A stretch of DNA of 64,000 bases from Thalassolituus oleivorans MIL-1 (lineage in GTDB: Bacteria; Pseudomonadota; Gammaproteobacteria; Pseudomonadales; Oceanobacteraceae). The position numbers and the translations under genes were made by a program. Of the stretch, positions 1 to 64,000 are shown piece after piece (position 1 is the first letter of the stretch; each line of letters starts with the position of its first letter). Location of the stretch: NCBI RefSeq assembly GCF_000355675.1, contig NC_020888.1, positions 3,678,001-3,742,000 of the forward strand. The letters are read 5' to 3'. The notes below the pieces were generated by a model. The model was not told where the DNA came from, searched no databases, and saw only the letters and a program-made list of their open reading frames with translations.

Positions 1-254
1 GCTCCCGGCGGAACTTCTTCTCCTAATAACTGCAAGGGCACCTGTTTTGCTTCTTTAGCGGCTTCTTCAACTGAGGTTTCTAAAACTCCCTCATTCCCCG
101 CACTCTCTACTGGGGCTTCTTCTATTGTCAGTTTTTCTTCTACTACACCGACGACTATGTCTTCATCATCGGCTAACTCAGTTGCCTGTGCGTTGTTGAT
201 TAAAACACTCAAAAATAAAACGAATAAAGCTGGAGACCGGTAGAAAAACGACAT
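1..254 (-). CDS. N-terminal part of a secreted protein, possibly succinylglutamate desuccinylase/aspartoacylase-like (cut by window edge)
   Basis: Eighty-four codons are visible from ATG at 252-254, running off the left edge. Residues 1-24 look like a signal peptide: a short basic start, a hydrophobic core, then NNAQA before the predicted cleavage. An acidic low-complexity linker rich in Glu, Val and Ala follows. The last visible residues, LLGEEVPPG, resemble the segment that opens the catalytic region of exported M14-type succinylglutamate desuccinylase/aspartoacylase-like proteins of marine gammaproteobacteria. That family call rests on memory of one short motif, and the zinc-binding residues lie outside the window. 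That it is a secreted protein is well supported; its enzyme class is not. Confidence 0.5.
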   Translation of the reverse strand, partial: MSFFYRSPALFVLFLSVLINNAQATELADDEDIVVGVVEEKLTIEEAPVESAGNEGVLETSVEEAAKEAKQVPLQLLGEEVPPG

Positions 255-432
255 GCATTGAAATCCTTATATGACAACCGAGCTGGGAGCCATATGACTA
301 CTTGCTGGAATTAGGGTTCGGAACAATTTTTGAGAATATTCGTGGGGACGTCGATACAGCTTAGCTGATAATGATCGAACACCGACTCTTATAAGCCGGC
401 GCCATATCAGCCTTATCGATAGCGTTGAGGGA

Positions 433-588
433 TCAAATCTTACAGGCACCGCCTTCGCAGCCGTCATCGTCTTGCTCTTGATAGGACTCAGGGTCTACTT
501 CGCCTAATTCCATCTCATCCAGGAACGACACATCATCCCAATCGGTCGTCTCATCCGTTTTGTTTTGATCAACTACTGCATCACTCAT
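433..588 (-). CDS. 51-residue acidic protein with C-terminal Cys-X4-Cys tail
   Basis: ATG at 586-588 is preceded on the minus strand by GGAG about 8 bases upstream, a plausible ribosome binding site. The product is very acidic (about 17 Asp/Glu in 51 residues), has no signal peptide or membrane segment, and ends in DGCEGGACKI. Two cysteines spaced CX4C so close to the end could bind a metal or form a disulfide. It lies downstream of katG in the same direction but beyond the katG terminator, so it is probably a separate transcript. I do not recognise a family. Good Shine-Dalgarno spacing and non-random composition argue for a real gene. Confidence 0.55.
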   Translation of the reverse strand: MSDAVVDQNKTDETTDWDDVSFLDEMELGEVDPESYQEQDDDGCEGGACKI

Positions 589-710
589 AATCGTGTCTCC
601 AAAGAAGGACTATTGAACGCCATATCGTCAGCATGCACTCATCATAGAATGCCTGAAACCTATGAGAAAGCCTGACGACACATAAATTGGGCATCAGGCC
701 TCAAAGTATT

Positions 711-750
711 AAAAAAGCCAGCAAGAGGTTCCTCTCTTGCTGGCTTTCTT
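711..750. terminator. Rho-independent terminator of katG
   Basis: A stem of about 14 base pairs (714-727 with 734-747, core GCCAGCAAGAG / CTCTTGCTGGC) has a 6-base loop. A-rich sequence lies on one flank and T-rich on the other, so it works in both directions. It sits just past the katG stop codon and separates katG from the small acidic gene. Confidence 0.85.
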
Positions 751-810
751 TTCTCCTTTCAATATTTCTATTTCAAGGCTTCGTTATGGCTTTAGATCAC
801 ACCGTTTTAA

Positions 811-3012
<2,202 letters not shown>

Positions 3013-3112
3013 TTACGTCTAACGGGTTAAATCATGTGTTCTTGTGACTCCATAATAGGCGTCTCTATCTATTTAAAAACTTAATTATATTTATAGATGC
3101 GATAGTAATTTT

Positions 3113-3132
3113 GCATATCTGATCTGATATGC
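3113..3132. promoter_or_regulatory. 20-base inverted repeat in the katG upstream gap (candidate operator)
   Basis: GCATATC and GATATGC form perfect 7-base arms around a 6-base centre. The site lies 119 bases upstream of the katG start and 207 bases before the divergent gene at 3340. The rest of the 345-base gap (2995-3339) is AT-rich near 3060-3110 and holds no gene I can support. The palindrome is seen directly; its regulator is unknown. Confidence 0.4.
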
Positions 3133-3339
3133 ACCTCGCAGGCGCATATGACGGTCACGCTACCGCTATTAAACATAGCTTATCTACACTCAGTTGCGAG
3201 CATACTTGCGCAGTCGACCTGCAAGACCTCCACTAGCCAGTGTATAGAAGTGGTATGATCAATTTTTGTATCGCCCAAAACGGATCGCGGATGTGATGTC
3301 TTTTATTATCGATTGGTTTTCTTACTTACGGAGCGCGCT

Positions 3340-4065
3340 ATGAGCCTTCGCAAGATCCTTGTTGCCGTGCTTCTCACTATTGCTGGCCTCGGCCTATTGG
3401 CTGCCATTGCAGGGGGCGCGTTTGTGGCTTATTGGATCTGGAATAACGTTACGGCCAACATTCCCTTGTATGACCAAAAAGCCCGCATTGAAATCGCCGA
3501 TGCTTTTCCTGCGACAGTCGATATTCTCGACCCATTGTCGGTAAATATAGACACTGTAATCCCTGCAAATGTCCCGATTAATCAAACCTTGACCATTCCT
3601 TTAGAAGAAACCTTCGACGTTAAGGTTAATTTTAACGGTCAAGTACCCATTAAAATGACGTTGCCCGTACACCAGTCCATTCATATTGATCAAGTCATAC
3701 CTATTGACGGCAAAGTCAGCGTTAAGTTGCTAGGCGCATGGATTAAATTGCCGCTAAAAGGCTCTGTTCCTGTAAAGGCGGACATTCCGGTTAATCTAAG
3801 CATTCCTATCGACCGAAATATTGATCTAGCGTTTAGCGCGCCAGCTCAAGTGGCAATTTCAGACAAAATAAAAGTACGCCTAGATACCAATATCATCGCC
3901 GATATTCCGGTAAAAAAATCCTTATCCATTCCGGTTCTAGAGCCGCTACGCGCTAATGTCACCTTAGATAAAGCAACCGACATCACGATTCGTGAACTGA
4001 ACATCGATGTGCCGCTTGAAGCCATTACCTTTAGCCCAAGTGCTCAGGTTGGAGACAAACCGTGA
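3340..4065 (+). CDS. Membrane-anchored protein of repeated Ile-Pro-rich beta strands (paralogue 1)
   Basis: The 241-residue product starts at ATG 3340, with GGAG 6 bases upstream; an upstream in-frame start at 3313 lacks a comparable site. Residues about 5-33 form one hydrophobic segment (LLTIAGLGLLAAIAGG) that acts as an uncleaved anchor or signal. The rest is almost wholly alternating hydrophobic/polar strands broken by Pro, with recurrent IPV, IPI and VPI triplets, suggesting a long repetitive beta structure outside the membrane. The C-terminal stretch NIDVPLEAITFS recurs in the next gene as LIDIPLENIKYS. The stop overlaps the next start by four bases (GTGA), so the two are translationally coupled. 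I do not recognise a named family or function. Confidence 0.75.
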   Translation: MSLRKILVAVLLTIAGLGLLAAIAGGAFVAYWIWNNVTANIPLYDQKARIEIADAFPATVDILDPLSVNIDTVIPANVPINQTLTIPLEETFDVKVNFNGQVPIKMTLPVHQSIHIDQVIPIDGKVSVKLLGAWIKLPLKGSVPVKADIPVNLSIPIDRNIDLAFSAPAQVAISDKIKVRLDTNIIADIPVKKSLSIPVLEPLRANVTLDKATDITIRELNIDVPLEAITFSPSAQVGDKP

Positions 4066-4799
4066 TCACTTTGGCGCGCATTATTATTGGCGGCTGGATT
4101 CTAGTTGTACTCGCCGTTATCGGTGCAATACTCGGCTTTGTCGTGTATTCCAATGTTGTCATGGGCATTTCACTAAAGCAGCAAGCGAGCTTGATTCGCT
4201 TTGATTCACCGTTGACATTTAATACCGACCTTAACAGTAATATTAATTTTCGCTTGTTAGGCGACATCCCCATCAGTGTGCCATTAAATAATCTACGCAT
4301 TCCACTTCACATTAAAGGGCAATACCAAGCGCAATTAGATATTGACTCCTCTATACCACTGAATTTAACCGCCGATTTCTCTGATACTATTTTAATTGAG
4401 ACCGATCTAGAGGTAGCTGCAGGCACCGAACTAGTAAGTTCTTGGCTGCCCAATTTACCAGTACGCGGAACAATACCTATCCGCTTTGAATTACCCGTCG
4501 CGTTTACTGTACCCGTGAATACAAGTTTGCCACTAAGCTATCATGGACCGATTTCTTTTTATGTTAATCAAACAATAACGCCCAATATTCAGCAAACCAT
4601 CACTACCAGCATGCACATAGACCAAATGATTACTGCGCCCGTCACCAATACGTTTTATGGCTCCATGCATGCACAAGACGCCAGCATTCCGATTACCTTT
4701 GACAATGTTCTCATTGATATTCCGTTAGAAAATATTAAATATTCCTACCCTAAGTTATCCACTGGAGAACTTAATTCCGTTTCGACAACAGAGCCTTAG
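4062..4799 (+). CDS. Membrane-anchored protein of repeated Ile-Pro-rich beta strands (paralogue 2)
   Basis: This 245-residue product starts at GTG 4062 inside the stop region of the preceding gene. Residues about 3-30 form a single hydrophobic anchor, followed by about 210 residues of alternating strands with frequent IPI, IPL and LPV triplets. It matches paralogue 1 in length, layout and C-terminal motif, but the overall sequence has diverged, so this is an old tandem duplication. The pair may act as a heteromer in the periplasm, since two diverged copies were kept side by side with coupled translation. That is inference; no catalytic motif is visible. Confidence 0.75.
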   Translation: MITLARIIIGGWILVVLAVIGAILGFVVYSNVVMGISLKQQASLIRFDSPLTFNTDLNSNINFRLLGDIPISVPLNNLRIPLHIKGQYQAQLDIDSSIPLNLTADFSDTILIETDLEVAAGTELVSSWLPNLPVRGTIPIRFELPVAFTVPVNTSLPLSYHGPISFYVNQTITPNIQQTITTSMHIDQMITAPVTNTFYGSMHAQDASIPITFDNVLIDIPLENIKYSYPKLSTGELNSVSTTEP

Positions 4800-4830
4800 C
4801 CAATGCGCAGGCTTGTATTAAGGATCGACT

Positions 4831-5610
4831 TTGGAATTTGAACTATATCGTCGCGGCCCGCACCATCGCTCTGACGATGAATATATTTCGTTTCGCGAAG
4901 TACGTGACCGTTTTGATTTTCGCGGGGTAGAAATTGGCGCTTGGGTTACGCAGAAAGAACAAGAAAAAGCCGCCGTCTATTTTTACGACGCACTGTGTGA
5001 TTTAACTAAAATCCTCGCAGTACCCGACGAAGTTATTTCTCTGCGGGGCACTTTGGTTCTGCAATACGGTAAAGGTGGTCGCCCTGGTGTGGCGGCCCAC
5101 TACGCACCCGACCAACGGGCTTTTGCACTGGCAAAAAACGCAGGGCCGGGCAGCATTGCCCACGAATGGTTTCACGCCTTCGATCATTATATTTGCAATA
5201 AAGCATTTAATGTTAACAAACCGAGATTGTTTGCCTCGACCGCTTGGCTGGCACAATATGCACCGATTGAGCACTCCCTTAACGCTTTGTTATTTAATTG
5301 CTATCGAGCCGTGCTGTTGGATAAATCCGGCGAACAGCCCAGTGAATTATTTTTAAGCTCCGCCGAAATAGATAGAGCTGCTGGTACCGTTTATTACAGC
5401 CTACCAGAAGAAATGTGCGCTCGTGCTTTCGAGGCATTTGTTCAAGATGCCCATATTAAAAATAACTATTTGGTAAAAGGCACTAAACAATCAGAAGAAG
5501 CAAAGCTTGGACTTTACCCTCAAGGTGAACAGAGAGTTTTAATCAATCAAGCTTTTCAAAATTACTTTGCACAGCTTGGACGAGCGTTAATTTTAAATAA
5601 AAGCCAATAA
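4831..5610 (+). CDS. CLCA_X / LPD1-type protein with HExxH-like motif
   Basis: The 259-residue product starts at TTG 4831, with AAGGA 6 bases upstream. The centre (about residues 108-120) reads AHEWFHAFDHY, an HExxH metallopeptidase-like signature. The preceding region (SLRGTLVLQYGKGG, then an ALAKNAGPGSIAHEWFH run) matches what I recall of the CLCA_X family and the LPD1 domain. Whether it binds zinc or cleaves anything is untested. There is no signal peptide. It follows the two Ile-Pro-rich membrane proteins by 31 bases on the same strand and a terminator comes directly after it, so the three form one operon. Confidence 0.7.
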   Translation: MEFELYRRGPHHRSDDEYISFREVRDRFDFRGVEIGAWVTQKEQEKAAVYFYDALCDLTKILAVPDEVISLRGTLVLQYGKGGRPGVAAHYAPDQRAFALAKNAGPGSIAHEWFHAFDHYICNKAFNVNKPRLFASTAWLAQYAPIEHSLNALLFNCYRAVLLDKSGEQPSELFLSSAEIDRAAGTVYYSLPEEMCARAFEAFVQDAHIKNNYLVKGTKQSEEAKLGLYPQGEQRVLINQAFQNYFAQLGRALILNKSQ

Positions 5611-5636
5611 AAAACCCCTCAAATGAGGGGTTTTTT
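5609..5636. terminator. Bidirectional terminator between convergent units
   Basis: AAAAAACCCCTC pairs with GAGGGGTTTTTT across an AAAT loop. It directly follows the stop of the CLCA_X gene and lies 15 bases past the end of the convergent giant surface-protein gene, so it can serve both. Confidence 0.92.
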
Positions 5637-5650
5637 ATGCTGATATGCAA

Positions 5651-8600
5651 TCAGAAATGGTGTCTGAATCCTAGTGTCCAAACACGGGCGTCCTCAGCAT
5701 ACGAATTTACTTGAGCTTCTAAGTAGTCCGTTTTATTTAAACGACAGTCGATACCCGCTCCGACCATTAACCGAAGGTCATCATGCGATTTTAAATTTAA
5801 ACCGCCCTGACTATCGTTAAATAAGCGGCCCATGCCAAGCTGAAGTTGCGGCGTCCAGCGGCCCATGCGCAAGGCGTCTGGTCGATACTGGGCCATCGCT
5901 GCCAGCGCTTGGTAGTTAATTCGACCATTACCAATACTGGCGTTCCCCATATCGACATAACGTAATTGCGCCGCCCATTCACGGTTGAAGTGATAGGCCG
6001 TAGACAACTGCCAGCTACTATCGCTGTCATCACTCAAGGTTAAATTATTATTTAACTTTGGATCCAACTGAGAAACGCCAACGCCACCTTCAACGCTCCA
6101 CTCACCCGCTTGCGCTGACATCGAAGTTGCAAGCAATGCAGCCATTACCGTTGCCGAAAAACGGCGTTGACGCAGCGCCACCAGCAAGAGTGCAAGGCCG
6201 AACACTAGGCCTAGGCTCATGCTACCGCCACCAGTTGATGTCTCAACGTCTACGCCGGTATTAATCGAAGGATCAATACTGTCGTCTACGCCATCACCGT
6301 CCGCATCGGTAATGCCGGCCCCCGGTGCTTCAGGTGCTGCATCCACCGGTAAGGCAATCTCAGGATCTATGTTGTCTGGTATGCCATCGCCATCAGCGTC
6401 AGCATCCAAGTGATCAACAAAGCCATCACCATCAAGGTCAGGCATTTCGCGATCATCACGTACACCGTTGCCATCGAGATCCTCGCCGTTAAGAACGCCA
6501 TTCACGTTGGCATCAACACCATCATCAATGCCATCAGCATCAGCATCTTCGCCGGTGAAGAAGGCTTGCTGTGGATTTTCATCCGCATCGCTAATGCCGT
6601 CACCATCATCATCGTCATCAAGATGGTTAGGTATGCCGTCGCCATCGAAGTCGGCACGCGAACCAAACGCACCAATAGCGTTATCGACCACATCCATAAT
6701 ACCGTCACGATCTACGTCGGTAGTGCTATCCAACACACCATCCAGATCGCCATCTAGATCGCTTGGCAGATTCGAGTTACTGAAATCGGTATCGACACCA
6801 TTACTTCTTACATCTAAGTTGTCAGGCAAGGTATCTCCGTCACTATCCGGTAACTGAATAACGTCCGTCAGGATATCCACGCCATCATCCAGCAAGGCGT
6901 CTCCATCTTGGTCACCCAATCCAGCTTCCGCGACATCAAACAAACCATCGTTATCGGCATCTAGATCGATCATATTCAGCAAGCCATCACCGTCTTGATC
7001 GGTACTGGCGAATGCCACCAGCCACTCGGCTAGCTCATCCATTGCATCGTTAACGCCATCGAGGTTGTCATCAGTAAGACCGGTATCAACAATGCCGTCG
7101 TTGCCAATGTCTGCGTCGATTGCATCAATAATGCCGTCGTTATCGGTATCGGTTAAATCCAAATTCAATTCCACAAGATCCGAAATACCGTCGTTATCCG
7201 AATCAGTGTCATCACGATCAGCAATACCGTCACCATCAGTGTCGACTGTGTCGTCTCCCTCTAGCATGTTCGGCAAACCATCACCGTCATCGTCTTGGCC
7301 TTCAAGAATGATATCCACCAGCGCTTGTACTTCGCTGAGCTCATTCACATCGGCCAAGTTCGAACGGGCAATCGCGTTATTGATGAGATCCAATACAGTA
7401 GCCGTGACACTTGTGACGCCAGCAGTATCGTATTCAGTGATGGTTGCAGGCGTAGATCCGCTAGCATCCGCTTGGCTGGAGATAGTATTCAAAGCGACCT
7501 GAGCCAACGAAATAACCGTTGCCGTATCCGCAGCTACTGGGGTCTCAACCGCCAGTAAGTCATCGGTATAACTAACGGTTAGGCCAATCACATTACCCAC
7601 GTCAGACGCGGTAATTAGATAGGTATCTTGATCGCTGCCAGCGACTTCACCACCCGACGTCCACTGATATTGAATCGTCGCGTTGGCTAAGCCATTGTTG
7701 TCCGCGATGTCTGCAGTCAGTGTTTCGCCTTCTGCAGCAACGCCACTAATCGAGGCAACACCCACATCATTAACGATGGCAACGGTAGCCACGGCCGATG
7801 CTTGGTTACCGTTGTCTGCATCGTCGGTGACAACATCCGCTGCCACACTCACGGTGGTATCAGAACCCGATGCCGTCGGCATAATAGTAGCCGTATAGCC
7901 AGTGCCACCACCCAGCAATTGGGTGACAACACCGTTGGTAACGGTAATGTCAGCCGACGTCAGAGTTGAGACATTTTCGCTAAAGGTAACAGTGACATCG
8001 AAGGCCGTAATCGCTGAACTCGGCACGCCAGTAAGGGTGGTCGTCGCACCCGTTGTATCCGCGCTCGTGGTTAGCTCAACCGCTGCCGTTGAGGTATTTC
8101 CTGCTGCGTCGCTAGCAGCACCCGCAGCCATATTGACGGTTACGTCACCGTCGGCCGTTGGTGTTATCAGCACACTATAGGTATTACCAAGTGCAGCCAA
8201 GTTGCCCGCGGTGCCGTTTGTCACAACAAAGTCGGTCAGCTCTACACCCGTGACCGTTTCGCTAAAGGTTGCGGTCACGATGAATGGTTCGTTAACCAAG
8301 GTTGCTGCAGTCGTTAGGGCAACTGCTGGGGCTGTTGCATCATAAGTAACCACTAACTGACCGGCTGCATTATTGCTATTACCAGCAACATCCACCGCAA
8401 CTGCATTAACCACATCAAGCGTTACGGTACCGTCCGTAGTCGGCGTTACCAACACGGTATAGCTGGTGCCAGAACCGCTAAAATCGCTCAAGGTGGCGTT
8501 GCTAGCGCTGATATCGGCGACAACAAAATCCGTCACGTTTTCACTAAAGGTGATGGTTGCGGTAAACGCTGCATTGACCAACGTAGCTGGCGCTGAGAGC

Positions 8601-11600
8601 AATACAGTTGGAGCGATAGCATCGTAAGTAACCGCTAACTGTGCTGCGGCTGCGCTGTTGTTACCCGCAGCATCTTGAGCCGCATTAGCAGCAACATCTA
8701 GCGTCACCGCACCATCCGTGGTTGGCGTTACCAGCACAGAATAGGTATCACCCGAGCCACTAAAATCAGCCAGCGTGGCATTCGACACGGCAATATCACC
8801 GACAACAAAGTTATTCACGCTTTCACTGAAGGTAATAGTCGCGGTAAACGCAGCATTAATATAGCCAGATGCCCCACTAATAACTGCTGTTGGCGCTGTT
8901 GCATCGTAGGTAGCAGTCAGCTGAGTCGCGGCACTATTGTCGTTACCGGCAACATCTTGAGCTACCGCGGCGGCGACATCTAATGTCACCGCGCCGTCAG
9001 CATTCGGTGTTACCAATACGGTGTATAACGCTCCTGAGCCAGCAAAATCACTCAGAAGAGCGTTGCTAACTCCTAAATCGCTAACATCAAAACCACTGAC
9101 GCTTTCGCTGAAGGCAATCGTGGCGGTGAAGGCCGTGTTAATTGCACCAGAAGCCCCCGAAATCGCTACAGTTGGAGCAGAACCATCATAGGTCGCAAGC
9201 AATTGAGTGGCGGCACTATTGGCGTTTCCTGCTGCGTCTAGTGCAGCATCTGCAGACACGTCGAGAGTCACAACACCATCCGCAGTTGGTGTTACCAACA
9301 CACTGTAACTCGCGCCAGAACCACTGAAATCACTCAAGGTGGCATTGGTTACTTGGACATCGCTAAGATCAAAACCGCTGACACTTTCACTAAAGATCAT
9401 GTTCGCTGTAAATGGCGCATTAATATCGCCAGATGCACCATCAAGGGTAAGTGTAGGAATAGTGGCATCGTAGGTAACCGCCAGCTGAGCGGCTGCCGTG
9501 TTGCCATTACCCGCGCTATCACTTGCGGTAGAAGCAGCCACATCAAGTGTTACAGCACCATCAGCATTCGGTGTTACCAGCACAGTGTAAGCAGCGCCAG
9601 AACCGGCAAAGTCACTAAGAAGTGCATTGCTGATACCGACATCGCTGACATCAAAGCCACTCACGCTTTCGCTGAAGGTCAGGGTTGCAGTAAAGGGAGT
9701 ATTAATAGATCCCGACGCACCGCCAATAACAACCGTTGGCGCTGAACCATCATAGGTTGCCGTCAGCTGAGCGGCTGCTGTATTACCATTGCCGGCGCCA
9801 TCGGTAGCAACGGCAGCAGCAACATCCACAGTAACTGGACCATCGATATTCGGGGTGACCAACACAGTATAAGTAGAACCAGATCCAGCAAAATCACTGA
9901 GGCTGGCATTGACGGCAATGATGTCACTGAGATCAAAACCGGTGATGCTTTCACTAAAGGTGACCGTTGCCGTAAAGGCGGCATTGATATCACCGGAAGC
10001 CCCACTAATCACTGCAGTTGGAGCAGTCGCATCATACGTTAACTGCAACTGAGGGCCGGCACTATTGCTATTGCCTGCGGCGTCTACGGCGACCGTATCA
10101 GCGACTTCTAACACCACAATGCCTTCAGCATTCGGTGTGACCAGTACGGTATAAACAGCACCAGAGCCACTGAAATCACTCAGCGTAGCATTTGGCGAAT
10201 AAATATCGCCAACATCAAATCCCGTTACGCTTTCGCTAAAGGTAATGGTCGCGGTAAAGGCTGCGTTGATATTGCCTGATGCACCGGTAATCGCGACGGT
10301 AGGTTGCACACCATCCACCAGCACACCGGTGGTATTAGCCACACCGTTCAGGGCCATCACTATGGCATTGCCCGCAACGTCGGTAATGGCACCACTGTTC
10401 AAGCTTAACGAATCAATACTGATGCCATCGGTATCTTCGTCATTATTCTGCACGGTATAACTAAACGTTAAGGCATCGCTGCCAGTACCCGACAGATAAA
10501 CAGCACTCACATTACTGCTACCGATCGTTAGATCTAACGCTGGCGTACCGCTTGCCGTATCAACCGTTAATACTTCACTTGCAGTCAGCGTGAAGCTCAA
10601 CGTTTCGCCTGTCATATAGGTATCATCCGCCGGAGCGGTAACCTGAGTAACCGTTGGCGGAATCGCATCCAGCTGAATTTGGAAAGCGCTTAATGTCAAC
10701 GCACTGCTGGCGTTACCGTTGGCATCCGTGACGGTAACAGTACAGTCACTGTAGGTGCCATCGACCAATGGTGTGCTGTTATCTGCTTGAGTCAAACTAA
10801 AGGTTAAGTTACCCGCAGCTACTGCGCCTTCGCTGGCACTGCCACAAGAGCCGCCAACCGCTAACGTACCCGCCTGACTGATATTAATCGTGACATCAGG
10901 AGTTGGATCGTTCGTTGGGCTGGTCACTGCCGTGACTTCCGAAAGGCTAGGGGCCAAGGTATCAACCGTGATAGTAAAAGTCTTGAGCTGCGAAAGGTCA
11001 TCACCGCCATTCGTCACGCCGCCACTATCACGCACTTGCGCCTGAATGGTGGCAACGCCTTCAACGTTCGCTGTTGGGGTGTATGTCAGTGTGCCATTGC
11101 TCGCAATACTGACAGAAGAAACGACACCGCTTGGATCAGACACTTCGCTGACCACATAACCCAAAACGGTTTGCGTATTTTCATCCGCACCGCCGCCAGC
11201 ACTCGACATCGACGCAAAACCAGCCACCGTTTGAGCGCTTCCGCCCACACCGTTGAACGTCTGATTAGCTAGCGAGGAGATCGTAGGTTCGTCGTTAACC
11301 GGGGTAATCGTCACGTTCACCGTGCGGCTATCCGTATTGCTGCCATCGCTCACAATAACAGTGAAAGTATCACTTCCATTTAAGTTCGTCGTAGGCGTAT
11401 AAGTGACGGAGCTTGGCGTACCGTTAGTCGTAGGAGTGGAAGCTGTTCCGGAAGCCTGTGGCGTGCCTTTTGTACCGCCAGAGGCGGACCAAGTTAACGT
11501 CTGGCCCGAGTCTGAATCAGACGTTGCAAAGTTAGAAGTACTTACCGCATTGCTGCCAGAGTCTTCTAGTACGGTAATGGCAACGGCTGAGTTAGCCATC

Positions 11601-12412
11601 GACGGAACGGCACCGGTATTCACAAAAAAACTATCCGACGTCGAATTATTGTTCGCATCGGTTGCAGTAACCGTGATGTTAGCGCCACCTTGGCCAACCA
11701 CATTGGCAATCGTCAGATAAAATAAGTTACCTGGTGAAGTACCGGGGTCGCGAGTAACACTAATATCTGCATTACGAATTGCACTTTGATTGTCAGATGA
11801 GACGGTGACATTAATAACGTCTAAATAATTTGCGCCAGTAATCGGGGGATCTTCAATTTCAAAATCCAGCGTAATATTACCTCCCACGGCTAATGAAATA
11901 TCCGTAAGAAATACGCCTGGGTTATCCTTAGGGAAGACCGGCGGTAAGTTATCGCCGTCTGTCCATGTGTATCCTAGAATCGTACAGATACTGTCACTGA
12001 TAATTGGATCGCCCGTCGTATAATAAGCAGGCGCTCCGCCTGCAGTCACACAGCTCAAGAAGCTCTTACGACCGGTCAGTCCACTAATATCACCCGAGGT
12101 ATCACCAACCACATTCTCGCCACCCGCAAGAAAGTTGTTTTCACTCAAAAAGGCAAGAGCCTCAGAGTCAACTTGTCGAGACGCTGGCTTGACATAGTGA
12201 CTATTCCCAAAAGCCCCAAATGCTTGGCTTTTTTGTCCTGTGTCTGCTTTCTCATACTGAGAAATCGCCGCTCGTGTATTTAGCCCATTACGGGAAATAC
12301 TTGCGGGGCGTATCGACGCATTGGCGAGTGGTGCCGCCATCGCCATTATTGGCAGTACCGCTTTTAACGCATTCAGCGTTTTGGGGCGATGGGTTGGGAG
12401 TTTCTTATCCAT
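5651..12412 (-). CDS. Giant Ig-like repeat surface protein with Ca-binding repeats, internal GlyGly-CTERM-like motif and C-terminal beta-barrel
   Basis: The 2253-residue product starts at ATG 12412, with AAGGA 6 bases upstream; a longer in-frame start would overlap the preceding gene. Residues 1-32 are a signal peptide ending in ANA. Cadherin-like and other Ig-like modules follow (about 33-700, with PVNDEPT linkers). Residues 704-1549 are nine exact 94-residue repeats resembling Big_12 Ig-like domains. An Asp-rich thrombospondin-3-like calcium-binding region (DxDGDGI units) spans about 1700-2055. At 2061-2084 a GGGS, a hydrophobic stretch and RQRR form a GlyGly-CTERM-like tripartite sorting signal. 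A second signal-peptide-like stretch ends in AQA (about 2102), then an OmpA-like barrel of about 150 residues ends in Phe. It is the last gene of a tight minus-strand operon. Adhesion or cell-surface structure is the likely role. Confidence 0.9.
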   Translation of the reverse strand: MDKKLPTHRPKTLNALKAVLPIMAMAAPLANASIRPASISRNGLNTRAAISQYEKADTGQKSQAFGAFGNSHYVKPASRQVDSEALAFLSENNFLAGGENVVGDTSGDISGLTGRKSFLSCVTAGGAPAYYTTGDPIISDSICTILGYTWTDGDNLPPVFPKDNPGVFLTDISLAVGGNITLDFEIEDPPITGANYLDVINVTVSSDNQSAIRNADISVTRDPGTSPGNLFYLTIANVVGQGGANITVTATDANNNSTSDSFFVNTGAVPSMANSAVAITVLEDSGSNAVSTSNFATSDSDSGQTLTWSASGGTKGTPQASGTASTPTTNGTPSSVTYTPTTNLNGSDTFTVIVSDGSNTDSRTVNVTITPVNDEPTISSLANQTFNGVGGSAQTVAGFASMSSAGGGADENTQTVLGYVVSEVSDPSGVVSSVSIASNGTLTYTPTANVEGVATIQAQVRDSGGVTNGGDDLSQLKTFTITVDTLAPSLSEVTAVTSPTNDPTPDVTINISQAGTLAVGGSCGSASEGAVAAGNLTFSLTQADNSTPLVDGTYSDCTVTVTDANGNASSALTLSAFQIQLDAIPPTVTQVTAPADDTYMTGETLSFTLTASEVLTVDTASGTPALDLTIGSSNVSAVYLSGTGSDALTFSYTVQNNDEDTDGISIDSLSLNSGAITDVAGNAIVMALNGVANTTGVLVDGVQPTVAITGASGNINAAFTATITFSESVTGFDVGDIYSPNATLSDFSGSGAVYTVLVTPNAEGIVVLEVADTVAVDAAGNSNSAGPQLQLTYDATAPTAVISGASGDINAAFTATVTFSESITGFDLSDIIAVNASLSDFAGSGSTYTVLVTPNIDGPVTVDVAAAVATDGAGNGNTAAAQLTATYDGSAPTVVIGGASGSINTPFTATLTFSESVSGFDVSDVGISNALLSDFAGSGAAYTVLVTPNADGAVTLDVAASTASDSAGNGNTAAAQLAVTYDATIPTLTLDGASGDINAPFTANMIFSESVSGFDLSDVQVTNATLSDFSGSGASYSVLVTPTADGVVTLDVSADAALDAAGNANSAATQLLATYDGSAPTVAISGASGAINTAFTATIAFSESVSGFDVSDLGVSNALLSDFAGSGALYTVLVTPNADGAVTLDVAAAVAQDVAGNDNSAATQLTATYDATAPTAVISGASGYINAAFTATITFSESVNNFVVGDIAVSNATLADFSGSGDTYSVLVTPTTDGAVTLDVAANAAQDAAGNNSAAAAQLAVTYDAIAPTVLLSAPATLVNAAFTATITFSENVTDFVVADISASNATLSDFSGSGTSYTVLVTPTTDGTVTLDVVNAVAVDVAGNSNNAAGQLVVTYDATAPAVALTTAATLVNEPFIVTATFSETVTGVELTDFVVTNGTAGNLAALGNTYSVLITPTADGDVTVNMAAGAASDAAGNTSTAAVELTTSADTTGATTTLTGVPSSAITAFDVTVTFSENVSTLTSADITVTNGVVTQLLGGGTGYTATIMPTASGSDTTVSVAADVVTDDADNGNQASAVATVAIVNDVGVASISGVAAEGETLTADIADNNGLANATIQYQWTSGGEVAGSDQDTYLITASDVGNVIGLTVSYTDDLLAVETPVAADTATVISLAQVALNTISSQADASGSTPATITEYDTAGVTSVTATVLDLINNAIARSNLADVNELSEVQALVDIILEGQDDDGDGLPNMLEGDDTVDTDGDGIADRDDTDSDNDGISDLVELNLDLTDTDNDGIIDAIDADIGNDGIVDTGLTDDNLDGVNDAMDELAEWLVAFASTDQDGDGLLNMIDLDADNDGLFDVAEAGLGDQDGDALLDDGVDILTDVIQLPDSDGDTLPDNLDVRSNGVDTDFSNSNLPSDLDGDLDGVLDSTTDVDRDGIMDVVDNAIGAFGSRADFDGDGIPNHLDDDDDGDGISDADENPQQAFFTGEDADADGIDDGVDANVNGVLNGEDLDGNGVRDDREMPDLDGDGFVDHLDADADGDGIPDNIDPEIALPVDAAPEAPGAGITDADGDGVDDSIDPSINTGVDVETSTGGGSMSLGLVFGLALLLVALRQRRFSATVMAALLATSMSAQAGEWSVEGGVGVSQLDPKLNNNLTLSDDSDSSWQLSTAYHFNREWAAQLRYVDMGNASIGNGRINYQALAAMAQYRPDALRMGRWTPQLQLGMGRLFNDSQGGLNLKSHDDLRLMVGAGIDCRLNKTDYLEAQVNSYAEDARVWTLGFRHHF
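7766..10303 (-). repeat. Nine tandem 282-bp coding repeats (94-residue Ig-like units)
   Basis: Unit starts fall exactly 282 bases apart: 10303, 10021, 9739 and on to 8329 and 8047, with the array ending at 7766 and no insertions or deletions. Each unit runs from PTxxIxGASGxIN through FSESVxGF, LSDFxGSG and LVTPxxDG to DxAGN. Units 1-6 are closest to each other, 7 and 8 differ in the first loop, and 9 is the most diverged. This suits array growth by unequal recombination. Confidence 0.95.
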
Positions 12413-12422
12413 GGAAAATCCT

Positions 12423-13592
12423 TCAGGTGGTGAGTCCTGGGTGGCAAAAATGATTCCGCATTCTCGGATGACTGGGTTCAATCACTTCCGGAAAGCAGGT
12501 GTTATTTAAAATGGCAATGTCATAAATTTGATCAACATTACCTTGGAAACTAATCTGACCAACCACCTCGTTATTTTCGAGATTAATCAGCCAAATGCCG
12601 GAGCACGTTTCCCCTTCTTTTTCGTCAATAAGGGCAGGTGCAGATACATCGCTGTTACGACGACGCGATAAACCAACAAACATTAAACTGCCATAAATAT
12701 CGATACCGCGAGTAAAGCCGGGTAATTCAGCAATGACTTCCGTTTCGCCAGTATCAGGGTGATAGCAATTCACCTGACCAACACCTGAATGACAGAAATA
12801 GACTTTACCGTTATGCCAACGTGGCGAGTGCGGCATGGACAAACCACTGACAACAATTTCATTGCGTTTAACATCAATTAACGTGCCTGTACGTTTATCG
12901 CTGTCACGCCACTGTTTGGCATTCTCAAATTGAGAAAAGGTCGTCACATAAGCAGGCTCGCCATCACGCAGAGTCATGCCATTTAAATGGCAGCGATCTT
13001 CCGGAGTCAGCTTGTCAATAAAAGGCGGCTTCCACTGAGGGACAAAACTATATGCAGGGTCGACCGTGGACAAACAAGAAAAACTGGAATTAACCACCCA
13101 CAATCCAGCATTTCCCCATTCAATATCGTGAATGTTAATCATGCCGGTGTAATGTGAGGATCGAGTGATAAAACACGCATCCACACGTGCATCTACAGGC
13201 TGTAACTTACGTTGATATTCTTCGTCTTTAGCACGAATCTCAATGTCTTCCTGGTTTGCCTCATCATCGTTAAACACACGAGGGGCAGTGACATCTTTAT
13301 GAATATCCGGAAGAGGATGTTTAATTTGAGTCAGTAATCTATCTTCACGCTGAAAATGAATAATCTGAGTAAATGTACCAAGAATCAGCCCCTGATCCGT
13401 CACCGTCAGGCCCATCGGGCGTGGAAATTCTTTAAAATTAATTTCGAGCGATTCGCCATCAGTACGCACCAGCATCAAGCGTCCAGCCTGATACGACGTG
13501 AACGCCAAAGATATATTCAGATGTTTAAAAACTGCCGGTAAATTATCCGAATAAGTATAAGAAAAATCGGCGAGTTCAACGTTATCAGTCAT
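12423..13592 (-). CDS. TIGR03032 family protein
   Basis: The 389-residue product matches the TIGR03032 family (related to DUF4915). The signature blocks are visible: an LNGM segment followed by a DG and YVTTFSQ, a WR...GTLIDV block, the GLSMPHSPRWH motif, then ELPGFTRGI and FVGLSRRR. The fold is probably a beta-propeller-like repeat. The family has no settled function; members occur next to TPR, sulfotransferase or hydroxylase genes and large surface proteins. No signal peptide is seen, so it is probably cytoplasmic and may help make or modify the giant protein encoded 10 bases downstream. It starts 3 bases after the subtilase stop, so co-translation is likely. Confidence 0.88.
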   Translation of the reverse strand: MTDNVELADFSYTYSDNLPAVFKHLNISLAFTSYQAGRLMLVRTDGESLEINFKEFPRPMGLTVTDQGLILGTFTQIIHFQREDRLLTQIKHPLPDIHKDVTAPRVFNDDEANQEDIEIRAKDEEYQRKLQPVDARVDACFITRSSHYTGMINIHDIEWGNAGLWVVNSSFSCLSTVDPAYSFVPQWKPPFIDKLTPEDRCHLNGMTLRDGEPAYVTTFSQFENAKQWRDSDKRTGTLIDVKRNEIVVSGLSMPHSPRWHNGKVYFCHSGVGQVNCYHPDTGETEVIAELPGFTRGIDIYGSLMFVGLSRRRNSDVSAPALIDEKEGETCSGIWLINLENNEVVGQISFQGNVDQIYDIAILNNTCFPEVIEPSHPRMRNHFCHPGLTT

Positions 13593-13595
13593 GGC

Positions 13596-14888
13596 TTACA
13601 AATCCCGCAAGTGAATAGGGGTAGAAGAAGGAATGACTTGAGACCCAAACTGGGCAATTTGTAACTGCGAAACGAGCTGATCGAGTGTAAGCGAGGGGGT
13701 AGCAGAAAGAAGTAACGCGAAATAACCTGAAGCAACAGCAGCCGACAATGACGTTCCTGAGAAATGCCCATACCCTCCCCCTGCCTTAATAGCTGGGCTG
13801 GGCTTTCCATAAATGTAGGCATCCACGGAGCTTCCATAATTACTGAACCTCGTCCTTTTTCCATGTTCATCCGCTGCACCAACGACAACGGCGTCCAGCA
13901 GTGACGCCTCACTCGCGTCAGCTGTTAATTCCAACCCTGCATTGCCGGCTGAAAATACCACAGCAATACCTTTTCCAGCGCGGCCATTTTGCGCCAAGTC
14001 AGAAACGATATCAGCTAGTGGGTCTAATAGCCATTGAGAAGCCCAACTGGCGTTAATGATGTCAGCGTTTGACAGTTTAGCTAGGTAGAAACTGAGTAAA
14101 GTACGACTCGTCCATGTATCGGAGTTCCGTATTGCAATGAGTCCAGCCTCAGGGGCGATACCATCAATTCCTCGCTCATCGTGGGCTGCGAAAATAGTAC
14201 CAACCACCTTAGTACCATGAATGTCGAGCTCGCTCTTTGGGCTAACATCCTGAACCTTTTGTTCGGCGTCGTAAGAAAACACAACATCGGTGAAACGTAA
14301 CTCTTCATGGCTTAGCGCAAAGCCGTCATCAATCACTGCGACTTTCACCCCACGCCCCTTGGTTGTTTGCCAAAGGGTGGGAATATCTAATTGCGAAAAA
14401 TAGGGGGCGGGATTTAGCGCCAGCTGTTGATCTTCAGTATTTGTACGACCAGTGTCAGTACGGATAGTCAGCTGTAATATATCCGGCTGCACCAAAGAAA
14501 TATTAGAAGTGCTACTCAACACCTTCATCACGGCTGAAAGCTGATCACGGGTATTTAAAGTCACCAAGTAATAATTCGACTCAGGCATTAAATACAGCTC
14601 ATTCACGGCAGCGATACGCGAATCGAGTGCCTGCAAAGAGAGCTTCGTCAATCCTGATGCACGGACAATAAGACGATTACTCAACGACACCTGCAGTGCT
14701 TTGCCTGAGACGCTATAAACATCACTCGTCTGATTAACACCATTAGACTCGTTAGCAATGGGCGTTAAACAGTAGGTTTTATTAAAATTTCGAAAAGGAA
14801 TCTCGCAGGCAAAAGCAGTGCTCACCCACAGTAAACATAAAACTCCAAACAGCTTTCTAAAAAAAACAGACATCCAAGCTCGAACCAT
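13596..14888 (-). CDS. Secreted subtilisin-like (S8) serine peptidase
   Basis: The 430-residue product has a signal peptide ending near residue 27 (TAFA before Cys28), a propeptide-like segment of about 140 residues, then an S8 catalytic domain. The catalytic triad is Asp187 (VAVIDDG), His224 (DIHGTKVVG) and Ser380 (SGTSLSAAV), with oxyanion Asn316 (FSAGNAG). The position of Cys28 does not make a classical lipobox. A second start at 14873 would give a more typical signal peptide. It sits between the collar proteins and the TIGR03032 gene in the same operon, so it may mature the giant surface protein or other secreted partners. That role is inference; the peptidase class is secure. Confidence 0.92.
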   Translation of the reverse strand: MVRAWMSVFFRKLFGVLCLLWVSTAFACEIPFRNFNKTYCLTPIANESNGVNQTSDVYSVSGKALQVSLSNRLIVRASGLTKLSLQALDSRIAAVNELYLMPESNYYLVTLNTRDQLSAVMKVLSSTSNISLVQPDILQLTIRTDTGRTNTEDQQLALNPAPYFSQLDIPTLWQTTKGRGVKVAVIDDGFALSHEELRFTDVVFSYDAEQKVQDVSPKSELDIHGTKVVGTIFAAHDERGIDGIAPEAGLIAIRNSDTWTSRTLLSFYLAKLSNADIINASWASQWLLDPLADIVSDLAQNGRAGKGIAVVFSAGNAGLELTADASEASLLDAVVVGAADEHGKRTRFSNYGSSVDAYIYGKPSPAIKAGGGYGHFSGTSLSAAVASGYFALLLSATPSLTLDQLVSQLQIAQFGSQVIPSSTPIHLRDL

Positions 14889-14931
14889 AAATTATTTTCA
14901 TAAAAAGGTGGCCATCCATGGCCAAGCTGCA

Positions 14932-15468
14932 CTAACCGCGGCTAGGGTACAAACCCACTAACGCGATGCAATAGTTCATGCCAATCATCGGCTGGCGATT
15001 TTCGTGTGACTGACCGCCCCCTGTCTCAGACAAGGCCTCGGGTGCCATGGTGGTATTCACAGTCCCGGTATTATCTAAATACAGGATATTGTCATTAACA
15101 GGCTTATCAATGCCCATCATTTTATCTGGGCCAGGCGTTGCAGAGTTGCTGATTGATTGCGAACCATAAACGATATGTTTGTGGGCCGGAATCTGAGCCT
15201 CAGTTAAGGTAACGGATTCGACGCCGGTTTTCTCGCCTAAACGACGCGCCGTCAGACCCGGCCCCCGACCTGGGTGCATAGCGGCTCGCCCTGCTAAGTT
15301 GGGCAATCCAAAAGTAGTTCGGCCATCACCGCCGTACGTGGTGCCTAAAATAGAAAACAACGCCGTATTTTGTGAGACAGGCAACAACTGTCCATCGCAC
15401 TTCGCCCAGCCACTAGGGGCAAAATTACAGCCCATTATTCTAATTTCTCCGATAAATGGTTCTGACAT
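14932..15468 (-). CDS. Phage tail collar domain protein, MdpB-like (copy 3)
   Basis: The 178-residue product opens with MSEPFIGEIRIMGCNFAPSG and has the collar-domain core: GWAKCDGQLLP, then YGGDGRTTFGLPNL, an IPAHKH histidine pair and a C-terminal IALVGLYPSR. This is the microcystin-dependent protein (MdpB) type of tail collar protein, usually chromosomal and not tied to a prophage. It is the last of three tandem copies, 12 bases after copy 2 and 43 bases before the subtilase. No signal peptide is present, as in the other two copies, so export would need a dedicated route. Its molecular role is not established. Confidence 0.9.
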   Translation of the reverse strand: MSEPFIGEIRIMGCNFAPSGWAKCDGQLLPVSQNTALFSILGTTYGGDGRTTFGLPNLAGRAAMHPGRGPGLTARRLGEKTGVESVTLTEAQIPAHKHIVYGSQSISNSATPGPDKMMGIDKPVNDNILYLDNTGTVNTTMAPEALSETGGGQSHENRQPMIGMNYCIALVGLYPSRG

Positions 15469-15480
15469 AATTCTGACTCC

Positions 15481-16005
15481 TTAATGACGTGACGGATAAA
15501 TACCGAACAGCGCAATGATGTAATTGATACAAAGCGCAGGCATGAGATTAGTATGGCTTCGAGAACCACCCGCAGTAGCGACAACATCACTACTTAATCC
15601 CACAACGTTCGATAGTGTTGATGTATAAGATTCATCGCCGTCGGTATGGCTACCTAATACATCATTGGCAGGATTAGAAGATGAAACTTCAGCCGTAGAC
15701 GCCATGAAACCATGACTATGCGGAGGGATTTCATTCACAGTTAAGGTTACATTTTCTTCACCGTAGCGAGCGCCAAGGCGACGCAAAGAAAGACCTGGGC
15801 CTTGCCCCTGATGCACCGGAAGACGACCAAGCATATCGGGCAATCCAAACGTGGTACGACCATCACCACCATAAACAGTGCCCAACAAAGAAAACAATGC
15901 ATCATTCTGGCTAACCGCCATCAACTGACCATCACAAAATGCCCAGCCACGCGGAGCGAAATTTCCAGCGAACATACGAATTTCGCCAACAAATGGTTCT
16001 GACAT
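15481..16005 (-). CDS. Phage tail collar domain protein, MdpB-like (copy 2)
   Basis: The 174-residue product has the same layout as its neighbours: MSEPFVGEIRMFAGNFAPRG, GWAFCDGQLM, YGGDGRTTFGLPDM, then PPHSHGF and a C-terminal IALFGIYPSR. The N-terminal half is conserved in all three copies, while the segment after the histidine motif (about residues 105-150) is nearly unrelated between them. That fits a conserved collar fold with a variable exposed part. The start is ATG 16005, with an AGGAG-like sequence upstream. It sits in the middle of the tandem array. Confidence 0.9.
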   Translation of the reverse strand: MSEPFVGEIRMFAGNFAPRGWAFCDGQLMAVSQNDALFSLLGTVYGGDGRTTFGLPDMLGRLPVHQGQGPGLSLRRLGARYGEENVTLTVNEIPPHSHGFMASTAEVSSSNPANDVLGSHTDGDESYTSTLSNVVGLSSDVVATAGGSRSHTNLMPALCINYIIALFGIYPSRH

Positions 16006-16040
16006 AATAGACTCCTTAGTTAGATAAATTTTGCGTTGCT

Positions 16041-16562
16041 TCAGCTACGCGAAGGGAAAAGCCCTTGCAGAGCAATACAAAAATTAACAGCAATAGATGG
16101 CTGATTATTATCATGAGCCATCCCACTACCCGCCGTAGAAACAGACGCCGGAGCCAAGGCAACCAAAGATGATGGCGCTACATACATATTTGTTGGCACA
16201 TTTTGGGTTTTATCAACAGCCGTCGCGAGCATAGAGCCAGTAAACTGCTTAGTCGTAGCGTTTGCGGTGGTTGCCTTTACCGCGTGCGAGTGAGCCGGCA
16301 TTTCAGCGGCTGTTAACGTGACATATTCAATACCTTGCTTTGCGCCTTGTAATAACTGCTCATCGTCACCAGCGGGGGTGCGGCTACGCATATCCGGCAA
16401 CGCAAATGATGTGCGACCATCACCGCCATAAGTAGTGCCTAGCAACGAATACAAAGATTGGTTTTGATTGATTGGCAGAATCTGCCCATCACACTGTGCC
16501 CAACCGCGCGGCGCCCAACCAAATCCAAACATACGGATTTCGCTTAAAAAGGGTTCAGCCAT
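16041..16562 (-). CDS. Phage tail collar domain protein, MdpB-like (copy 1)
   Basis: The 173-residue product starts MAEPFLSEIRMFGFGWAPRG, followed by GWAQCDGQILP, YGGDGRTSFALPDM, an MPAHSHA motif and a C-terminal IALQGLFPSR. AGGAG lies upstream of ATG 16562. It is the promoter-proximal gene of the visible minus-strand run and is 35 bases from copy 2. It diverges from the GNAT gene at 16649, so a promoter for the six-gene operon should lie in the 86 bases at 16563-16648. That gap includes a short GTGGGGTTCCCCAC palindrome at about 16591-16604. Confidence 0.9.
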   Translation of the reverse strand: MAEPFLSEIRMFGFGWAPRGWAQCDGQILPINQNQSLYSLLGTTYGGDGRTSFALPDMRSRTPAGDDEQLLQGAKQGIEYVTLTAAEMPAHSHAVKATTANATTKQFTGSMLATAVDKTQNVPTNMYVAPSSLVALAPASVSTAGSGMAHDNNQPSIAVNFCIALQGLFPSRS

Positions 16563-16648
16563 ATCTATCTCCTTTTGTTTACTTTAGGTGTGGGGTTCCC
16601 CACAATTTGCCCTAGATGCCTGACACTATCCTTTTTAGAGAAAAGACA

Positions 16649-17143
16649 ATGACCGACAAAAATTGCTGGACAAACCGAGTTAAATTACGTCGGTTTACCG
16701 AGCAAGACCTCACCTTCATGGAACAACTGTATGCCGCTGGCCGGGTTACTGAATTAGCAATGACACCCTTTTCCGACGAGCAAAAATCTTTATTTATAAA
16801 ACAGCAATTCACCGCTCAGCTTACGCATTACACGACCCACTATAATTCTGAAAAATTTGAAATTATTGAAGTCGATGGACAAATGGCTGGGCGTTTGTTT
16901 ATCGATATTTGGGACAACGAAATACGAATAGTCGATATTGCCTTGGCGCCGCACATTCAAAACCAAGGGCTTGGAGGCTATTTGTTGAATAAGGTCATAG
17001 AACAAGGGAGAACGTTGAAAAAACCCGTAACGATTCACGTAGAGCAAAATAATCCAGCAAAACGATTGTATGAAAGACTGGGCTTTAAAGAAAAAAGTCG
17101 TACGAACGAGGTCTATATTTTGATGGAGCGTACCTGCTGTTAA
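16649..17143 (+). CDS. GNAT family N-acetyltransferase
   Basis: The 164-residue product starts at ATG 16649; an in-frame ATG at 16616 would add 11 residues. The GNAT core is visible: a central VDIALAPHIQNQGLGGYLL block carrying the acetyl-CoA pyrophosphate-binding Q-x-x-G-x-G loop, then HVEQNNPAKRLYERLGF typical of motif B. The substrate cannot be told from sequence. It is inverted relative to the collar and DUF6916 genes and sits between them. GNAT genes often accompany MdpB-type collar genes, so it may belong to the cluster functionally. That link is from memory of other genomes and is inference here. Confidence 0.88.
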   Translation: MTDKNCWTNRVKLRRFTEQDLTFMEQLYAAGRVTELAMTPFSDEQKSLFIKQQFTAQLTHYTTHYNSEKFEIIEVDGQMAGRLFIDIWDNEIRIVDIALAPHIQNQGLGGYLLNKVIEQGRTLKKPVTIHVEQNNPAKRLYERLGFKEKSRTNEVYILMERTCC

Positions 17144-17172
17144 TATTTTCATTCGCGTCCCTGCGTTTTAAC

Positions 17173-17457
17173 TCACCGTTTTCGGCTGATAACGGTTTGA
17201 TATTCAGTCGGACCGTGAGCAGTAATAAATATTTCTTCCTGCCCAAACGAATCATGAACTGCGCGGTAAGATCCTTGCGGAATCCGGAAGCTTTCATCGC
17301 CATTAAATAGCACCGCAAAACCTTCCCAGTCATCACCGTCGATAGGCGATTTTTCAACGCTAACCACACTCAGCTGAACAGAGTTTTCAGCGCTATCAAA
17401 TACAGCCACCTTGCTACCCAGCAAAGCGCTCATACTGTCGAAATTCAATCTACTCAT
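17173..17457 (-). CDS. DUF6916 family protein
   Basis: The 94-residue product starts at ATG 17457, preceded by GAGAG. It begins with an F-x-x-x-LLGSKVAV stretch, then has an acidic middle and FAVLFNGDESFRIPQGSYRAVH followed by an EEIFITAHGP segment. This pattern (a FxxLF line, PQGxYxxxH, then a terminal strand) fits the DUF6916 domain, a small beta protein found beside MdpB-type collar genes. It has no signal peptide. The inverted GNAT gene parts it from the three collar genes, but on the same strand it still heads the cluster. Function unknown. Confidence 0.7.
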   Translation of the reverse strand: MSRLNFDSMSALLGSKVAVFDSAENSVQLSVVSVEKSPIDGDDWEGFAVLFNGDESFRIPQGSYRAVHDSFGQEEIFITAHGPTEYQTVISRKR

Positions 17458-17495
17458 ATCACTCTCTCAGCAACTGCACACTATCAGACGGATAT

Positions 17496-17526
17496 GACCA
17501 TGAAGAGTCAACCGTCCTTCATGGTC
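17496..17526. other. Perfect 10-base hairpin without a T tract
   Basis: GACCATGAAG (17496-17505) pairs with CTTCATGGTC (17517-17526) around 11 bases. It sits upstream of the DUF6916 start and before the Moco leader. No run of T follows on either strand, so it is not a standard terminator; an operator or RNA hairpin is possible. The rest of 17458-17704 shows nothing I can assign. Confidence 0.4.
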
Positions 17527-17704
17527 GATTGACCACTGAGCTGGATATCAGCCACAGAAGCTGGCCATTCTACGCCACTCAAATTCCAATTTCGTATTCA
17601 GTGAGGTCGGCTCGAGCCACCCGCATATATCATTTCCCACTAAAAATACCTTAGTGCCGTCGCAAATAAACTCTTGGCCGCACTACCCGAGATACGTACA
17701 CTGA

Positions 17705-17851
17705 ATACTTAACAACGCCGAGCGTTGGCATCTAACCAGCCGCCTTCCTTACGAATGCAGCCGCATGATGTCTTCGCCGTGGTACTCATTAGCAGTACCA
17801 CCAGGGTTCCGCCGGAAACGGTTGAGCCTCCCACATTTGGAAAGGTGTAAC
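17705..17851 (+). promoter_or_regulatory. Probable molybdenum cofactor (Moco) riboswitch upstream of moaA
   Basis: The leader is highly structured. GTGGTACT (17779-17786) pairs with AGTACCAC (17794-17801), and GTTCC (17806-17810) pairs with GGAAAC just after. Then come CGGTTGAGCCTCCCAC and TTGGAAAGGTGT, which match what I recall of the conserved core of the Moco RNA motif. Position right before moaA of a Moco operon supports it strongly. The AAAGG ribosome binding site of moaA lies inside the last conserved segment, so ligand binding should block translation. The 5' boundary is approximate. Confidence 0.75.
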
Positions 17852-18826
17852 ATGACTCTGCAAGACTCGCACGGACGGCGCTTTAGCTATTTGCGTCTGT
17901 CGGTTACTGACGTCTGTAATTTTCGTTGCAATTACTGTCTGCCAGACGGTTATGAGTGCAGCGACGATACGGCGTCGCTAACGGTTGAAGAAATCACTCA
18001 CTTGGCCCGCGCCTTTGCGGCTCAAGGAACCCGTAAAATCCGCATTACTGGCGGAGAACCTAGCCTGCGTCGCGATTTACCTCAAATCATTCAGGCCGTA
18101 GCAAATACCCCCGGCATTGAGCAAGTGGCCATCACCACCAATGGTTATAAGCTCACCAAGCACCTTCCTGCGTGGCACGCAGCCGGACTGACCCAGCTTA
18201 ACGTCAGTATCGACAGCTTAGATCCGCGCCAATTTAAGGCGATTACAGGACATGATCGCTTACAAGAATTATTGGATGGCATCGCGCTAGCGCAAACGTT
18301 GGGGTTTAAAAACATTAAGGTCAACGCTGTATTATTACGCGACTACAATCTTGCCGAATTCGATCATTTCCTAGATTGGATAAAAACAACACCCATCACC
18401 CTGCGCTTTATTGAATTAATGCAAACAGGCGACAACCAAGATTACTTCGCCGCCAATCACGTATCGGGCGAGAGTATTAAGCAACGCTTAGAAGCAAACG
18501 GCTGGCAGCCTGTTCTACGTCGTGCTCACGCCGGCCCAGCACAAGAGTTTTGCCATCCGGAATACGAAGGCCGTATTGGTTTAATCATGCCGTACAGCAA
18601 GGATTTTTGCTCCACTTGTAATCGTTTACGTATTTCGTCGCTGGGTAAATTACATCTATGTTTATTTGGCGAGCATGGCTACGATCTACGACCATTAATG
18701 ACAGTCGATAAAGAGGCCGAACTGGAACTGGCTTTACAAGAACTTCTACAAAAAAAGACGGCCACCCACTTTTTACACGATGGCGAAACCGGCGCAATCC
18801 AACACTTTGCCATGATTGGGGGCTAG
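17852..18826 (+). CDS. moaA: GTP 3',8-cyclase MoaA
   Basis: MoaA is a radical SAM enzyme that, with MoaC, turns GTP into cyclic pyranopterin monophosphate in the first step of molybdenum cofactor synthesis. The start is ATG 17852, giving 324 residues; upstream in-frame starts fall inside the riboswitch. The N-terminal radical SAM cluster is Cys22, Cys26 and Cys29 (VCNFRCNYC). The second, substrate-binding cluster is near 253-270 (FCSTCNRLR, then LHLCLFG). The SAM-binding GGEP motif is present. The protein ends in MIGG; a C-terminal GG is the family hallmark. It heads moaA-mobA-moaB-moaC-moaD-moaE and is 1 base from mobA. Confidence 0.97.
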   Translation: MTLQDSHGRRFSYLRLSVTDVCNFRCNYCLPDGYECSDDTASLTVEEITHLARAFAAQGTRKIRITGGEPSLRRDLPQIIQAVANTPGIEQVAITTNGYKLTKHLPAWHAAGLTQLNVSIDSLDPRQFKAITGHDRLQELLDGIALAQTLGFKNIKVNAVLLRDYNLAEFDHFLDWIKTTPITLRFIELMQTGDNQDYFAANHVSGESIKQRLEANGWQPVLRRAHAGPAQEFCHPEYEGRIGLIMPYSKDFCSTCNRLRISSLGKLHLCLFGEHGYDLRPLMTVDKEAELELALQELLQKKTATHFLHDGETGAIQHFAMIGG

Positions 18827-18827
18827 C

Positions 18828-19421
18828 ATGAGTGTCATTGGTGTTGTACTGGCAGGCGGTAAATCAAGCCGCATGGGGCAAGATAAAGCACTATTGCGCC
18901 TACCAAACGGCAAGACCTTGTTAGAACACAGTATCGAACTATTAAACGGTCTAGGGTTGGCTGATGTTGTTATTAGCCGTGCAACTCGCCCCGACAAGAT
19001 CGCGCAAGATATTAGCTGCATCGCCGACCAAACATTTAATCTCGGTCCGCTAAGTGGTATAGCCGCGGTTATCAATGCTCGACCTGAAGCTAATGCATTA
19101 CTGATTATTCCTGTAGATCTGCCCTTTTTAACCGACGAGCTTCTAGCAGAATTATTAGAACGCGGACAAAACCTGCAGTGTGCCAGCTATTTCTGCAAAC
19201 ATTATTTACCGTGTTATTTACCTATTAATAATACGACCACTTCGTATATCGCGCAGCAACTTGAAAACCCTGATGCTCGACGGTCAGTGTTTGGTCTATT
19301 AAAAAATGCTAACGCACTAGCGCTGCCCGTCGATAGTAACTTCTTAGCAAACGCCAATACACCCGAAGAATGGCAGCGCGTATTCCGCCACTATTCATCA
19401 CACAGTTTTAAAGGAATTTAA
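18828..19421 (+). CDS. mobA: Molybdenum cofactor guanylyltransferase MobA
   Basis: MobA attaches GMP to molybdopterin to make the guanine dinucleotide form used by DMSO reductase-type enzymes. The 197-residue product carries the nucleotide-binding signature VLAGGKSSRMGQDKALL at its N-terminus, a GPLSGI segment and VDLPFL further on. GGGGGC lies just before the ATG and overlaps the end of moaA. Lying between moaA and moaB, it ties GTP-derived core synthesis to the last maturation step in one transcript. Confidence 0.93.
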   Translation: MSVIGVVLAGGKSSRMGQDKALLRLPNGKTLLEHSIELLNGLGLADVVISRATRPDKIAQDISCIADQTFNLGPLSGIAAVINARPEANALLIIPVDLPFLTDELLAELLERGQNLQCASYFCKHYLPCYLPINNTTTSYIAQQLENPDARRSVFGLLKNANALALPVDSNFLANANTPEEWQRVFRHYSSHSFKGI

Positions 19422-19422
19422 T

Positions 19423-19965
19423 ATGGCTAAAACCTATAACGACGAATTTATACCATTAAAGATTTCTGTTTTAACAGTATCTGACAGCCGTACTGAAGAA
19501 ACAGATACCAGTGGTCAATATTTAGTGGAAGCCATTACCGCTAGCGGACATCACATTAGTGATAAAAAAATTGTGATCGATGACGTATATAAGATGCGCG
19601 CACAATTGAGCCACTGGATTGCAGATGATCGAACTCAAGTTATTATTATTACGGGGGGAACGGGTTTCACCGAGCGAGATTCCACGCCAGAAGCCGTAAT
19701 TCCATTATTTGATAAAACCGTTGACGGATTTGGTGAATTATTCCGCCAATTATCTTATGACGACATTGGTACTTCTACCATTCAGAGTCGAGCAGTTGCA
19801 GGACTAGCAAATGACACTTTAATTTTCTGCATTCCCGGATCGACTAGTGCATGCCGAATGGGTTGGGAAAAAATTATTAGGAGTCAAATTGATAGCCGAC
19901 ATAATCCTTGCAATTTCGCACTTCGATTAAAAAATGTGCGTAAGAATTGTTTAACCCGCGGATAA
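19423..19965 (+). CDS. moaB: Molybdenum cofactor biosynthesis protein MoaB
   Basis: MoaB belongs to the MogA/MoaB molybdopterin-binding fold, which adenylates molybdopterin in some bacteria. The 180-residue product has the family motifs SVLTVSDSRT near the N-terminus, TGGTGFTERDSTPEA in the middle and a PGSTSAC loop near the end. It starts right after mobA, at ATG 19423, with AAGGA upstream, and is 6 bases from moaC. In a cluster lacking mogA it may supply the adenylyltransferase step, which is inference. Confidence 0.95.
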   Translation: MAKTYNDEFIPLKISVLTVSDSRTEETDTSGQYLVEAITASGHHISDKKIVIDDVYKMRAQLSHWIADDRTQVIIITGGTGFTERDSTPEAVIPLFDKTVDGFGELFRQLSYDDIGTSTIQSRAVAGLANDTLIFCIPGSTSACRMGWEKIIRSQIDSRHNPCNFALRLKNVRKNCLTRG

Positions 19966-19971
19966 TCACTT

Positions 19972-20460
19972 ATGACTGAGTTCTCTCATATTGATAGTCG
20001 TGGCGAAGCCTGTATGGTCGACGTCAGCGAAAAAACACCAACCGTGCGCATGGCGCAGGCCGAAGGCTTTATTAGCATGCAGCCCACTACATTAGAAAAA
20101 ATTGTTAGTGGTAATCATCATAAAGGTGACGTGTTTGGTGTGGCACGCATTGCAGGCATTCAAGCAGCGAAACAATGTGCCAATTTAATTCCATTGTGCC
20201 ATCCGTTAATGTTGTCGAAAGTCGCAGTTGATTTTGAAATCCAACAAGATAAAAACCGTGTACGCATCGTTAGTATGTGTAAATTAACGGGCCAAACTGG
20301 CGTCGAGATGGAAGCATTAACCGCTGTTTCGATTGCTGCATTAACATTATTTGATATGTGCAAAGCAGTAGATCCAGCCATGCAAATTGATGGCATCCGC
20401 GTATTAGAAAAGGTTGGTGGTAAATCTGGGCACTGGCATGTGAGCGGAGCTTCACAATGA
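19972..20460 (+). CDS. moaC: Cyclic pyranopterin monophosphate synthase MoaC
   Basis: MoaC converts the MoaA product into cyclic pyranopterin monophosphate. The 162-residue product is of usual length and contains the conserved IPLCHPL motif, the [12 protein letters not shown] stretch and the DMCKAVD motif whose Lys is catalytic in the family. Its stop overlaps the start of moaD by four bases (ATGA), so translation of the two is coupled. Confidence 0.97.
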
Positions 20461-20705
20461 AGGTAATGTTGTTTGCACGTCTGCGTGACGAGATTGGCCA
20501 AACATTTATTGATATTGAGCTACCTGAACCGTCGAATCTGGCAACGCTAAAATCTATAATTTCTGAGAATTACTCGTTACTGGCCGATGAAATACAGGCC
20601 GGTCGAGTATTAACCGCTATTAATCAGGTGTTATGCCATGATGATCAATCAGTGATTACCAGTTCAGATGAAGTTGCTCTTTTTCCTCCTATGACTGGCG
20701 GCTAA
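20457..20705 (+). CDS. moaD: Molybdopterin synthase small subunit MoaD
   Basis: MoaD is the ubiquitin-like sulfur carrier of molybdopterin synthase. The 82-residue product ends in FPPMTGG; the terminal Gly-Gly is what MoeB activates to a thiocarboxylate. It begins [13 protein letters not shown], typical of the fold. It overlaps moaC by four bases and precedes moaE by one base, matching the one-to-one pairing of the two subunits. Confidence 0.96.
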
Positions 20706-20706
20706 A

Positions 20707-21162
20707 ATGGATTCCATCACGGTACAAACTAACGACTTCAATATCGCTGATGAATATCAGGCGCTATGTGGACAAAACACTGAAGCGGGTGCGATTGTAT
20801 TTTTTAGTGGACTCGTACGTGACCGTAATGAAGGTAGCGATGTCACCGGTTTATTTCTCGAACACTATCCTGGCATGACCGAACGCTCGCTAGAAGACAT
20901 CGTTAAACAAGCACGTCTGCGTTGGCCTATTTTGCAAGTGCGATTAATACATCGAATCGGCCAACTCGATATTAACGATCAAATCGTATTTGTTGGTGTT
21001 AGTAGCGCTCACCGTGAAGCTGCATTCGATGCCTGCCGATTTATTATGGATTTTTTGAAAACTGAGGCGCCATTTTGGAAGAAAGAAACCCGCACCGATG
21101 GCCATCACTGGATTGAATCGCAAACAAAAGATCAAGAAGCGAAAACTCGCTGGAATAAATAA
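20707..21162 (+). CDS. moaE: Molybdopterin synthase catalytic subunit MoaE
   Basis: MoaE transfers sulfur from MoaD to cyclic pyranopterin monophosphate, forming the dithiolene. The 151-residue product shows the family blocks GAIVFFSGLVRD, LFLEHYPGM, HRIGQL and VSSAHREAAFDACRF, with the APFWKKE motif carrying the catalytic Lys near the end. It closes the operon; a strong terminator begins about 20 bases after the stop. Confidence 0.97.
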   Translation: MDSITVQTNDFNIADEYQALCGQNTEAGAIVFFSGLVRDRNEGSDVTGLFLEHYPGMTERSLEDIVKQARLRWPILQVRLIHRIGQLDINDQIVFVGVSSAHREAAFDACRFIMDFLKTEAPFWKKETRTDGHHWIESQTKDQEAKTRWNK

Positions 21163-21182
21163 ACGCAACAAGCAATCCAAAT

Positions 21183-21212
21183 AAAAAACGCCGATAAAAT
21201 CGGCGTTTTTTA
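21183..21212. terminator. Terminator between moaE and pilU
   Basis: AAAAAACGCCGAT pairs with ATCGGCGTTTTTT around an AAA loop. It lies between the convergent moaE and pilU stops, so it can act in both directions. Confidence 0.93.
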
Positions 21213-21236
21213 TTTATAGCTCACATTAGCTCATGT

Positions 21237-22352
21237 CTAATCTTGCAAACGTAAGTTGTTCGAAGAACCATCAAAACGATCCGCATTGGTTTCATTGCCA
21301 AGCTTGATCATTAAACGTAAATCGTTTGGTGAATCCGCGTGAGCAATTGCATCTTCGTAAGTGATTTCGCTTTGCTCGTACAAGGAATAAAGAGCTTGAT
21401 CGTAAGTCTGCATACCGAGTTCGTTTGAACGCGCCATCAGAGCCTTCAATTCGTGTACATCGCCTTTTCGAATCAAGTCAGACACCAAAGGGGTGTTCAG
21501 CAACACTTCCACCACGGCACGACGGCCACGACCATCAGGGGTAGGAATTAATTGCTGAGCAACAATGGCACGCAAGTTAAGCGATAAATCCATCCAAATT
21601 TGCGAATGACGTTCTTGTGGAAAGAAGTGAATAACACGATCCAGTGCTTGGTTAGCGTTATTACCGTGTAAGGTCGCCAAACACAAGTGACCGGTTTCTG
21701 CGAAGGTAATCGCATGTTCCATTGTTTCTGCTGAACGCACCTCACCAATCATAATGACGTCGGGCGCCTGACGCAGACAATTTTTTAAGGCAACCGCAAA
21801 GGTTTCCGTATCCAAACCCACTTCGCGCTGGGTAACGATACAATTGTCATGCTGATGAATAAATTCAATCGGATCTTCGATACTTAAGATGTGGCCTTTG
21901 CTATTACGGTTACGATGACCAATCATCGCGGCTAGCGAAGTTGATTTACCGGCCCCCGTTGCCCCCACAAATAGAATCAAACCACGCTTCGACATTGATA
22001 AGTCTTTAATAATGTCGGGTAAGCCTAATTGATCAACGCTAGGAATACGGGTTTCGATTCGACGTAACACCATGCCTGCTGTGTTGCGCTGAAAAAACGC
22101 ACTCGCACGAAAACGCCCAATACCTGAGGCGTTAACGGCGAAATTCAATTCTTTCTTTTCTTCGAACTCATGTTGTTGACGTTCGTTCATCATACCAACA
22201 ACAATTTCGCGGGTTTGTTCAGCACTCAATACCGTCTTATTTAAAGGCACCAGTTTACCGTGCACTTTCATCGAAGGAGGCACACCTGCGGTAATAAACA
22301 GGTCTGAGGCACTCTTTTCGACCATAAGCCGTAAAAATTTTTCCATTGACAC
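21237..22352 (-). CDS. pilU: Type IV pilus retraction ATPase PilU
   Basis: PilU is the accessory retraction motor of type IV pili and works with PilT at the inner membrane. The 371-residue product starts at GTG 22352, with AGGAG 9 bases upstream; an ATG two codons on is an alternative. MVEKSASDLFITAGVPPS is the PilU-type N-terminus. The Walker A motif is GATGAGKST, followed by the Asp box SIEDPIEF, Walker B DVIMIGEVR and the His box HLCLATLHG. It follows pilT by 12 bases on the same transcript. Confidence 0.97.
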   Translation of the reverse strand: MSMEKFLRLMVEKSASDLFITAGVPPSMKVHGKLVPLNKTVLSAEQTREIVVGMMNERQQHEFEEKKELNFAVNASGIGRFRASAFFQRNTAGMVLRRIETRIPSVDQLGLPDIIKDLSMSKRGLILFVGATGAGKSTSLAAMIGHRNRNSKGHILSIEDPIEFIHQHDNCIVTQREVGLDTETFAVALKNCLRQAPDVIMIGEVRSAETMEHAITFAETGHLCLATLHGNNANQALDRVIHFFPQERHSQIWMDLSLNLRAIVAQQLIPTPDGRGRRAVVEVLLNTPLVSDLIRKGDVHELKALMARSNELGMQTYDQALYSLYEQSEITYEDAIAHADSPNDLRLMIKLGNETNADRFDGSSNNLRLQD

Positions 22353-22364
22353 GCTGATCTACTC

Positions 22365-23399
22365 CTAGAAATTTTCTGGCATTTTGGCTTTTTCTCGTGC
22401 GGTCTCACGAGATATTAATCCTTTACCGACCATGTTTTGCAAGCACTGATCCATAGTCTGCATACCGTAACTCGCGCCAGTCTGTATCGACGAGTACATT
22501 TGCGCCACTTTGTCTTCACGAATCAAATTTCGAATCGCTGGTGTACCAATCATGATTTCATGAGCCGCAATTCGACCACCGCCGTTTTTCTTTAACAAAC
22601 CCTGAGACACAACGCCTTGTAGCGACTCGGATAACATTGAGCGCACCATTGATTTTTCTTCTGCCGGAAACACGTCGACAATACGGTCAATGGTTTTCGC
22701 GGCCGAGCTGGTATGCAAAGTACCAAATACCACGTGACCGGTTTCTGCCGCGGTTAAGGCCAAACGAATAGTTTCTAAGTCGCGCATCTCACCCACGAGA
22801 ATCACATCCGGGTCTTCACGTAACGCCGAGCGTAACGCTTCATTAAAACCTAGAGTATCGCGATGCACTTCACGCTGGTTGATCAGGCTTTTTTTGGATT
22901 CGTGTACGAATTCAATCGGGTCTTCAACCGTTAGAATATGGTTGTATTTGGTTTCATTGATGTAATCCACCATAGCCGCTAACGTCGTCGACTTACCTGA
23001 ACCGGTAGGCCCAGTCACCAGCACAATGCCGCGCGAAATATTGGCCATGTCTTTAAAGACTTGCCCCATACCGAGCTGATCCATCGTCAAAACCTTGGAT
23101 GGAATCGTACGAAACACTGCACCGGCACCGCGATTGTGATTAAAGGCATTCACACGGAAACGGGCAACGCCTGACACTTCAAACGAAAAGTCAGTTTCTA
23201 AGAACTCTTCAAAATCCTTACGCTGCTTATCGTTCATAATATCGTAAACCAGCGCGTGTACTTCTTTGTGACCCAACGGCGGCAAATTAATTCGACGCAC
23301 ATCGCCGTCTACACGAATCATCGGCGGTAAATCAGCTGAAAGATGTAAATCGGATGCGCCTTGCTTCGCGCTGAATGCCAATAGTTCGGTAATATCCAT
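22365..23399 (-). CDS. pilT: Type IV pilus retraction ATPase PilT
   Basis: PilT is the hexameric motor that depolymerises type IV pili, driving twitching and DNA uptake. With ATG 23399 (AGGAG 5 bases upstream) the product is 344 residues, the normal family length. Motifs: Walker A GPTGSGKST, Asp box TVEDPIEF, Walker B DVILVGEMRD, His box VVFGTLHTSS, and the retraction-specific C-terminal PAIRNLIRE. It is divergent from yggS across about 160 bases, as in Pseudomonas. Confidence 0.98.
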   Translation of the reverse strand: MDITELLAFSAKQGASDLHLSADLPPMIRVDGDVRRINLPPLGHKEVHALVYDIMNDKQRKDFEEFLETDFSFEVSGVARFRVNAFNHNRGAGAVFRTIPSKVLTMDQLGMGQVFKDMANISRGIVLVTGPTGSGKSTTLAAMVDYINETKYNHILTVEDPIEFVHESKKSLINQREVHRDTLGFNEALRSALREDPDVILVGEMRDLETIRLALTAAETGHVVFGTLHTSSAAKTIDRIVDVFPAEEKSMVRSMLSESLQGVVSQGLLKKNGGGRIAAHEIMIGTPAIRNLIREDKVAQMYSSIQTGASYGMQTMDQCLQNMVGKGLISRETAREKAKMPENF

Positions 23400-23558
23400 A
23401 GCCACTCCTATGTAAAAAGATGCTTATCTGGTGCAACGCTAACTTTGATGACTCTAGCCTACGCTGACCGTTTCGCTGATGTCTGGTGTATCATGATCAA
23501 GACTAGCATTCGTTGACCAGGTTCACTGAATCCACACATCCTAAACAAAGCCTTTGTA

Positions 23559-24245
23559 ATGTCTACTATTGAAACTCAATACCAGCAGGTTGTTAATCGA
23601 ATACACGGCGCATGTGACGCCAGCGGACGAAAGCGCGGTGATGTTCGCCTGTTAGCCGTTAGCAAAACCAAGCCTGCAGAAATGGTTGAGGCCTGCTATC
23701 ACATGGGGCAACGCAGCTTCGGCGAGAACTACCTCCAAGATGCCTTAGACAAAATAACCGCTCTCAGCCACTTGTCTGATATCGAGTGGCACTTCATTGG
23801 CCCACTGCAATCGAATAAAACACGCCCTGTTGCTAATCACTTCCAGTGGTTAGAAACCTTAGATCGCGAAAAAATAGCCGTGCGGCTCAATGAGCAGCGG
23901 CCCGAGGGTCTGCCGCCACTGAATGTTCTCATTCAGGTCAACATCAGCGACGAACCACAAAAAGCCGGTATCGCAACAAACGACGTTGCTACCTTCGCGC
24001 AACAGCTACAATCGTTGCCTAAGCTTAAGGTGCGTGGTCTCATGTGCATCCCTGAAGATACTCCTAATGAAGAACACTTGCGCCATCAGTTTGAACGCAT
24101 GCAACAACTTCTTCTGGAACTTCAGCAAATCGTTCCAGAAGCTGACACCTTGTCGATGGGAATGTCAGGAGACCTAGAATTAGCCATCGCCTGTGGCTCA
24201 ACCCAAGTTCGTATTGGCACTGATATTTTTGGCGCACGTAACTAA
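23559..24245 (+). CDS. yggS: YggS family pyridoxal phosphate homeostasis protein
   Basis: The 228-residue product is the PLP-binding YggS/PROSC protein, which buffers free pyridoxal phosphate. The PLP Lys lies in LLAVSKTKP near residue 36; other family blocks are FGENYLQDA, WHFIGPLQSNK, IQVNISDE, GLMCIP and SMGMSGDLELAI. It forms the first gene of the yggS-proC-yggT-yggU run and faces pilT, the arrangement seen in Pseudomonas. Confidence 0.95.
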   Translation: MSTIETQYQQVVNRIHGACDASGRKRGDVRLLAVSKTKPAEMVEACYHMGQRSFGENYLQDALDKITALSHLSDIEWHFIGPLQSNKTRPVANHFQWLETLDREKIAVRLNEQRPEGLPPLNVLIQVNISDEPQKAGIATNDVATFAQQLQSLPKLKVRGLMCIPEDTPNEEHLRHQFERMQQLLLELQQIVPEADTLSMGMSGDLELAIACGSTQVRIGTDIFGARN

Positions 24246-24309
24246 CAACACCCGCTACTCTAGAAAATAACGGCCTGTCTTATCAGCCGAATAGATACAA
24301 GGAACAAAA

Positions 24310-25128
24310 ATGACTCAAATTGCATTCATTGGCGGCGGCAACATGGCTACCAGCATCATTGGTGGTTTAATTCGTCAAGGTAACATCAGTGCAGACTTAA
24401 TCCATGTCAGCGATCCGGGTGCCGAGCAACGAGAAAAATTGACTGCGACTTTTGCTGTTAACACACACGCGGATAATCAAGAGGCCATTGCCAATGCTGG
24501 CGTTGTGATATTGGCCGTTAAACCGCAAATGATGAAAGACGTTCTGCTGCCGCTAAAAGCGACCTTGTCGGCACGTCAGCCACTGATCATATCTATTGCT
24601 GCTGGCATCAATCTGCCGTCACTACAAGCATGGAGTGGCTGTAAATCCGTTGTGCGTTCAATGCCAAATACACCGGCGTTAACTGGCACTGGCGCGACCG
24701 GCTTATTCGCCAGTAGTGAAGTTACCTTGGATCAACGCAACCAAGCCGATGCACTACTGCAAGCAACAGGTATTACCGTGTGGGTGAAAACAGAGGCCGA
24801 GATCGACGCAGTGACAGCCCTATCCGGTAGCGGCCCGGCGTATTACTTCCTACTCATGGAAGCGATGATCGCCGCAGGACGAGAACTGGGTTTAAGCGAA
24901 GAAACCGCGACGAAGCTGACATTGCAAACGGCTTTGGGAGCCGGACAGATGGCGATGAATGCCGATGTTGACCCTGCAGAACTGCGCCGTCGCGTGACAT
25001 CACCCGGTGGCACGACGGAACGAGCCATTGCCACCTTCGAAGGCGCGCACCTGCGTGACATCGTAAGTGCTGCGATGAAATCCGCCTGCAGCCGTGCCGC
25101 GGAACTCAGCGAACAACTTGGGGACTGA
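24310..25128 (+). CDS. proC: Pyrroline-5-carboxylate reductase ProC
   Basis: ProC reduces pyrroline-5-carboxylate to proline with NAD(P)H, the last step of proline synthesis. The 272-residue product has the N-terminal Rossmann motif FIGGGNMA, a second block VILAVKPQ, the RSMPNTPA motif and the C-terminal signature SGSGPAYYFLLMEAM plus RRRVTSPGGTTE. It lies 64 bases after yggS with AAGGA upstream. Confidence 0.97.
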   Translation: MTQIAFIGGGNMATSIIGGLIRQGNISADLIHVSDPGAEQREKLTATFAVNTHADNQEAIANAGVVILAVKPQMMKDVLLPLKATLSARQPLIISIAAGINLPSLQAWSGCKSVVRSMPNTPALTGTGATGLFASSEVTLDQRNQADALLQATGITVWVKTEAEIDAVTALSGSGPAYYFLLMEAMIAAGRELGLSEETATKLTLQTALGAGQMAMNADVDPAELRRRVTSPGGTTERAIATFEGAHLRDIVSAAMKSACSRAAELSEQLGD

Positions 25129-25224
25129 ATAAGGCAAGATAGGCACTGGTAAAATATCGCCAGTGCCCATATGTTAAGAACATCGCCAGTTTAATGGCAT
25201 AAATTAAGAGTTGATGGAGTTTTC

Positions 25225-25812
25225 ATGTCCACCTTGTCTCAAGTAGGTATGCTTTTAGCCAACACAATAGGCAGCATGGTTCTGCTGATTGTTGTGTTAC
25301 GTTTTTTATTACAGCTGGTACGCGCAGACTTTTATAACCCGTTATCACAGTTCATCGTGCGCTTCACCAATCCAGCACTGATTCCACTACGTAAAGTTAT
25401 TCCGGGTTTTGGCGGCTTAGATGTAGCCTCAATCGTACTGGCATTAATTACTCAGTACCTTCTGCTAGCCATACTCGTTGTTATCGCGACGGGCTCTATT
25501 AACATACCGTGGGTCTCCATGATTCCTTGGGCTCCAGTGGCGCTATTCTCGCTTATTCTAAAGATCTATTTTTGGGGACTATTGATCACGGTTATTGCTT
25601 CTTGGATTGCGCCTAACTCCTACAACCCAGCGCTAATACTGATCAATCAAATACTAGAACCGGCCATCCGACCTATCCGTAAAATGCTGCCCGACATGGG
25701 AGGATTAGATTTATCACCGATTGTTGTTTTCCTCAGCATTCAAGTAATTGAAATCGCCGTACTAGGCCCACTAGTTCAAGCAGTTGGCATGCCTGCAGGC
25801 CTCATGTTGTAA
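25225..25812 (+). CDS. yggT: YggT family membrane protein
   Basis: The 195-residue protein has two copies of the YggT unit, each a hydrophobic segment followed by an amphipathic turn: residues about 15-40 then QLVRADFYNPLSQF, and about 115-145 then IAPNSYNPALIL. Each is followed by an R-K-x-x-P-G/D-x-GG-DxS/A-P/S motif (PLRKVIPGFGGLD and PIRKMLPDMGGLD). Four to six membrane segments are expected. The family is linked to osmotic and turgor tolerance in some bacteria, but its mechanism is not settled. It is in the yggS-proC operon. Confidence 0.92.
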   Translation: MSTLSQVGMLLANTIGSMVLLIVVLRFLLQLVRADFYNPLSQFIVRFTNPALIPLRKVIPGFGGLDVASIVLALITQYLLLAILVVIATGSINIPWVSMIPWAPVALFSLILKIYFWGLLITVIASWIAPNSYNPALILINQILEPAIRPIRKMLPDMGGLDLSPIVVFLSIQVIEIAVLGPLVQAVGMPAGLML

Positions 25813-25815
25813 AAC

Positions 25816-26127
25816 ATGAGCCTATTCTACCAATGGCAGGCGGAAGATCTGGTCCTCACCTGCCATCTCCAACCGAAAGCCAGCAAAGATGAGTTTGCTG
25901 GCGAACACGGCGAAGCAATCAAAATCCGCATCAAAGCAGCCCCCATTGAAGGCAAAGCCAACGCCGCCCTGATTGCGTTCTTAGCCAAGCAGTTTGGTGT
26001 CAGTAAGCGCGATATTGAAGTGATTAGCGGTGAACTGAATCGGCATAAGCGGGTGCGAGTATCGCAGCCGAAGAAGATACCGGAAGCGTTGGCGGCTGTT
26101 TTGTTAATGAATGAGAACCCTCTTTAA
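25816..26127 (+). CDS. yggU: DUF167 family protein YggU
   Basis: The 103-residue product has the YggU core: LQPKASKDEF, IKIRIKAAPIEGKANAALI and the SGELNRHKRVRV block near the end. It begins three bases after the yggT stop, the common order. The protein is small and cytoplasmic; its function is unknown. Confidence 0.93.
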   Translation: MSLFYQWQAEDLVLTCHLQPKASKDEFAGEHGEAIKIRIKAAPIEGKANAALIAFLAKQFGVSKRDIEVISGELNRHKRVRVSQPKKIPEALAAVLLMNENPL

Positions 26128-26184
26128 TCCTGCTACACTGCGCTGCTAAAATTTGAACCCCCTAGTTACGGATATCCACCCTCG

Positions 26185-27351
26185 ATGCCGGATGTTATTC
26201 CTCATGATTCCGTCGGTCTGGTCAGCCCGAGAACACAGCATTTCGATGAGCCTCTGACATTACGCAGTGGCCGTGTGTTGCCGCAATATGATCTTGTCTA
26301 CGAAACCTACGGTGAACTGAACGCCGATTGCTCTAACGCCATTTTGATTTGCCATGCGTTAAGTGGTGATCATCATGCGGCTGGTTATCACAGCATGGAT
26401 GACAAGAAGCCGGGGTGGTGGGATTCGTGTATTGGTCCTGGCAAACCCATTGATACGCGTCGCTTCTATGTTGTTGCGTTGAATAATCTAGGTGGTTGCG
26501 CAGGTTCCACTGGACCAACCAGCATCAACCCAGAAACTGGGGAAGTTTACGGCCCAGATTTTCCAATCGTCGCTGTGCGTGACTGGGTACAAAGCCAAGC
26601 ACGTTTAGCCGATGTGTTAGGCATTAAGCAATGGGCAGCGGTGGTTGGTGGTTCGCTTGGTGGTATGCAAGTATTGCGCTGGTCGATCCAATACCCCGAG
26701 CGCGTAAAACATGCAGTGGTTATTGCCTCAGCACCTAAACTCTCTGCACAGAATATCGCTTTCAACGAAGTCGCACGTCAAGCCATTGCCAAAGATCCAG
26801 ACTTCCATGATGGCTGGTATCACAAGCACGGTACCATCCCTAAGTCCGGCTTAATGCAGGCGCGTATGTTAGGTCACCTGACCTACCTATCGGACGATGC
26901 TATGCGCGAAAAATTTGGCCGCGAACTACGCGAAGGGAAATTGAACTTCAGCTTCGCACCTGAGTTCGAAGTCGAAAGTTATTTGCATTATCAAGGTGAA
27001 AAATTCAGTACTCGTTTTGACGCCAACACTTATATGCTGATGACCAAAGCGCTGGATTATTTTGATCCTGCACGCGATTACGACAATGATCTAGTAAAGT
27101 GTCTAAGTCAGTCTAAATGCGATTTTCTCGTAGTCTCGTTTACTACCGATTGGCGCTTTGCGCCTGAGCGCTCGTTAGAAATTGTTAATGCATTAACCCA
27201 TGCTGATAAAAACGTCAGCTATGCCTGTATTGAATCCACCAATGGCCACGATGCTTTCTTGCTGCCCATTCCACGCTATCTCAATTTATTCCATGCCTAC
27301 ATGGAACGCGTTGCAACCAGCTGCAATTTGCCGGAGGTAGCGCATGAATAA
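26185..27351 (+). CDS. metX: Homoserine O-acyltransferase MetX
   Basis: MetX acylates homoserine, committing it to methionine. The 388-residue alpha/beta-hydrolase has its nucleophile Ser157 in GGSLGGMQ, the acid Asp in TTDWRF and the His in NGHDAF near the C-terminus. [12 protein letters not shown] and GGCAGSTGP are family blocks. Many proteobacterial MetX enzymes use succinyl-CoA rather than acetyl-CoA; which applies here is not decided. It overlaps metW by eight bases. No SAM-responsive riboswitch was found upstream. Confidence 0.96.
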
Positions 27352-27946
27352 ATTACGTGAAGACCTCGCCATTATTCAGCAATGGGTGAAACCAAATAGC
27401 CAAGTGCTCGATTTAGGCTGCGGTGAAGGTACCTTATTGCGCTACCTACAAGACAGTAAAAATGTCCGCGGCTATGGCTTAGAAATTGATGACGATAAAA
27501 TTACCGCCTGCATTCGCAACGGCGTTAATGTTATTGAACAAAATCTCGATAATGGCCTTAGTAATTTTCGCGACAACAGCATTGATACCGTCATCATGAC
27601 CCAAGCACTGCAAGCCGTGCAGCGTCCTGATCTACTGTTAGACGAGATGTTGCGAATTGGTAAAGAAGCCATCGTCACCTTTCCTAACTTTGGCTACTGG
27701 CGCACGCGTTTTTATCTTATGCTTAAAGGCCGCATGCCCATGTCGGAGACCTTGCCGTATAACTGGTACGATACGCCGAACATTCATATGTGCACCTTCC
27801 GCGATTTTGAAGTGTTATGTCGCGGCAAAGGCATTCGGATTTTAAATAAAACCGTAGTCGACGATCAGCATAAAGAACACTGGCGCATGCAAGTATGGCC
27901 AGCCATGCTGGGCGAAATTGCGGTTTACCACATCACAAGGAGATAG
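27344..27946 (+). CDS. metW: Methionine biosynthesis protein MetW
   Basis: MetW is a small SAM-dependent-methyltransferase-like protein that pairs with MetX and is needed for full homoserine acylation. The 200-residue product has the SAM-binding motif [15 protein letters not shown] near residues 21-35 and the family block [14 protein letters not shown] in the middle. Overlap with metX supports coupled production of the two. Confidence 0.96.
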
Positions 27947-27950
27947 GCTG

Positions 27951-28418
27951 ATGAAATTATTATTCGTACGTCAATTTGCTCAAATCGTTGCCGTTGCTCT
28001 CGTTTTATTGAGCGCCCATGCACAAGCGGCTGATACTGGTGAACAGAAAAAAGTTTTTGGTGAATACGAAGTTCACTATATTGGTTTAAATTCGAGCTTT
28101 TTACCCGAAGATGCAGCTGCGGCCTATAATATCCCGCGCTCTCGTTCGTTAGGTTATTTAAGCATTTCTATTCTTAAAGACGAAGGTGGCGAATTAGCAG
28201 TGCCTGTTTCGGCAAAATTAACCGGGACCATCCGTAATTTAATTGGTCAGGTGCGTGAACTGGAATTTCGTGAAATTAAAGAGACTAATGCCGTGTATTA
28301 CATCTCAACGTTTCGCTTCGATGATAAAGATATGTACACCATTGATCTAAAAGCGACTCCGGAAGGCCAACCCCGCACTTTCGATGTCACTTTCAGTCAG
28401 CAGTTTTATCAAGAATAG
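27951..28418 (+). CDS. DUF4426 family secreted protein
   Basis: The 155-residue product starts at ATG 27951, with AAGGAG upstream; a longer in-frame start would overlap metW. Residues 1-26 are a signal peptide ending in HAQA, so it is periplasmic. The body is beta-rich, with GEYEVHYIGLNSSFLPEDAA and SRSLGYLSISILKD, typical of DUF4426. The family sits after metW in Pseudomonas and relatives. Function unknown. Confidence 0.9.
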   Translation: MKLLFVRQFAQIVAVALVLLSAHAQAADTGEQKKVFGEYEVHYIGLNSSFLPEDAAAAYNIPRSRSLGYLSISILKDEGGELAVPVSAKLTGTIRNLIGQVRELEFREIKETNAVYYISTFRFDDKDMYTIDLKATPEGQPRTFDVTFSQQFYQE

Positions 28419-28455
28419 TATTATAGAAATTCGATAGATTGAGCAAATAGAGAAT

Positions 28456-29055
28456 ATGACCACCAAAATCGTATTGGCGAGCGGCAATGCAGGAAAGCTG
28501 CGTGAGTTTTCAGCGATGTTTGCGCAGCACTTCGCCGATGCCAATGTTGAATTGATTCCGCAGACAACCTTAGGTGTCGATGACGCCGAAGAAACCGGCT
28601 TGAGCTTTGTTGAGAACGCTATTCTGAAAGCCCGCCACGCCTGCGCAATTACTGGTTTACCAGCCTTAGCAGATGATTCGGGTTTAGAAGTTGATGCCTT
28701 ACAGGGCGCACCGGGTATATACAGTGCGCGCTATTCTGGCCAAGGCGACAGCGCGAATAATGAAAAATTGTTAACGGCATTAGTGGGTATTCCAGAAGCA
28801 CAACGCACGGCCCGTTTTCAGTGCGTGCTCGTCTACATGCGCCATGCCGAAGACCCGACACCACAAGTATTTCAAGGCTGCTGGGAAGGCCGAATTGTTA
28901 ACCAAGCGGCCGGGTCTGAAGGCTTTGGTTATGACCCCGTGTTCTATGTGCCGAGTGAAGGCTGTACCGCCGCGAGCCTAAGCAAAGAGCAAAAAAATCA
29001 GCTATCCCATCGCGGCCAAGCGATTAAAGAAGTATTGCAACGCTGGCGTCCATAA
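28456..29055 (+). CDS. rdgB: XTP/dITP diphosphatase RdgB
   Basis: RdgB hydrolyses non-canonical purine triphosphates (dITP, XTP), keeping them out of DNA. The 199-residue product has [12 protein letters not shown] at the N-terminus, [13 protein letters not shown], the metal-binding [11 protein letters not shown] and [11 protein letters not shown], then SHRGQAI near the end. It follows DUF4426 by 37 bases, as in Pseudomonas. Confidence 0.97.
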
Positions 29056-29133
29056 CAATGCCAGTTATTTATATCGCAGCCCAATAGTCGGCTGCACTCC
29101 CCTTTATAACAGCGACACAATAGGCACATTTCC

Positions 29134-29460
29134 TTGGATATTTTAGAACAACTCGAAAGCAAAGTTTTAGACGCTATTTATGCATTAGAAACACTGCGCA
29201 GCGAACGTGACAACTTAACAAAAGAACTAGAAGAAGGCTGCGAAGAACTCGCTCAACTGCGCATGAAGCTAGCCGATGCAGATACCCAGCTTTTTGAAGC
29301 AGCAGAGCGTTTAGAACATCGCGATACTGCACTGACGGCATTGCAGCAACAACTAGAATCAGCGAAAAAAGACAACGTGCGCCTAGCTCACGAAAAAAGC
29401 GAACAGGACGCGAAAATAGCAGCGTTACTAGAAGCCATCGAGCAGTCGGTAACGGCCTGA
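29134..29460 (+). CDS. Coiled-coil protein, ZapB-like (DUF904)
   Basis: The 108-residue product is almost entirely predicted coiled coil: LEQLESKVLDAIYALETLR followed by heptads rich in Glu, Leu, Gln and Lys to the end. The first 40 residues resemble the DUF904/ZapB family, which stimulates Z-ring assembly, but the protein is longer than the usual 70-80 residues. The start is TTG 29134 with a weak ribosome binding site. It sits between rdgB and hemW, which are usually adjacent, and ends 7 bases before hemW. Coding status is likely from composition; the ZapB name is tentative. Confidence 0.6.
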   Translation: MDILEQLESKVLDAIYALETLRSERDNLTKELEEGCEELAQLRMKLADADTQLFEAAERLEHRDTALTALQQQLESAKKDNVRLAHEKSEQDAKIAALLEAIEQSVTA

Positions 29461-29467
29461 AAGTCTG

Positions 29468-30613
29468 ATGACACTGCCACCTCTAAGCCTCTACATTCAT
29501 GTTCCTTGGTGTATACGCAAATGCCCTTATTGTGATTTTAACTCACACAAAGCAGACGCTAACCTACCTGAAGCTGAATACATTGACGCCCTCCTTTCCG
29601 ATTTAGATCGCGATCTTATTTGGGTACAAGGGCGTGACATTCAGAGCATATTTTTTGGCGGTGGCACGCCCAGCTTATTATCAGCAACAGCCTACGAACG
29701 CTTGTTCGTTGGTCTGCAGCAGCGTTTAACCTTTGCTGCCGACATTGAAATCACCCTAGAAGCAAACCCAGGGACGTTTGAGGCTGAAAAGTTTTCCGCT
29801 TATCGCAAGCTCGGCATTAATCGCTTATCCATTGGTATTCAAAGTTTCCACCCTGAGCATCTACAAGCCTTAGGGCGAGTGCATGATCGCGACCAAGCTT
29901 TACGCGCAATCGAGTTGGCCAAGCTGGCAGGTTTCGATAATTTCAATTTAGATTTAATGCATGGCTTACCCAATCAAACGATTGATCAAGCGCTCGCAGA
30001 TCTTAATCAAGCCTTGAGCTTTAATCCCAACCACTTGTCTTGGTATCAACTGACCATTGAACCCAATACCGAATTTTATAAGCGCCCACCAACACTGCCG
30101 GAAGACGACACCCTTTGGGATATTCAAGAAGCTGGTTTAACTTTGTTGCAGCAAAATGGTTACGAGCACTATGAAATATCTGCCTTTAGTAAACCGGGCA
30201 AACAAGCGCGCCATAACGTGAATTACTGGCAATTTGGCGACTACTTAGGAATAGGTGCGGGTGCTCATGGAAAAATTACCCTAGCCAACAGCGGTGAAAT
30301 TTTCCGTACGCAAAAAACACGCTTACCGAAAGATTACTTAAACCCAGATACCTTACGCGCCACTGCGGTTGAGCCCATTATTGATCAAGATATTGGCTTA
30401 GAGTGTTTAATGAACGCACTACGGTTAAAAGAAGGTATTTCGATTAAAGATTTTGAAGAGCGCACCGGGTTATTGCTGTCTGCCGTTGCGGAGCCAATCA
30501 AACGTGCTCAAAAGCTGGGTTTATTGCATATAGACAATCGAATTTACGCCAGCGATAAAGGCCAACAGTACCTCAATAATTTGTTATCCTTATTTTTAAC
30601 CGAGGAAGAATAA
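29468..30613 (+). CDS. hemW: Radical SAM haem chaperone HemW
   Basis: HemW is a radical SAM protein that binds haem and delivers it to respiratory enzymes; it was long annotated as coproporphyrinogen III oxidase. The 381-residue product has LYIHVPWCIRKCPYCDF with the CxxxCxxC cluster motif, FFGGGTPSLL, EANPGT, GINRLSIGIQSF and LGIGAGAHGKI. The spacing fits HemW rather than HemN. It closes the metX-to-hemW run and converges on a patatin gene. Confidence 0.96.
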   Translation: MTLPPLSLYIHVPWCIRKCPYCDFNSHKADANLPEAEYIDALLSDLDRDLIWVQGRDIQSIFFGGGTPSLLSATAYERLFVGLQQRLTFAADIEITLEANPGTFEAEKFSAYRKLGINRLSIGIQSFHPEHLQALGRVHDRDQALRAIELAKLAGFDNFNLDLMHGLPNQTIDQALADLNQALSFNPNHLSWYQLTIEPNTEFYKRPPTLPEDDTLWDIQEAGLTLLQQNGYEHYEISAFSKPGKQARHNVNYWQFGDYLGIGAGAHGKITLANSGEIFRTQKTRLPKDYLNPDTLRATAVEPIIDQDIGLECLMNALRLKEGISIKDFEERTGLLLSAVAEPIKRAQKLGLLHIDNRIYASDKGQQYLNNLLSLFLTEEE

Positions 30614-30627
30614 CGATCTACTGACCG

Positions 30628-31491
30628 TTACGCTACTTGGTTCAACTGCGAAACCTCCCGCAAATAATTCAATCCACCGTTTTTTCCCATTTCATATCCG
30701 GCGGTTAATCTATCAAGTTTCATCGTTAACCGGCTGACATTGAACTCGGGCGGCGGTGCTACAACCCGCACGATACAATCATCCGGCGGGTTCTCAATAA
30801 AATCTAAGCTAGCGTTGTAATCATCGCCACGGAATAACATGGCATTTAATAGTTGCGAATTGCTAGAGTTGTGACCAATTAGTCGTTCCATCATCCACTG
30901 CGACGACGCCGGCTTTTTGCGATACCCACGTTGGCGCGACAATACCACGGTAATATCTCTTGCTCCCATATTGTAGGCTTGGCGTACTGGAATTGAATCC
31001 GCGACACCGCCATCAACATAATATTCGCCATTAACGAGCGGCTGATCTCGATAAGCAAACGGGATTGCACACGTGGCCACCATTAAGTCGTGAACATTTT
31101 CGGCGGTTACTCGCATGTAATGCGCACTACCGGTTTCTACGTGAGTAATAGCGGCATACATAGGAATAGCATCGTTAAACTGCTCAGACGCTAGTGGTAA
31201 CTGTTCGTTAGCGTAATTCCACAACCAATGGATATCAGTGAGATGCCCGCCGCGAAAAAAACGTACTGGACTATAAAATTCACGCTGACGTGCATATTCC
31301 AAAATCGCACGTTTACTGCGCTCAGGCTGTTGGCTGATATACCCAGCTAAATTAGTCGCGCCGGCTGAAACGCCAATTGCAAAGTCGAAGTCTTGGTAGC
31401 CAGCAAGCATTAAAGTATCAAGCACACCGCTGGCAAAAATGCCGCGCATTGCGCCGCCTTCGACGACGAGTGCGGAACGAGGAGACGTCAT
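30628..31491 (-). CDS. Patatin-like phospholipase
   Basis: The 287-residue product carries the patatin catalytic dyad. An N-terminal EGGAMRGIFASGVLD forms the oxyanion glycine loop, the nucleophile Ser is in GVSAGATN (a GxSxG box), and the catalytic Asp is in DGGVADSIPV. The layout resembles E. coli YjjU. No signal peptide is seen, so it is likely cytoplasmic or inner-membrane-associated. It is a single gene downstream of the TPR/ectoine transcript, with about 160 bases between. Confidence 0.92.
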   Translation of the reverse strand: MTSPRSALVVEGGAMRGIFASGVLDTLMLAGYQDFDFAIGVSAGATNLAGYISQQPERSKRAILEYARQREFYSPVRFFRGGHLTDIHWLWNYANEQLPLASEQFNDAIPMYAAITHVETGSAHYMRVTAENVHDLMVATCAIPFAYRDQPLVNGEYYVDGGVADSIPVRQAYNMGARDITVVLSRQRGYRKKPASSQWMMERLIGHNSSNSQLLNAMLFRGDDYNASLDFIENPPDDCIVRVVAPPPEFNVSRLTMKLDRLTAGYEMGKNGGLNYLREVSQLNQVA

Positions 31492-31584
31492 AGCGGACCT
31501 CCATGGGAAAGTAGAACATTACACAGAGTAGTTCTGCAGGGTAAACCTAAGATTCGGTTTACGATATTTGATAAATTTTATCGA

Positions 31585-31618
31585 GGTGATAGTTTTTATA
31601 CAGCGTAAAACTGTCACC
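31585..31618. other. Imperfect long hairpin between the TPR and patatin genes
   Basis: GGTGATAGTTTTTA (31585-31598) faces TAAAACTGTCACC (31606-31618), pairing with one mismatch around a short loop. It lies 33-66 bases past the stop of the TPR gene, where a transcript end would be expected. The T run after it is weak on the minus strand, so terminator function is only possible. Confidence 0.35.
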
Positions 31619-31650
31619 AGCAAGACAAAGAGGCCAATAACAAGTACCAA

Positions 31651-32598
31651 CTACTCTCGCGTAACGACTAACTGCTTAAATAGCGGTAAATCTTGCAAGC
31701 TCTCAAAACTAGCATCCAAACCTGCCTGCTCACGTAGCGTCTCCGACTGCACAATTGCGCTCTCTAAATCTCGCAGTGCTTCGTCTACATAGCCACTCTC
31801 AGCATGTGCACAGGCGCGCTGATAGAGTGCATGACTGTTATCTGGATCAATCGATAAGGCTCGATTCGCTAAGCTTGTCGCCCATTGCGTCTGCCCCATA
31901 CCTAATGCCGCATCCGCCTTGTAGGTTAATGCCTCAAGGTCATCAGGACGCACTTCTAGAATCTGATCATAGATAGCAATCTTGCTTTGTGGGCTCGCTT
32001 CTTGTGAGGCTTTTAACCACAAGGAATGGACTTCATTGGTCAATTCAATCTCTTCTTGAGTCGCTGCAATGTGACGTGATTTATGATGCAGCTCGCGCTC
32101 TAACTTATCCAAACGCGCTTCGTACGAATCGGTGATACGTTTTATTTCTTCATTAGCAAGTGTTCCCACACGATCTTTAATTTCGCGCAAGGAATTCCAC
32201 CCGACCAAGACGAGCAAGGTCGACGCGCCCGCAATTAAATAAAAGAAATAAGTCACCGTATCGGTAGCATAGGCCAGCGCTTTATCTGCAACACCCAGCT
32301 CACGGTCAACCACTTTTTCAGTCAACTCAAGATGGGTATCGGCGATCATTTGCCGTAAATTTTTCACTTCATCTAGTAAATAGCGCTCAGTGAAAGCGCT
32401 ATATAAAGGTGCTTGTAGTGAATTAATGGTGTCTTCTGCTTTGGCAACGCTTTGCTCATGTGTTATTGCTTCAGCTTGACCATTTACCGGCTCAGCATGA
32501 GCACGAGTCGGTAAAAGAACCAAGGCAGAAACAAACAACAGCATCGAAAGCATTAAATGCAGAGCAACTTTTATTACGCTGTTTGTTCTGCTACCCAT
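31651..32598 (-). CDS. Membrane-anchored TPR protein overlapping ask_ect
   Basis: The 315-residue product has a signal-like N-terminus (about residues 8-35, ending in RAHA), a long helical stretch, a second hydrophobic segment near 115-137 (YFFYLIAGASTLLVLVGW) and a coiled-coil region at about 140-190. TPR-like helical pairs follow at 200-290 (IYDQILEVRPDDLEALTYKAD is one unit). Its start overlaps the ask_ect 3' end by 25 bases on the same strand, so it is the last gene of the ectoine transcript. I do not recognise a family. A membrane protein with a cytoplasmic TPR domain, cotranscribed with osmolyte genes, could sense or scaffold, but that is inference. Confidence 0.8.
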   Translation of the reverse strand: MGSRTNSVIKVALHLMLSMLLFVSALVLLPTRAHAEPVNGQAEAITHEQSVAKAEDTINSLQAPLYSAFTERYLLDEVKNLRQMIADTHLELTEKVVDRELGVADKALAYATDTVTYFFYLIAGASTLLVLVGWNSLREIKDRVGTLANEEIKRITDSYEARLDKLERELHHKSRHIAATQEEIELTNEVHSLWLKASQEASPQSKIAIYDQILEVRPDDLEALTYKADAALGMGQTQWATSLANRALSIDPDNSHALYQRACAHAESGYVDEALRDLESAIVQSETLREQAGLDASFESLQDLPLFKQLVVTRE

Positions 32599-34067
32599 GT
32601 ATCACAATGCTCCACTAGTTGGGAATGCAAGGCTTTCACAGCCGTGCCATAGTCTTGATCAGCAACCAAAAACATCATATCAACCTGACGCATTGCTTGG
32701 TGTACCGAGAGGATATTGACGTTCGCATCTGACAGTGCCGAAGAAGCTGACTTTAATAAACCGGGCACTTTCATATCGCTACCAATCGCGCTAACGAGCG
32801 CCAGTTTTTCTACGCGAATATCTGCACCGGCGTATGCTTGCTGCAAGCGATCCATCAACCAATTAATTCGTCGCTTATTACCTTTTAGATAAAAAGTTAC
32901 GGTATTGGCATTAAAGTCTTTGGTTAACACACGGACGCCAGATTCTAAAACGAGATCATTCATTTTCTGGCCGTAGCTAGAGTCTCCGACCATATCTTGA
33001 TCAAAAATCTCTAAACCCCAGACATTACGTGCGCCCGCAATAATTTCGACTTTCGGCTTTTTACTACTGTAGTCATTACGAATTTCGGTACCGTTATGCT
33101 CAGGTTCAAAGGTATTTTTCACACGTAAAATAATATTTCTTTTACGCAAACCTGCTGCCGCTCGAGGGTGAATAGCTTCCATACCCAGATTCGCTAACTG
33201 ATCGGCCACGTCGTAATTTGTTAAACCAATCGGCTGCACATTGTTAGCACCAACGAGCATAGGGTCGGCAGTACTCAAGTGATATTCTTTATGAATCACC
33301 GCTTCGCGCGCGCCAGTAACCGTCGCAATTTTACTGAAGGTCATTTCGCTATAGCCGCGGTCATAGGTACTCATTAAGCCTTCACGGCACTGTGTATAAC
33401 CAGTAACAATTGGCATTTCAGTCGCTAAATCAACATCAGAAAATGCATAGGTAATATGCTCATCAAATGATTTTTGTGTATCTGAACGCCAATTGGTTAA
33501 ATCGATAAAACGAGCATTCACATCATGCAATCGCAACAGCTGCACTGAGTTATAAGCACTGTGTGCTTCACCCATTGCACTAAGCATCTCGCGCACACGA
33601 TGAAGGTGATCATCCAAATGGAAGTGGCCAAACGAACAAACGACCTCAAGGTTTTCGAGGCAGTCTTTTACGTCGGCCATGCGCCCCTGAATAAATTGAT
33701 CTGCACGTTTACGCACTAGCTCGTGCTCAGAAAACATATCTGAGTTGATATCCAACATCATCTGCATGACTTCGTTTAGCTTGCCTTGCCAAGGGCGATT
33801 TTCATCCATTTCGGCAAATAGGGCGTACACCCCAGGCTCCCCAGTTTTTTTATGTTCAAGCAAAGCGTTGGTTAAACCTGAGTAAGCCGAAACCACAAAA
33901 ATTCGTTGGTAATAAGACGCGGCATCTTGACTAAACGGTACTTGTTTACGCAGCCAGATATTATTTAAAACATCGTTATAGCTACTCATCGACGTGCCGC
34001 CAATTTTCTCCACGCTGTGGATATTATTGGCGACGCGATTCGTATTTTTTTCCATAATGGTCATCAT
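32574..34067 (-). CDS. ask: Ectoine-specific aspartate kinase Ask_Ect
   Basis: This aspartokinase makes aspartyl phosphate, supplying aspartate semialdehyde for ectoine. The 497-residue product starts at ATG 34067, with AGGA 6 bases upstream. The kinase signature VEKIGGTSM is at about residues 19-27, the FSKIATVTGAREAVIHKEYH block is typical of the ectoine-linked subtype, and two ACT-like segments lie near the end (VSAIGSDM and NVNILSVHQAMRQVDMMFLV). Ask_Ect enzymes escape usual lysine/threonine inhibition; the location after ectC supports that subtype. Its 3' end overlaps the TPR gene. Confidence 0.95.
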   Translation of the reverse strand: MMTIMEKNTNRVANNIHSVEKIGGTSMSSYNDVLNNIWLRKQVPFSQDAASYYQRIFVVSAYSGLTNALLEHKKTGEPGVYALFAEMDENRPWQGKLNEVMQMMLDINSDMFSEHELVRKRADQFIQGRMADVKDCLENLEVVCSFGHFHLDDHLHRVREMLSAMGEAHSAYNSVQLLRLHDVNARFIDLTNWRSDTQKSFDEHITYAFSDVDLATEMPIVTGYTQCREGLMSTYDRGYSEMTFSKIATVTGAREAVIHKEYHLSTADPMLVGANNVQPIGLTNYDVADQLANLGMEAIHPRAAAGLRKRNIILRVKNTFEPEHNGTEIRNDYSSKKPKVEIIAGARNVWGLEIFDQDMVGDSSYGQKMNDLVLESGVRVLTKDFNANTVTFYLKGNKRRINWLMDRLQQAYAGADIRVEKLALVSAIGSDMKVPGLLKSASSALSDANVNILSVHQAMRQVDMMFLVADQDYGTAVKALHSQLVEHCDTWVAEQTA

Positions 34068-34133
34068 TCTATTTCCTGAAATTTCTTATTGAATAAGTTG
34101 CTATCACCCTTTGCGGATGACGATTTCAGGATG

Positions 34134-34532
34134 TCAGTCTGTCAATGTTTCGCCGTCTAACGCGTAAACGCCATTTTCATCGTGAACTTCTTTGCCATTC
34201 AACGGTGGATTAAACACACACGCCATTTCCATATCTTCACTAGCACGCAATAGATGCTTATCGTTTTTATCTAAGATGTACAAAGTGCCAGGCTCGATCG
34301 GATAGATTTTGCCATCCGCTACGGTTTCAACTTCACCGCGTCCGCTCATGCAATACACTGACTCTAAATGATTTTGATACCAGATAGGGGTTTCGGTATT
34401 GGCAAAGATAGTAGTGATATGAAAGGAAAACCCCATATTGTCGTTTTTCAACAACATACGAACACTTTCCCAAGTGCCACCATTTATCGCGCGTTCGGAA
34501 TTTTTACAATCTTTTAAGGTACGTACAATCAT
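34134..34532 (-). CDS. ectC: L-ectoine synthase EctC
   Basis: EctC is a cupin that cyclises N-gamma-acetyl-2,4-diaminobutyrate to ectoine, the last step of the pathway. The 132-residue product begins [19 protein letters not shown]. Metal and substrate residues in the family are covered by the blocks [23 protein letters not shown] and [12 protein letters not shown]. It is 19 bases from ectB and 66 from ask_ect. Confidence 0.97.
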
Positions 34533-34551
34533 GTTTCTTTAGTCCTCTAAA

Positions 34552-35817
34552 TTAAGATGCTTTTGAAATTTGCTCAGCCATTACATCGCCAATACATGCT
34601 TCCAAAATCTTGAGGCCCTTCAATAACTGATCTTCTTCAATCGTCAGCGGCGTCAGAATTTTAACCACTTGGCTATCAGAACCACTGGTTTCAATAATCA
34701 AACCGCGAGTAAATGCAAGTTCGGTGATTTTTCCCGCAACTTCACCATTTGCACATTCTAGGCCCTGCATAATGCCACGACCCTTGTGCTTCAATTGGCC
34801 ACCGTGCTCTGCTTGAATTTCTTTTAAGCGACGACGAATAATGCTGGCTTTATGTTGTACTGATTTACTAAAAGTATCGTCAGCCCAATAGCACTCTAAC
34901 GCGCGACGTGCCGTTACAAATGCATGGTTATTACCACGGAAAGTACCGTTATGCTCGCCCGGCGACCAAGTATCAAGTTCTTCTTTTAATAACACTAACG
35001 CAAATGGTAAGCCGTAACCGCTGAGTGATTTAGACAAGGTAATAACGTCTGGCTGAATACCAAATTCTTCAAAACTAAAGAAAGTACCACTGCGACCACA
35101 ACCGGCTTGAATATCATCAACAATTAATAACATTTCATAACGCTTACATAGGTCTTGCAAGCCTTGCATCCACTCTTTACTGGCGACGTTTAACCCACCC
35201 TCACCTTGAATACACTCAACAATAACTGCAGCTGGATGGCCTAGACCTGAAGACTTATCCTTTAACGCTTTTTCGAAATACGACAGTGTATTGAAGTCAC
35301 CAAGGTAACCATCAAATGGCATGAACTGCACGCCAGGTAATTCCATGCCAATCGACTTTTTGTAATAGCCATTGGCGGTAACCGCAGCAGCGCCTTGAGT
35401 CACACCATGAAAACCATTGGTAAACGAAACAACGGTTGAACGACCGGTATTCATGCGCACAATTTTCAAAGCAGCTTCAACCGCGTTAGTACCTGTAGGA
35501 CCAGTAAATTGAACCTTGTAGTTCATATCACGCGGTTCAAGGATCAAGTCACGGAAGGTTTCTAAAAACGCACCCTTGGCTTCGGTATGCATATCCAAAC
35601 CATGAGTAATACCGTCACTCTCAATATATTCAATGAGTGCTTCTTTAAATTTTGGATTGTTATGACCGTAATTTAACGTGCCAGCGCCACCCAGAAAGTC
35701 GATATATTCTGTGCCCTGATCATCCGTCAGGAGTGCATTTTTGGCGGTTTTAAATGTCACCGGAAATGAACGACAGTAACCACGAACGTTCGATTCAATA
35801 TCTTTATAAATACCCAT
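34552..35817 (-). CDS. ectB: Diaminobutyrate-2-oxoglutarate aminotransferase EctB
   Basis: EctB is a class III PLP transaminase converting aspartate semialdehyde to 2,4-diaminobutyrate with glutamate as donor. The 421-residue product shows FTGPTGTNAVEAALK, the PLP-contacting DDIQAGCGRSGTFFSFE and the Schiff-base Lys in TLSKSLSGYGLP. It begins IYKDIESNVRGYCRSFP, typical of EctB. Its ribosome binding site AGGAG overlaps the end of ectA, so the two are translationally coupled. Confidence 0.98.
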   Translation of the reverse strand: MGIYKDIESNVRGYCRSFPVTFKTAKNALLTDDQGTEYIDFLGGAGTLNYGHNNPKFKEALIEYIESDGITHGLDMHTEAKGAFLETFRDLILEPRDMNYKVQFTGPTGTNAVEAALKIVRMNTGRSTVVSFTNGFHGVTQGAAAVTANGYYKKSIGMELPGVQFMPFDGYLGDFNTLSYFEKALKDKSSGLGHPAAVIVECIQGEGGLNVASKEWMQGLQDLCKRYEMLLIVDDIQAGCGRSGTFFSFEEFGIQPDVITLSKSLSGYGLPFALVLLKEELDTWSPGEHNGTFRGNNHAFVTARRALECYWADDTFSKSVQHKASIIRRRLKEIQAEHGGQLKHKGRGIMQGLECANGEVAGKITELAFTRGLIIETSGSDSQVVKILTPLTIEEDQLLKGLKILEACIGDVMAEQISKAS

Positions 35818-35822
35818 AAATT

Positions 35823-36404
35823 TTACTCCTGAAGATGTGCGCGGCTTGCCGTAGAGGTACTACCCGCAAGCGCTTTAAAAGGACCGATATGAACCAGCAT
35901 TTCTGTATCATGCTGGCCACCGAAATGTTGCTCTCTGTCGAACATCACACGCGTATTTAGTGGCGCATCATTTTCTCTAGACAGCTTTTTGAACGTGTTC
36001 CACGAGGCATCGTTGCCAGTCGTGATACTCGTATGAAGATGGCGAACTCGACCTTGATGGCGAGTCAATAATTTAGAAAGCATTCTACTGGCCAACCCTT
36101 GGCCGCGAGCTTCTTCACCTACTGCTACCTGCCAAACAAACAAAGTATCTGGCTGGTCAGGCAAGAAGTAGCCCGAAACAAAACCGACCACCAAGCCTCC
36201 CTGCTCCGCAATCACACAGGTATCGCGAAAATGAGAGCACTGCAACAAGTTGCAATACATAGAATTTTCATCAAGGGGCTTACAACGACCAATCAGCTGA
36301 TAGACGGTAGATCCGTCTTCTGGATTGGGCTTACGCATAGTGATAATGCTTTGTTCTGTATTCGTTATTGCGTTTTTCTGAGCCAGAGACTGGTTCATAA
36401 CTTT
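35823..36404 (-). CDS. ectA: Diaminobutyrate acetyltransferase EctA
   Basis: EctA acetylates 2,4-diaminobutyrate, the first dedicated step after EctB. The start at 36404 gives 193 residues, close to known EctA lengths. A longer in-frame start at 36464 would begin almost at the promoter and lacks a ribosome binding site; 36395 is a third option. The acetyl-CoA loop is VAVGEEARGQGLASRML, and family blocks include MRKPNPEDGS near the N-terminus, HLHTSITTGNDASWNTFKKL and FGGQHDTEMLVHIGPF. It heads ectA-ectB-ectC-ask-TPR and diverges from ectR. Confidence 0.95.
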   Translation of the reverse strand, partial: KVMNQSLAQKNAITNTEQSIITMRKPNPEDGSTVYQLIGRCKPLDENSMYCNLLQCSHFRDTCVIAEQGGLVVGFVSGYFLPDQPDTLFVWQVAVGEEARGQGLASRMLSKLLTRHQGRVRHLHTSITTGNDASWNTFKKLSRENDAPLNTRVMFDREQHFGGQHDTEMLVHIGPFKALAGSTSTASRAHLQE

Positions 36405-36472
36405 CATCAGAGTCCGCGTACCGGTGTAGCTTTTGATCGCCCGCACCATTACGTACTCAGTCATTTGCTTAG

Positions 36473-36485
36473 TACACGAAACAAT
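36473..36485. repeat. 13-base direct repeat, copy near ectA promoter
   Basis: TACACGAAACAAT is repeated exactly at 36637-36649. This copy overlaps the predicted -10 and start point of ectA transcription, a good place for a repressor. The regulator is not shown; EctR is the obvious candidate. Confidence 0.55.
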
Positions 36486-36511
36486 TTAACACTGTTGGAT
36501 TTTATTTACAA
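36483..36511 (-). promoter_or_regulatory. Predicted ectA promoter
   Basis: On the minus strand, TTGTAA (36506-36511) and TAAATT (36483-36488) are 17 bases apart, each matching four of six consensus bases. The start point would fall near 36476, inside the 13-base repeat, giving a leader of about 70 bases to ATG 36404. Prediction only. Confidence 0.4.
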
Positions 36512-36636
36512 CACTAAACATGTATGCTTTCAACACAGCCAAATAACGCACCAGAATCATGAAAGTGTCATTTATTGGCAAAAATAACGCACAACTACGA
36601 TGCAATATCACATTAAATTGGACTTTTTTCGTACAA

Positions 36637-36649
36637 TACACGAAACAAT
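36637..36649. repeat. 13-base direct repeat, copy nearer ectR
   Basis: TACACGAAACAAT matches the copy at 36473-36485 in all 13 bases and in orientation, 164 bases away. It lies just before a TATACAT -10-like sequence that could serve ectR. Confidence 0.55.
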
Positions 36650-36658
36650 ATACATAGA

Positions 36659-36676
36659 TGTCTATTCAATTAGACA
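36659..36676. promoter_or_regulatory. 18-base palindrome upstream of ectR
   Basis: TGTCTA and TAGACA form perfect 6-base arms around TTCAAT. It lies 47 bases before the ectR start in the ectA-ectR gap. Size and symmetry fit a MarR-family dimer site, so self-control by EctR is plausible but unproven. Confidence 0.45.
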
Positions 36677-36722
36677 CATCAATTGAGCCGCAATGGTGAT
36701 CCGAAGAGGATCAGGAGTAAGC

Positions 36723-37292
36723 ATGACCGCAAATATTTCGTACTCTATAGATAAGAAAACCGCTAAAATACCCACTCCGCCAATTTCTAAAGCCTACAAA
36801 GACGATATGAATCGATACGATGAAGTGTTGGTATCCCTGCGCCGCATTATCCGTGCAACGGATATGCACTCGAAAAAGTTAAGTAAGATCTCTGGGCTAA
36901 CATCCCCGCAACTACTGATATTGCAGACATTGCGTTTACATTCAGAGCTGACGGTGGGCGAGTTGGCGCGGAAAATTAGTCTGTCACAAGCAACCGTGAC
37001 CACCATTATTGATCGCTTAGAAAAGCGTAATTTTGTGAAACGCGAACGCGGTAGCGTCGATAAACGCAAAGTATTTGTCTATCTCACTCCAGAAGCAGAC
37101 ACAGCGTTGTTAAATGCACCCAAGCCCCTGCAAGAAAGCTTTGTGCAACAATTCCAAGATCTGCGCGACTGGGAACAAACTATGATACTCGCGGCTCTTG
37201 AACGAGTAGCGCATATGATGGATGCCCAACATATTGATGCATCCCCTGTGCTTGATCTCGGTCAGCTAGACCGAATTGATCCGAGTCATTAA
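36723..37292 (+). CDS. ectR: MarR family regulator EctR
   Basis: The 189-residue product starts at ATG 36723 with AGGAG 5 bases upstream; an earlier in-frame start lacks such a site. It is a winged-helix MarR protein: SGLTSPQLLILQTL, ELARKISLSQATVTTIIDRLEKRNFVKRERG as the helix-turn-helix and wing, then KRKVFVYLTPEA. MarR proteins divergent from ectA are known as EctR in methylotrophs and halophiles, where they repress ect genes at low salinity. The intergenic repeats and palindrome here give it likely targets. Confidence 0.9.
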   Translation: MTANISYSIDKKTAKIPTPPISKAYKDDMNRYDEVLVSLRRIIRATDMHSKKLSKISGLTSPQLLILQTLRLHSELTVGELARKISLSQATVTTIIDRLEKRNFVKRERGSVDKRKVFVYLTPEADTALLNAPKPLQESFVQQFQDLRDWEQTMILAALERVAHMMDAQHIDASPVLDLGQLDRIDPSH

Positions 37293-37489
37293 GTGAGCCA
37301 ACCTGCTTGCATTAACATCTTTGCTCGCCGAGGTGAAAGCCAAGGCGAGCAGTTACAACAAGTTCCGTTATAATCCTATCCACTGATTTTATTCAGTACC
37401 CACGTTAATTTGGGCGTGGAAGCCAGAGGGGTATTCCTTCTCCTATGGACGTATTACCTGCCCGCTACTGTTTTCTAATGGAGAATTCT

Positions 37490-38668
37490 ATGACCGACGT
37501 CGTTATTGTTGCCGCTACGCGCACCGCTATTGGGTCTTTCGGCGGCTCACTCGCCGGTATTCAGGCGACCGATTTAGGTGCTTTGGTAATACGAGCGTTA
37601 ATGGAAAAAACCGGCATTGCTGGTGAAGAGGTCAACGAAGTATTGATGGGCCAAGTGCTCACCGCTGGAGTAGGGCAAAACCCCGCGCGCCAAGCGGCAA
37701 TTAAGGCTGGATTGCCAGCAACGACCTCAGCAATGACGATCAACAAGGTATGCGGCTCGGGCTTAAAAGCATTGCACCTCGCAGCACAAGCCATTGCTTG
37801 TGGTGATGCCGACCTGATTATTGCTGGCGGCCAAGAATCCATGTCGAATGCGCCTCACGCTCTACCAAACTCACGTGATGGTCAGCGCATGGGCCCTTGG
37901 ACTATGGTTGATACTATGATTGTTGATGGCTTGTGGGATGCATTCAACGATTACCATATGGGTATCACCGCAGAAAACATTGCCTGCGAATATGATATTA
38001 GCCGTGAAGAACAAGACGCTTTTGCCGCGGCCTCGCAGAGCAAAGCATTGGCCGCCATTGAGGCCGGTCGCTTTGTTGATGAAATCACCCCCGTCTCGAT
38101 TCCACAGCGTAAAGGCGACCCTATCATTTTCGCCACCGACGAAGGCCCACGCGCTGGCATCACCGCAGAGAAGCTAGGCGGTATGCGTCCAGCCTTCAAA
38201 AAAGACGGCACAGTAACCGCTGGTAACGCCTCGTCACTCAATGATGGCGCAGCGGCGGTAATGCTCGCTAGCAAAGAAAAAGCAGAAGCCTTAGGGTTGC
38301 CGATTTTAGCGACCATCAAAGCATACGCTAACGCCGGTGTTGACCCGAAAGTCATGGGCACAGGCCCAATTCCTGCGACGAAAAAATGCTTACAAAAAGC
38401 CGGTTGGAGCGTGAGCGATTTAGACCTCATCGAAGCCAACGAAGCCTTTGCGGTACAAGCCTTATCAGTGAACAAAGGTTTGGAATGGGATGCTGAAAAA
38501 ATTAATGTTAACGGCGGTGCTATTGCTCTTGGCCACCCAATTGGAGCGTCAGGCTGCCGTATTCTCGTAACCTTACTGCACGAAATGATTCGTCGCGATG
38601 CACACAAAGGCTTGGCCACTTTATGTATTGGTGGCGGTATGGGAGTGTCGCTGGCGATTGAACGCTAA
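37490..38668 (+). CDS. Acetyl-CoA C-acetyltransferase (thiolase)
   Basis: The 392-residue thiolase starts at ATG 37490, with GGAG 6 bases upstream; an earlier start adds 15 residues. The nucleophile Cys88 is in [10 protein letters not shown], the His is in [11 protein letters not shown], and the second Cys is in [11 protein letters not shown]. This is the biosynthetic AtoB/PhaA type, condensing two acetyl-CoA or cleaving acetoacetyl-CoA. With PHA depolymerase 4 kb away, a role in polyhydroxyalkanoate turnover is possible, but no phaB or phaC is visible. A terminator follows. Confidence 0.95.
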
Positions 38669-38692
38669 GAATGAAGCACATCGATATCCAAT

Positions 38693-38719
38693 AAAAACGG
38701 GGCTTATAGCCCCGTTTTT
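38693..38719. terminator. Terminator after thiolase
   Basis: AAAAACGGGGCT pairs with AGCCCCGTTTTT around TAT, 25 bases after the stop. Confidence 0.92.
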
Positions 38720-38831
38720 ATTTCCTATTTATTTTGACAATTAACCTCAACAAACTTCACGTTTACTGTGGCAGTTTTCCTCAATGCCTCTTAAGCTGAG
38801 TGGATCAAAATTCCACGCGAAGGACAGCTTT

Positions 38832-40487
38832 ATGACTTCTGCTTACACCGTGCCCGGTCAGATGATGACCCAGCCTTTAATTATTTCTGATTTACTCGAA
38901 TATGCAGCGATGCATCACGGTTCGCACGGGATTGTTAGCCGACGTTTAGAAGGCGATATTCATCAATATACGTATCGCGATGCCTTAGCTCGCAGTAAGC
39001 AGTTAGCCAATGCATTAATCTCGTTGGGTGTTCAGCCTGGTGACAGAGTGGCGACGCTGGCGTGGAATGGCTATCGCCATTTTGAGTGCTACTACGGGAT
39101 ATCCGGTATTGGTGCTATCTGCCATACCGTAAATCCACGTTTATACAGCGAACAAATTGAATACATCATTCAACACGCTGAAGACTGCTACGTGTTTTTA
39201 GATGCTTGTTTTGCTCCATTACTAGAAACCATTGCTGACAAGCTTACATCAGTGAAGGGCTTCATCTTGATGATCGATGAAGACAAGATGCCGCCAACAA
39301 CACTACCCAACGCGCAAAACTACGAAACCTTACTAGCCGCAAACAGCAGCGAATATATATGGCCGCGTTTAGACCACGATAGCGCCGCCTGCTTATGCTA
39401 CACGTCCGGCACGACTGGCAACCCTAAAGGGGTTTTATACTCACAAGGATCTACCGTGTTACATGCGTATGCGAGTCGTAACCCTGATGCATTATGCGTA
39501 GGTGCCGACAGTGTCGTCATGCCTGTGGTGCCCATGTACCACGTATGCGCATGGGGTATGCCTTATATCGCACCAATGTCCGGCGCAACGTTAGTACTGC
39601 CAGGCGAAGGCATGGATGGCCCCGACCTATACGAGCTAATTAATTACGCCAAAGTCGATTTAATGCTCGGTGTGCCGACTATTTGGTTGCGTTTAGTCGA
39701 TTATTTAAAAGCTAATAAACTCAGCATTCCGTCGGTTAAAACGGTTGGTGTTGGCGGCTCTGCCTCGCCACGTTCACTGGTTGAAACCTTAGATAAAGAT
39801 TTTGGCATTTATTTATTGCCGATTTGGGGCATGACAGAAACCTCACCATTGGCAACACTAGGTGCACCGACAAAAGCCATGCAGTCGATGACCGATGATG
39901 AACGCTATCGCTTGCAAACCACCGCCGGTAAGCCGATGTTTGGTTTTGAAATGGAAATATTTAACGACGACGATGAACCGCAACCACACGATGGTAAAAG
40001 TCGCGGCTATTTACGCGTACGCGGCCCTTGGGTATTGAGCAGCTACTACAAAGTAGATAAAGCCGACTCTTTTTTCATTGATGCAAATGGAAAGTCTTGG
40101 TTCGATACTGGCGATATTGCCGTGATTGATGCCAATAGTTATTTGCAAATTGTGGACCGCGCCAAAGACGTGGTGAAATCTGGCGGAGAATGGATTTCTA
40201 GTATTGATCTAGAAAATGCCGCCGTTGGTCATCCATGCGTGAAGGAAGCTTGCGTCATTGGCGTACGGCATAAAAAATGGGACGAACGACCACTACTATT
40301 TTTAATCAAAACCGACGATGGCGATGTCAGCAAAGAAGAAATTTATACTTTCTTAGAACAGCACGTGGCGAAATGGTGGTTACCGGATGATATTTTATTT
40401 GTCGATGAACTACCGCATACCGCAACAGGCAAGCTGCAAAAACGAACCCTGCGAGATGAATACATCGACTATTTAATTAAAGATTAA
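38832..40487 (+). CDS. AlkK-like medium-chain acyl-CoA synthetase
   Basis: The 551-residue product starts at ATG 38832, with AGGA upstream. The AMP-binding loop is [15 protein letters not shown], followed by [12 protein letters not shown], the WGMTETSP motif, WFDTGDIA and the C-terminal [13 protein letters not shown] and [14 protein letters not shown] segments. It resembles AlkK of alkane-degrading Pseudomonas, with the same GQMM N-terminus, pointing to medium-chain fatty acids. It activates fatty acids for beta-oxidation. Exact chain length cannot be read from sequence. It is monocistronic and converges on an MFS gene. Confidence 0.93.
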
Positions 40488-40518
40488 CATCCGTCGTTTT
40501 AGTAAAAGCTACTAGAGA

Positions 40519-41829
40519 TCATTCGACCTCTGGTAGCCGCACTGCCATCCAGCTTCCTGCGACGCCCATCACCGACAAAATCAAAATAACGCCGCTTAAA
40601 CCGATAATGGGAGTCAAGCTACCAACACCCCCAACAAGTAATAAAACCACGCCAATAATGGTATTACTGATGGACACATAATCGGTCCGTTGATTACCCT
40701 CAGCCATATTCACGACATAGGTTTTACGTCCCAACCGCACACCTTGATGGGCAACGCTTAAGACAAAATACAAGCCCGGCAATAACCACAAACTTGCTAG
40801 CCAAGGTTGTGCTAACGACTCGCATGCTACGACGAGCAAGCCAACAAGTGCCGCCATCAAACCTGATGAAATCATCACACGACGACTAGAAGTATCGGCG
40901 AAACGCCCCCAAAACGGCCCAGAAAATAAACTCGCTGCACCACTTGCCATCAAAAACAACGCCATAATACCGATACTTGCGCCGATATTTTGTTGCGCCA
41001 TTACAACGATAAAAGGTGCGCTTAATGCAGAGCACAATAATAATGAGCGGGTTAATACAAAGTGGCGGAAGCGTACATCTGTTTGCATAAGCGATAAGCG
41101 CTTAAACGCTTGCAAAAGACCATTGCGTCCGCCATCAACTTCACCTGCCTGCTCCTCCACACCCGCATAAACTATGGCTGCTAGCCCCCACAAAATTGCA
41201 GCACCAACAAAACCTAAGACATACATACCGACGTCAGAGTTATCACTAAGGCCTAATGCCAAGGCCGCGCCCATCGCCAGCGTAATTAAGCCCGCACCAC
41301 TTGCCGACCAGCCATTCAAACTGCCACGCTGCGACTTAGGAATGGTTTTACCCAGCACATCTTTCGATGCAACAGAATTTAATCCACGAGCCAAACTAAA
41401 GATCACCAATAAGCCAATCACCAACCAACCGGCCAAGCTGCCTTCCAGTCGCCAAGCGACCAAAGCAATACCGAGGACGGCCATCGCTTGCAATATACTA
41501 CCGACCACCCAAACCCACTTTCTCACCGGCATTCTTCTTATAACGCTAGCAATTGCTAATTGCGGCAGTAAAGATCCCGATTCGCGAATAGGCACTAACC
41601 ACCCCAACAAATAAGCCGGTGCACCAATGGTTTGCATCACCCAAGGTAACGTGATTTTTGGATTAATGAGCGCATCGCCCAGTTTCGATAGGAATAAACT
41701 GAGTAACATTTTAATAAAGTTACCCGGCGCTTCTTTGCACGCTTCGGTTCCAATTGTTTCGCAAGCGCGTGCGTCCTCTTCATTAACGAGCTTTTCATAT
41801 AGCTGCGACGACAATGATTTATTCGCCAT
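40519..41829 (-). CDS. Major facilitator superfamily transporter
   Basis: The 436-residue protein has about 12 hydrophobic segments in two halves of six, with a charged loop near residues 225-250 (GVEEQAGEVDGGRNG). The segment GPFWGRFADTSSRRV in the second half is an MFS inter-helix loop. About 30 hydrophilic residues precede the first membrane segment. The substrate is not apparent. It starts at ATG 41829, after the PHA depolymerase terminator. Confidence 0.9.
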   Translation of the reverse strand: MANKSLSSQLYEKLVNEEDARACETIGTEACKEAPGNFIKMLLSLFLSKLGDALINPKITLPWVMQTIGAPAYLLGWLVPIRESGSLLPQLAIASVIRRMPVRKWVWVVGSILQAMAVLGIALVAWRLEGSLAGWLVIGLLVIFSLARGLNSVASKDVLGKTIPKSQRGSLNGWSASGAGLITLAMGAALALGLSDNSDVGMYVLGFVGAAILWGLAAIVYAGVEEQAGEVDGGRNGLLQAFKRLSLMQTDVRFRHFVLTRSLLLCSALSAPFIVVMAQQNIGASIGIMALFLMASGAASLFSGPFWGRFADTSSRRVMISSGLMAALVGLLVVACESLAQPWLASLWLLPGLYFVLSVAHQGVRLGRKTYVVNMAEGNQRTDYVSISNTIIGVVLLLVGGVGSLTPIIGLSGVILILSVMGVAGSWMAVRLPEVE

Positions 41830-41893
41830 GTTTTACCTACTCGTTGTTAATTTAGATCAGAGTTTACCTGTTTTCGACTAGATTTTGCGCCCA

Positions 41894-41920
41894 TAAAAAA
41901 ACCACCCGAAGGTGGTTGCT
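41894..41920 (-). terminator. Terminator of the PHA depolymerase gene
   Basis: AACCACC and GGTGGTT form a stem around CCGAA, with a run of A on the plus strand (41895-41901) that becomes a U run on the minus transcript. Confidence 0.85.
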
Positions 41921-41937
41921 TTATGGTGCATGCGGTT

Positions 41938-43158
41938 TTATGAATGCTTTTGCATGAAGGCTTTCACTTGCGGAGCAATGCTTTCACGGTACTTTCGACC
42001 ATTGAAAATACCATAGTGACCGACGCCCGGCTCTTCCAGATGCACTTTTTTAGTCTTTGGAATTGAACTGCAAAGTTCAAGGGCACAAGACGTTTGACCT
42101 CTGCCGGTGATATCGTCCAACTCGCCTTCAATTGTCATTAACGCCATGTTTTTAATATCTTTCAGGTCAATCGGCTCGCCACGATATTCCATCGTGCCTT
42201 TTGCTAATTTCTGATCAATAAACACTTTACGAATCGTATCCAGATAATATTTAGCCGGCATATCCATCACCGCTAAGTACTCGTTATAAAATTCGCGATG
42301 CGCTTCAGCACTCTCGCCATCACCTTTAATTAAGTCGTTATAAAATTTAAAGTGCTTATTGACATGGTTATCCATATTCATCGACATAAAGCCCGACAGT
42401 TGAATAAAACCCGGATAAACCATCTGCCCTTTACCAACAAATTCCTGAGGAACGCGGCAAATTACATTGTCTTCAAACCACTCTAAATCTTTACCACCAG
42501 CATAATCGTTTACTTCCGTAGGACTGATGCGGACGTCAATTGGGCCGCCCATTAGGGTCATAGTTTTAGGTAAATTTTCGTCTCCGCGCTTAGACATCAC
42601 ACTGGCGGCAACCAAAGCCGGAACGCATGGCTGACAAACGGCCAATACGTGGGTATCTGGACCTAAATGAGCCATAAACTCCATCAGATACTGAACATAA
42701 TCATCAAAGCTAAATTCACCCTCAATCCGCGGAACATCGCGAGCATTTTTCCAATCGGTAATGTACACCTCATGATCCGGCAAAAACTCTCTAACAGTAC
42801 CACGCAACAAGGTTGCGAAGTGCCCAGATAGAGGCGCCATGATCAATACTTTAGGATGTTTCAAACCACGCGCTCGGCGGCGGAAATGCACTAAATTGCA
42901 ATACGGTTTCTCAACCGCATTGACATATTCTATGCCGACCTCTCGCCCATCGATTTCAGTGGTGTCTAAAAACCATTCTGGCTTTTCGTAGTAATCAGTT
43001 AAACGCTCAACGAGTTCCATTGATGCTCTGAATGTACGGAGAAACCAAGATGAATTTAACGGGCTTAAAGGAAAGTAAAACATCTGCCGCGATTGTCGTG
43101 CCATTACATGCATAGGACGCATGACATTCATTATCTGTGCGTTAATTTTATAAAGCAT
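41938..43158 (-). CDS. phaZ: Intracellular polyhydroxyalkanoate depolymerase PhaZ
   Basis: The 406-residue product matches the short-chain intracellular PHA depolymerase family. The nucleophile Cys lies in LAVCQPCVPALVA, a lipase-like box with Cys in place of Ser. LMGGPIDVRISPTEVN is a further family block, and the His is in EEPGVGHYGIFNGR near the C-terminus. It degrades stored PHB granules to hydroxybutyrate units. No signal peptide is present, in line with granule turnover. It is monocistronic, ends in a terminator and has about 280 bases upstream with no other gene. Confidence 0.95.
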   Translation of the reverse strand: MLYKINAQIMNVMRPMHVMARQSRQMFYFPLSPLNSSWFLRTFRASMELVERLTDYYEKPEWFLDTTEIDGREVGIEYVNAVEKPYCNLVHFRRRARGLKHPKVLIMAPLSGHFATLLRGTVREFLPDHEVYITDWKNARDVPRIEGEFSFDDYVQYLMEFMAHLGPDTHVLAVCQPCVPALVAASVMSKRGDENLPKTMTLMGGPIDVRISPTEVNDYAGGKDLEWFEDNVICRVPQEFVGKGQMVYPGFIQLSGFMSMNMDNHVNKHFKFYNDLIKGDGESAEAHREFYNEYLAVMDMPAKYYLDTIRKVFIDQKLAKGTMEYRGEPIDLKDIKNMALMTIEGELDDITGRGQTSCALELCSSIPKTKKVHLEEPGVGHYGIFNGRKYRESIAPQVKAFMQKHS

Positions 43159-43438
43159 GGGGCACCACCTGTTGCTGAAAAGACCTAAGGCCTCTGATAT
43201 TCCTGTAATGATTCTGAGCTTAGCGCATTCACGGCACTTTGCGCTCGAATCTCTGCTTCGACGCCAAATCCTGTTCGACGTTCTTGACGATTTGTTTCAC
43301 ACCGTTGTAACACTGAGACAAAAGTGGTCACAGCCAATCTCATCATGGCCTGTATTGCCAACCGAATGGCACTATTAGCCACGCATTCAATGAGTATTTC
43401 TTCTATCCTGTTATTTAAACAATAATTAAGAAACCACT

Positions 43439-43798
43439 ATGACTCACCCAGATAAGCAAAGCGACCAGCGCTTTAGTACATTTGCAGAATTCTACCCCTA
43501 CTACTTAGCCGAACATGGCAATCCAATCTGCCGCGGACTGCATTATGTCGGTTCAGCAATTGCCTTGGGAGTGCTGCTGTACTGCCTTGTAAGCGGTAAT
43601 TACATAATGCTGCCATTAACATTACTAGCAGGCTATGGCTTTGCTTGGATTGGCCACTTTTTCTTTGAACACAATCGTCCTGCGACGTTCATTTATCCAC
43701 GCTGGAGCTTTATTGGGGATTGGGTAATGTTAAAAGACTTTTTGACAGGCCAATTACCACAAAAATTAGCAGCCTTTAAAGCACCGCCACGCGATTAA
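43439..43798 (+). CDS. Mpo1-like (DUF962) membrane protein
   Basis: The 119-residue product has the DUF962/YGL010w layout: FAEFYPYYLAEHGNPICRGLHYVGSA, two membrane segments (about 35-50 and 56-75), then WIGHFFFEHNRPATF and a short tail with GDWVMLKDF. Yeast Mpo1 is an alpha-oxygenase of 2-hydroxy fatty acids; bacterial members are uncharacterised. The conserved His residues of the family are present. Single gene, preceded by a 280-base gap. Confidence 0.85.
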   Translation: MTHPDKQSDQRFSTFAEFYPYYLAEHGNPICRGLHYVGSAIALGVLLYCLVSGNYIMLPLTLLAGYGFAWIGHFFFEHNRPATFIYPRWSFIGDWVMLKDFLTGQLPQKLAAFKAPPRD

Positions 43799-43865
43799 GC
43801 GGGCGGGGCATTTAATTGCTAACGCATGTCCGCAATATTTAGGGAGTTGGCGCGAATCTAAAAAT

Positions 43866-45242
43866 TTAGTGGCGAGAAATCCTATCAAGCGATAGCTGAA
43901 AGGAACCAAAGCTTAACTCTCCACGAGATTGCATACGGAGCATCAACCACCAGACGATGCCACCGGCCAATAAATTTCCCAAAGCAGCACCAATTAGCAA
44001 ACCGCGTACACCATCCAGTTGTAAACCAATGACAGCGCCCAACACATAAAACACAAATAGCCTTACCGTGTTTAACACCATCGAAATCACGGTTCTTTGC
44101 AATGAGTTCAAGGCCGCGTTTACACATAACACTATCCCCATACCTATGTAACCCAAAGGCAACCAGTGTAGGTACATAACGGTAACTTTCACCACCTCAG
44201 CATCCTCCGAAAAGAGCTGCGCTAGCGGTTCTGCTACTAGCCATAACACAGCGCAAATACTGAGTTGCGCGATAACAACTAATCGCAGGCTGTAATTCAT
44301 AACCAACCAAATACGATCATCATTACCAGCCGCATGATTCTGAGCGATAAAGGCCGGAAGCGTCGCCGTCAGGGCTAAAACTAACGACAAGAGGAAAGAG
44401 TCAAAGCGCATACCAACGCCAAAACCGGCAACAGCTGCCTCGCCCGAATTAGCAATCATAGAAAGCAAGATGGCACCAGCCACAGGCACTAGTAGATTGG
44501 TGATCATTGCTGGAATTCCCAGCTCAAGCAGCCGTCGCCACAAGGCCAGCATTTGTTTCAGTGTTAACTCCACAAATGACACATAACCCTGGCGAATTTG
44601 TTGCTGCATAATGACACCTAAAACAATGGCCCAGCAAATCCCGCTTGCCAAAGATGCACCGCCAATGCCCATTGCAGGAATTGGCCCCAAACCAAAAATA
44701 AGCAATGGATCAAGCATGGCATTGAGCATAGCGGCGGCCAACATCATCAATGACGGTAACTTAGTGTTGCCCATTGCTCGCAACGAGGCATTTTGCATCA
44801 TGAGCGCCAGCAGAAGAATCGATCCCGGCCACCAATACACCATGTATGCCCAGATTTCTGGCAACAACTCGGCATCGGCACCCATCGCCCTAAACAAAGC
44901 ATCATGATTGAGTACTCCAATAAGCCAAAGCACTGTACCCAAAACAAAACTCAACATTAGGCCGGAGGTTAGCGCCCGTCGCAGGCTCAGTGTGTCGTCA
45001 ACACCCACTGCTCTAGCGATCAATGCCGACAACGCTATGCCTAAGCCAATCGCCATATTGCTGATCACCATAGTCACTGGCTGAGCAAAACTGACGGCTG
45101 CCAGACTTGTCGTACCGAGCAAGCTAACAAACCACGCATCGACGAGACTGAAGAACATCATCGCCAAAATACCAATAATCATTGGGCGTGTGAGTTGATG
45201 CAACGTAGCCGCAATTGGCCCACCTAGAATAGCGTTTCTCAA
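43866..45242 (-). CDS. MATE family efflux transporter
   Basis: The 458-residue protein has about 12 membrane segments in two similar halves. The family features are the early GILAMMFFSLVDAWFVSLLG segment, SALIARAVG, LFRAMGADAELL and, in the second half, FIAQNHAAGNDDR. MATE proteins export drugs or metabolites using Na+ or H+ gradients. The substrate is unknown. Single gene, divergent from a solute-binding protein. Confidence 0.93.
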   Translation of the reverse strand: MRNAILGGPIAATLHQLTRPMIIGILAMMFFSLVDAWFVSLLGTTSLAAVSFAQPVTMVISNMAIGLGIALSALIARAVGVDDTLSLRRALTSGLMLSFVLGTVLWLIGVLNHDALFRAMGADAELLPEIWAYMVYWWPGSILLLALMMQNASLRAMGNTKLPSLMMLAAAMLNAMLDPLLIFGLGPIPAMGIGGASLASGICWAIVLGVIMQQQIRQGYVSFVELTLKQMLALWRRLLELGIPAMITNLLVPVAGAILLSMIANSGEAAVAGFGVGMRFDSFLLSLVLALTATLPAFIAQNHAAGNDDRIWLVMNYSLRLVVIAQLSICAVLWLVAEPLAQLFSEDAEVVKVTVMYLHWLPLGYIGMGIVLCVNAALNSLQRTVISMVLNTVRLFVFYVLGAVIGLQLDGVRGLLIGAALGNLLAGGIVWWLMLRMQSRGELSFGSFQLSLDRISRH

Positions 45243-45444
45243 AGTTTGGCTTACCTTGTTATTTTAAAAGCGTTTACACAACCGGCTGGATGACCCTACT
45301 TTATACGATCTTGCGACTGATCGAGTGACGCAATTAGATCACCACAGGTAATTCTTTGTCCCTTTTATGTAACCCCTCCTCCCAAGCCATCAGATGTGAT
45401 CTATCTTTTAACTATTATTCTTATCAGCTCGTCCGGAGACACTC

Positions 45445-46230
45445 ATGAAGTGGTTCACCCCCATGCTGTGCATGCTCAGTATCAATAGCACCTGTCAAGC
45501 CGACACGATCACCCTCAGGGCCGATGAATGGTTCCCAGTAAATGGCGATCCGCAAGCCGAACATCGCGGCTATATGATTGATATAGCTACAAAAATCTGG
45601 GAATCTCACGGACATAGCGTCGATTACCAGATCATGCCATGGGAGCGTGCAATCGAAGAAACACGTTCTGGGCAAGTCGACTGTATTGTCGGTGCTTATG
45701 TCGAAGATGCGCCCGATTTCGTCTTCCCAACATCGGCATTGGGGATGGACGAAAGCCATTTCTTTAGCCTTAGTAAAAACAATTGGAAGTTCCACGGCAT
45801 CAACTCCTTGAAGCAAGTGCGCCTAGGCGTTGTCGGCGGCTATGCCTACGATGAAGGCCCGCTTGATGCCTACATAGAAAAATATGAAAACAGCAGTCGC
45901 GTACAAATAATGAAGGGCAATAACGCCCTAGAGCAAAACATCAAAAAACTGATATCTGGGCGTATAGATTCGATTGTTGAATCACCCATGGTAATGAAAG
46001 CCAAACTCAAGAAAATGGGTCTTCATCTAGACATTCAAGACGTAGGAACCATTGGCGATCCAACCCCAATGTACATAGCCTGCTCGCCGCAAAATCCAAA
46101 TTCGAAAGAGTACGTTGAGCAATTATCAGCAGGCATAGACGAGCTGAGAATAAATGGCGAACTGCACAAGATCCTCAGCCACTACGATATCGACGATTGG
46201 GAAGTATCTATTGTTAGTAACAACAAATAG
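45445..46230 (+). CDS. Periplasmic solute-binding protein, family 3
   Basis: The 261-residue product has a signal peptide ending near residue 19 (STCQA). An SBP_bac_3 domain follows, with ADEWFPVNG near the N-terminus, GYMIDIATKIWESHG, MPWERAIEETRSGQVDCIVG and DSIVESPMV. Such proteins bind amino acids or similar solutes, but many orphan versions of this short type lack a transporter. No ABC permease or ATPase is nearby, so it may act alone or as a sensor partner. GGAG lies upstream of ATG 45445. Confidence 0.88.
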   Translation: MKWFTPMLCMLSINSTCQADTITLRADEWFPVNGDPQAEHRGYMIDIATKIWESHGHSVDYQIMPWERAIEETRSGQVDCIVGAYVEDAPDFVFPTSALGMDESHFFSLSKNNWKFHGINSLKQVRLGVVGGYAYDEGPLDAYIEKYENSSRVQIMKGNNALEQNIKKLISGRIDSIVESPMVMKAKLKKMGLHLDIQDVGTIGDPTPMYIACSPQNPNSKEYVEQLSAGIDELRINGELHKILSHYDIDDWEVSIVSNNK

Positions 46231-46382
46231 ATCTGCATGAACTTTTTCTGTGCATAGCATTCCAACTGCGGTCGCAATTTTGACCGCAGACGCCATCAAA
46301 CCCTCCCCAAGGCCCATGGTTGCACTTGTAACAGTGGATGGTTATTCTGCGCCCACATATTTTTACGCGCAGAGAGGAAGCT

Positions 46383-47096
46383 ATGCTGAAGCAAACAACC
46401 CTACTGGCTGCCCTATTGGCAACTCCGTTCGCCGTCATGGCTGCTGAAGAACAAGGACCTTGGACTGGTGCCGCAGAACTTGGAACTATTTTCACCTCAG
46501 GCAACACCGAAACCCAAAGTATCAATGGTAACTTCGGCGTAAAACACGACGGTGAAGTATGGGATTCGGAACTTAAGCTACAAGCTTTAACCAGTAAGGA
46601 AGACGGTACAACATCGAAAGAAAAGTACAGCGGCCTAGTGCAGTTCGATCGCAACTACACTGAGCACTCTTACTTGGCTATTGTCGCTCAGCAAGAACGC
46701 GCGCGCTTTAGTGGTTATACTTATCAGTCGACCATATCAGCTGGTTACGGTTATCGTATTATCAATGAAGATAATATGGAGCTGGATGCTGAAATCGGTC
46801 CTGGTTACCGTCGTGACAAGCTCGAAGCAACGGATGAAATCCAAGAAGAAGCTATTGGTCGTTTCGCACTGAGCTACAATTGGACCATTCGTGAAGGCGT
46901 TAAATTCGTTGAGTTATTTTCAGTAGAATCTGGCGACAGCAACACCATCTACAAGTCAGAAACCGGTTTACAAAGCCAAATCAATGGCAGTCTTGCCACT
47001 AAGCTGACCTACAAAGTGAAGTACGTTGAAGAAGTACCAGCCGACAAAGAAAACACCGACAGCGAATTTGGTGTGACACTGGTTTACAGCTTCTAA
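46383..47096 (+). CDS. DUF481 (YdiY-like) outer membrane protein
   Basis: The 237-residue product starts at ATG 46383, with AGAGGAAG upstream; an earlier in-frame start at 46338 is less likely. Residues 1-19 are a signal peptide ending in VMA. The DUF481 hallmark is GTIFTSGNTETQSINGN, then alternating beta strands to a C-terminal Phe (VTLVYSF), typical of an outer membrane barrel. The family is a salt-induced or envelope porin-like group of unknown role. A strong terminator follows. Confidence 0.9.
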   Translation: MLKQTTLLAALLATPFAVMAAEEQGPWTGAAELGTIFTSGNTETQSINGNFGVKHDGEVWDSELKLQALTSKEDGTTSKEKYSGLVQFDRNYTEHSYLAIVAQQERARFSGYTYQSTISAGYGYRIINEDNMELDAEIGPGYRRDKLEATDEIQEEAIGRFALSYNWTIREGVKFVELFSVESGDSNTIYKSETGLQSQINGSLATKLTYKVKYVEEVPADKENTDSEFGVTLVYSF

Positions 47097-47136
47097 GCAA
47101 AATCCCAGTTGTTGGGTTTTCACCGAAACTGAACAC

Positions 47137-47168
47137 AAAAAAGGCCGACATCAATGTCGGCCTTTTTT
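47137..47168. terminator. Terminator between DUF481 and Spy-like genes
   Basis: AAAAAAGGCCGACA pairs with TGTCGGCCTTTTTT around TCAA, shared by two convergent genes. Confidence 0.93.
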
Positions 47169-47181
47169 TGTTGCTGTTCGA

Positions 47182-47814
47182 TTAATCCGCTTTCTCGTCC
47201 TCATCACAATCCTCTTCATTCATGAAGCGCTCTTCATCGTGATGTCGCCATTTTTTCTCTTGTTTTTCCTTTTGCACTTGCCATTGAACTTTCTGTTCAT
47301 CCGTTAGCACAGCGGTTATTTGCTCATTAAATAGGGCCCGTTGGGCATCATGCTGCGCTTTGTCGCCTGGCCATTCTGGCGCAGGATTGCTGGCCATTTT
47401 CGCCGCTAACTGCTGACGTTGTGTATCGCTAAGATTTAAATCACGGCTCAGGCGATCCAACAGACTTGCCTGCATACGCGCATGTCGCTCTTTGATCTGC
47501 GCCTGAGCTTGTTCTTTTTGCTCCGGCGTTAGTACCGCGTTCATTTCGTCATGCATGGCTTGCTGTAACTGGCGACGCTCGTCGCGTGTTTCGCTGCGCT
47601 TTTCTTCCGAAGTACGCAACTCGCTGAATTTATTGCGATAACGGTCTTCGATGTCATCAATACGCTCTTCTTGCTCATCGGTTAGATTGAGTGACTCTTG
47701 CCAATCCATTTCGCGATGTTTACCCTCAAAACCCCAAGCTTGAGTTGTCGTTAGCAATACGCTACAAGCAAACAAACTCAAGGTACGTGTTGTACGTGTC
47801 ATCATATTTTTCAT
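47182..47814 (-). CDS. Spy/CpxP-like LTxxQ periplasmic protein
   Basis: The 210-residue product has a signal peptide (about residues 1-28, ending in AWG). It has repeated LTxxQ-like motifs: LNLTDEQEERIDDIE, LTPEQKEQAQ, LNLSDTQRQQL and LTDEQKVQW. That matches the helical periplasmic chaperone family of Spy, CpxP and ZraP. It is rich in charged residues and ends in an acidic tail with a lone Cys. Four such motifs make it longer than Spy. Envelope stress control is usual for the family; no Cpx box was sought with confidence. Confidence 0.85.
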   Translation of the reverse strand: MKNMMTRTTRTLSLFACSVLLTTTQAWGFEGKHREMDWQESLNLTDEQEERIDDIEDRYRNKFSELRTSEEKRSETRDERRQLQQAMHDEMNAVLTPEQKEQAQAQIKERHARMQASLLDRLSRDLNLSDTQRQQLAAKMASNPAPEWPGDKAQHDAQRALFNEQITAVLTDEQKVQWQVQKEKQEKKWRHHDEERFMNEEDCDEDEKAD

Positions 47815-47948
47815 GGGTCATTCCTCTGGCAAGCCAGTTCGTGTTGTCTGAGGTTATACTACTGATATTGAGCCAAAGTTGTGTCCGGCTTTGAAAAGAA
47901 TTGTCACTCGTGCCTGCGCTCGAAGACTCACTAGCGGCGGAAAGGGTT

Positions 47949-48536
47949 ATGGATCAAGACGACGAGTTATTTTTACAAGAGATGCAGGGCGTAGAGCGCA
48001 TTCAAATTCGAGAGAAAGTGACTCTACGCAAAACACCATTAGTCGGCGATGCAGAGGCGCGCCGCCAAGCAGCCCTCGACGAAACTCATGCGCTGAAACG
48101 CGACCCAAATCATCTGAGTACAACAGACGTGGTTCGTATTGGCCCACATGATGTGGTCGGCTTCAAACGCCCTGGTATACAGGACGGCGTTTTTCGTAAG
48201 CTGCGTCTGGGTAAGTACGATATTGAGGCACGCTTGGATTTACATCGCCGAACCATAGAGCAAGCACGCCAAGAGGTGTTTCGATTTGTGCGCGACTGTT
48301 TGGCTGCCGATATTCGTAGCGTGCTCATATTACCGGGCAAAGGCGACCGCAGTATTGGCGATCCAGCGGTACTGAAGAGCTATTTAGCGCATTGGCTGGA
48401 AGACTTAGACGACGTCCAAGGGTATCACACAGCTCAACCTCATCATGGCGGTAGCGGCGCTTTTTATGTACTGCTACGCAAAAGTGATCGTAAGAAGCAG
48501 TTAGCTCGGGAGCAATTTAGCAAAGGGCGAATCTAG
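47949..48536 (+). CDS. Smr domain protein, SmrA type
   Basis: The 195-residue product ends with an Smr domain: LDLHRRTIEQARQEVFRFV, then LILPGKGDRSIGDP and HGGSGAFYVLLRK. The DLH and GKG motifs are those of Smr nucleases. The start ATG 47949 is chosen because MDQDDELFLQEM is typical of SmrA-type N-termini; a TTG at 47901 would add 16 residues. Smr proteins cleave or bind structured nucleic acids; the substrate here is unknown. It faces plsC, with no gap for a separate unit. Confidence 0.88.
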   Translation: MDQDDELFLQEMQGVERIQIREKVTLRKTPLVGDAEARRQAALDETHALKRDPNHLSTTDVVRIGPHDVVGFKRPGIQDGVFRKLRLGKYDIEARLDLHRRTIEQARQEVFRFVRDCLAADIRSVLILPGKGDRSIGDPAVLKSYLAHWLEDLDDVQGYHTAQPHHGGSGAFYVLLRKSDRKKQLAREQFSKGRI

Positions 48537-48553
48537 CCCTTTGCTTAATAGTC

Positions 48554-49279
48554 TCAGTTACCATTCTCGCGTGCTATTTGGGCATCCAGTTCAGCAATAC
48601 CTTCCGCCATTAGGGCATGGCAACGCTCTGCCAAAGCTTTCACATCGTCTTTGGTCATGCCTTCAGTACTGATTGGCTCTAAGTACTTAGCTAACGCACG
48701 TCCAGATTTCCAACGACCAAGATCTATATTCTTATGGGTGCTGCTGTAACAAATAGGCACCACAGGGATACCCGCTTCAATCGCTAGAACAAAAGCACCA
48801 CTTTTAAATGGCAATAAACCTTTGCCTCGACTGCGAGTTCCTTCCGGGAAAATATACAGTGCGCAAGCACGTTTATTTACTAGGTTGGCGACGGTAGCCA
48901 TGGTTTCCCATGCTTTGCTTTTGTTGCCACGGTCGATAAATATATTCCGCGCCAACCAAAACAGCAGCCCAAACACTGGGATGTACATCAAATCCTTCTT
49001 ACCCAAAATAGCGATATTGCCGGGTAATAAACCTGGGTAGATAAATACATCCAAACTATCTTGATGATTTGCCAAATACACAGCTTGACCATTCCCCACA
49101 GGAGACTCATTCAAGCCTGTCATTCGCACGCCCAGAATATAGCGGCCCCACGAAAATAACTTAGCGCAATCGCGGGTATTGTTGGGATGAAAAGGTCGAA
49201 CGATGCATAGCAACAAACCCGCAGTACAACCCAAAATAAAATACGGAATTAATAAAGCGGCACGCAGCGCAGGTAACAT
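48554..49279 (-). CDS. plsC: 1-acyl-sn-glycerol-3-phosphate acyltransferase PlsC
   Basis: The enzyme adds the second acyl chain to form phosphatidic acid at the inner membrane. With ATG 49279 it is 241 residues; an in-frame start at 49357 would add 26. The 49279 start fits PlsC length and has GAGAG upstream. Motifs: an N-terminal membrane segment, NHQDSLDVF (the HX4D motif), LYIFPEGTRSRG and GIPVVPICY. It is monocistronic and convergent with smr. Confidence 0.93.
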   Translation of the reverse strand: MLPALRAALLIPYFILGCTAGLLLCIVRPFHPNNTRDCAKLFSWGRYILGVRMTGLNESPVGNGQAVYLANHQDSLDVFIYPGLLPGNIAILGKKDLMYIPVFGLLFWLARNIFIDRGNKSKAWETMATVANLVNKRACALYIFPEGTRSRGKGLLPFKSGAFVLAIEAGIPVVPICYSSTHKNIDLGRWKSGRALAKYLEPISTEGMTKDDVKALAERCHALMAEGIAELDAQIARENGN

Positions 49280-49416
49280 AGGACTCTCTATACCTAGAAC
49301 AATAGGATTTGCATTGTTGGGACAATAGACCGGATCAGCAAGGTGCTGATCCGTCATTACTCAGTGCCTTAAATGCAAATACCCTAATGCACTCAAGTAC
49401 GTTTATTAAAACTTAA

Positions 49417-50934
49417 TTACCTTAAGAATAGCTGATACGCCGTATTCTCGGTTTCATCCCAATAACCGTAGCCTAGCTCTTCCAGATAGCCATGCAATTG
49501 ATCGCGCTTGTCGTCAGTAACTTGCAAGCCCACCAGCACACGACCAAACGCGGCCCCGTGATTGCGATAATGAAACAACGAAATATTAAATTTCTTACCT
49601 AACTTGCGTAAAAAATTCAGCAAAGCCCCCGGACGCTCAGGAAACTCAAAGCGATAGACACGCTCATCAGTGACTGCCGCTGGCGCATGACCGCCGACCA
49701 TATGGCGAATATGATATTTAGCAATTTCGTTATCGGTAATATCAAGCACTGGGTAGTCGTCGCCATGCAGCTCAGCCAGCAGAGCATCACGAGCACCGAC
49801 TTCTGCACCAACTTTTACACCCACATAGATCTGCGCTTTGCCTTCATCAGCGAAGCGATAATTAAATTCTGTGATCGGGCGCTTACCAAGCAAGCTGCAA
49901 AAACGCTGAAAGCTACCCGGCTCTTCCGGAATCGTAACCGCCAAAATGACTTCGCGACCTTCACCGATTTCAGCCACTTCAGAAATGTAACGCAGGCGAT
50001 CAAAGTTCATATTGGCACCACTCATGATGGTGACTAGATTTTGATCACGACACTGTTCGCGCTCAACGTACTTCTTCAGTCCAGCTAAGGCTAAAGCGCC
50101 GGCAGGCTCACAGATGGCGCGGGTATCATCGAAAATATCTTTAATCGCCGCACAGATCTCATCCGGCGTACAGGTGATGACTTCATCAACATGATCTTTG
50201 CAAACTTCCCATGTGTGCTTACCGATTTGAGCGACAGCGACGCCATCAGCAAAAATACCAACCTGTGGCAAGACCACTCGATCTTTCGCCGCAAGGGCTG
50301 CCGCTAAGCATGCCGATTCGGTGCTTTCGACAGCAACGATACGAACTTGCGGTGCTAGTGCTTTTACAAAAGCGGCGATGCCCGCACACAGGCCACCACC
50401 ACCTACCGGAATAAAAATGGCATCAGGGGCTGTACTTAGCTGACGCAGAATCTCCATTCCTACGGTACCTTGGCCAGCAATGATATCGGGATCATCATAC
50501 GGGTGGATGTAGGTGTAGCCTTTCTCCTCCACCAGCTTTTGCGAGTGCGCTAACGCTTCATCAAACGAATCGCCAAAAAGAACAACCTTAGCGCCACGGG
50601 CTTTTACCGACATCACTTTGATTTCGGGTGTCGTACGCGGCATAACAATAATGGCCTTAATGCCAAGCTCTTTCGCTGCTAATGCTAAGCCTTGCGCATG
50701 GTTGCCCGCGCTGGCAGCGATCACACCGGCGGCTTTTTCCGCATCGGTTAATTGCACCACCTTGTTGTAAGCACCGCGCAACTTAAACGAGTACACTGGC
50801 TGCTTATCTTCACGCTTGACCCAAATTTGATTACCCAATCGCTCACTTAAGAAGTTAGCGACATGCAAGGGGGACTCTATGGCGACATCATAGACGCGCG
50901 CTGCGAGTATTTTTTTGAGGTAATCGTTCAACAT
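49417..50934 (-). CDS. ilvA: Threonine ammonia-lyase, biosynthetic (IlvA)
   Basis: IlvA deaminates threonine to 2-oxobutanoate, the first step of isoleucine synthesis. The start at ATG 50934 gives 505 residues, close to the Pseudomonas enzyme. The PLP Lys is in VYSFKLRGAYN, the phosphate loop is in PVGGGGLCAG, and the C-terminal third carries two ACT-like regulatory domains (EEPGSFQRFCSLLGKRPI and EFPERPGALLNFLRKLG), typical of isoleucine-feedback control. It is divergent from rpiA. Confidence 0.96.
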   Translation of the reverse strand: MLNDYLKKILAARVYDVAIESPLHVANFLSERLGNQIWVKREDKQPVYSFKLRGAYNKVVQLTDAEKAAGVIAASAGNHAQGLALAAKELGIKAIIVMPRTTPEIKVMSVKARGAKVVLFGDSFDEALAHSQKLVEEKGYTYIHPYDDPDIIAGQGTVGMEILRQLSTAPDAIFIPVGGGGLCAGIAAFVKALAPQVRIVAVESTESACLAAALAAKDRVVLPQVGIFADGVAVAQIGKHTWEVCKDHVDEVITCTPDEICAAIKDIFDDTRAICEPAGALALAGLKKYVEREQCRDQNLVTIMSGANMNFDRLRYISEVAEIGEGREVILAVTIPEEPGSFQRFCSLLGKRPITEFNYRFADEGKAQIYVGVKVGAEVGARDALLAELHGDDYPVLDITDNEIAKYHIRHMVGGHAPAAVTDERVYRFEFPERPGALLNFLRKLGKKFNISLFHYRNHGAAFGRVLVGLQVTDDKRDQLHGYLEELGYGYWDETENTAYQLFLR

Positions 50935-51002
50935 ACGGGTATCCAATGCGGAGAGTGCCAAAAATGTAATACGCAAGGCGCGCATTGTAACGCATCAATG
51001 CA

Positions 51003-51008
51003 TATAAT
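51003..51008 (+). promoter_or_regulatory. Possible rpiA -10 element
   Basis: TATAAT lies 34 bases before the rpiA start in the ilvA-rpiA gap. No good -35 is present at the right distance, so the call is weak. Confidence 0.3.
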
Positions 51009-51041
51009 TCGCCGTATCCTTACTTAACTCAGTGACCCACC

Positions 51042-51716
51042 ATGACCCAAGACGAACTGAAACGCGCCGTTGGCCAAGCCGCGGTCGATCTCATCAAACC
51101 CCAACTCGACGACAACAGCATTGTCGGTGTTGGTACTGGCTCTACCGCCAACTGTTTCATCGATGCTCTGGCCAGCATCAAACACTTGTTTGATGGCGCG
51201 GTTGCTAGCTCCGAAGCGTCAGCACAGCGTCTGCGTGATCATGGTATTCACGTGTACGATCTAAATGCCGTAGACAGCCTTGATGTTTACATTGATGGCG
51301 CTGATGAGATCAATGATCGTCTTGAAATGATCAAAGGTGGTGGTGCGGCACTGACGCGTGAAAAGATCGTTGCCGCGGTGGCAAAACAATTTATCTGCGT
51401 CGCCGATGAAACAAAACTGGTGGGTTTGATGGGCACTTTTCCACTACCGGTCGAAGTTATTCCAATGGCGCGTTCATATGTGGCGCGCGAATTGGTCAAA
51501 CTGGGCGGTGACCCAACTTGGCGTGAAGGCGTAATTACCGACAACGGCAATGTCATTTTAGATGTGTACAACATGCAGATCAGTTCACCCGCTGACTTGG
51601 AAACCCGCATCAACCAAATTACCGGTGTTGTCACCAATGGTTTGTTTGCTCTGCGTCCAGCGGATGTATTGCTCCTAGGAACTCAAGATGGCGTTAAAAC
51701 CATTCGTGGCGCATAA
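51042..51716 (+). CDS. rpiA: Ribose-5-phosphate isomerase A
   Basis: RpiA interconverts ribose 5-phosphate and ribulose 5-phosphate in the pentose phosphate pathway. The 224-residue product has [28 protein letters not shown] and [14 protein letters not shown], the conserved active-site blocks. Divergence from ilvA is common in pseudomonads. The following gene starts 9 bases later. Confidence 0.97.
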
Positions 51717-51725
51717 CCCGACCCT

Positions 51726-54437
51726 ATGTTGAAAACATGCTACGGATGGCTTTGGCGTTTTCTTCTTGCCCTGCTGGTACTTGCAGCACTCGCAGGCGCA
51801 GGGCTGTTTTTTTTACCCTCGCTATTACAGCCCATGCTCAACCAAATACTGCCGCTGTTGTTGCGCGACAGTGTGGGCCCGAATAGCGAGTTGCACGTCG
51901 ACCACGTTGGCTGGCGCAATATCAATATTGATCATTTGCGCTTAATGCCAGACGCCAACACCCAGATAGATATCAGTAATCTTCAGCTAAATTATGATCC
52001 AAAAGACCTGTTACTCGGGCAGCTAGACAGCCTCACCATCGAACGCGTCCTTGTTAATTTATCGGATCAAACCAGCAAAGACCTACCCGATGCAGCCAGT
52101 GTAAACACAGATGGCTTAGCGACAGCACAGACGATTGAACTGCCTCTTCTCGCCGACCTAATGGCATTGCCACTGAAACGCATCGACGCACCGAATATCA
52201 TTATTCAGCACCCGCAGGTCAGCGCTACATTATCTGCCACCCTGACACCTGAACTGTGGCGCGTTAATGGTGATGCTCAACTAAACAACTTGCCTTTACC
52301 TTGGCAAATCGAATTGCAGCTCCAACAATCCGGCGACTTACTGCTAATGGTGTCCGAGAGCGAAACTCTTCTAGCTCAGCTTTATGGTCACTTAGACCAG
52401 AATGACAGCGAAAGTCATCTAACACTCGATCAGCGCACCGATGCTTCCGCCCTAAGCAAGCGTCTCCCCGCGCTCGCCGATTTACCCTTGGCATTGAGCA
52501 ATCTGCATCTAAGTGCCGATATTCGCAGCCCGAACACCGTACGCATTCCCGATGATCTCATTGTTCAATTGAAAGCGGATATTCAAAGCGATGCCTTGGC
52601 ACTGAACGAAAACACTCAAATGGCCGCGACCCAACTCACTGTCAGTATTGATAAAGCAAGTGCTGCAGACGACTGGGTGATTGATGCGAATAGCGCGCAA
52701 CTGAATCTTTTAATGAAAGTAGCCGATGATGATTGGACACTCACAGCAGGCCCACTCGACATCAGCTCACGCTGCAATGCAGCACTCAACGAATGCCAAC
52801 TCAACAGCAAAATCAACACTGCCGTTAAAGGCCCTGCCAGCATGCAGATATCCTTGTTGCCCGAGTTGAAATGGCAGCAAGCCAAAGGCATCAGCGGCAC
52901 ACTGCCGTTATCAATCAAAGGCACTCAACCCGAAAATTTAAACGCCGAACCGCCCATTCCACGTGCCGCGCTGCAAGCCGATGGCAGGCTCGATTTTAAC
53001 ATGAGCAACGACGGACACTGGCAAGTCACCAGCACCGACGGCATTCAGCCACATCTTATTCTAGGGCCTTATCTCGGCTGGCAGACACAGCCATTGAGCC
53101 TAACTCTACTGCCGAATTTAAACGTCCATGGTTTCACCGATGAACGTGGCCTACCTGTGATCGACGCAGAACCGCTCACGGTAGAAATTGCCGCCTTCGA
53201 TGTAAGCCAAGGAGACCGTGTCCTACACTTTAAACGCAATGAAATTAGCTGTGAACCTGATCGCCTGAGCAGCCTAATGTTGCTCGATCAGCTGTTAGGT
53301 AATTGCGAAATGAAACTCCGTTTAGGCAAATCCAAGTGGGATTTATGGCCAATTCCTGATATGCAAATTAATGGGCCGATTGCCATTACCTACAACCCAA
53401 CTCGACAACGCATACTGGCCGACCTAAAACTCAGCGCCGCGAAAAAGCAGTTCAACCTGCGCACTCACGTAGAACATGACTTGCTGCAAGGTACTGGCAG
53501 TATGCAATGGCACCTGAACGATGCGCCGCTTGATTGGGGCAAGCTCGGCTTAGATGACATGGCCAACCTAACCAAAGTACAACTGCTTGGTGGTTTACTG
53601 TCTGGTCAGGGCTGGATCGACTGGCAAGGGCCCAATGCCGAAAATCCAGACGCCGAGTGGAATATAACCCCCGATACCATGCTGCGAGCCGATGGCTTTA
53701 ATGCCCTGTACGACAACAGCATGGCGCTGGAAGAATGGAATGCCATGCTCGCCCTACGCAGACCACAGGGAGGCGACTACCTGTTGGACGCTCAAGTATC
53801 TGGGGGCAAACTGGATAACGGTATCGCCCTTAAAAACATACTCGCACGTAGCCAAACTCGCATTCCTGCCGACTTCTCCTACGCCTTGGTCGACATCTAC
53901 GAAATGCACACCGACATACTCGGTGGCCGCGTTTACACCCCATTGATTCGCTACGACAGCCGTAAAGAAATCAACGCATTCGGTATACGCTTAGATCATA
54001 TTCAACTGAGTGAACTGGCCAAACTCGAAGCAGACTCTGGCATCAATGCCTCCGGTGTTTTAGACGGCATGCTACCAATCGTACTTACCCCCGAAGGTCC
54101 CATGGTGCCGGGCGGCAACTTATTCGCTCGTGATCCCGGTGGCATTATTCAATACCGCAGCAGCGCTGGCGAAGCCCTAAAAAGCAGCGACCAAACCGTC
54201 GGCATGGCCATGAACTTACTCGACAACTTCCTCTACAATCAGCTCGAATCTGGCATTCAGTATCAACCTGATGGCAGCCTCAATATCGCTCTGCAGTTTC
54301 AAGGCAAAAATCCTGACTTCTTCGGCGGCCAAGCAACGCATTTGAACATTAATTTGGATTATAACTTGCTGGATTTGTTGGAGAGCTTGCGGATTACCAA
54401 CGAAGTGGTGGAGAAGGTCGAAGCGAAATATCGGTAA
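51726..54437 (+). CDS. YdbH-like intermembrane (AsmA/TamB-type) protein
   Basis: The 903-residue product has one N-terminal membrane segment (about residues 8-30), then a long periplasmic region rich in beta strands. The C-terminal third (VYTPLIRYDSRKEIN, GIRLDHIQLSEL, GINASGVLDGMLPI, then DPGGIIQYRSSAG) matches the YdbH family. E. coli YdbH is an AsmA-like bridge for phospholipid transport to the outer membrane, working with YnbE and YdbL. No ynbE or ydbL follows here. It begins 9 bases after rpiA, so they share a transcript. Confidence 0.88.
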   Translation: MLKTCYGWLWRFLLALLVLAALAGAGLFFLPSLLQPMLNQILPLLLRDSVGPNSELHVDHVGWRNINIDHLRLMPDANTQIDISNLQLNYDPKDLLLGQLDSLTIERVLVNLSDQTSKDLPDAASVNTDGLATAQTIELPLLADLMALPLKRIDAPNIIIQHPQVSATLSATLTPELWRVNGDAQLNNLPLPWQIELQLQQSGDLLLMVSESETLLAQLYGHLDQNDSESHLTLDQRTDASALSKRLPALADLPLALSNLHLSADIRSPNTVRIPDDLIVQLKADIQSDALALNENTQMAATQLTVSIDKASAADDWVIDANSAQLNLLMKVADDDWTLTAGPLDISSRCNAALNECQLNSKINTAVKGPASMQISLLPELKWQQAKGISGTLPLSIKGTQPENLNAEPPIPRAALQADGRLDFNMSNDGHWQVTSTDGIQPHLILGPYLGWQTQPLSLTLLPNLNVHGFTDERGLPVIDAEPLTVEIAAFDVSQGDRVLHFKRNEISCEPDRLSSLMLLDQLLGNCEMKLRLGKSKWDLWPIPDMQINGPIAITYNPTRQRILADLKLSAAKKQFNLRTHVEHDLLQGTGSMQWHLNDAPLDWGKLGLDDMANLTKVQLLGGLLSGQGWIDWQGPNAENPDAEWNITPDTMLRADGFNALYDNSMALEEWNAMLALRRPQGGDYLLDAQVSGGKLDNGIALKNILARSQTRIPADFSYALVDIYEMHTDILGGRVYTPLIRYDSRKEINAFGIRLDHIQLSELAKLEADSGINASGVLDGMLPIVLTPEGPMVPGGNLFARDPGGIIQYRSSAGEALKSSDQTVGMAMNLLDNFLYNQLESGIQYQPDGSLNIALQFQGKNPDFFGGQATHLNINLDYNLLDLLESLRITNEVVEKVEAKYR

Positions 54438-54468
54438 GGGTTTTAGAACACTGGATACGAATGATGTT

Positions 54469-54566
54469 GTAGGAGGGAGTCGACGAACGTTTTTTGTTCG
54501 TACTCCCGATTATTGTTTTGCGCCGTATTCGGCACTGCTCGCTGGCGCTCCCTGAGTACCTCCTAC
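54469..54566. repeat. 98-base palindromic element, REP- or MITE-like
   Basis: Terminal arms GTAGGAGG (54469-54476) and CCTCCTAC (54559-54566) are perfect inverted repeats, extending to 13 bases with 2 mismatches. Inside are a hairpin (GGGAGT...GAAC with GTTC...ACTCCC, 54475-54507) and a weaker GCGCC...GGCGC stem. It sits in the 330-base gap between ydbH and hemB. The rest of that gap holds no gene I can see. Only one copy is in this window. Confidence 0.5.
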
Positions 54567-54647
54567 GGAAAACATACATTTCGTATTAACAAAAAGAACC
54601 GCAGCGTCAGCCGCAAAACCTCGCCAACACCCGCCACCTTGTCATAA

Positions 54648-55778
<1,131 letters not shown>

Positions 55779-55787
55779 GGAAAGGCA

Positions 55788-57887
55788 ATGAGCGACCAAG
55801 ATAACAACCTACCTGTTATCGATTTACAGAGCAGCGAATATTACATCAACCGCGAATTGAGCCATTTACAGTTCAATATTCGGGTATTAGAACAAGCCCT
55901 CGATGAGAGTCATCCGATTCTCGATCGCTTGTTCTTTTTATGTATTTTTAGCAAAAACCTCGATGAATTTTATGAGGTGCGGGTCGCCAACCTAACTCAG
56001 CAATTAGCCTTTGCCCGCGAACAGGCGGGTGCCGATGGTATGCACCCGCAGCAAGTATTAAGCGAAGTGCATAACCTTTGTAGCGTCACGGTTGAACGTC
56101 AGTATGAAATTCTAAATAACACGCTACTACCGGCCTTAAAAGAACAAGATATTCACTTTTTACGCCGTGCGGAATGGAACGATGAACAACGCATCTGGGT
56201 ACGCTCGTATTTCGACGACAATATCCAGCCGCTCATCAGCCCGATTGGATTAGATCCGTCACATCCCTTCCCGCGCTTAGTGAATAAAAGCCTTAACTTT
56301 ATTGTCGCCCTCGAAGGCAAAGACGCCTTTGGCCGCGAAACCGGCTTAGCGATTATTCCGGCACCACGCTCACTCCCACGTACAGTACGCTTACCCGATG
56401 AGCTGACCAGTGGCGGCGACTGCTTTATTTTCTTGTCGTCTATGATTCACGAATACGCTGATGAATTATTCCCCGGCATGACCATTAAAGGTTGTTATCA
56501 GTTCCGCGTAACGCGTAATGCCGATTTGGATATCGACCACGACGACACCGCCGACTTAGCAACTGCACTGGAAGACGAATTACATTCGCGTAATTTCGGC
56601 GAAGAAATGCGCTTAGAAGTAGCGGATAACTGCCCAGAAGAACTCACCGACTTCTTACTAAATCAGTTCAACCTAGAACAGACTGATTTATACCGCGTCA
56701 ATGGTCCAGTTAACTTGGGGCGCTTAATTGAAGTGATCGGACAAATTTCTCGCCCTGATTTGCAATATCCACCATTCACTCCGGGCTTGCCAAAGAACAT
56801 CAACTTTAAGAAGAGTATTTTCGAGAGCATTCGCTTCCGCGATACCTTATTACTGCATCCTTTTGAGTCGTTTACACCGGTGGTCGATTTGCTGCGTGAA
56901 GCCGCAAAAGACGCCAACGTGCGCGCCATCAAGCAAACGCTTTACCGCACCGGAGCCAAATCCGAGATCGTTAACGCGTTAGTGGATGCGGCTCGTAACG
57001 GCAAAGAAGTGACCGTTGTTATTGAGCTGCGTGCGCGCTTTGACGAAGAAGAAAACCTCTACCTTGCTAACCGCTTACAGGAAGCAGGAGCCGTCGTCGT
57101 ATATGGCGTAGTCGGTTATAAAACCCACGCTAAAATGATGCTGATCGTGCGAAAAGAAGGTACTAAATATAAACGTTATGTGCATTTAGGTACGGGCAAC
57201 TACCATGCCGGTAACGCCCGCGCATATACCGACTATAGCTTTCTAACCTGCGACGATTCGATTGGTGAAGACGTACACAAAGTATTCCAGCAATTAACGG
57301 GAATGGGCGAAGCGCTGCGTATTAAAAAATTATTCCACGCTCCGTTTACCTTGCATAAACGTCTTATTCAGATGATTGATCGCGAAGCCGCGCATGCTCA
57401 GGCAGGTAAGCCTGCCCTTATTCGTTTAAAAGCCAATGGATTAACTGAACCTAAAGTTATTCGTGCGCTATATCGCGCTTCTCAAGCAGGGGCAAAAGTC
57501 GATCTTATCATTCGCGGCCAGTGCTGCTTGCGCCCAGGAATTATGGGCGTGTCGGATAATATCCGTGTGCGCTCGATTATTGGTCGTTTCTTAGAACATA
57601 CCCGTGTTTTCTATTTTCTTAACGACGGTAATGACGAAATATATGCGGCCAGCGCCGACTTAATGGAGCGCAATTTACTCCGTCGCGTAGAAACCGCTTT
57701 CCCGATTGAGTTTCCGAAACTTAAAGAACGCATGAAGGATGAACTAGAAATCTACATGTTGGATAACTGCCAAGCTTGGGATTTACAACCTGATGGCACC
57801 TATGTCCGTGCGCAACCGGGCGCTAACGAACCTATGATAAAAGCACAGGCGGTATTGTTAGAAAAACTCGCCGCTAGCGCTTCTTAA
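55788..57887 (+). CDS. ppk1: Polyphosphate kinase PPK1
   Basis: PPK1 makes inorganic polyphosphate from ATP through a phosphohistidine intermediate. The 699-residue length is standard. N-terminal NRELSHLQFNIRVLEQA, SKNLDEFYEVRVA, then GVVGYKTHAKMMLIVR and HLGTGNYHAGNARAYTDY carry the active-site residues including the conserved His. It is next to hemB and faces ppx, the arrangement seen in Pseudomonas. A terminator follows. Confidence 0.97.
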   Translation: MSDQDNNLPVIDLQSSEYYINRELSHLQFNIRVLEQALDESHPILDRLFFLCIFSKNLDEFYEVRVANLTQQLAFAREQAGADGMHPQQVLSEVHNLCSVTVERQYEILNNTLLPALKEQDIHFLRRAEWNDEQRIWVRSYFDDNIQPLISPIGLDPSHPFPRLVNKSLNFIVALEGKDAFGRETGLAIIPAPRSLPRTVRLPDELTSGGDCFIFLSSMIHEYADELFPGMTIKGCYQFRVTRNADLDIDHDDTADLATALEDELHSRNFGEEMRLEVADNCPEELTDFLLNQFNLEQTDLYRVNGPVNLGRLIEVIGQISRPDLQYPPFTPGLPKNINFKKSIFESIRFRDTLLLHPFESFTPVVDLLREAAKDANVRAIKQTLYRTGAKSEIVNALVDAARNGKEVTVVIELRARFDEEENLYLANRLQEAGAVVVYGVVGYKTHAKMMLIVRKEGTKYKRYVHLGTGNYHAGNARAYTDYSFLTCDDSIGEDVHKVFQQLTGMGEALRIKKLFHAPFTLHKRLIQMIDREAAHAQAGKPALIRLKANGLTEPKVIRALYRASQAGAKVDLIIRGQCCLRPGIMGVSDNIRVRSIIGRFLEHTRVFYFLNDGNDEIYAASADLMERNLLRRVETAFPIEFPKLKERMKDELEIYMLDNCQAWDLQPDGTYVRAQPGANEPMIKAQAVLLEKLAASAS

Positions 57888-57904
57888 CAGCATAAGCTTG
57901 AAAC

Positions 57905-57942
57905 AAAACGGGCTAACCATTTTCATGGTTAGCCCGTTTTTT
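57905..57942. terminator. Terminator between ppk1 and ppx
   Basis: AAAACGGGCTAACCAT pairs with ATGGTTAGCCCGTTTT around TTTC; a T run follows. Shared by convergent ppk1 and ppx. Confidence 0.94.
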
Positions 57943-57951
57943 ATACCAGAT

Positions 57952-59460
57952 TTAAGCAACGCTAAGCTTCATTCCTGCCGCGTTCTGATAATCAACTTCG
58001 GCTGCTAGGTCAGTCGCCGTTAGAGGATGCTCTTCCAGCCACCCCTCAGGCATGGCTAACATTAAATCATCACCGTTGACCGTTAATACCGGTGTCGGCA
58101 CTTCATGCGCATCGCGGCTATGGTTCAGCACCACGGCAATGCGAAGTAAGCGAATTAACTGCAAAGCAGTAGTTTGCTGCCGCTTGGAAAGAACAGACAC
58201 TTCATCTTTTTGAATTTTGCGACGATGGTTACGCACCAGTACCGCTAACATAGTTTGCCCTTGACGGGTAAACCCTAATAAATCGGAATGTTGCAGTAAA
58301 TAAGCTCCGTGCTTATGGAAGCTGCTGTGAGCAATGCTCAATCCAACTTCGTGCAACTCTGCGGCCCACGCCAACGAATTAGAAGCCTCTTTATTCAACG
58401 ACCAATCCGCTTTCACTTGGCTAAACAGCGCTGCTGCCATGACCTTAACGCGTGTCGCCTGATTGGTATCGACGTAAAAGCGTTCCTGTAACGAATCAAT
58501 CGTGCGTTCACGTACATTTTCATGACTAGAGCGCCCAACCAAATCCCATAGAGCACCTTCACGTAAGGCACCATCGGAATAGACCATGCGCTTTAAATCG
58601 AAGGTTTCAAATACCGCGGTTAAAATGGCCAATCCGCCAACAAACACTTGGCGACGCTCGGGTTTAACACCACTAATGTTGACGTCATTTATAGTCTCAA
58701 ACTGCAATGTGAATTCCACCAACTTGGCCAATCCATCAGCCGTCATCCCTTCTTCACTCCAACCATTCTCAATCATGGCTTGCTCAGCCGCGCGAATAGT
58801 ACCCGAAGAACCGACGGCGCTTTCCCAGCCAATCGTTTTATAGTTGGCTTCAATATTCAGCAACTCACGGCGTGCGCCTGCGACAGCTTCTTTAAAACCT
58901 TTTTTAGTGATTTTGCCATCCGGAAAGTAGCGCTGCGTGAACGACACACAGCCCATGTGCAAACTTTCTAGTGCACGCGGCTCAAAACGCTCGCCAATAA
59001 TAAACTCGGTACTGCCACCACCGATGTCGACCACCAAGCGCTTGCCGCCATCATCGGCGAGAGTGTGCGCTACACCAAGATAGATGAGACGGGCTTCTTC
59101 ACGCCCAGCAATCACCTCAATCGGATACCCCAGCACCGCTTCCGCCTGCTCAATAAACACTTGGCGATTGCGAGCCGCGCGCAGGGCGTTAGTGGCTAAT
59201 ACACTGACCCGCGCGGGGTCCATGCCCTGTAAACGCTGGGCAAATTCACGCAGACAAACAAGACCGCGCTCCATGGCCTCATCCGAAAGAATGCTTTGAT
59301 TGTCCAAACCGGCTGCTAATTGGACTTTTTGTCCGCGCTTTTCCAACGTGCGAAGTTCACCCTGAAACTCCTCCGCAACAACCATATGAAAGCTATTAGA
59401 GCCGAGATCTACTGCTGCCATTAACTCCCGTGGCGCATCGGGTGAAGATGTCATATTCAT
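57952..59460 (-). CDS. ppx: Exopolyphosphatase Ppx
   Basis: Ppx degrades polyphosphate from the end. The 502-residue product has the ASKHA-fold motifs AAVDLGSNSFHMVV, VLATNALRAARN, VVDIGGGSTEFIIG and AVGSSGTIRAAE, and the C-terminal HD-like region (WAAELHEVGLSIAHSSFHKHG). It starts at ATG 59460; a second ATG two codons on is possible. It opposes PPK1, so the pair sets polyphosphate levels. It is divergent from trxA. Confidence 0.96.
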   Translation of the reverse strand: MNMTSSPDAPRELMAAVDLGSNSFHMVVAEEFQGELRTLEKRGQKVQLAAGLDNQSILSDEAMERGLVCLREFAQRLQGMDPARVSVLATNALRAARNRQVFIEQAEAVLGYPIEVIAGREEARLIYLGVAHTLADDGGKRLVVDIGGGSTEFIIGERFEPRALESLHMGCVSFTQRYFPDGKITKKGFKEAVAGARRELLNIEANYKTIGWESAVGSSGTIRAAEQAMIENGWSEEGMTADGLAKLVEFTLQFETINDVNISGVKPERRQVFVGGLAILTAVFETFDLKRMVYSDGALREGALWDLVGRSSHENVRERTIDSLQERFYVDTNQATRVKVMAAALFSQVKADWSLNKEASNSLAWAAELHEVGLSIAHSSFHKHGAYLLQHSDLLGFTRQGQTMLAVLVRNHRRKIQKDEVSVLSKRQQTTALQLIRLLRIAVVLNHSRDAHEVPTPVLTVNGDDLMLAMPEGWLEEHPLTATDLAAEVDYQNAAGMKLSVA

Positions 59461-59613
59461 GCGTTGACTTGAAATTCTCGTGATAACCCATATCTATAGG
59501 AGAATATGCAGGCCAATCGGCGCTACGTCCAGTACAGAATCCAATTGATTCCATATCACTGCGGCGTACAATGCGGGTTTGCTATCTTTGATATCCACAG
59601 GGGAAATACACTC

Positions 59614-59940
59614 ATGAGCGACAACATTCTGACCGTAACAGACGATTCTTTTGACGCCGACGTACTAGGCTCTGACTTGCCAGTACTGGTGGACTTCTGG
59701 GCAGAGTGGTGCGGCCCATGCAAAATGATTGCTCCTGTTTTGGAAGAAATCGCTGAAGAATATGCTGGCAAACTTAAGATTGCTAAGCTGAACATCGATC
59801 AAAACGAAGCGACTGCGCCTAAGTTTGGTATTCGCAGCATTCCAACCTTAATTCTATTTAAGAACGGCGCTGCTGAAGCAACTAAAATCGGTGCAATGAG
59901 CAAATCTGAGCTAGTTGCCTTCATCGAACAAGCGATCTAA
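59614..59940 (+). CDS. trxA: Thioredoxin 1 TrxA
   Basis: The 108-residue product has the redox motif WAEWCGPCK at about residues 29-37, the cis-Pro in RSIPTLILF and the standard thioredoxin length. The start is ATG 59614; an earlier in-frame start would add a hydrophobic stretch not usual in TrxA. It lies just before rho, the classic trxA-rho pair, but a strong terminator separates them. Confidence 0.97.
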
Positions 59941-59960
59941 ATAGGCCGATTGTCGATTAA

Positions 59961-59998
59961 CCACACAAAAAGGCAAAATACTTCGCCTTTTTGTGTGG
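59961..59998 (+). terminator. Terminator after trxA
   Basis: CCACACAAAAAGGC pairs perfectly over 14 bases with GCCTTTTTGTGTGG around a 10-base loop. The T run lies inside the stem. Downstream to 60153 is the rho leader; nothing else is supported there. Confidence 0.85.
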
Positions 59999-60153
59999 AC
60001 ATGCCATTTTAATATGTCTATATTGCTTAACGCATCTACGAATGACATCGTCATTTATTATCTCGTTCGAAGATGTCTGCATGGCGGTTCTGCCAGTGCC
60101 TCCTTCTTTTGATTTCTTATCAAATTCCAATAACACTGCAATAAAAATCCCTT

Positions 60154-61416
60154 ATGAATCTTTCTGATCTAAAACTGAAATCCGTTCCCGAACTTCTCGA
60201 CATTGCGCGAGAAATGAATTTAGAGAACGTAAGCCGTACCCGTAAACAAGACATCATTTTCGCCGTACTGAAACATCACGCTAAAAGTGGTGAAGACATC
60301 TATGGCGACGGCGTTCTAGAAATCCTGCAAGACGGTTTCGGATTTCTACGTAGTGCTAACAGCTCTTACTTAGCAGGGCCGGATGATATTTATGTATCAC
60401 CGAGCCAGATTCGTCGCTTTAACTTGCGTAAAGGTGACAAAATTGCCGGTAAGATACGTCCGCCAAAAGAAGGTGAACGTTATTTTGCCATGCTTAAAGT
60501 CGCTGAAATCAACGACGACAAGCCGGAAAATGCTAAAAACAAAGTTCTGTTCGAGAACTTAACGCCGTTGTTTCCAAACGAGCGCTTCATCCTAGAGACC
60601 GGCAACGGCTCCACAGAAGATTTGTCTTCGCGTGTATTGGATCTAGTCGCGCCGATTGGTAAAGGCCAACGTGGTTTGATCGTAGCACCGCCGAAAGCCG
60701 GTAAAACCATGCTACTGCAAACTATCGCTCAAGCCATCACTCGCAATTCTCCAGATGTTGAATTGATCGTACTTCTAATCGACGAACGTCCTGAAGAAGT
60801 AACCGAGATGAAACGCTCTGTACGTGGCGAAGTGGTTGCATCTACGTTCGATGAGCCACCAGCACGTCACGTTCAAGTGGCTGAAATGGTTATCGAAAAA
60901 GCGAAACGTTTGGTTGAACATAAGCGTGACGTCGTGATTCTTCTCGATTCAGTAACGCGTCTAGCACGTGCTTACAACACAGTGATCCCATCGTCCGGTA
61001 AAGTACTGACTGGTGGTGTTGATGCCAACGCACTAGAAAAACCAAAACGTTTCTTTGGTGCGGCTCGTAATATCGAAGAAGGCGGTTCATTAACCATTAT
61101 TGCTACGGCATTGGTGGATACCGGCTCTAAGATGGATGAAGTGATCTACGAAGAATTTAAAGGTACTGGTAACCAAGAGTTGCATCTTGATCGTAAGATC
61201 GCTGAAAAGCGCATCTACCCAGCGATCAACATTCGTCGTTCTGGTACTCGTCGCGAAGACATGCTGTTTGATGAAGCGGCATTGCAACGCCTATGGATTC
61301 TGCGCCGTCTGCTTTCAGAAATGGAAGATGTCCAAGGTATCGAGTTTTTGCTTGATAAGCTGCGTCAGACCAAAACCAACGATGACTTCTTCGACTCCAT
61401 GCGTGGTGGCAAGTAA
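60154..61416 (+). CDS. rho: Transcription termination factor Rho
   Basis: Rho is the hexameric RNA helicase that ends factor-dependent transcription. The 420-residue product is the compact gammaproteobacterial type. [14 protein letters not shown] and the RNA-binding DGFGFLRS region form the N-terminal domain, then Walker [12 protein letters not shown], Walker [17 protein letters not shown], the Q-loop [11 protein letters not shown] and the R-loop [19 protein letters not shown] follow. A terminator comes soon after. Confidence 0.99.
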
Positions 61417-61431
61417 GTATCTTTGGAACAT

Positions 61432-61459
61432 AAAAAAACCGCCAAAAGGCGGTTTTTTT
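61432..61459. terminator. Terminator after rho
   Basis: AAAAAAACCGCC pairs with GGCGGTTTTTTT around AAAA, between the convergent rho and TRAP gene ends. Confidence 0.94.
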
Positions 61460-61470
61460 ATAACTTAAAT

Positions 61471-62559
61471 CTAGCGAGCGTTGATATAAGCTTGTTCGCT
61501 AACGGCGTGATACGCCTTCACTTTATCGCGATAGCTAGAGAACGATTCATACACCTTAGCTGACATAGGGTCACCAGCAGCGACTTCCGCCACAACCTCA
61601 TGAGATAGAGCTTTTAATGTCTGCAATACATCGGCAGGGAATGGGCGCACATCGACATGATGTTTTTCTATTAACTCAACCAAAGCACTTTGATTGCGGG
61701 TGGTGTATTCAGCCAGCATGTCATCATTTACCGCTTTAGCGGCAACACGAACAATGGCTTGCAGATCGGCTGGTAAAGTCGCGTAGGCGTCTTTATTGAT
61801 TAAAAACTCCATCATAGAGCCCGGCTCATGCCAGCCTGGATAATAATAGAATTTCGCTACTTTATATAAGCCAAAGGCTAGGTCGTTATAAGGCCCAACC
61901 CATTCCGTCGCGTCGATAGCACCCGTTTGCAATGAGGTAAAGATTTCGCCGCCCGGCAATGTCACAGGCGTACCGCCTGCGCGCGCTAATACTTCACCAC
62001 CTAGACCCGGAATGCGCATTTTCAAACCTTTAAGATCGTCAACGCTGTTAATTTCTTTATTAAACCACCCACCCATTTGTACACCGGTATTACCACCCGA
62101 CATCGGCAGGATATTAAAAGGCGCGTAAACTTCTTCCCACAATTGCTGACCGCCACCGTATTGGATCCAACCGTTCATTTCTTGGGCGGTTAAACCAAAG
62201 GGAACAGAGGTGAAGAATTGCGCCGCTGCTGCTTTGCCTTTCCAGTAGTAAGCACCGCTATGACCCATCTCTGCCGTGCCTTGCGATACAGCATCAAATA
62301 CCTGTAAAGCAGGCACCAATTCACCGGCACCGTATACATGGATTTTTAAACGGCCACCAGACAGCGCTTCGACTTCTTTGGCAAAGCGCTCAGGAGCCGT
62401 ACCTAAACCTGGAAAGTTTTTCGGCCAAGACGTTACCAGCTTCCATTTATACGTTTGTTGTGGTGCTGCTTCACCGGCGGGTGTTTCACAATCCTTGTTA
62501 CAGCCTGCTAGCATCAATGTCGTTGCCGCAGCGAGTAAAACAGTCATTAAACGTTTCAC
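61471..62559 (-). CDS. TRAP transporter substrate-binding lipoprotein, TakP-like
   Basis: The 362-residue product has a lipoprotein signal (LMLAGC, Cys near residue 20), so it is tethered to a membrane. The DctP-family body resembles TakP-type alpha-keto acid binders: LVTSWPKNFPGLG, MGHSGAYYWKGK, LKGLKMRIPGLGGEVL, GAIDATEWVGPYND and YYYPGWHEPG. No dctQ or dctM is in the window; the 2-oxo acid specificity is inferred from likeness. Confidence 0.9.
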   Translation of the reverse strand: MKRLMTVLLAAATTLMLAGCNKDCETPAGEAAPQQTYKWKLVTSWPKNFPGLGTAPERFAKEVEALSGGRLKIHVYGAGELVPALQVFDAVSQGTAEMGHSGAYYWKGKAAAAQFFTSVPFGLTAQEMNGWIQYGGGQQLWEEVYAPFNILPMSGGNTGVQMGGWFNKEINSVDDLKGLKMRIPGLGGEVLARAGGTPVTLPGGEIFTSLQTGAIDATEWVGPYNDLAFGLYKVAKFYYYPGWHEPGSMMEFLINKDAYATLPADLQAIVRVAAKAVNDDMLAEYTTRNQSALVELIEKHHVDVRPFPADVLQTLKALSHEVVAEVAAGDPMSAKVYESFSSYRDKVKAYHAVSEQAYINAR

Positions 62560-62612
62560 GTGCTTCTCCTGTTGTTATTGTTGGTTATTACATTACCCGC
62601 ACTGAGTGCGAT

Positions 62613-64000
62613 TTATAAAGCTTCCAGTTTAGCAAAACTCGCGACCAGCCATTTACTGCCGGTGTCGTCAAAATTCACTTGCACACGCAATCCCGGCCCC
62701 TGCCCTTCAAACTGCAATACCATGCCCTCACCAAACATCTCATGATAGACGCGCTGACCAAGACTAAATGGATATTGTGTCTGCACGAACGCAGGCTCAC
62801 TCTGATAACTTGAGCCACCATAGTTATTGCGGTCTCGGGCCGTTAACGGACGACTTACGCTATTTTTTAAGCGCACTTCTTGAATCAAATCCGAAGGTAT
62901 TTCACGAATAAAACGTGATGGCGTGCTGAAGTTCTCTTGGCCATATAAACGACGACTTTCAGCATGAGTAATAATCAGCTTTTCCATGGCGCGGGTTATA
63001 CCGACGTAAGCAAGACGGCGCTCTTCTTCAAGGCCATCGGCTTCATCCATCGACATCTTATGCGGGAATAAACCTTCTTCCACACCGGCTAATACCACCT
63101 GCGGAAATTCCAAGCCTTTGGCTGAGTGCAGCGTCATCAATTGCACCGCATCATCGTACTCATCCGCTTGTGCATCACCGGCATCCAGTGCCGCGCTATC
63201 AAGAAACACAGCAATAGGGGATAGATCATCGGCTTGCGGATCTTCAGCCTCAGCAGCGGATGGCTCAAATTGTTTAGCCGCATTAATTAACTCTTCAAGG
63301 TTATCAATGCGCGCTTGGCCTTTTTCGCCTTTTTCTTTGCGATGATGCTCAATTAATCCGCTATTAGTAATAACTTGATCCATCAATTCATGCAGAGGCA
63401 AGTCATTCATCCCGACACTGAGTTCGTCGATAAGATCGAGGAAACTTTGCACCGCTGCCGACGCACGCTTAGGCAATAAACCATGTTTAATCGCACCGGC
63501 TGCAGCCTGCCATAACGAGCAGCCATGATCGCGGGCAAAGCTGCGCAAAATATCAACGCTCTTTTCGCCGATGGCACGCGCAGGTACGTTAATGACACGC
63601 TCCATTGCCGCATCATCATCGCGCGTTAACATTAAACGCAAATACGATAACGCGTTCTTAATTTCTAGGCGCTCATAGAAACGCTGGCCACCATAAATAC
63701 GGTAAGGAATGCCCGCACGCAATAGCGCTTCCTCGAGTGTCCGCGACTGCGCATTAGAGCGATATAAAATCGCCATGTCAGTACGCGCACGACCGGCTTT
63801 AGCCCATTCGTCGACTAAATCAGCGATATAACGCGCTTCATCTTGTTCATTGAAGGCGCTGTAGAGAACTATTTTTTCGCCATCTTCATCATCGGTACGC
63901 AACTCTTTACCAAGACGACCTTGGTTATTCGCAATCACCGCATTGGCGGCCGCTAAGATATTCGCGGTAGAACGATAATTTTGCTCAAGCTTAATTAATT
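62613..64000 (-). CDS. uvrD: DNA helicase II UvrD, C-terminal part (cut by window edge)
   Basis: About 462 residues of the C-terminal region are present, starting before QNYRSTANIL (motif IV) near 63970 and ending at TAA 62613. Motifs IV to VI of superfamily 1 helicases are visible: QNYRS, LMTLHSAKGLEFPQVVL and VGITRAMEKLIITHA. The C-terminal domain ending in VNFDDTGSKWLV is of the UvrD type rather than Rep or PcrA. UvrD unwinds DNA in mismatch and nucleotide excision repair. The ATPase Walker motifs lie outside the window. Confidence 0.95.
   Translation of the reverse strand, partial: LIKLEQNYRSTANILAAANAVIANNQGRLGKELRTDDEDGEKIVLYSAFNEQDEARYIADLVDEWAKAGRARTDMAILYRSNAQSRTLEEALLRAGIPYRIYGGQRFYERLEIKNALSYLRLMLTRDDDAAMERVINVPARAIGEKSVDILRSFARDHGCSLWQAAAGAIKHGLLPKRASAAVQSFLDLIDELSVGMNDLPLHELMDQVITNSGLIEHHRKEKGEKGQARIDNLEELINAAKQFEPSAAEAEDPQADDLSPIAVFLDSAALDAGDAQADEYDDAVQLMTLHSAKGLEFPQVVLAGVEEGLFPHKMSMDEADGLEEERRLAYVGITRAMEKLIITHAESRRLYGQENFSTPSRFIREIPSDLIQEVRLKNSVSRPLTARDRNNYGGSSYQSEPAFVQTQYPFSLGQRVYHEMFGEGMVLQFEGQGPGLRVQVNFDDTGSKWLVASFAKLEAL

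Follow-up and report, generated by a model that had tools for sequence, protein, structure and literature searches.

A conserved gene unit in Thalassolituus oleivorans MIL-1 has as its core an S8 subtilase, a TIGR03032/DUF4915 protein, and a giant surface protein. On the basis of sequence features, it is hypothesized that this operon makes and matures one giant precursor, which would be cut twice to release an anchored adhesin and an outer-membrane barrel; the chances that this proposal is right are judged to be about even. The operon was analyzed in a stretch of 64,000 nucleotides (the window), to which all positions refer.

The gene content and order of the operon are directly observed (Table 1). 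Six minus-strand genes are separated by gaps of 35, 12, 43, 3, and 10 bases, and both the coordinates and the spacing given in an earlier sequence-only reading were reproduced. That reading also noted the DUF6916 gene just upstream but overlooked a GNAT acetyltransferase gene, positioned on the plus strand between collar A and DUF6916. Signal peptides were judged by eye throughout. The gap between collar C and the subtilase harbors a GC-rich hairpin in all four loci examined (the window, L032, L033, and L034, with L033 and L034 almost identical in this gap). After the hairpin come five Ts in the window and L032, but TCTTT in L033 and L034; thus, a single even transcript is not to be assumed. 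Promoter-like and terminator-like sites in the scan were as numerous as in shuffled sequences.

Table 1. Genes and features of the operon, with positions in the window.
Feature	Position	Strand	Basis
DUF6916 gene, 94 aa	17173..17457	-	PF21880 55.3 bits, cut-off 27
GNAT acetyltransferase gene, divergent	16616..17143	+	PF00583 47.6 bits, cut-off 20.7
Collar (MdpB-type) protein A	16041..16562	-	PF07484 96.9 bits, cut-off 24
Collar protein B	15481..16005	-	PF07484 100.3 bits, cut-off 24
Collar protein C	14932..15468	-	PF07484 94.9 bits, cut-off 24
Possible attenuator: GC-rich hairpin then Ts, collar C/subtilase gap	14909..14924	-	Sequence scan
S8 subtilase, signal peptide by eye	13596..14888	-	PF00082 121.9 bits, cut-off 21.8
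TIGR03032/DUF4915 protein	12423..13592	-	382.9 bits, cut-off 251.5
Giant precursor, 2253 aa	5651..12412	-	ORF
Giant: N-terminal signal peptide (by eye) and conserved N-terminal stretch	11933..12412	-	Alignment A4
Giant: Ig-like repeats (Big_9, Big_12)	7304..11611, limits approximate	-	Pfam
Giant: D-rich region, 14 DxDxDG-type motifs	6239..7303	-	Sequence
Giant: internal sorting-signal-like segment, residues 2059-2084	6161..6238	-	Gly/Ser motif, helix, basic cluster
Giant: second hydrophobic signal-peptide-like segment, residues 2085-2102, ending Ala-x-Ala	6107..6160	-	
Giant: 8-stranded OmpA-type barrel, residues 2103-2253	5654..6106	-	PF13505 42.6 bits, cut-off 28.7
Terminator-like stem, 14 pairs, just past the stop of the giant	5607..5638	-	Consensus match only

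Conservation of the gene set is likewise observed. DUF6916, GNAT, three collar genes, the S8 subtilase, TIGR03032, and the giant occur all together in L032–L034 and L055. Among 17 new loci found with the TIGR03032 profile, the subtilase is immediately upstream in 15 and the giant immediately downstream in 16, accompanied by three collar genes in 13, GNAT in 12, and DUF6916 in 12. The new loci exclude L122 (same record as L056), L052–L054 (taken as L033, L034, and L032), places at or below 240 bits, and G1203 (292.5 bits). One search placed 23 genomes over the cut-off, of which 20 were taken; the organism's own genome is represented by the window, and G045 and G200 were omitted for short contigs. 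In another, 17 genomes were over the cut-off, and all 16 besides the organism's own were taken. The gene set therefore recurs far beyond this genome. Rare co-occurrence was what the sequence-only reading had named as refuting its suggestion of a dedicated surface-protein system, and the co-occurrence seen supports such a system.

The subtilase is absent from L133 (4.9 kb covered upstream) and L139, and in L138 it lies about 600 bases away. It is near 10 of 10 cluster-type loci and 0 of 29 others, a comparison that is partly circular because the loci were grouped by their neighbors. The real tests of the association are the new loci and the TIGR03032 tree of 37 rows, in which the ten loci originally noted to have S8 form a single clade (100/100). 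The N-terminal profile A4 of the giant matches in 8 of 293 genomes, seven of which supplied profile rows; the other match is G199, a close congener. A4 therefore shows absence elsewhere rather than independent co-occurrence, for which the new loci are the independent test.

The giant carries a Gly/Ser motif, a hydrophobic helix, and basic residues (STGGGSMSLGLVFGLALLLVALRQRR) mid-chain, with 169 residues following. Its D-rich region is probably calcium-binding, to judge from the motifs. The sorting-type segment gave no match to TIGR03501 (GlyGly-CTERM, curated cut-off 15.5), and its best match was MYXO-CTERM at 16.7, below the cut-off of 20. Of the 26 internal segments, 23 were scored against TIGR03501 (all but those of L034, the L117 second giant, and the L120 first giant); 7 of the 23 exceeded the cut-off and 16 missed it, as compared with 2 of 7 terminal segments over it.

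The tail following this segment is a genuine barrel. The predicted model has eight strands, OmpA ranks first in Foldseek, and the barrel tails of all 15 giants tested (nine of them operon giants) exceed the PF13505 or PF01389 cut-off. No PF00691 peptidoglycan-binding domain was matched in the giant of the window, whose chain ends with the barrel; an OmpA domain is present in 4 of 10 other giants tested. Type Va autotransporters have a 12-stranded translocator barrel, and an autotransporter was rejected on the strand count of the model.

The sequence-only reading had pictured a single chain, anchored in the outer membrane by its C-terminal barrel and displaying its repeats. The OmpA-type barrel itself stands, and barrel-anchored giants exist, such as autotransporters and intimins; as a single chain, however, the giant is improbable on several grounds. 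In 21 of 22 barrel-ended giants (all but L113), the barrel comes after a pair of hydrophobic segments that flank a basic cluster. This junction pattern, which was written after the sequences had been viewed, matches once elsewhere in the bodies of these giants and 6 times among 1100 shuffled tails, and it is present in 4 of 4 new barrel-ended giants. In the tail model, two helices of low confidence (pLDDT ~50) precede the barrel, leaving about 8 residues between the second helix and the first strand. An eight-stranded barrel is not known to export a passenger. Moreover, 20 complete giants occupy the operon position, 17 of them matching in the N-terminal stretch (all but L135, L137, and L139). 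Of the 20, 13 continue into the second signal segment and barrel, whereas 7 (L111, L123, L126, L128, L130, L132, and L139) stop at the sorting signal and have no barrel. An internal sorting signal with another signal segment behind it favors cleavage of the precursor.

The candidate protease for the first cut is present. Rhombosortase scores 135.7 bits (cut-off 84) in the genome of the window, which also encodes a T2SS secretin, and it is over the cut-off in each of the 10 operon genomes tested. All 11 genomes holding the full module have it (6 of them supplied rows of the module profile), versus 2 of 5 that lack the module. In G219, a probable TTG start of rhombosortase lies 7 bases past the stop of one such giant. 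These data also bear on whether the internal signal is a functionless relic, left when a surface-protein gene fused to a downstream outer-membrane protein gene. Giants with and without the barrel do show its gain or loss, and gene fusion has been suggested for a Myxococcus case (PMC11980579). Nevertheless, the motif is kept in giants that differ in other parts, and all 11 full-module genomes hold rhombosortase, once as an adjoining gene, making a relic very doubtful.

The TIGR03032 protein has no signal peptide visible by eye and is a predicted beta-propeller (AlphaFold2 mean pLDDT 89.8). Among the best 50 Foldseek matches listed, only general propellers were found (TM by query ≤0.49), so no activity can be read from the fold. 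The family is not named in the 5.39 million open-licence papers searched.

Its genomic context is more informative. A large GSTND-rich ORF lies within 3 kb of TIGR03032 at 24 of 37 loci versus 2 of 116 control anchors under a strict threshold, with 13 of 37 loci lacking one; under a looser threshold, 11 of 116 control anchors have such a neighbor and 10 of 37 loci lack it. Both thresholds were chosen after viewing the loci, many of which are from related genera. Among the 13 loci, L046 and L067 are at contig ends, and the giant of L039 is farther off. One-chain fusions join TIGR03032 to AspH and sulfotransferase (L048) and to GNAT (L066). GNAT is near TIGR03032 at 10 of 39 loci versus 0 of 20 controls, four of the ten being congeners, and GT9/41-like proteins are fused to or near it at 9 of 39 versus 0 of 20. 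AspH and sulfotransferase each occur at 2 of 39 loci (controls 0/20 and 1/20) and are weak indicators alone; the sulfotransferase-like proteins of L055 are under Pfam cut-offs or without a match. In the window, GNAT is the sole representative of the modifying enzymes.

Together, fusions and neighbors lend support to the modifying partner that the sequence-only reading had suggested, and we infer that TIGR03032 may act in the modification of large secreted proteins prior to export. Were it instead a housekeeping enzyme placed incidentally beside such proteins, the loci that lack a large neighbor even under the loose threshold would fit; the excess over control anchors, the fusions to tailoring domains, and the gene unit conserved in new loci all speak against this, and it is considered quite unlikely to be the explanation.

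The subtilase retains its catalytic residues: the D187, H224, and S380 triad and the oxyanion N316 are invariant in 9 of 9 sequences. Against the mycosin model TIGR03921 it scores 92.1 bits, below the cut-off of 278.75. A role as a maturation factor is plausible because these residues are invariant and the subtilase loci form one TIGR03032 clade.

All three collar proteins exceed the PF07484 cut-off, and collar protein B matches tail fibers in the PDB, including T4 gp12 (1ocy). The domain is shared with the short tail fiber collar of T4 gp12, but no phage structural genes were recognized by eye among the ORFs of positions 1–24300. With no phage genes recognized beside the collars in positions 1–24300 and the collars optional, a phage remnant was set aside as unlikely. 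For the oligomeric tips that the sequence-only reading had suggested, the evidence points neither way. A tail-fiber-like apparatus, in which the giant forms the stalk of a contact device and the collars its exposed tips, would be in keeping with the tail-fiber matches and with L109 and L110, where sorting-signal proteins adjoin collar proteins that have a signal peptide (by eye). Such an apparatus is nonetheless improbable, even more so than the single anchored chain: the three collar proteins of the window have no signal peptide visible by eye, L124, L132, and L134 have no collar next to the core, and none was found anywhere in G126 and G658, though subtilase, TIGR03032, and giant are kept.

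In the proposed two-cut mechanism, the chemistry and the cuts of which we infer, the giant would enter the Sec pathway via its N-terminal signal peptide. The TIGR03032 propeller would stay cytoplasmic and, before export, modify the long repeat chain or ready it for modification. The modifying helpers are probably GNAT, joined in relatives by AspH hydroxylase, methyltransferase-PhyH, and sulfotransferase-like enzymes. At the inner membrane, the mid-chain Gly/Ser-helix-Arg segment, read as a sorting signal, would be cut by rhombosortase, and type II secretion would carry the lipid-tagged adhesin part to the surface, a route reported for Vibrio cholerae VesB. The end of the sorting helix and the start of the second signal peptide would share the basic cluster, and cleavage of this signal peptide at Ala-x-Ala would free the OmpA-type barrel for the outer membrane. 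The subtilase would probably trim or activate the adhesin, and the collar proteins would serve as accessories. A single gene would thereby supply adhesin and outer-membrane partner in a one-to-one ratio, comparable to TraA/TraB of Myxococcus.

This design is already published for one protein, MXAN_5598 of Myxococcus xanthus (PMC11980579), which likewise harbors a large adhesin region, an internal sorting tag (MYXO-CTERM), an outer-membrane barrel, and an OmpA domain in one chain, and whose N-terminal part the authors propose to be processed and anchored. That paper presents MXAN_5598 as a single atypical protein whose tag is of myxosortase type and whose gene lies beside cell division genes. 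Here, in contrast, a GlyGly-like form recurs in gammaproteobacteria, with rhombosortase and in a conserved operon; the barrel of the window also lacks the OmpA domain that some other giants (4/10 tested) have.

TraA/TraB similarly combine a sorting-tagged surface protein with a partner bearing an OmpA-like domain, but they are products of two genes with a four-base overlap (PMC3325183) and differ in their adhesin domains; no role in lipid exchange is proposed for the present operon. The tripartite Gly-helix-Arg signal, together with rhombosortase and T2SS in the genome, resembles VesB and GlyGly-CTERM proteins as portrayed in parts of PMC6219818, PMC3237569, and PMC13393428. The VesB signal is C-terminal (PMC6219818, in part), whereas that of the giant is mid-chain, and the word "internal" is absent from the available text of PMC3237569 and PMC13393428. 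In HMW1C-type NGT/BAHT systems, a dedicated cytoplasmic enzyme is similarly encoded with a large exported adhesin (PMC8151025, available portion). In contrast, the proteins of this operon include no glycosyltransferase, TIGR03032 being a predicted propeller, and GT41 or GT9-like partners occur only at other TIGR03032 loci.

More broadly, and more tentatively, with somewhat less than even confidence, many gammaproteobacterial giants may be two-in-one precursors, in which a signal for rhombosortase and a signal peptide stand back to back around a shared basic loop and release an adhesin and an OmpA-type partner, and TIGR03032 may represent a new class of cytoplasmic propeller enzymes or adaptors that tailor giants before export by any route. 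If so, mid-chain sorting signals would be a routine route to the joint production of an adhesin and its outer-membrane partner, and TIGR03032/DUF4915 would gain its first testable role. Barrel-bearing and barrel-less giants in the same operon position offer a ready natural experiment.

The conserved operon of the window comprises six minus-strand genes separated by gaps of 35, 12, 43, 3, and 10 bases, as the sequence-only reading had described. They encode three collar proteins, an S8 subtilase, a TIGR03032/DUF4915 protein, and an Ig-repeat giant; a DUF6916 gene lies upstream (Pfam and NCBIfam), and a divergent GNAT gene had been overlooked. Judged from its TIGR03032 protein, which is 80% identical to the Thalassolituus maritimus counterpart and, across 236 residues, 99% identical to one from an Oceanobacter MAG, the host resembles marine gammaproteobacteria of the Thalassolituus/Oceanobacter type. 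A hairpin precedes the subtilase gene, and a gap hairpin is also present in three congeners (L032–L034). Two genes beside the operon are kept in L032, and the first has no Pfam or NCBIfam match.

Coordinates of the features discussed (L, fetched loci; G, genomes, G000 being the organism's own)
Feature	Position	Strand
Six-gene operon	window 5651-16562	minus
Ig-repeat giant, 2253 aa	window 5651-12412	minus
Divergent GNAT gene	window 16616-17143	
GC-rich hairpin with trailing Ts in the collar C–subtilase gap	window 14909-14924	
Two adjacent genes, beta-rich-looking products	window 3313-4799	plus
Second giant of the genome, 3285 aa	L112:3567-13424 (G000:C1:1355566-1365423)	
Collar locus with tailoring and transporter genes	L107:1673-16781 (G254:C2)	
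Collars with signal peptide (by eye) adjoining sorting-tagged protein	L110:3303-10104	
Collars with signal peptide (by eye) adjoining sorting-tagged protein	L109:9743-11069	
AspH hydroxylase, sulfotransferase, and TIGR03032 in one 1030-aa chain	L048:9376-12468	
TPR-GT41 glycosyltransferase gene (192.3 bits) flanked by two TIGR03032 genes	L063:3141-7788	
Rhombosortase gene	L116:8845-9445	

The full set, including GNAT and DUF6916, recurs in the three congeners and in L055 of Rheinheimera; in the latter, GNAT and DUF6916 share the orientation of the remaining genes. Profile searches of G104, a genome of the same genus, find neither TIGR03032 nor the giant. The fetched stretches of three genomes of one further family (L035–L037) and of Vibrio albus (L057) hold only the subtilase, TIGR03032, and giant. 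The gene order is looser in G006 (L039, L111), which carries collars, GNAT, TIGR03032, subtilase, and giant. Genome-wide searches find no collar genes in G126 and G658 and place three at a separate locus in G254. The core of the operon is therefore the subtilase, TIGR03032, and the giant. The ten subtilase-bearing loci form a single TIGR03032 clade with a support of 100/100 in a tree of 37 rows.

An independent test used a TIGR03032 profile built from the operon loci to search two sets of genomes, 196 from the Rheinheimera family and 398 from the phylum. Eighteen places of at least 420 bits, new as loci of such size, were taken; one (L122) is the L056 record already in the profile, leaving 17. 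The subtilase is directly upstream in 15 (exceptions L133 and L139; in L138 it lies about 600 bases away) and a giant directly downstream in 16, L133 stopping at a contig end. The collar triad is found in 13, GNAT and DUF6916 in 12 each, AspH-like and sulfotransferase-like genes in six each, and methyltransferase-PhyH in four, although flank lengths vary and some absences may stem from that. In ten of the 16 giants the N-terminal stretch matches that of the known ones, and the other six (L131, L135–L139) are large GSTND-rich ORFs without this match.

The general idea of a surface-protein operon in the sequence-only reading is partly right, but its picture of the giant is probably wrong, as a sorting signal appears to lie in mid-chain before the barrel. 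The nine operon giants first read have, judged by eye, a signal peptide, and they share a conserved N-terminal stretch, variable repeats, and a common tail of a Gly/Ser motif, a hydrophobic helix, a basic cluster, a second hydrophobic stretch with a small-x-small end, and a barrel. The barrels pass Pfam in 5/5 and then 10/10 giants tested, and four of ten tails continue into an OmpA (PF00691) domain, including that of L112, a second giant of the genome, in which a tag-like segment and second signal segment precede the barrel. The model of the window tail (mean pLDDT 68) has helices at 73–88 and 94–102 (only about 50) and eight strands spanning 111–259, the barrel blocks mostly reaching 80–93; OmpA, Ail, NspA, and OmpX rank highest in Foldseek for this barrel.

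The mid-chain segment belongs to a type that is known as a sorting signal at C-termini. The GlyGly_CTERM model of NCBIfam exceeds its cut-off in 7/23 internal segments (4/8, 0/10, 0/1, and 3/4 by batch), the window's own segment not being among them. Natural variation provides the strongest evidence: among 20 complete giants in operon position, seven stop at the putative signal (L111, L123, L126, L128, L130, L132, and L139; two pass TIGR03501), whereas 13 extend through the second signal segment to the barrel (window, L032–L037, L055, L057, L124, L125, L135, and L137). The N-terminal stretch is matched by 17 of the 20, including six of the seven. L109 and L110 look by eye like a second such pair: a 220-aa protein with a terminal tag (TIGR03382, 19.5 bits; cut-off 15.85) has an N-terminus resembling that of a 2037-aa giant with internal tag and barrel. 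The tag-plus-barrel module also exists outside the operon, a tail-module profile searched in 16 genomes giving full-length matches in open frames of 1037–4034 aa in 11 genomes; shorter frames (185–317 aa) match its later part only. A junction pattern, composed after the sequences had been seen, fits 21/22 giants, with one match elsewhere in the same proteins and 6/1100 in shuffled tails.

The two hydrophobic segments would form an inner-membrane hairpin, with the barrel in the outer membrane. Between the second modeled helix and the first strand lie about 8 residues, a stretch too short to span the periplasm; if both helices insert, at least one cut would therefore be needed. Rhombosortase may cut at Gly-Gly, for which VesB (PMC6219818) serves as a guide, and signal peptidase at Ala-x-Ala of the second signal segment. 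Rhombosortase is over cut-off in 10/10 operon genomes tested, and in 11/11 genomes with the full tail module versus 2/5 without (15/18 in all). In G219 (L116), the stop of a giant with internal tag-like segment and barrel is closely followed by the rhombosortase gene (133.7 bits), whose probable start lies 7 bases on. A T2SS secretin is also encoded in the organism's own genome, at 536.9 bits against a cut-off of 351.35.

TIGR03032 is modeled as a beta-propeller (mean pLDDT 89.8) and matches only general propellers among the 50 Foldseek matches listed. Of 37 loci over cut-off, drawn from order and class samples, 24 have a large GSTND-rich ORF no more than 3 kb away, versus 2/116 control anchors (27/37 versus 11/116 at a looser threshold), with thresholds chosen after looking at the loci. 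By eye, these large neighbors differ in export route, being autotransporter-like and barrel-ended (L041–L043), C-terminally tagged (L044, L045, L048, L051), or of the type I secretion kind (L040, L050, L064). Fusions of TIGR03032 occur with AspH and Sulfotransfer_3 (L048), with GNAT (L066), and with TPR plus a GT9-like part that is under the Pfam cut-off (L038, L071, and L074). The L048 chain adjoins two large proteins with tag-like ends. In leave-one-out counts versus 20 controls, GNAT is nearby in 10/39 (four being congeners; controls 0), GT9/41-like parts are fused or nearby in 9/39 (0), AspH is nearby in 2/39 (0), and sulfotransferase in 2/39 (1). What these loci have in common is a large exported protein and protein-tailoring enzymes, from which we read TIGR03032 as probably acting in the cytoplasm, in modification before export. 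The known parallel is provided by HMW1C and BAHT enzymes, which glycosylate adhesins in the cytoplasm (PMC8151025). No mention of TIGR03032 or DUF4915 was found in the open-licence papers searched.

The collars match gp12 and other phage tail fibers. The three-collar locus of G254 neighbors DUF6916, GNAT, AspH, an asparagine synthase-like protein, an ABC transporter, and two sulfotransferases, one above and one below the Pfam cut-off, and looks like a peptide-natural-product cluster. In G214, one collar gene adjoins a sulfotransferase and a giant. The tagged neighbor of the collars is short in one further case and the 2037-aa giant in the other (L110). In these settings (G254, G214, L109, and L110), collars are thus accompanied by the same kinds of enzymes and giants as in the operon, in which they may be accessories.

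The tag-then-barrel design is already known as one atypical case: in MXAN_5598 of Myxococcus, an internal MYXO-CTERM separates a large adhesin region from an outer-membrane barrel with OmpA domains, and PMC11980579 likens this protein to TraA plus TraB and proposes that it is processed. The traA and traB genes overlap by four bases, according to PMC3325183. No other description of the design was recognised among the open-licence papers listed. The present analysis adds that the design is used regularly in gammaproteobacteria, there with a GlyGly-like signal, and that it is linked to rhombosortase and to the subtilase/TIGR03032/giant operon.
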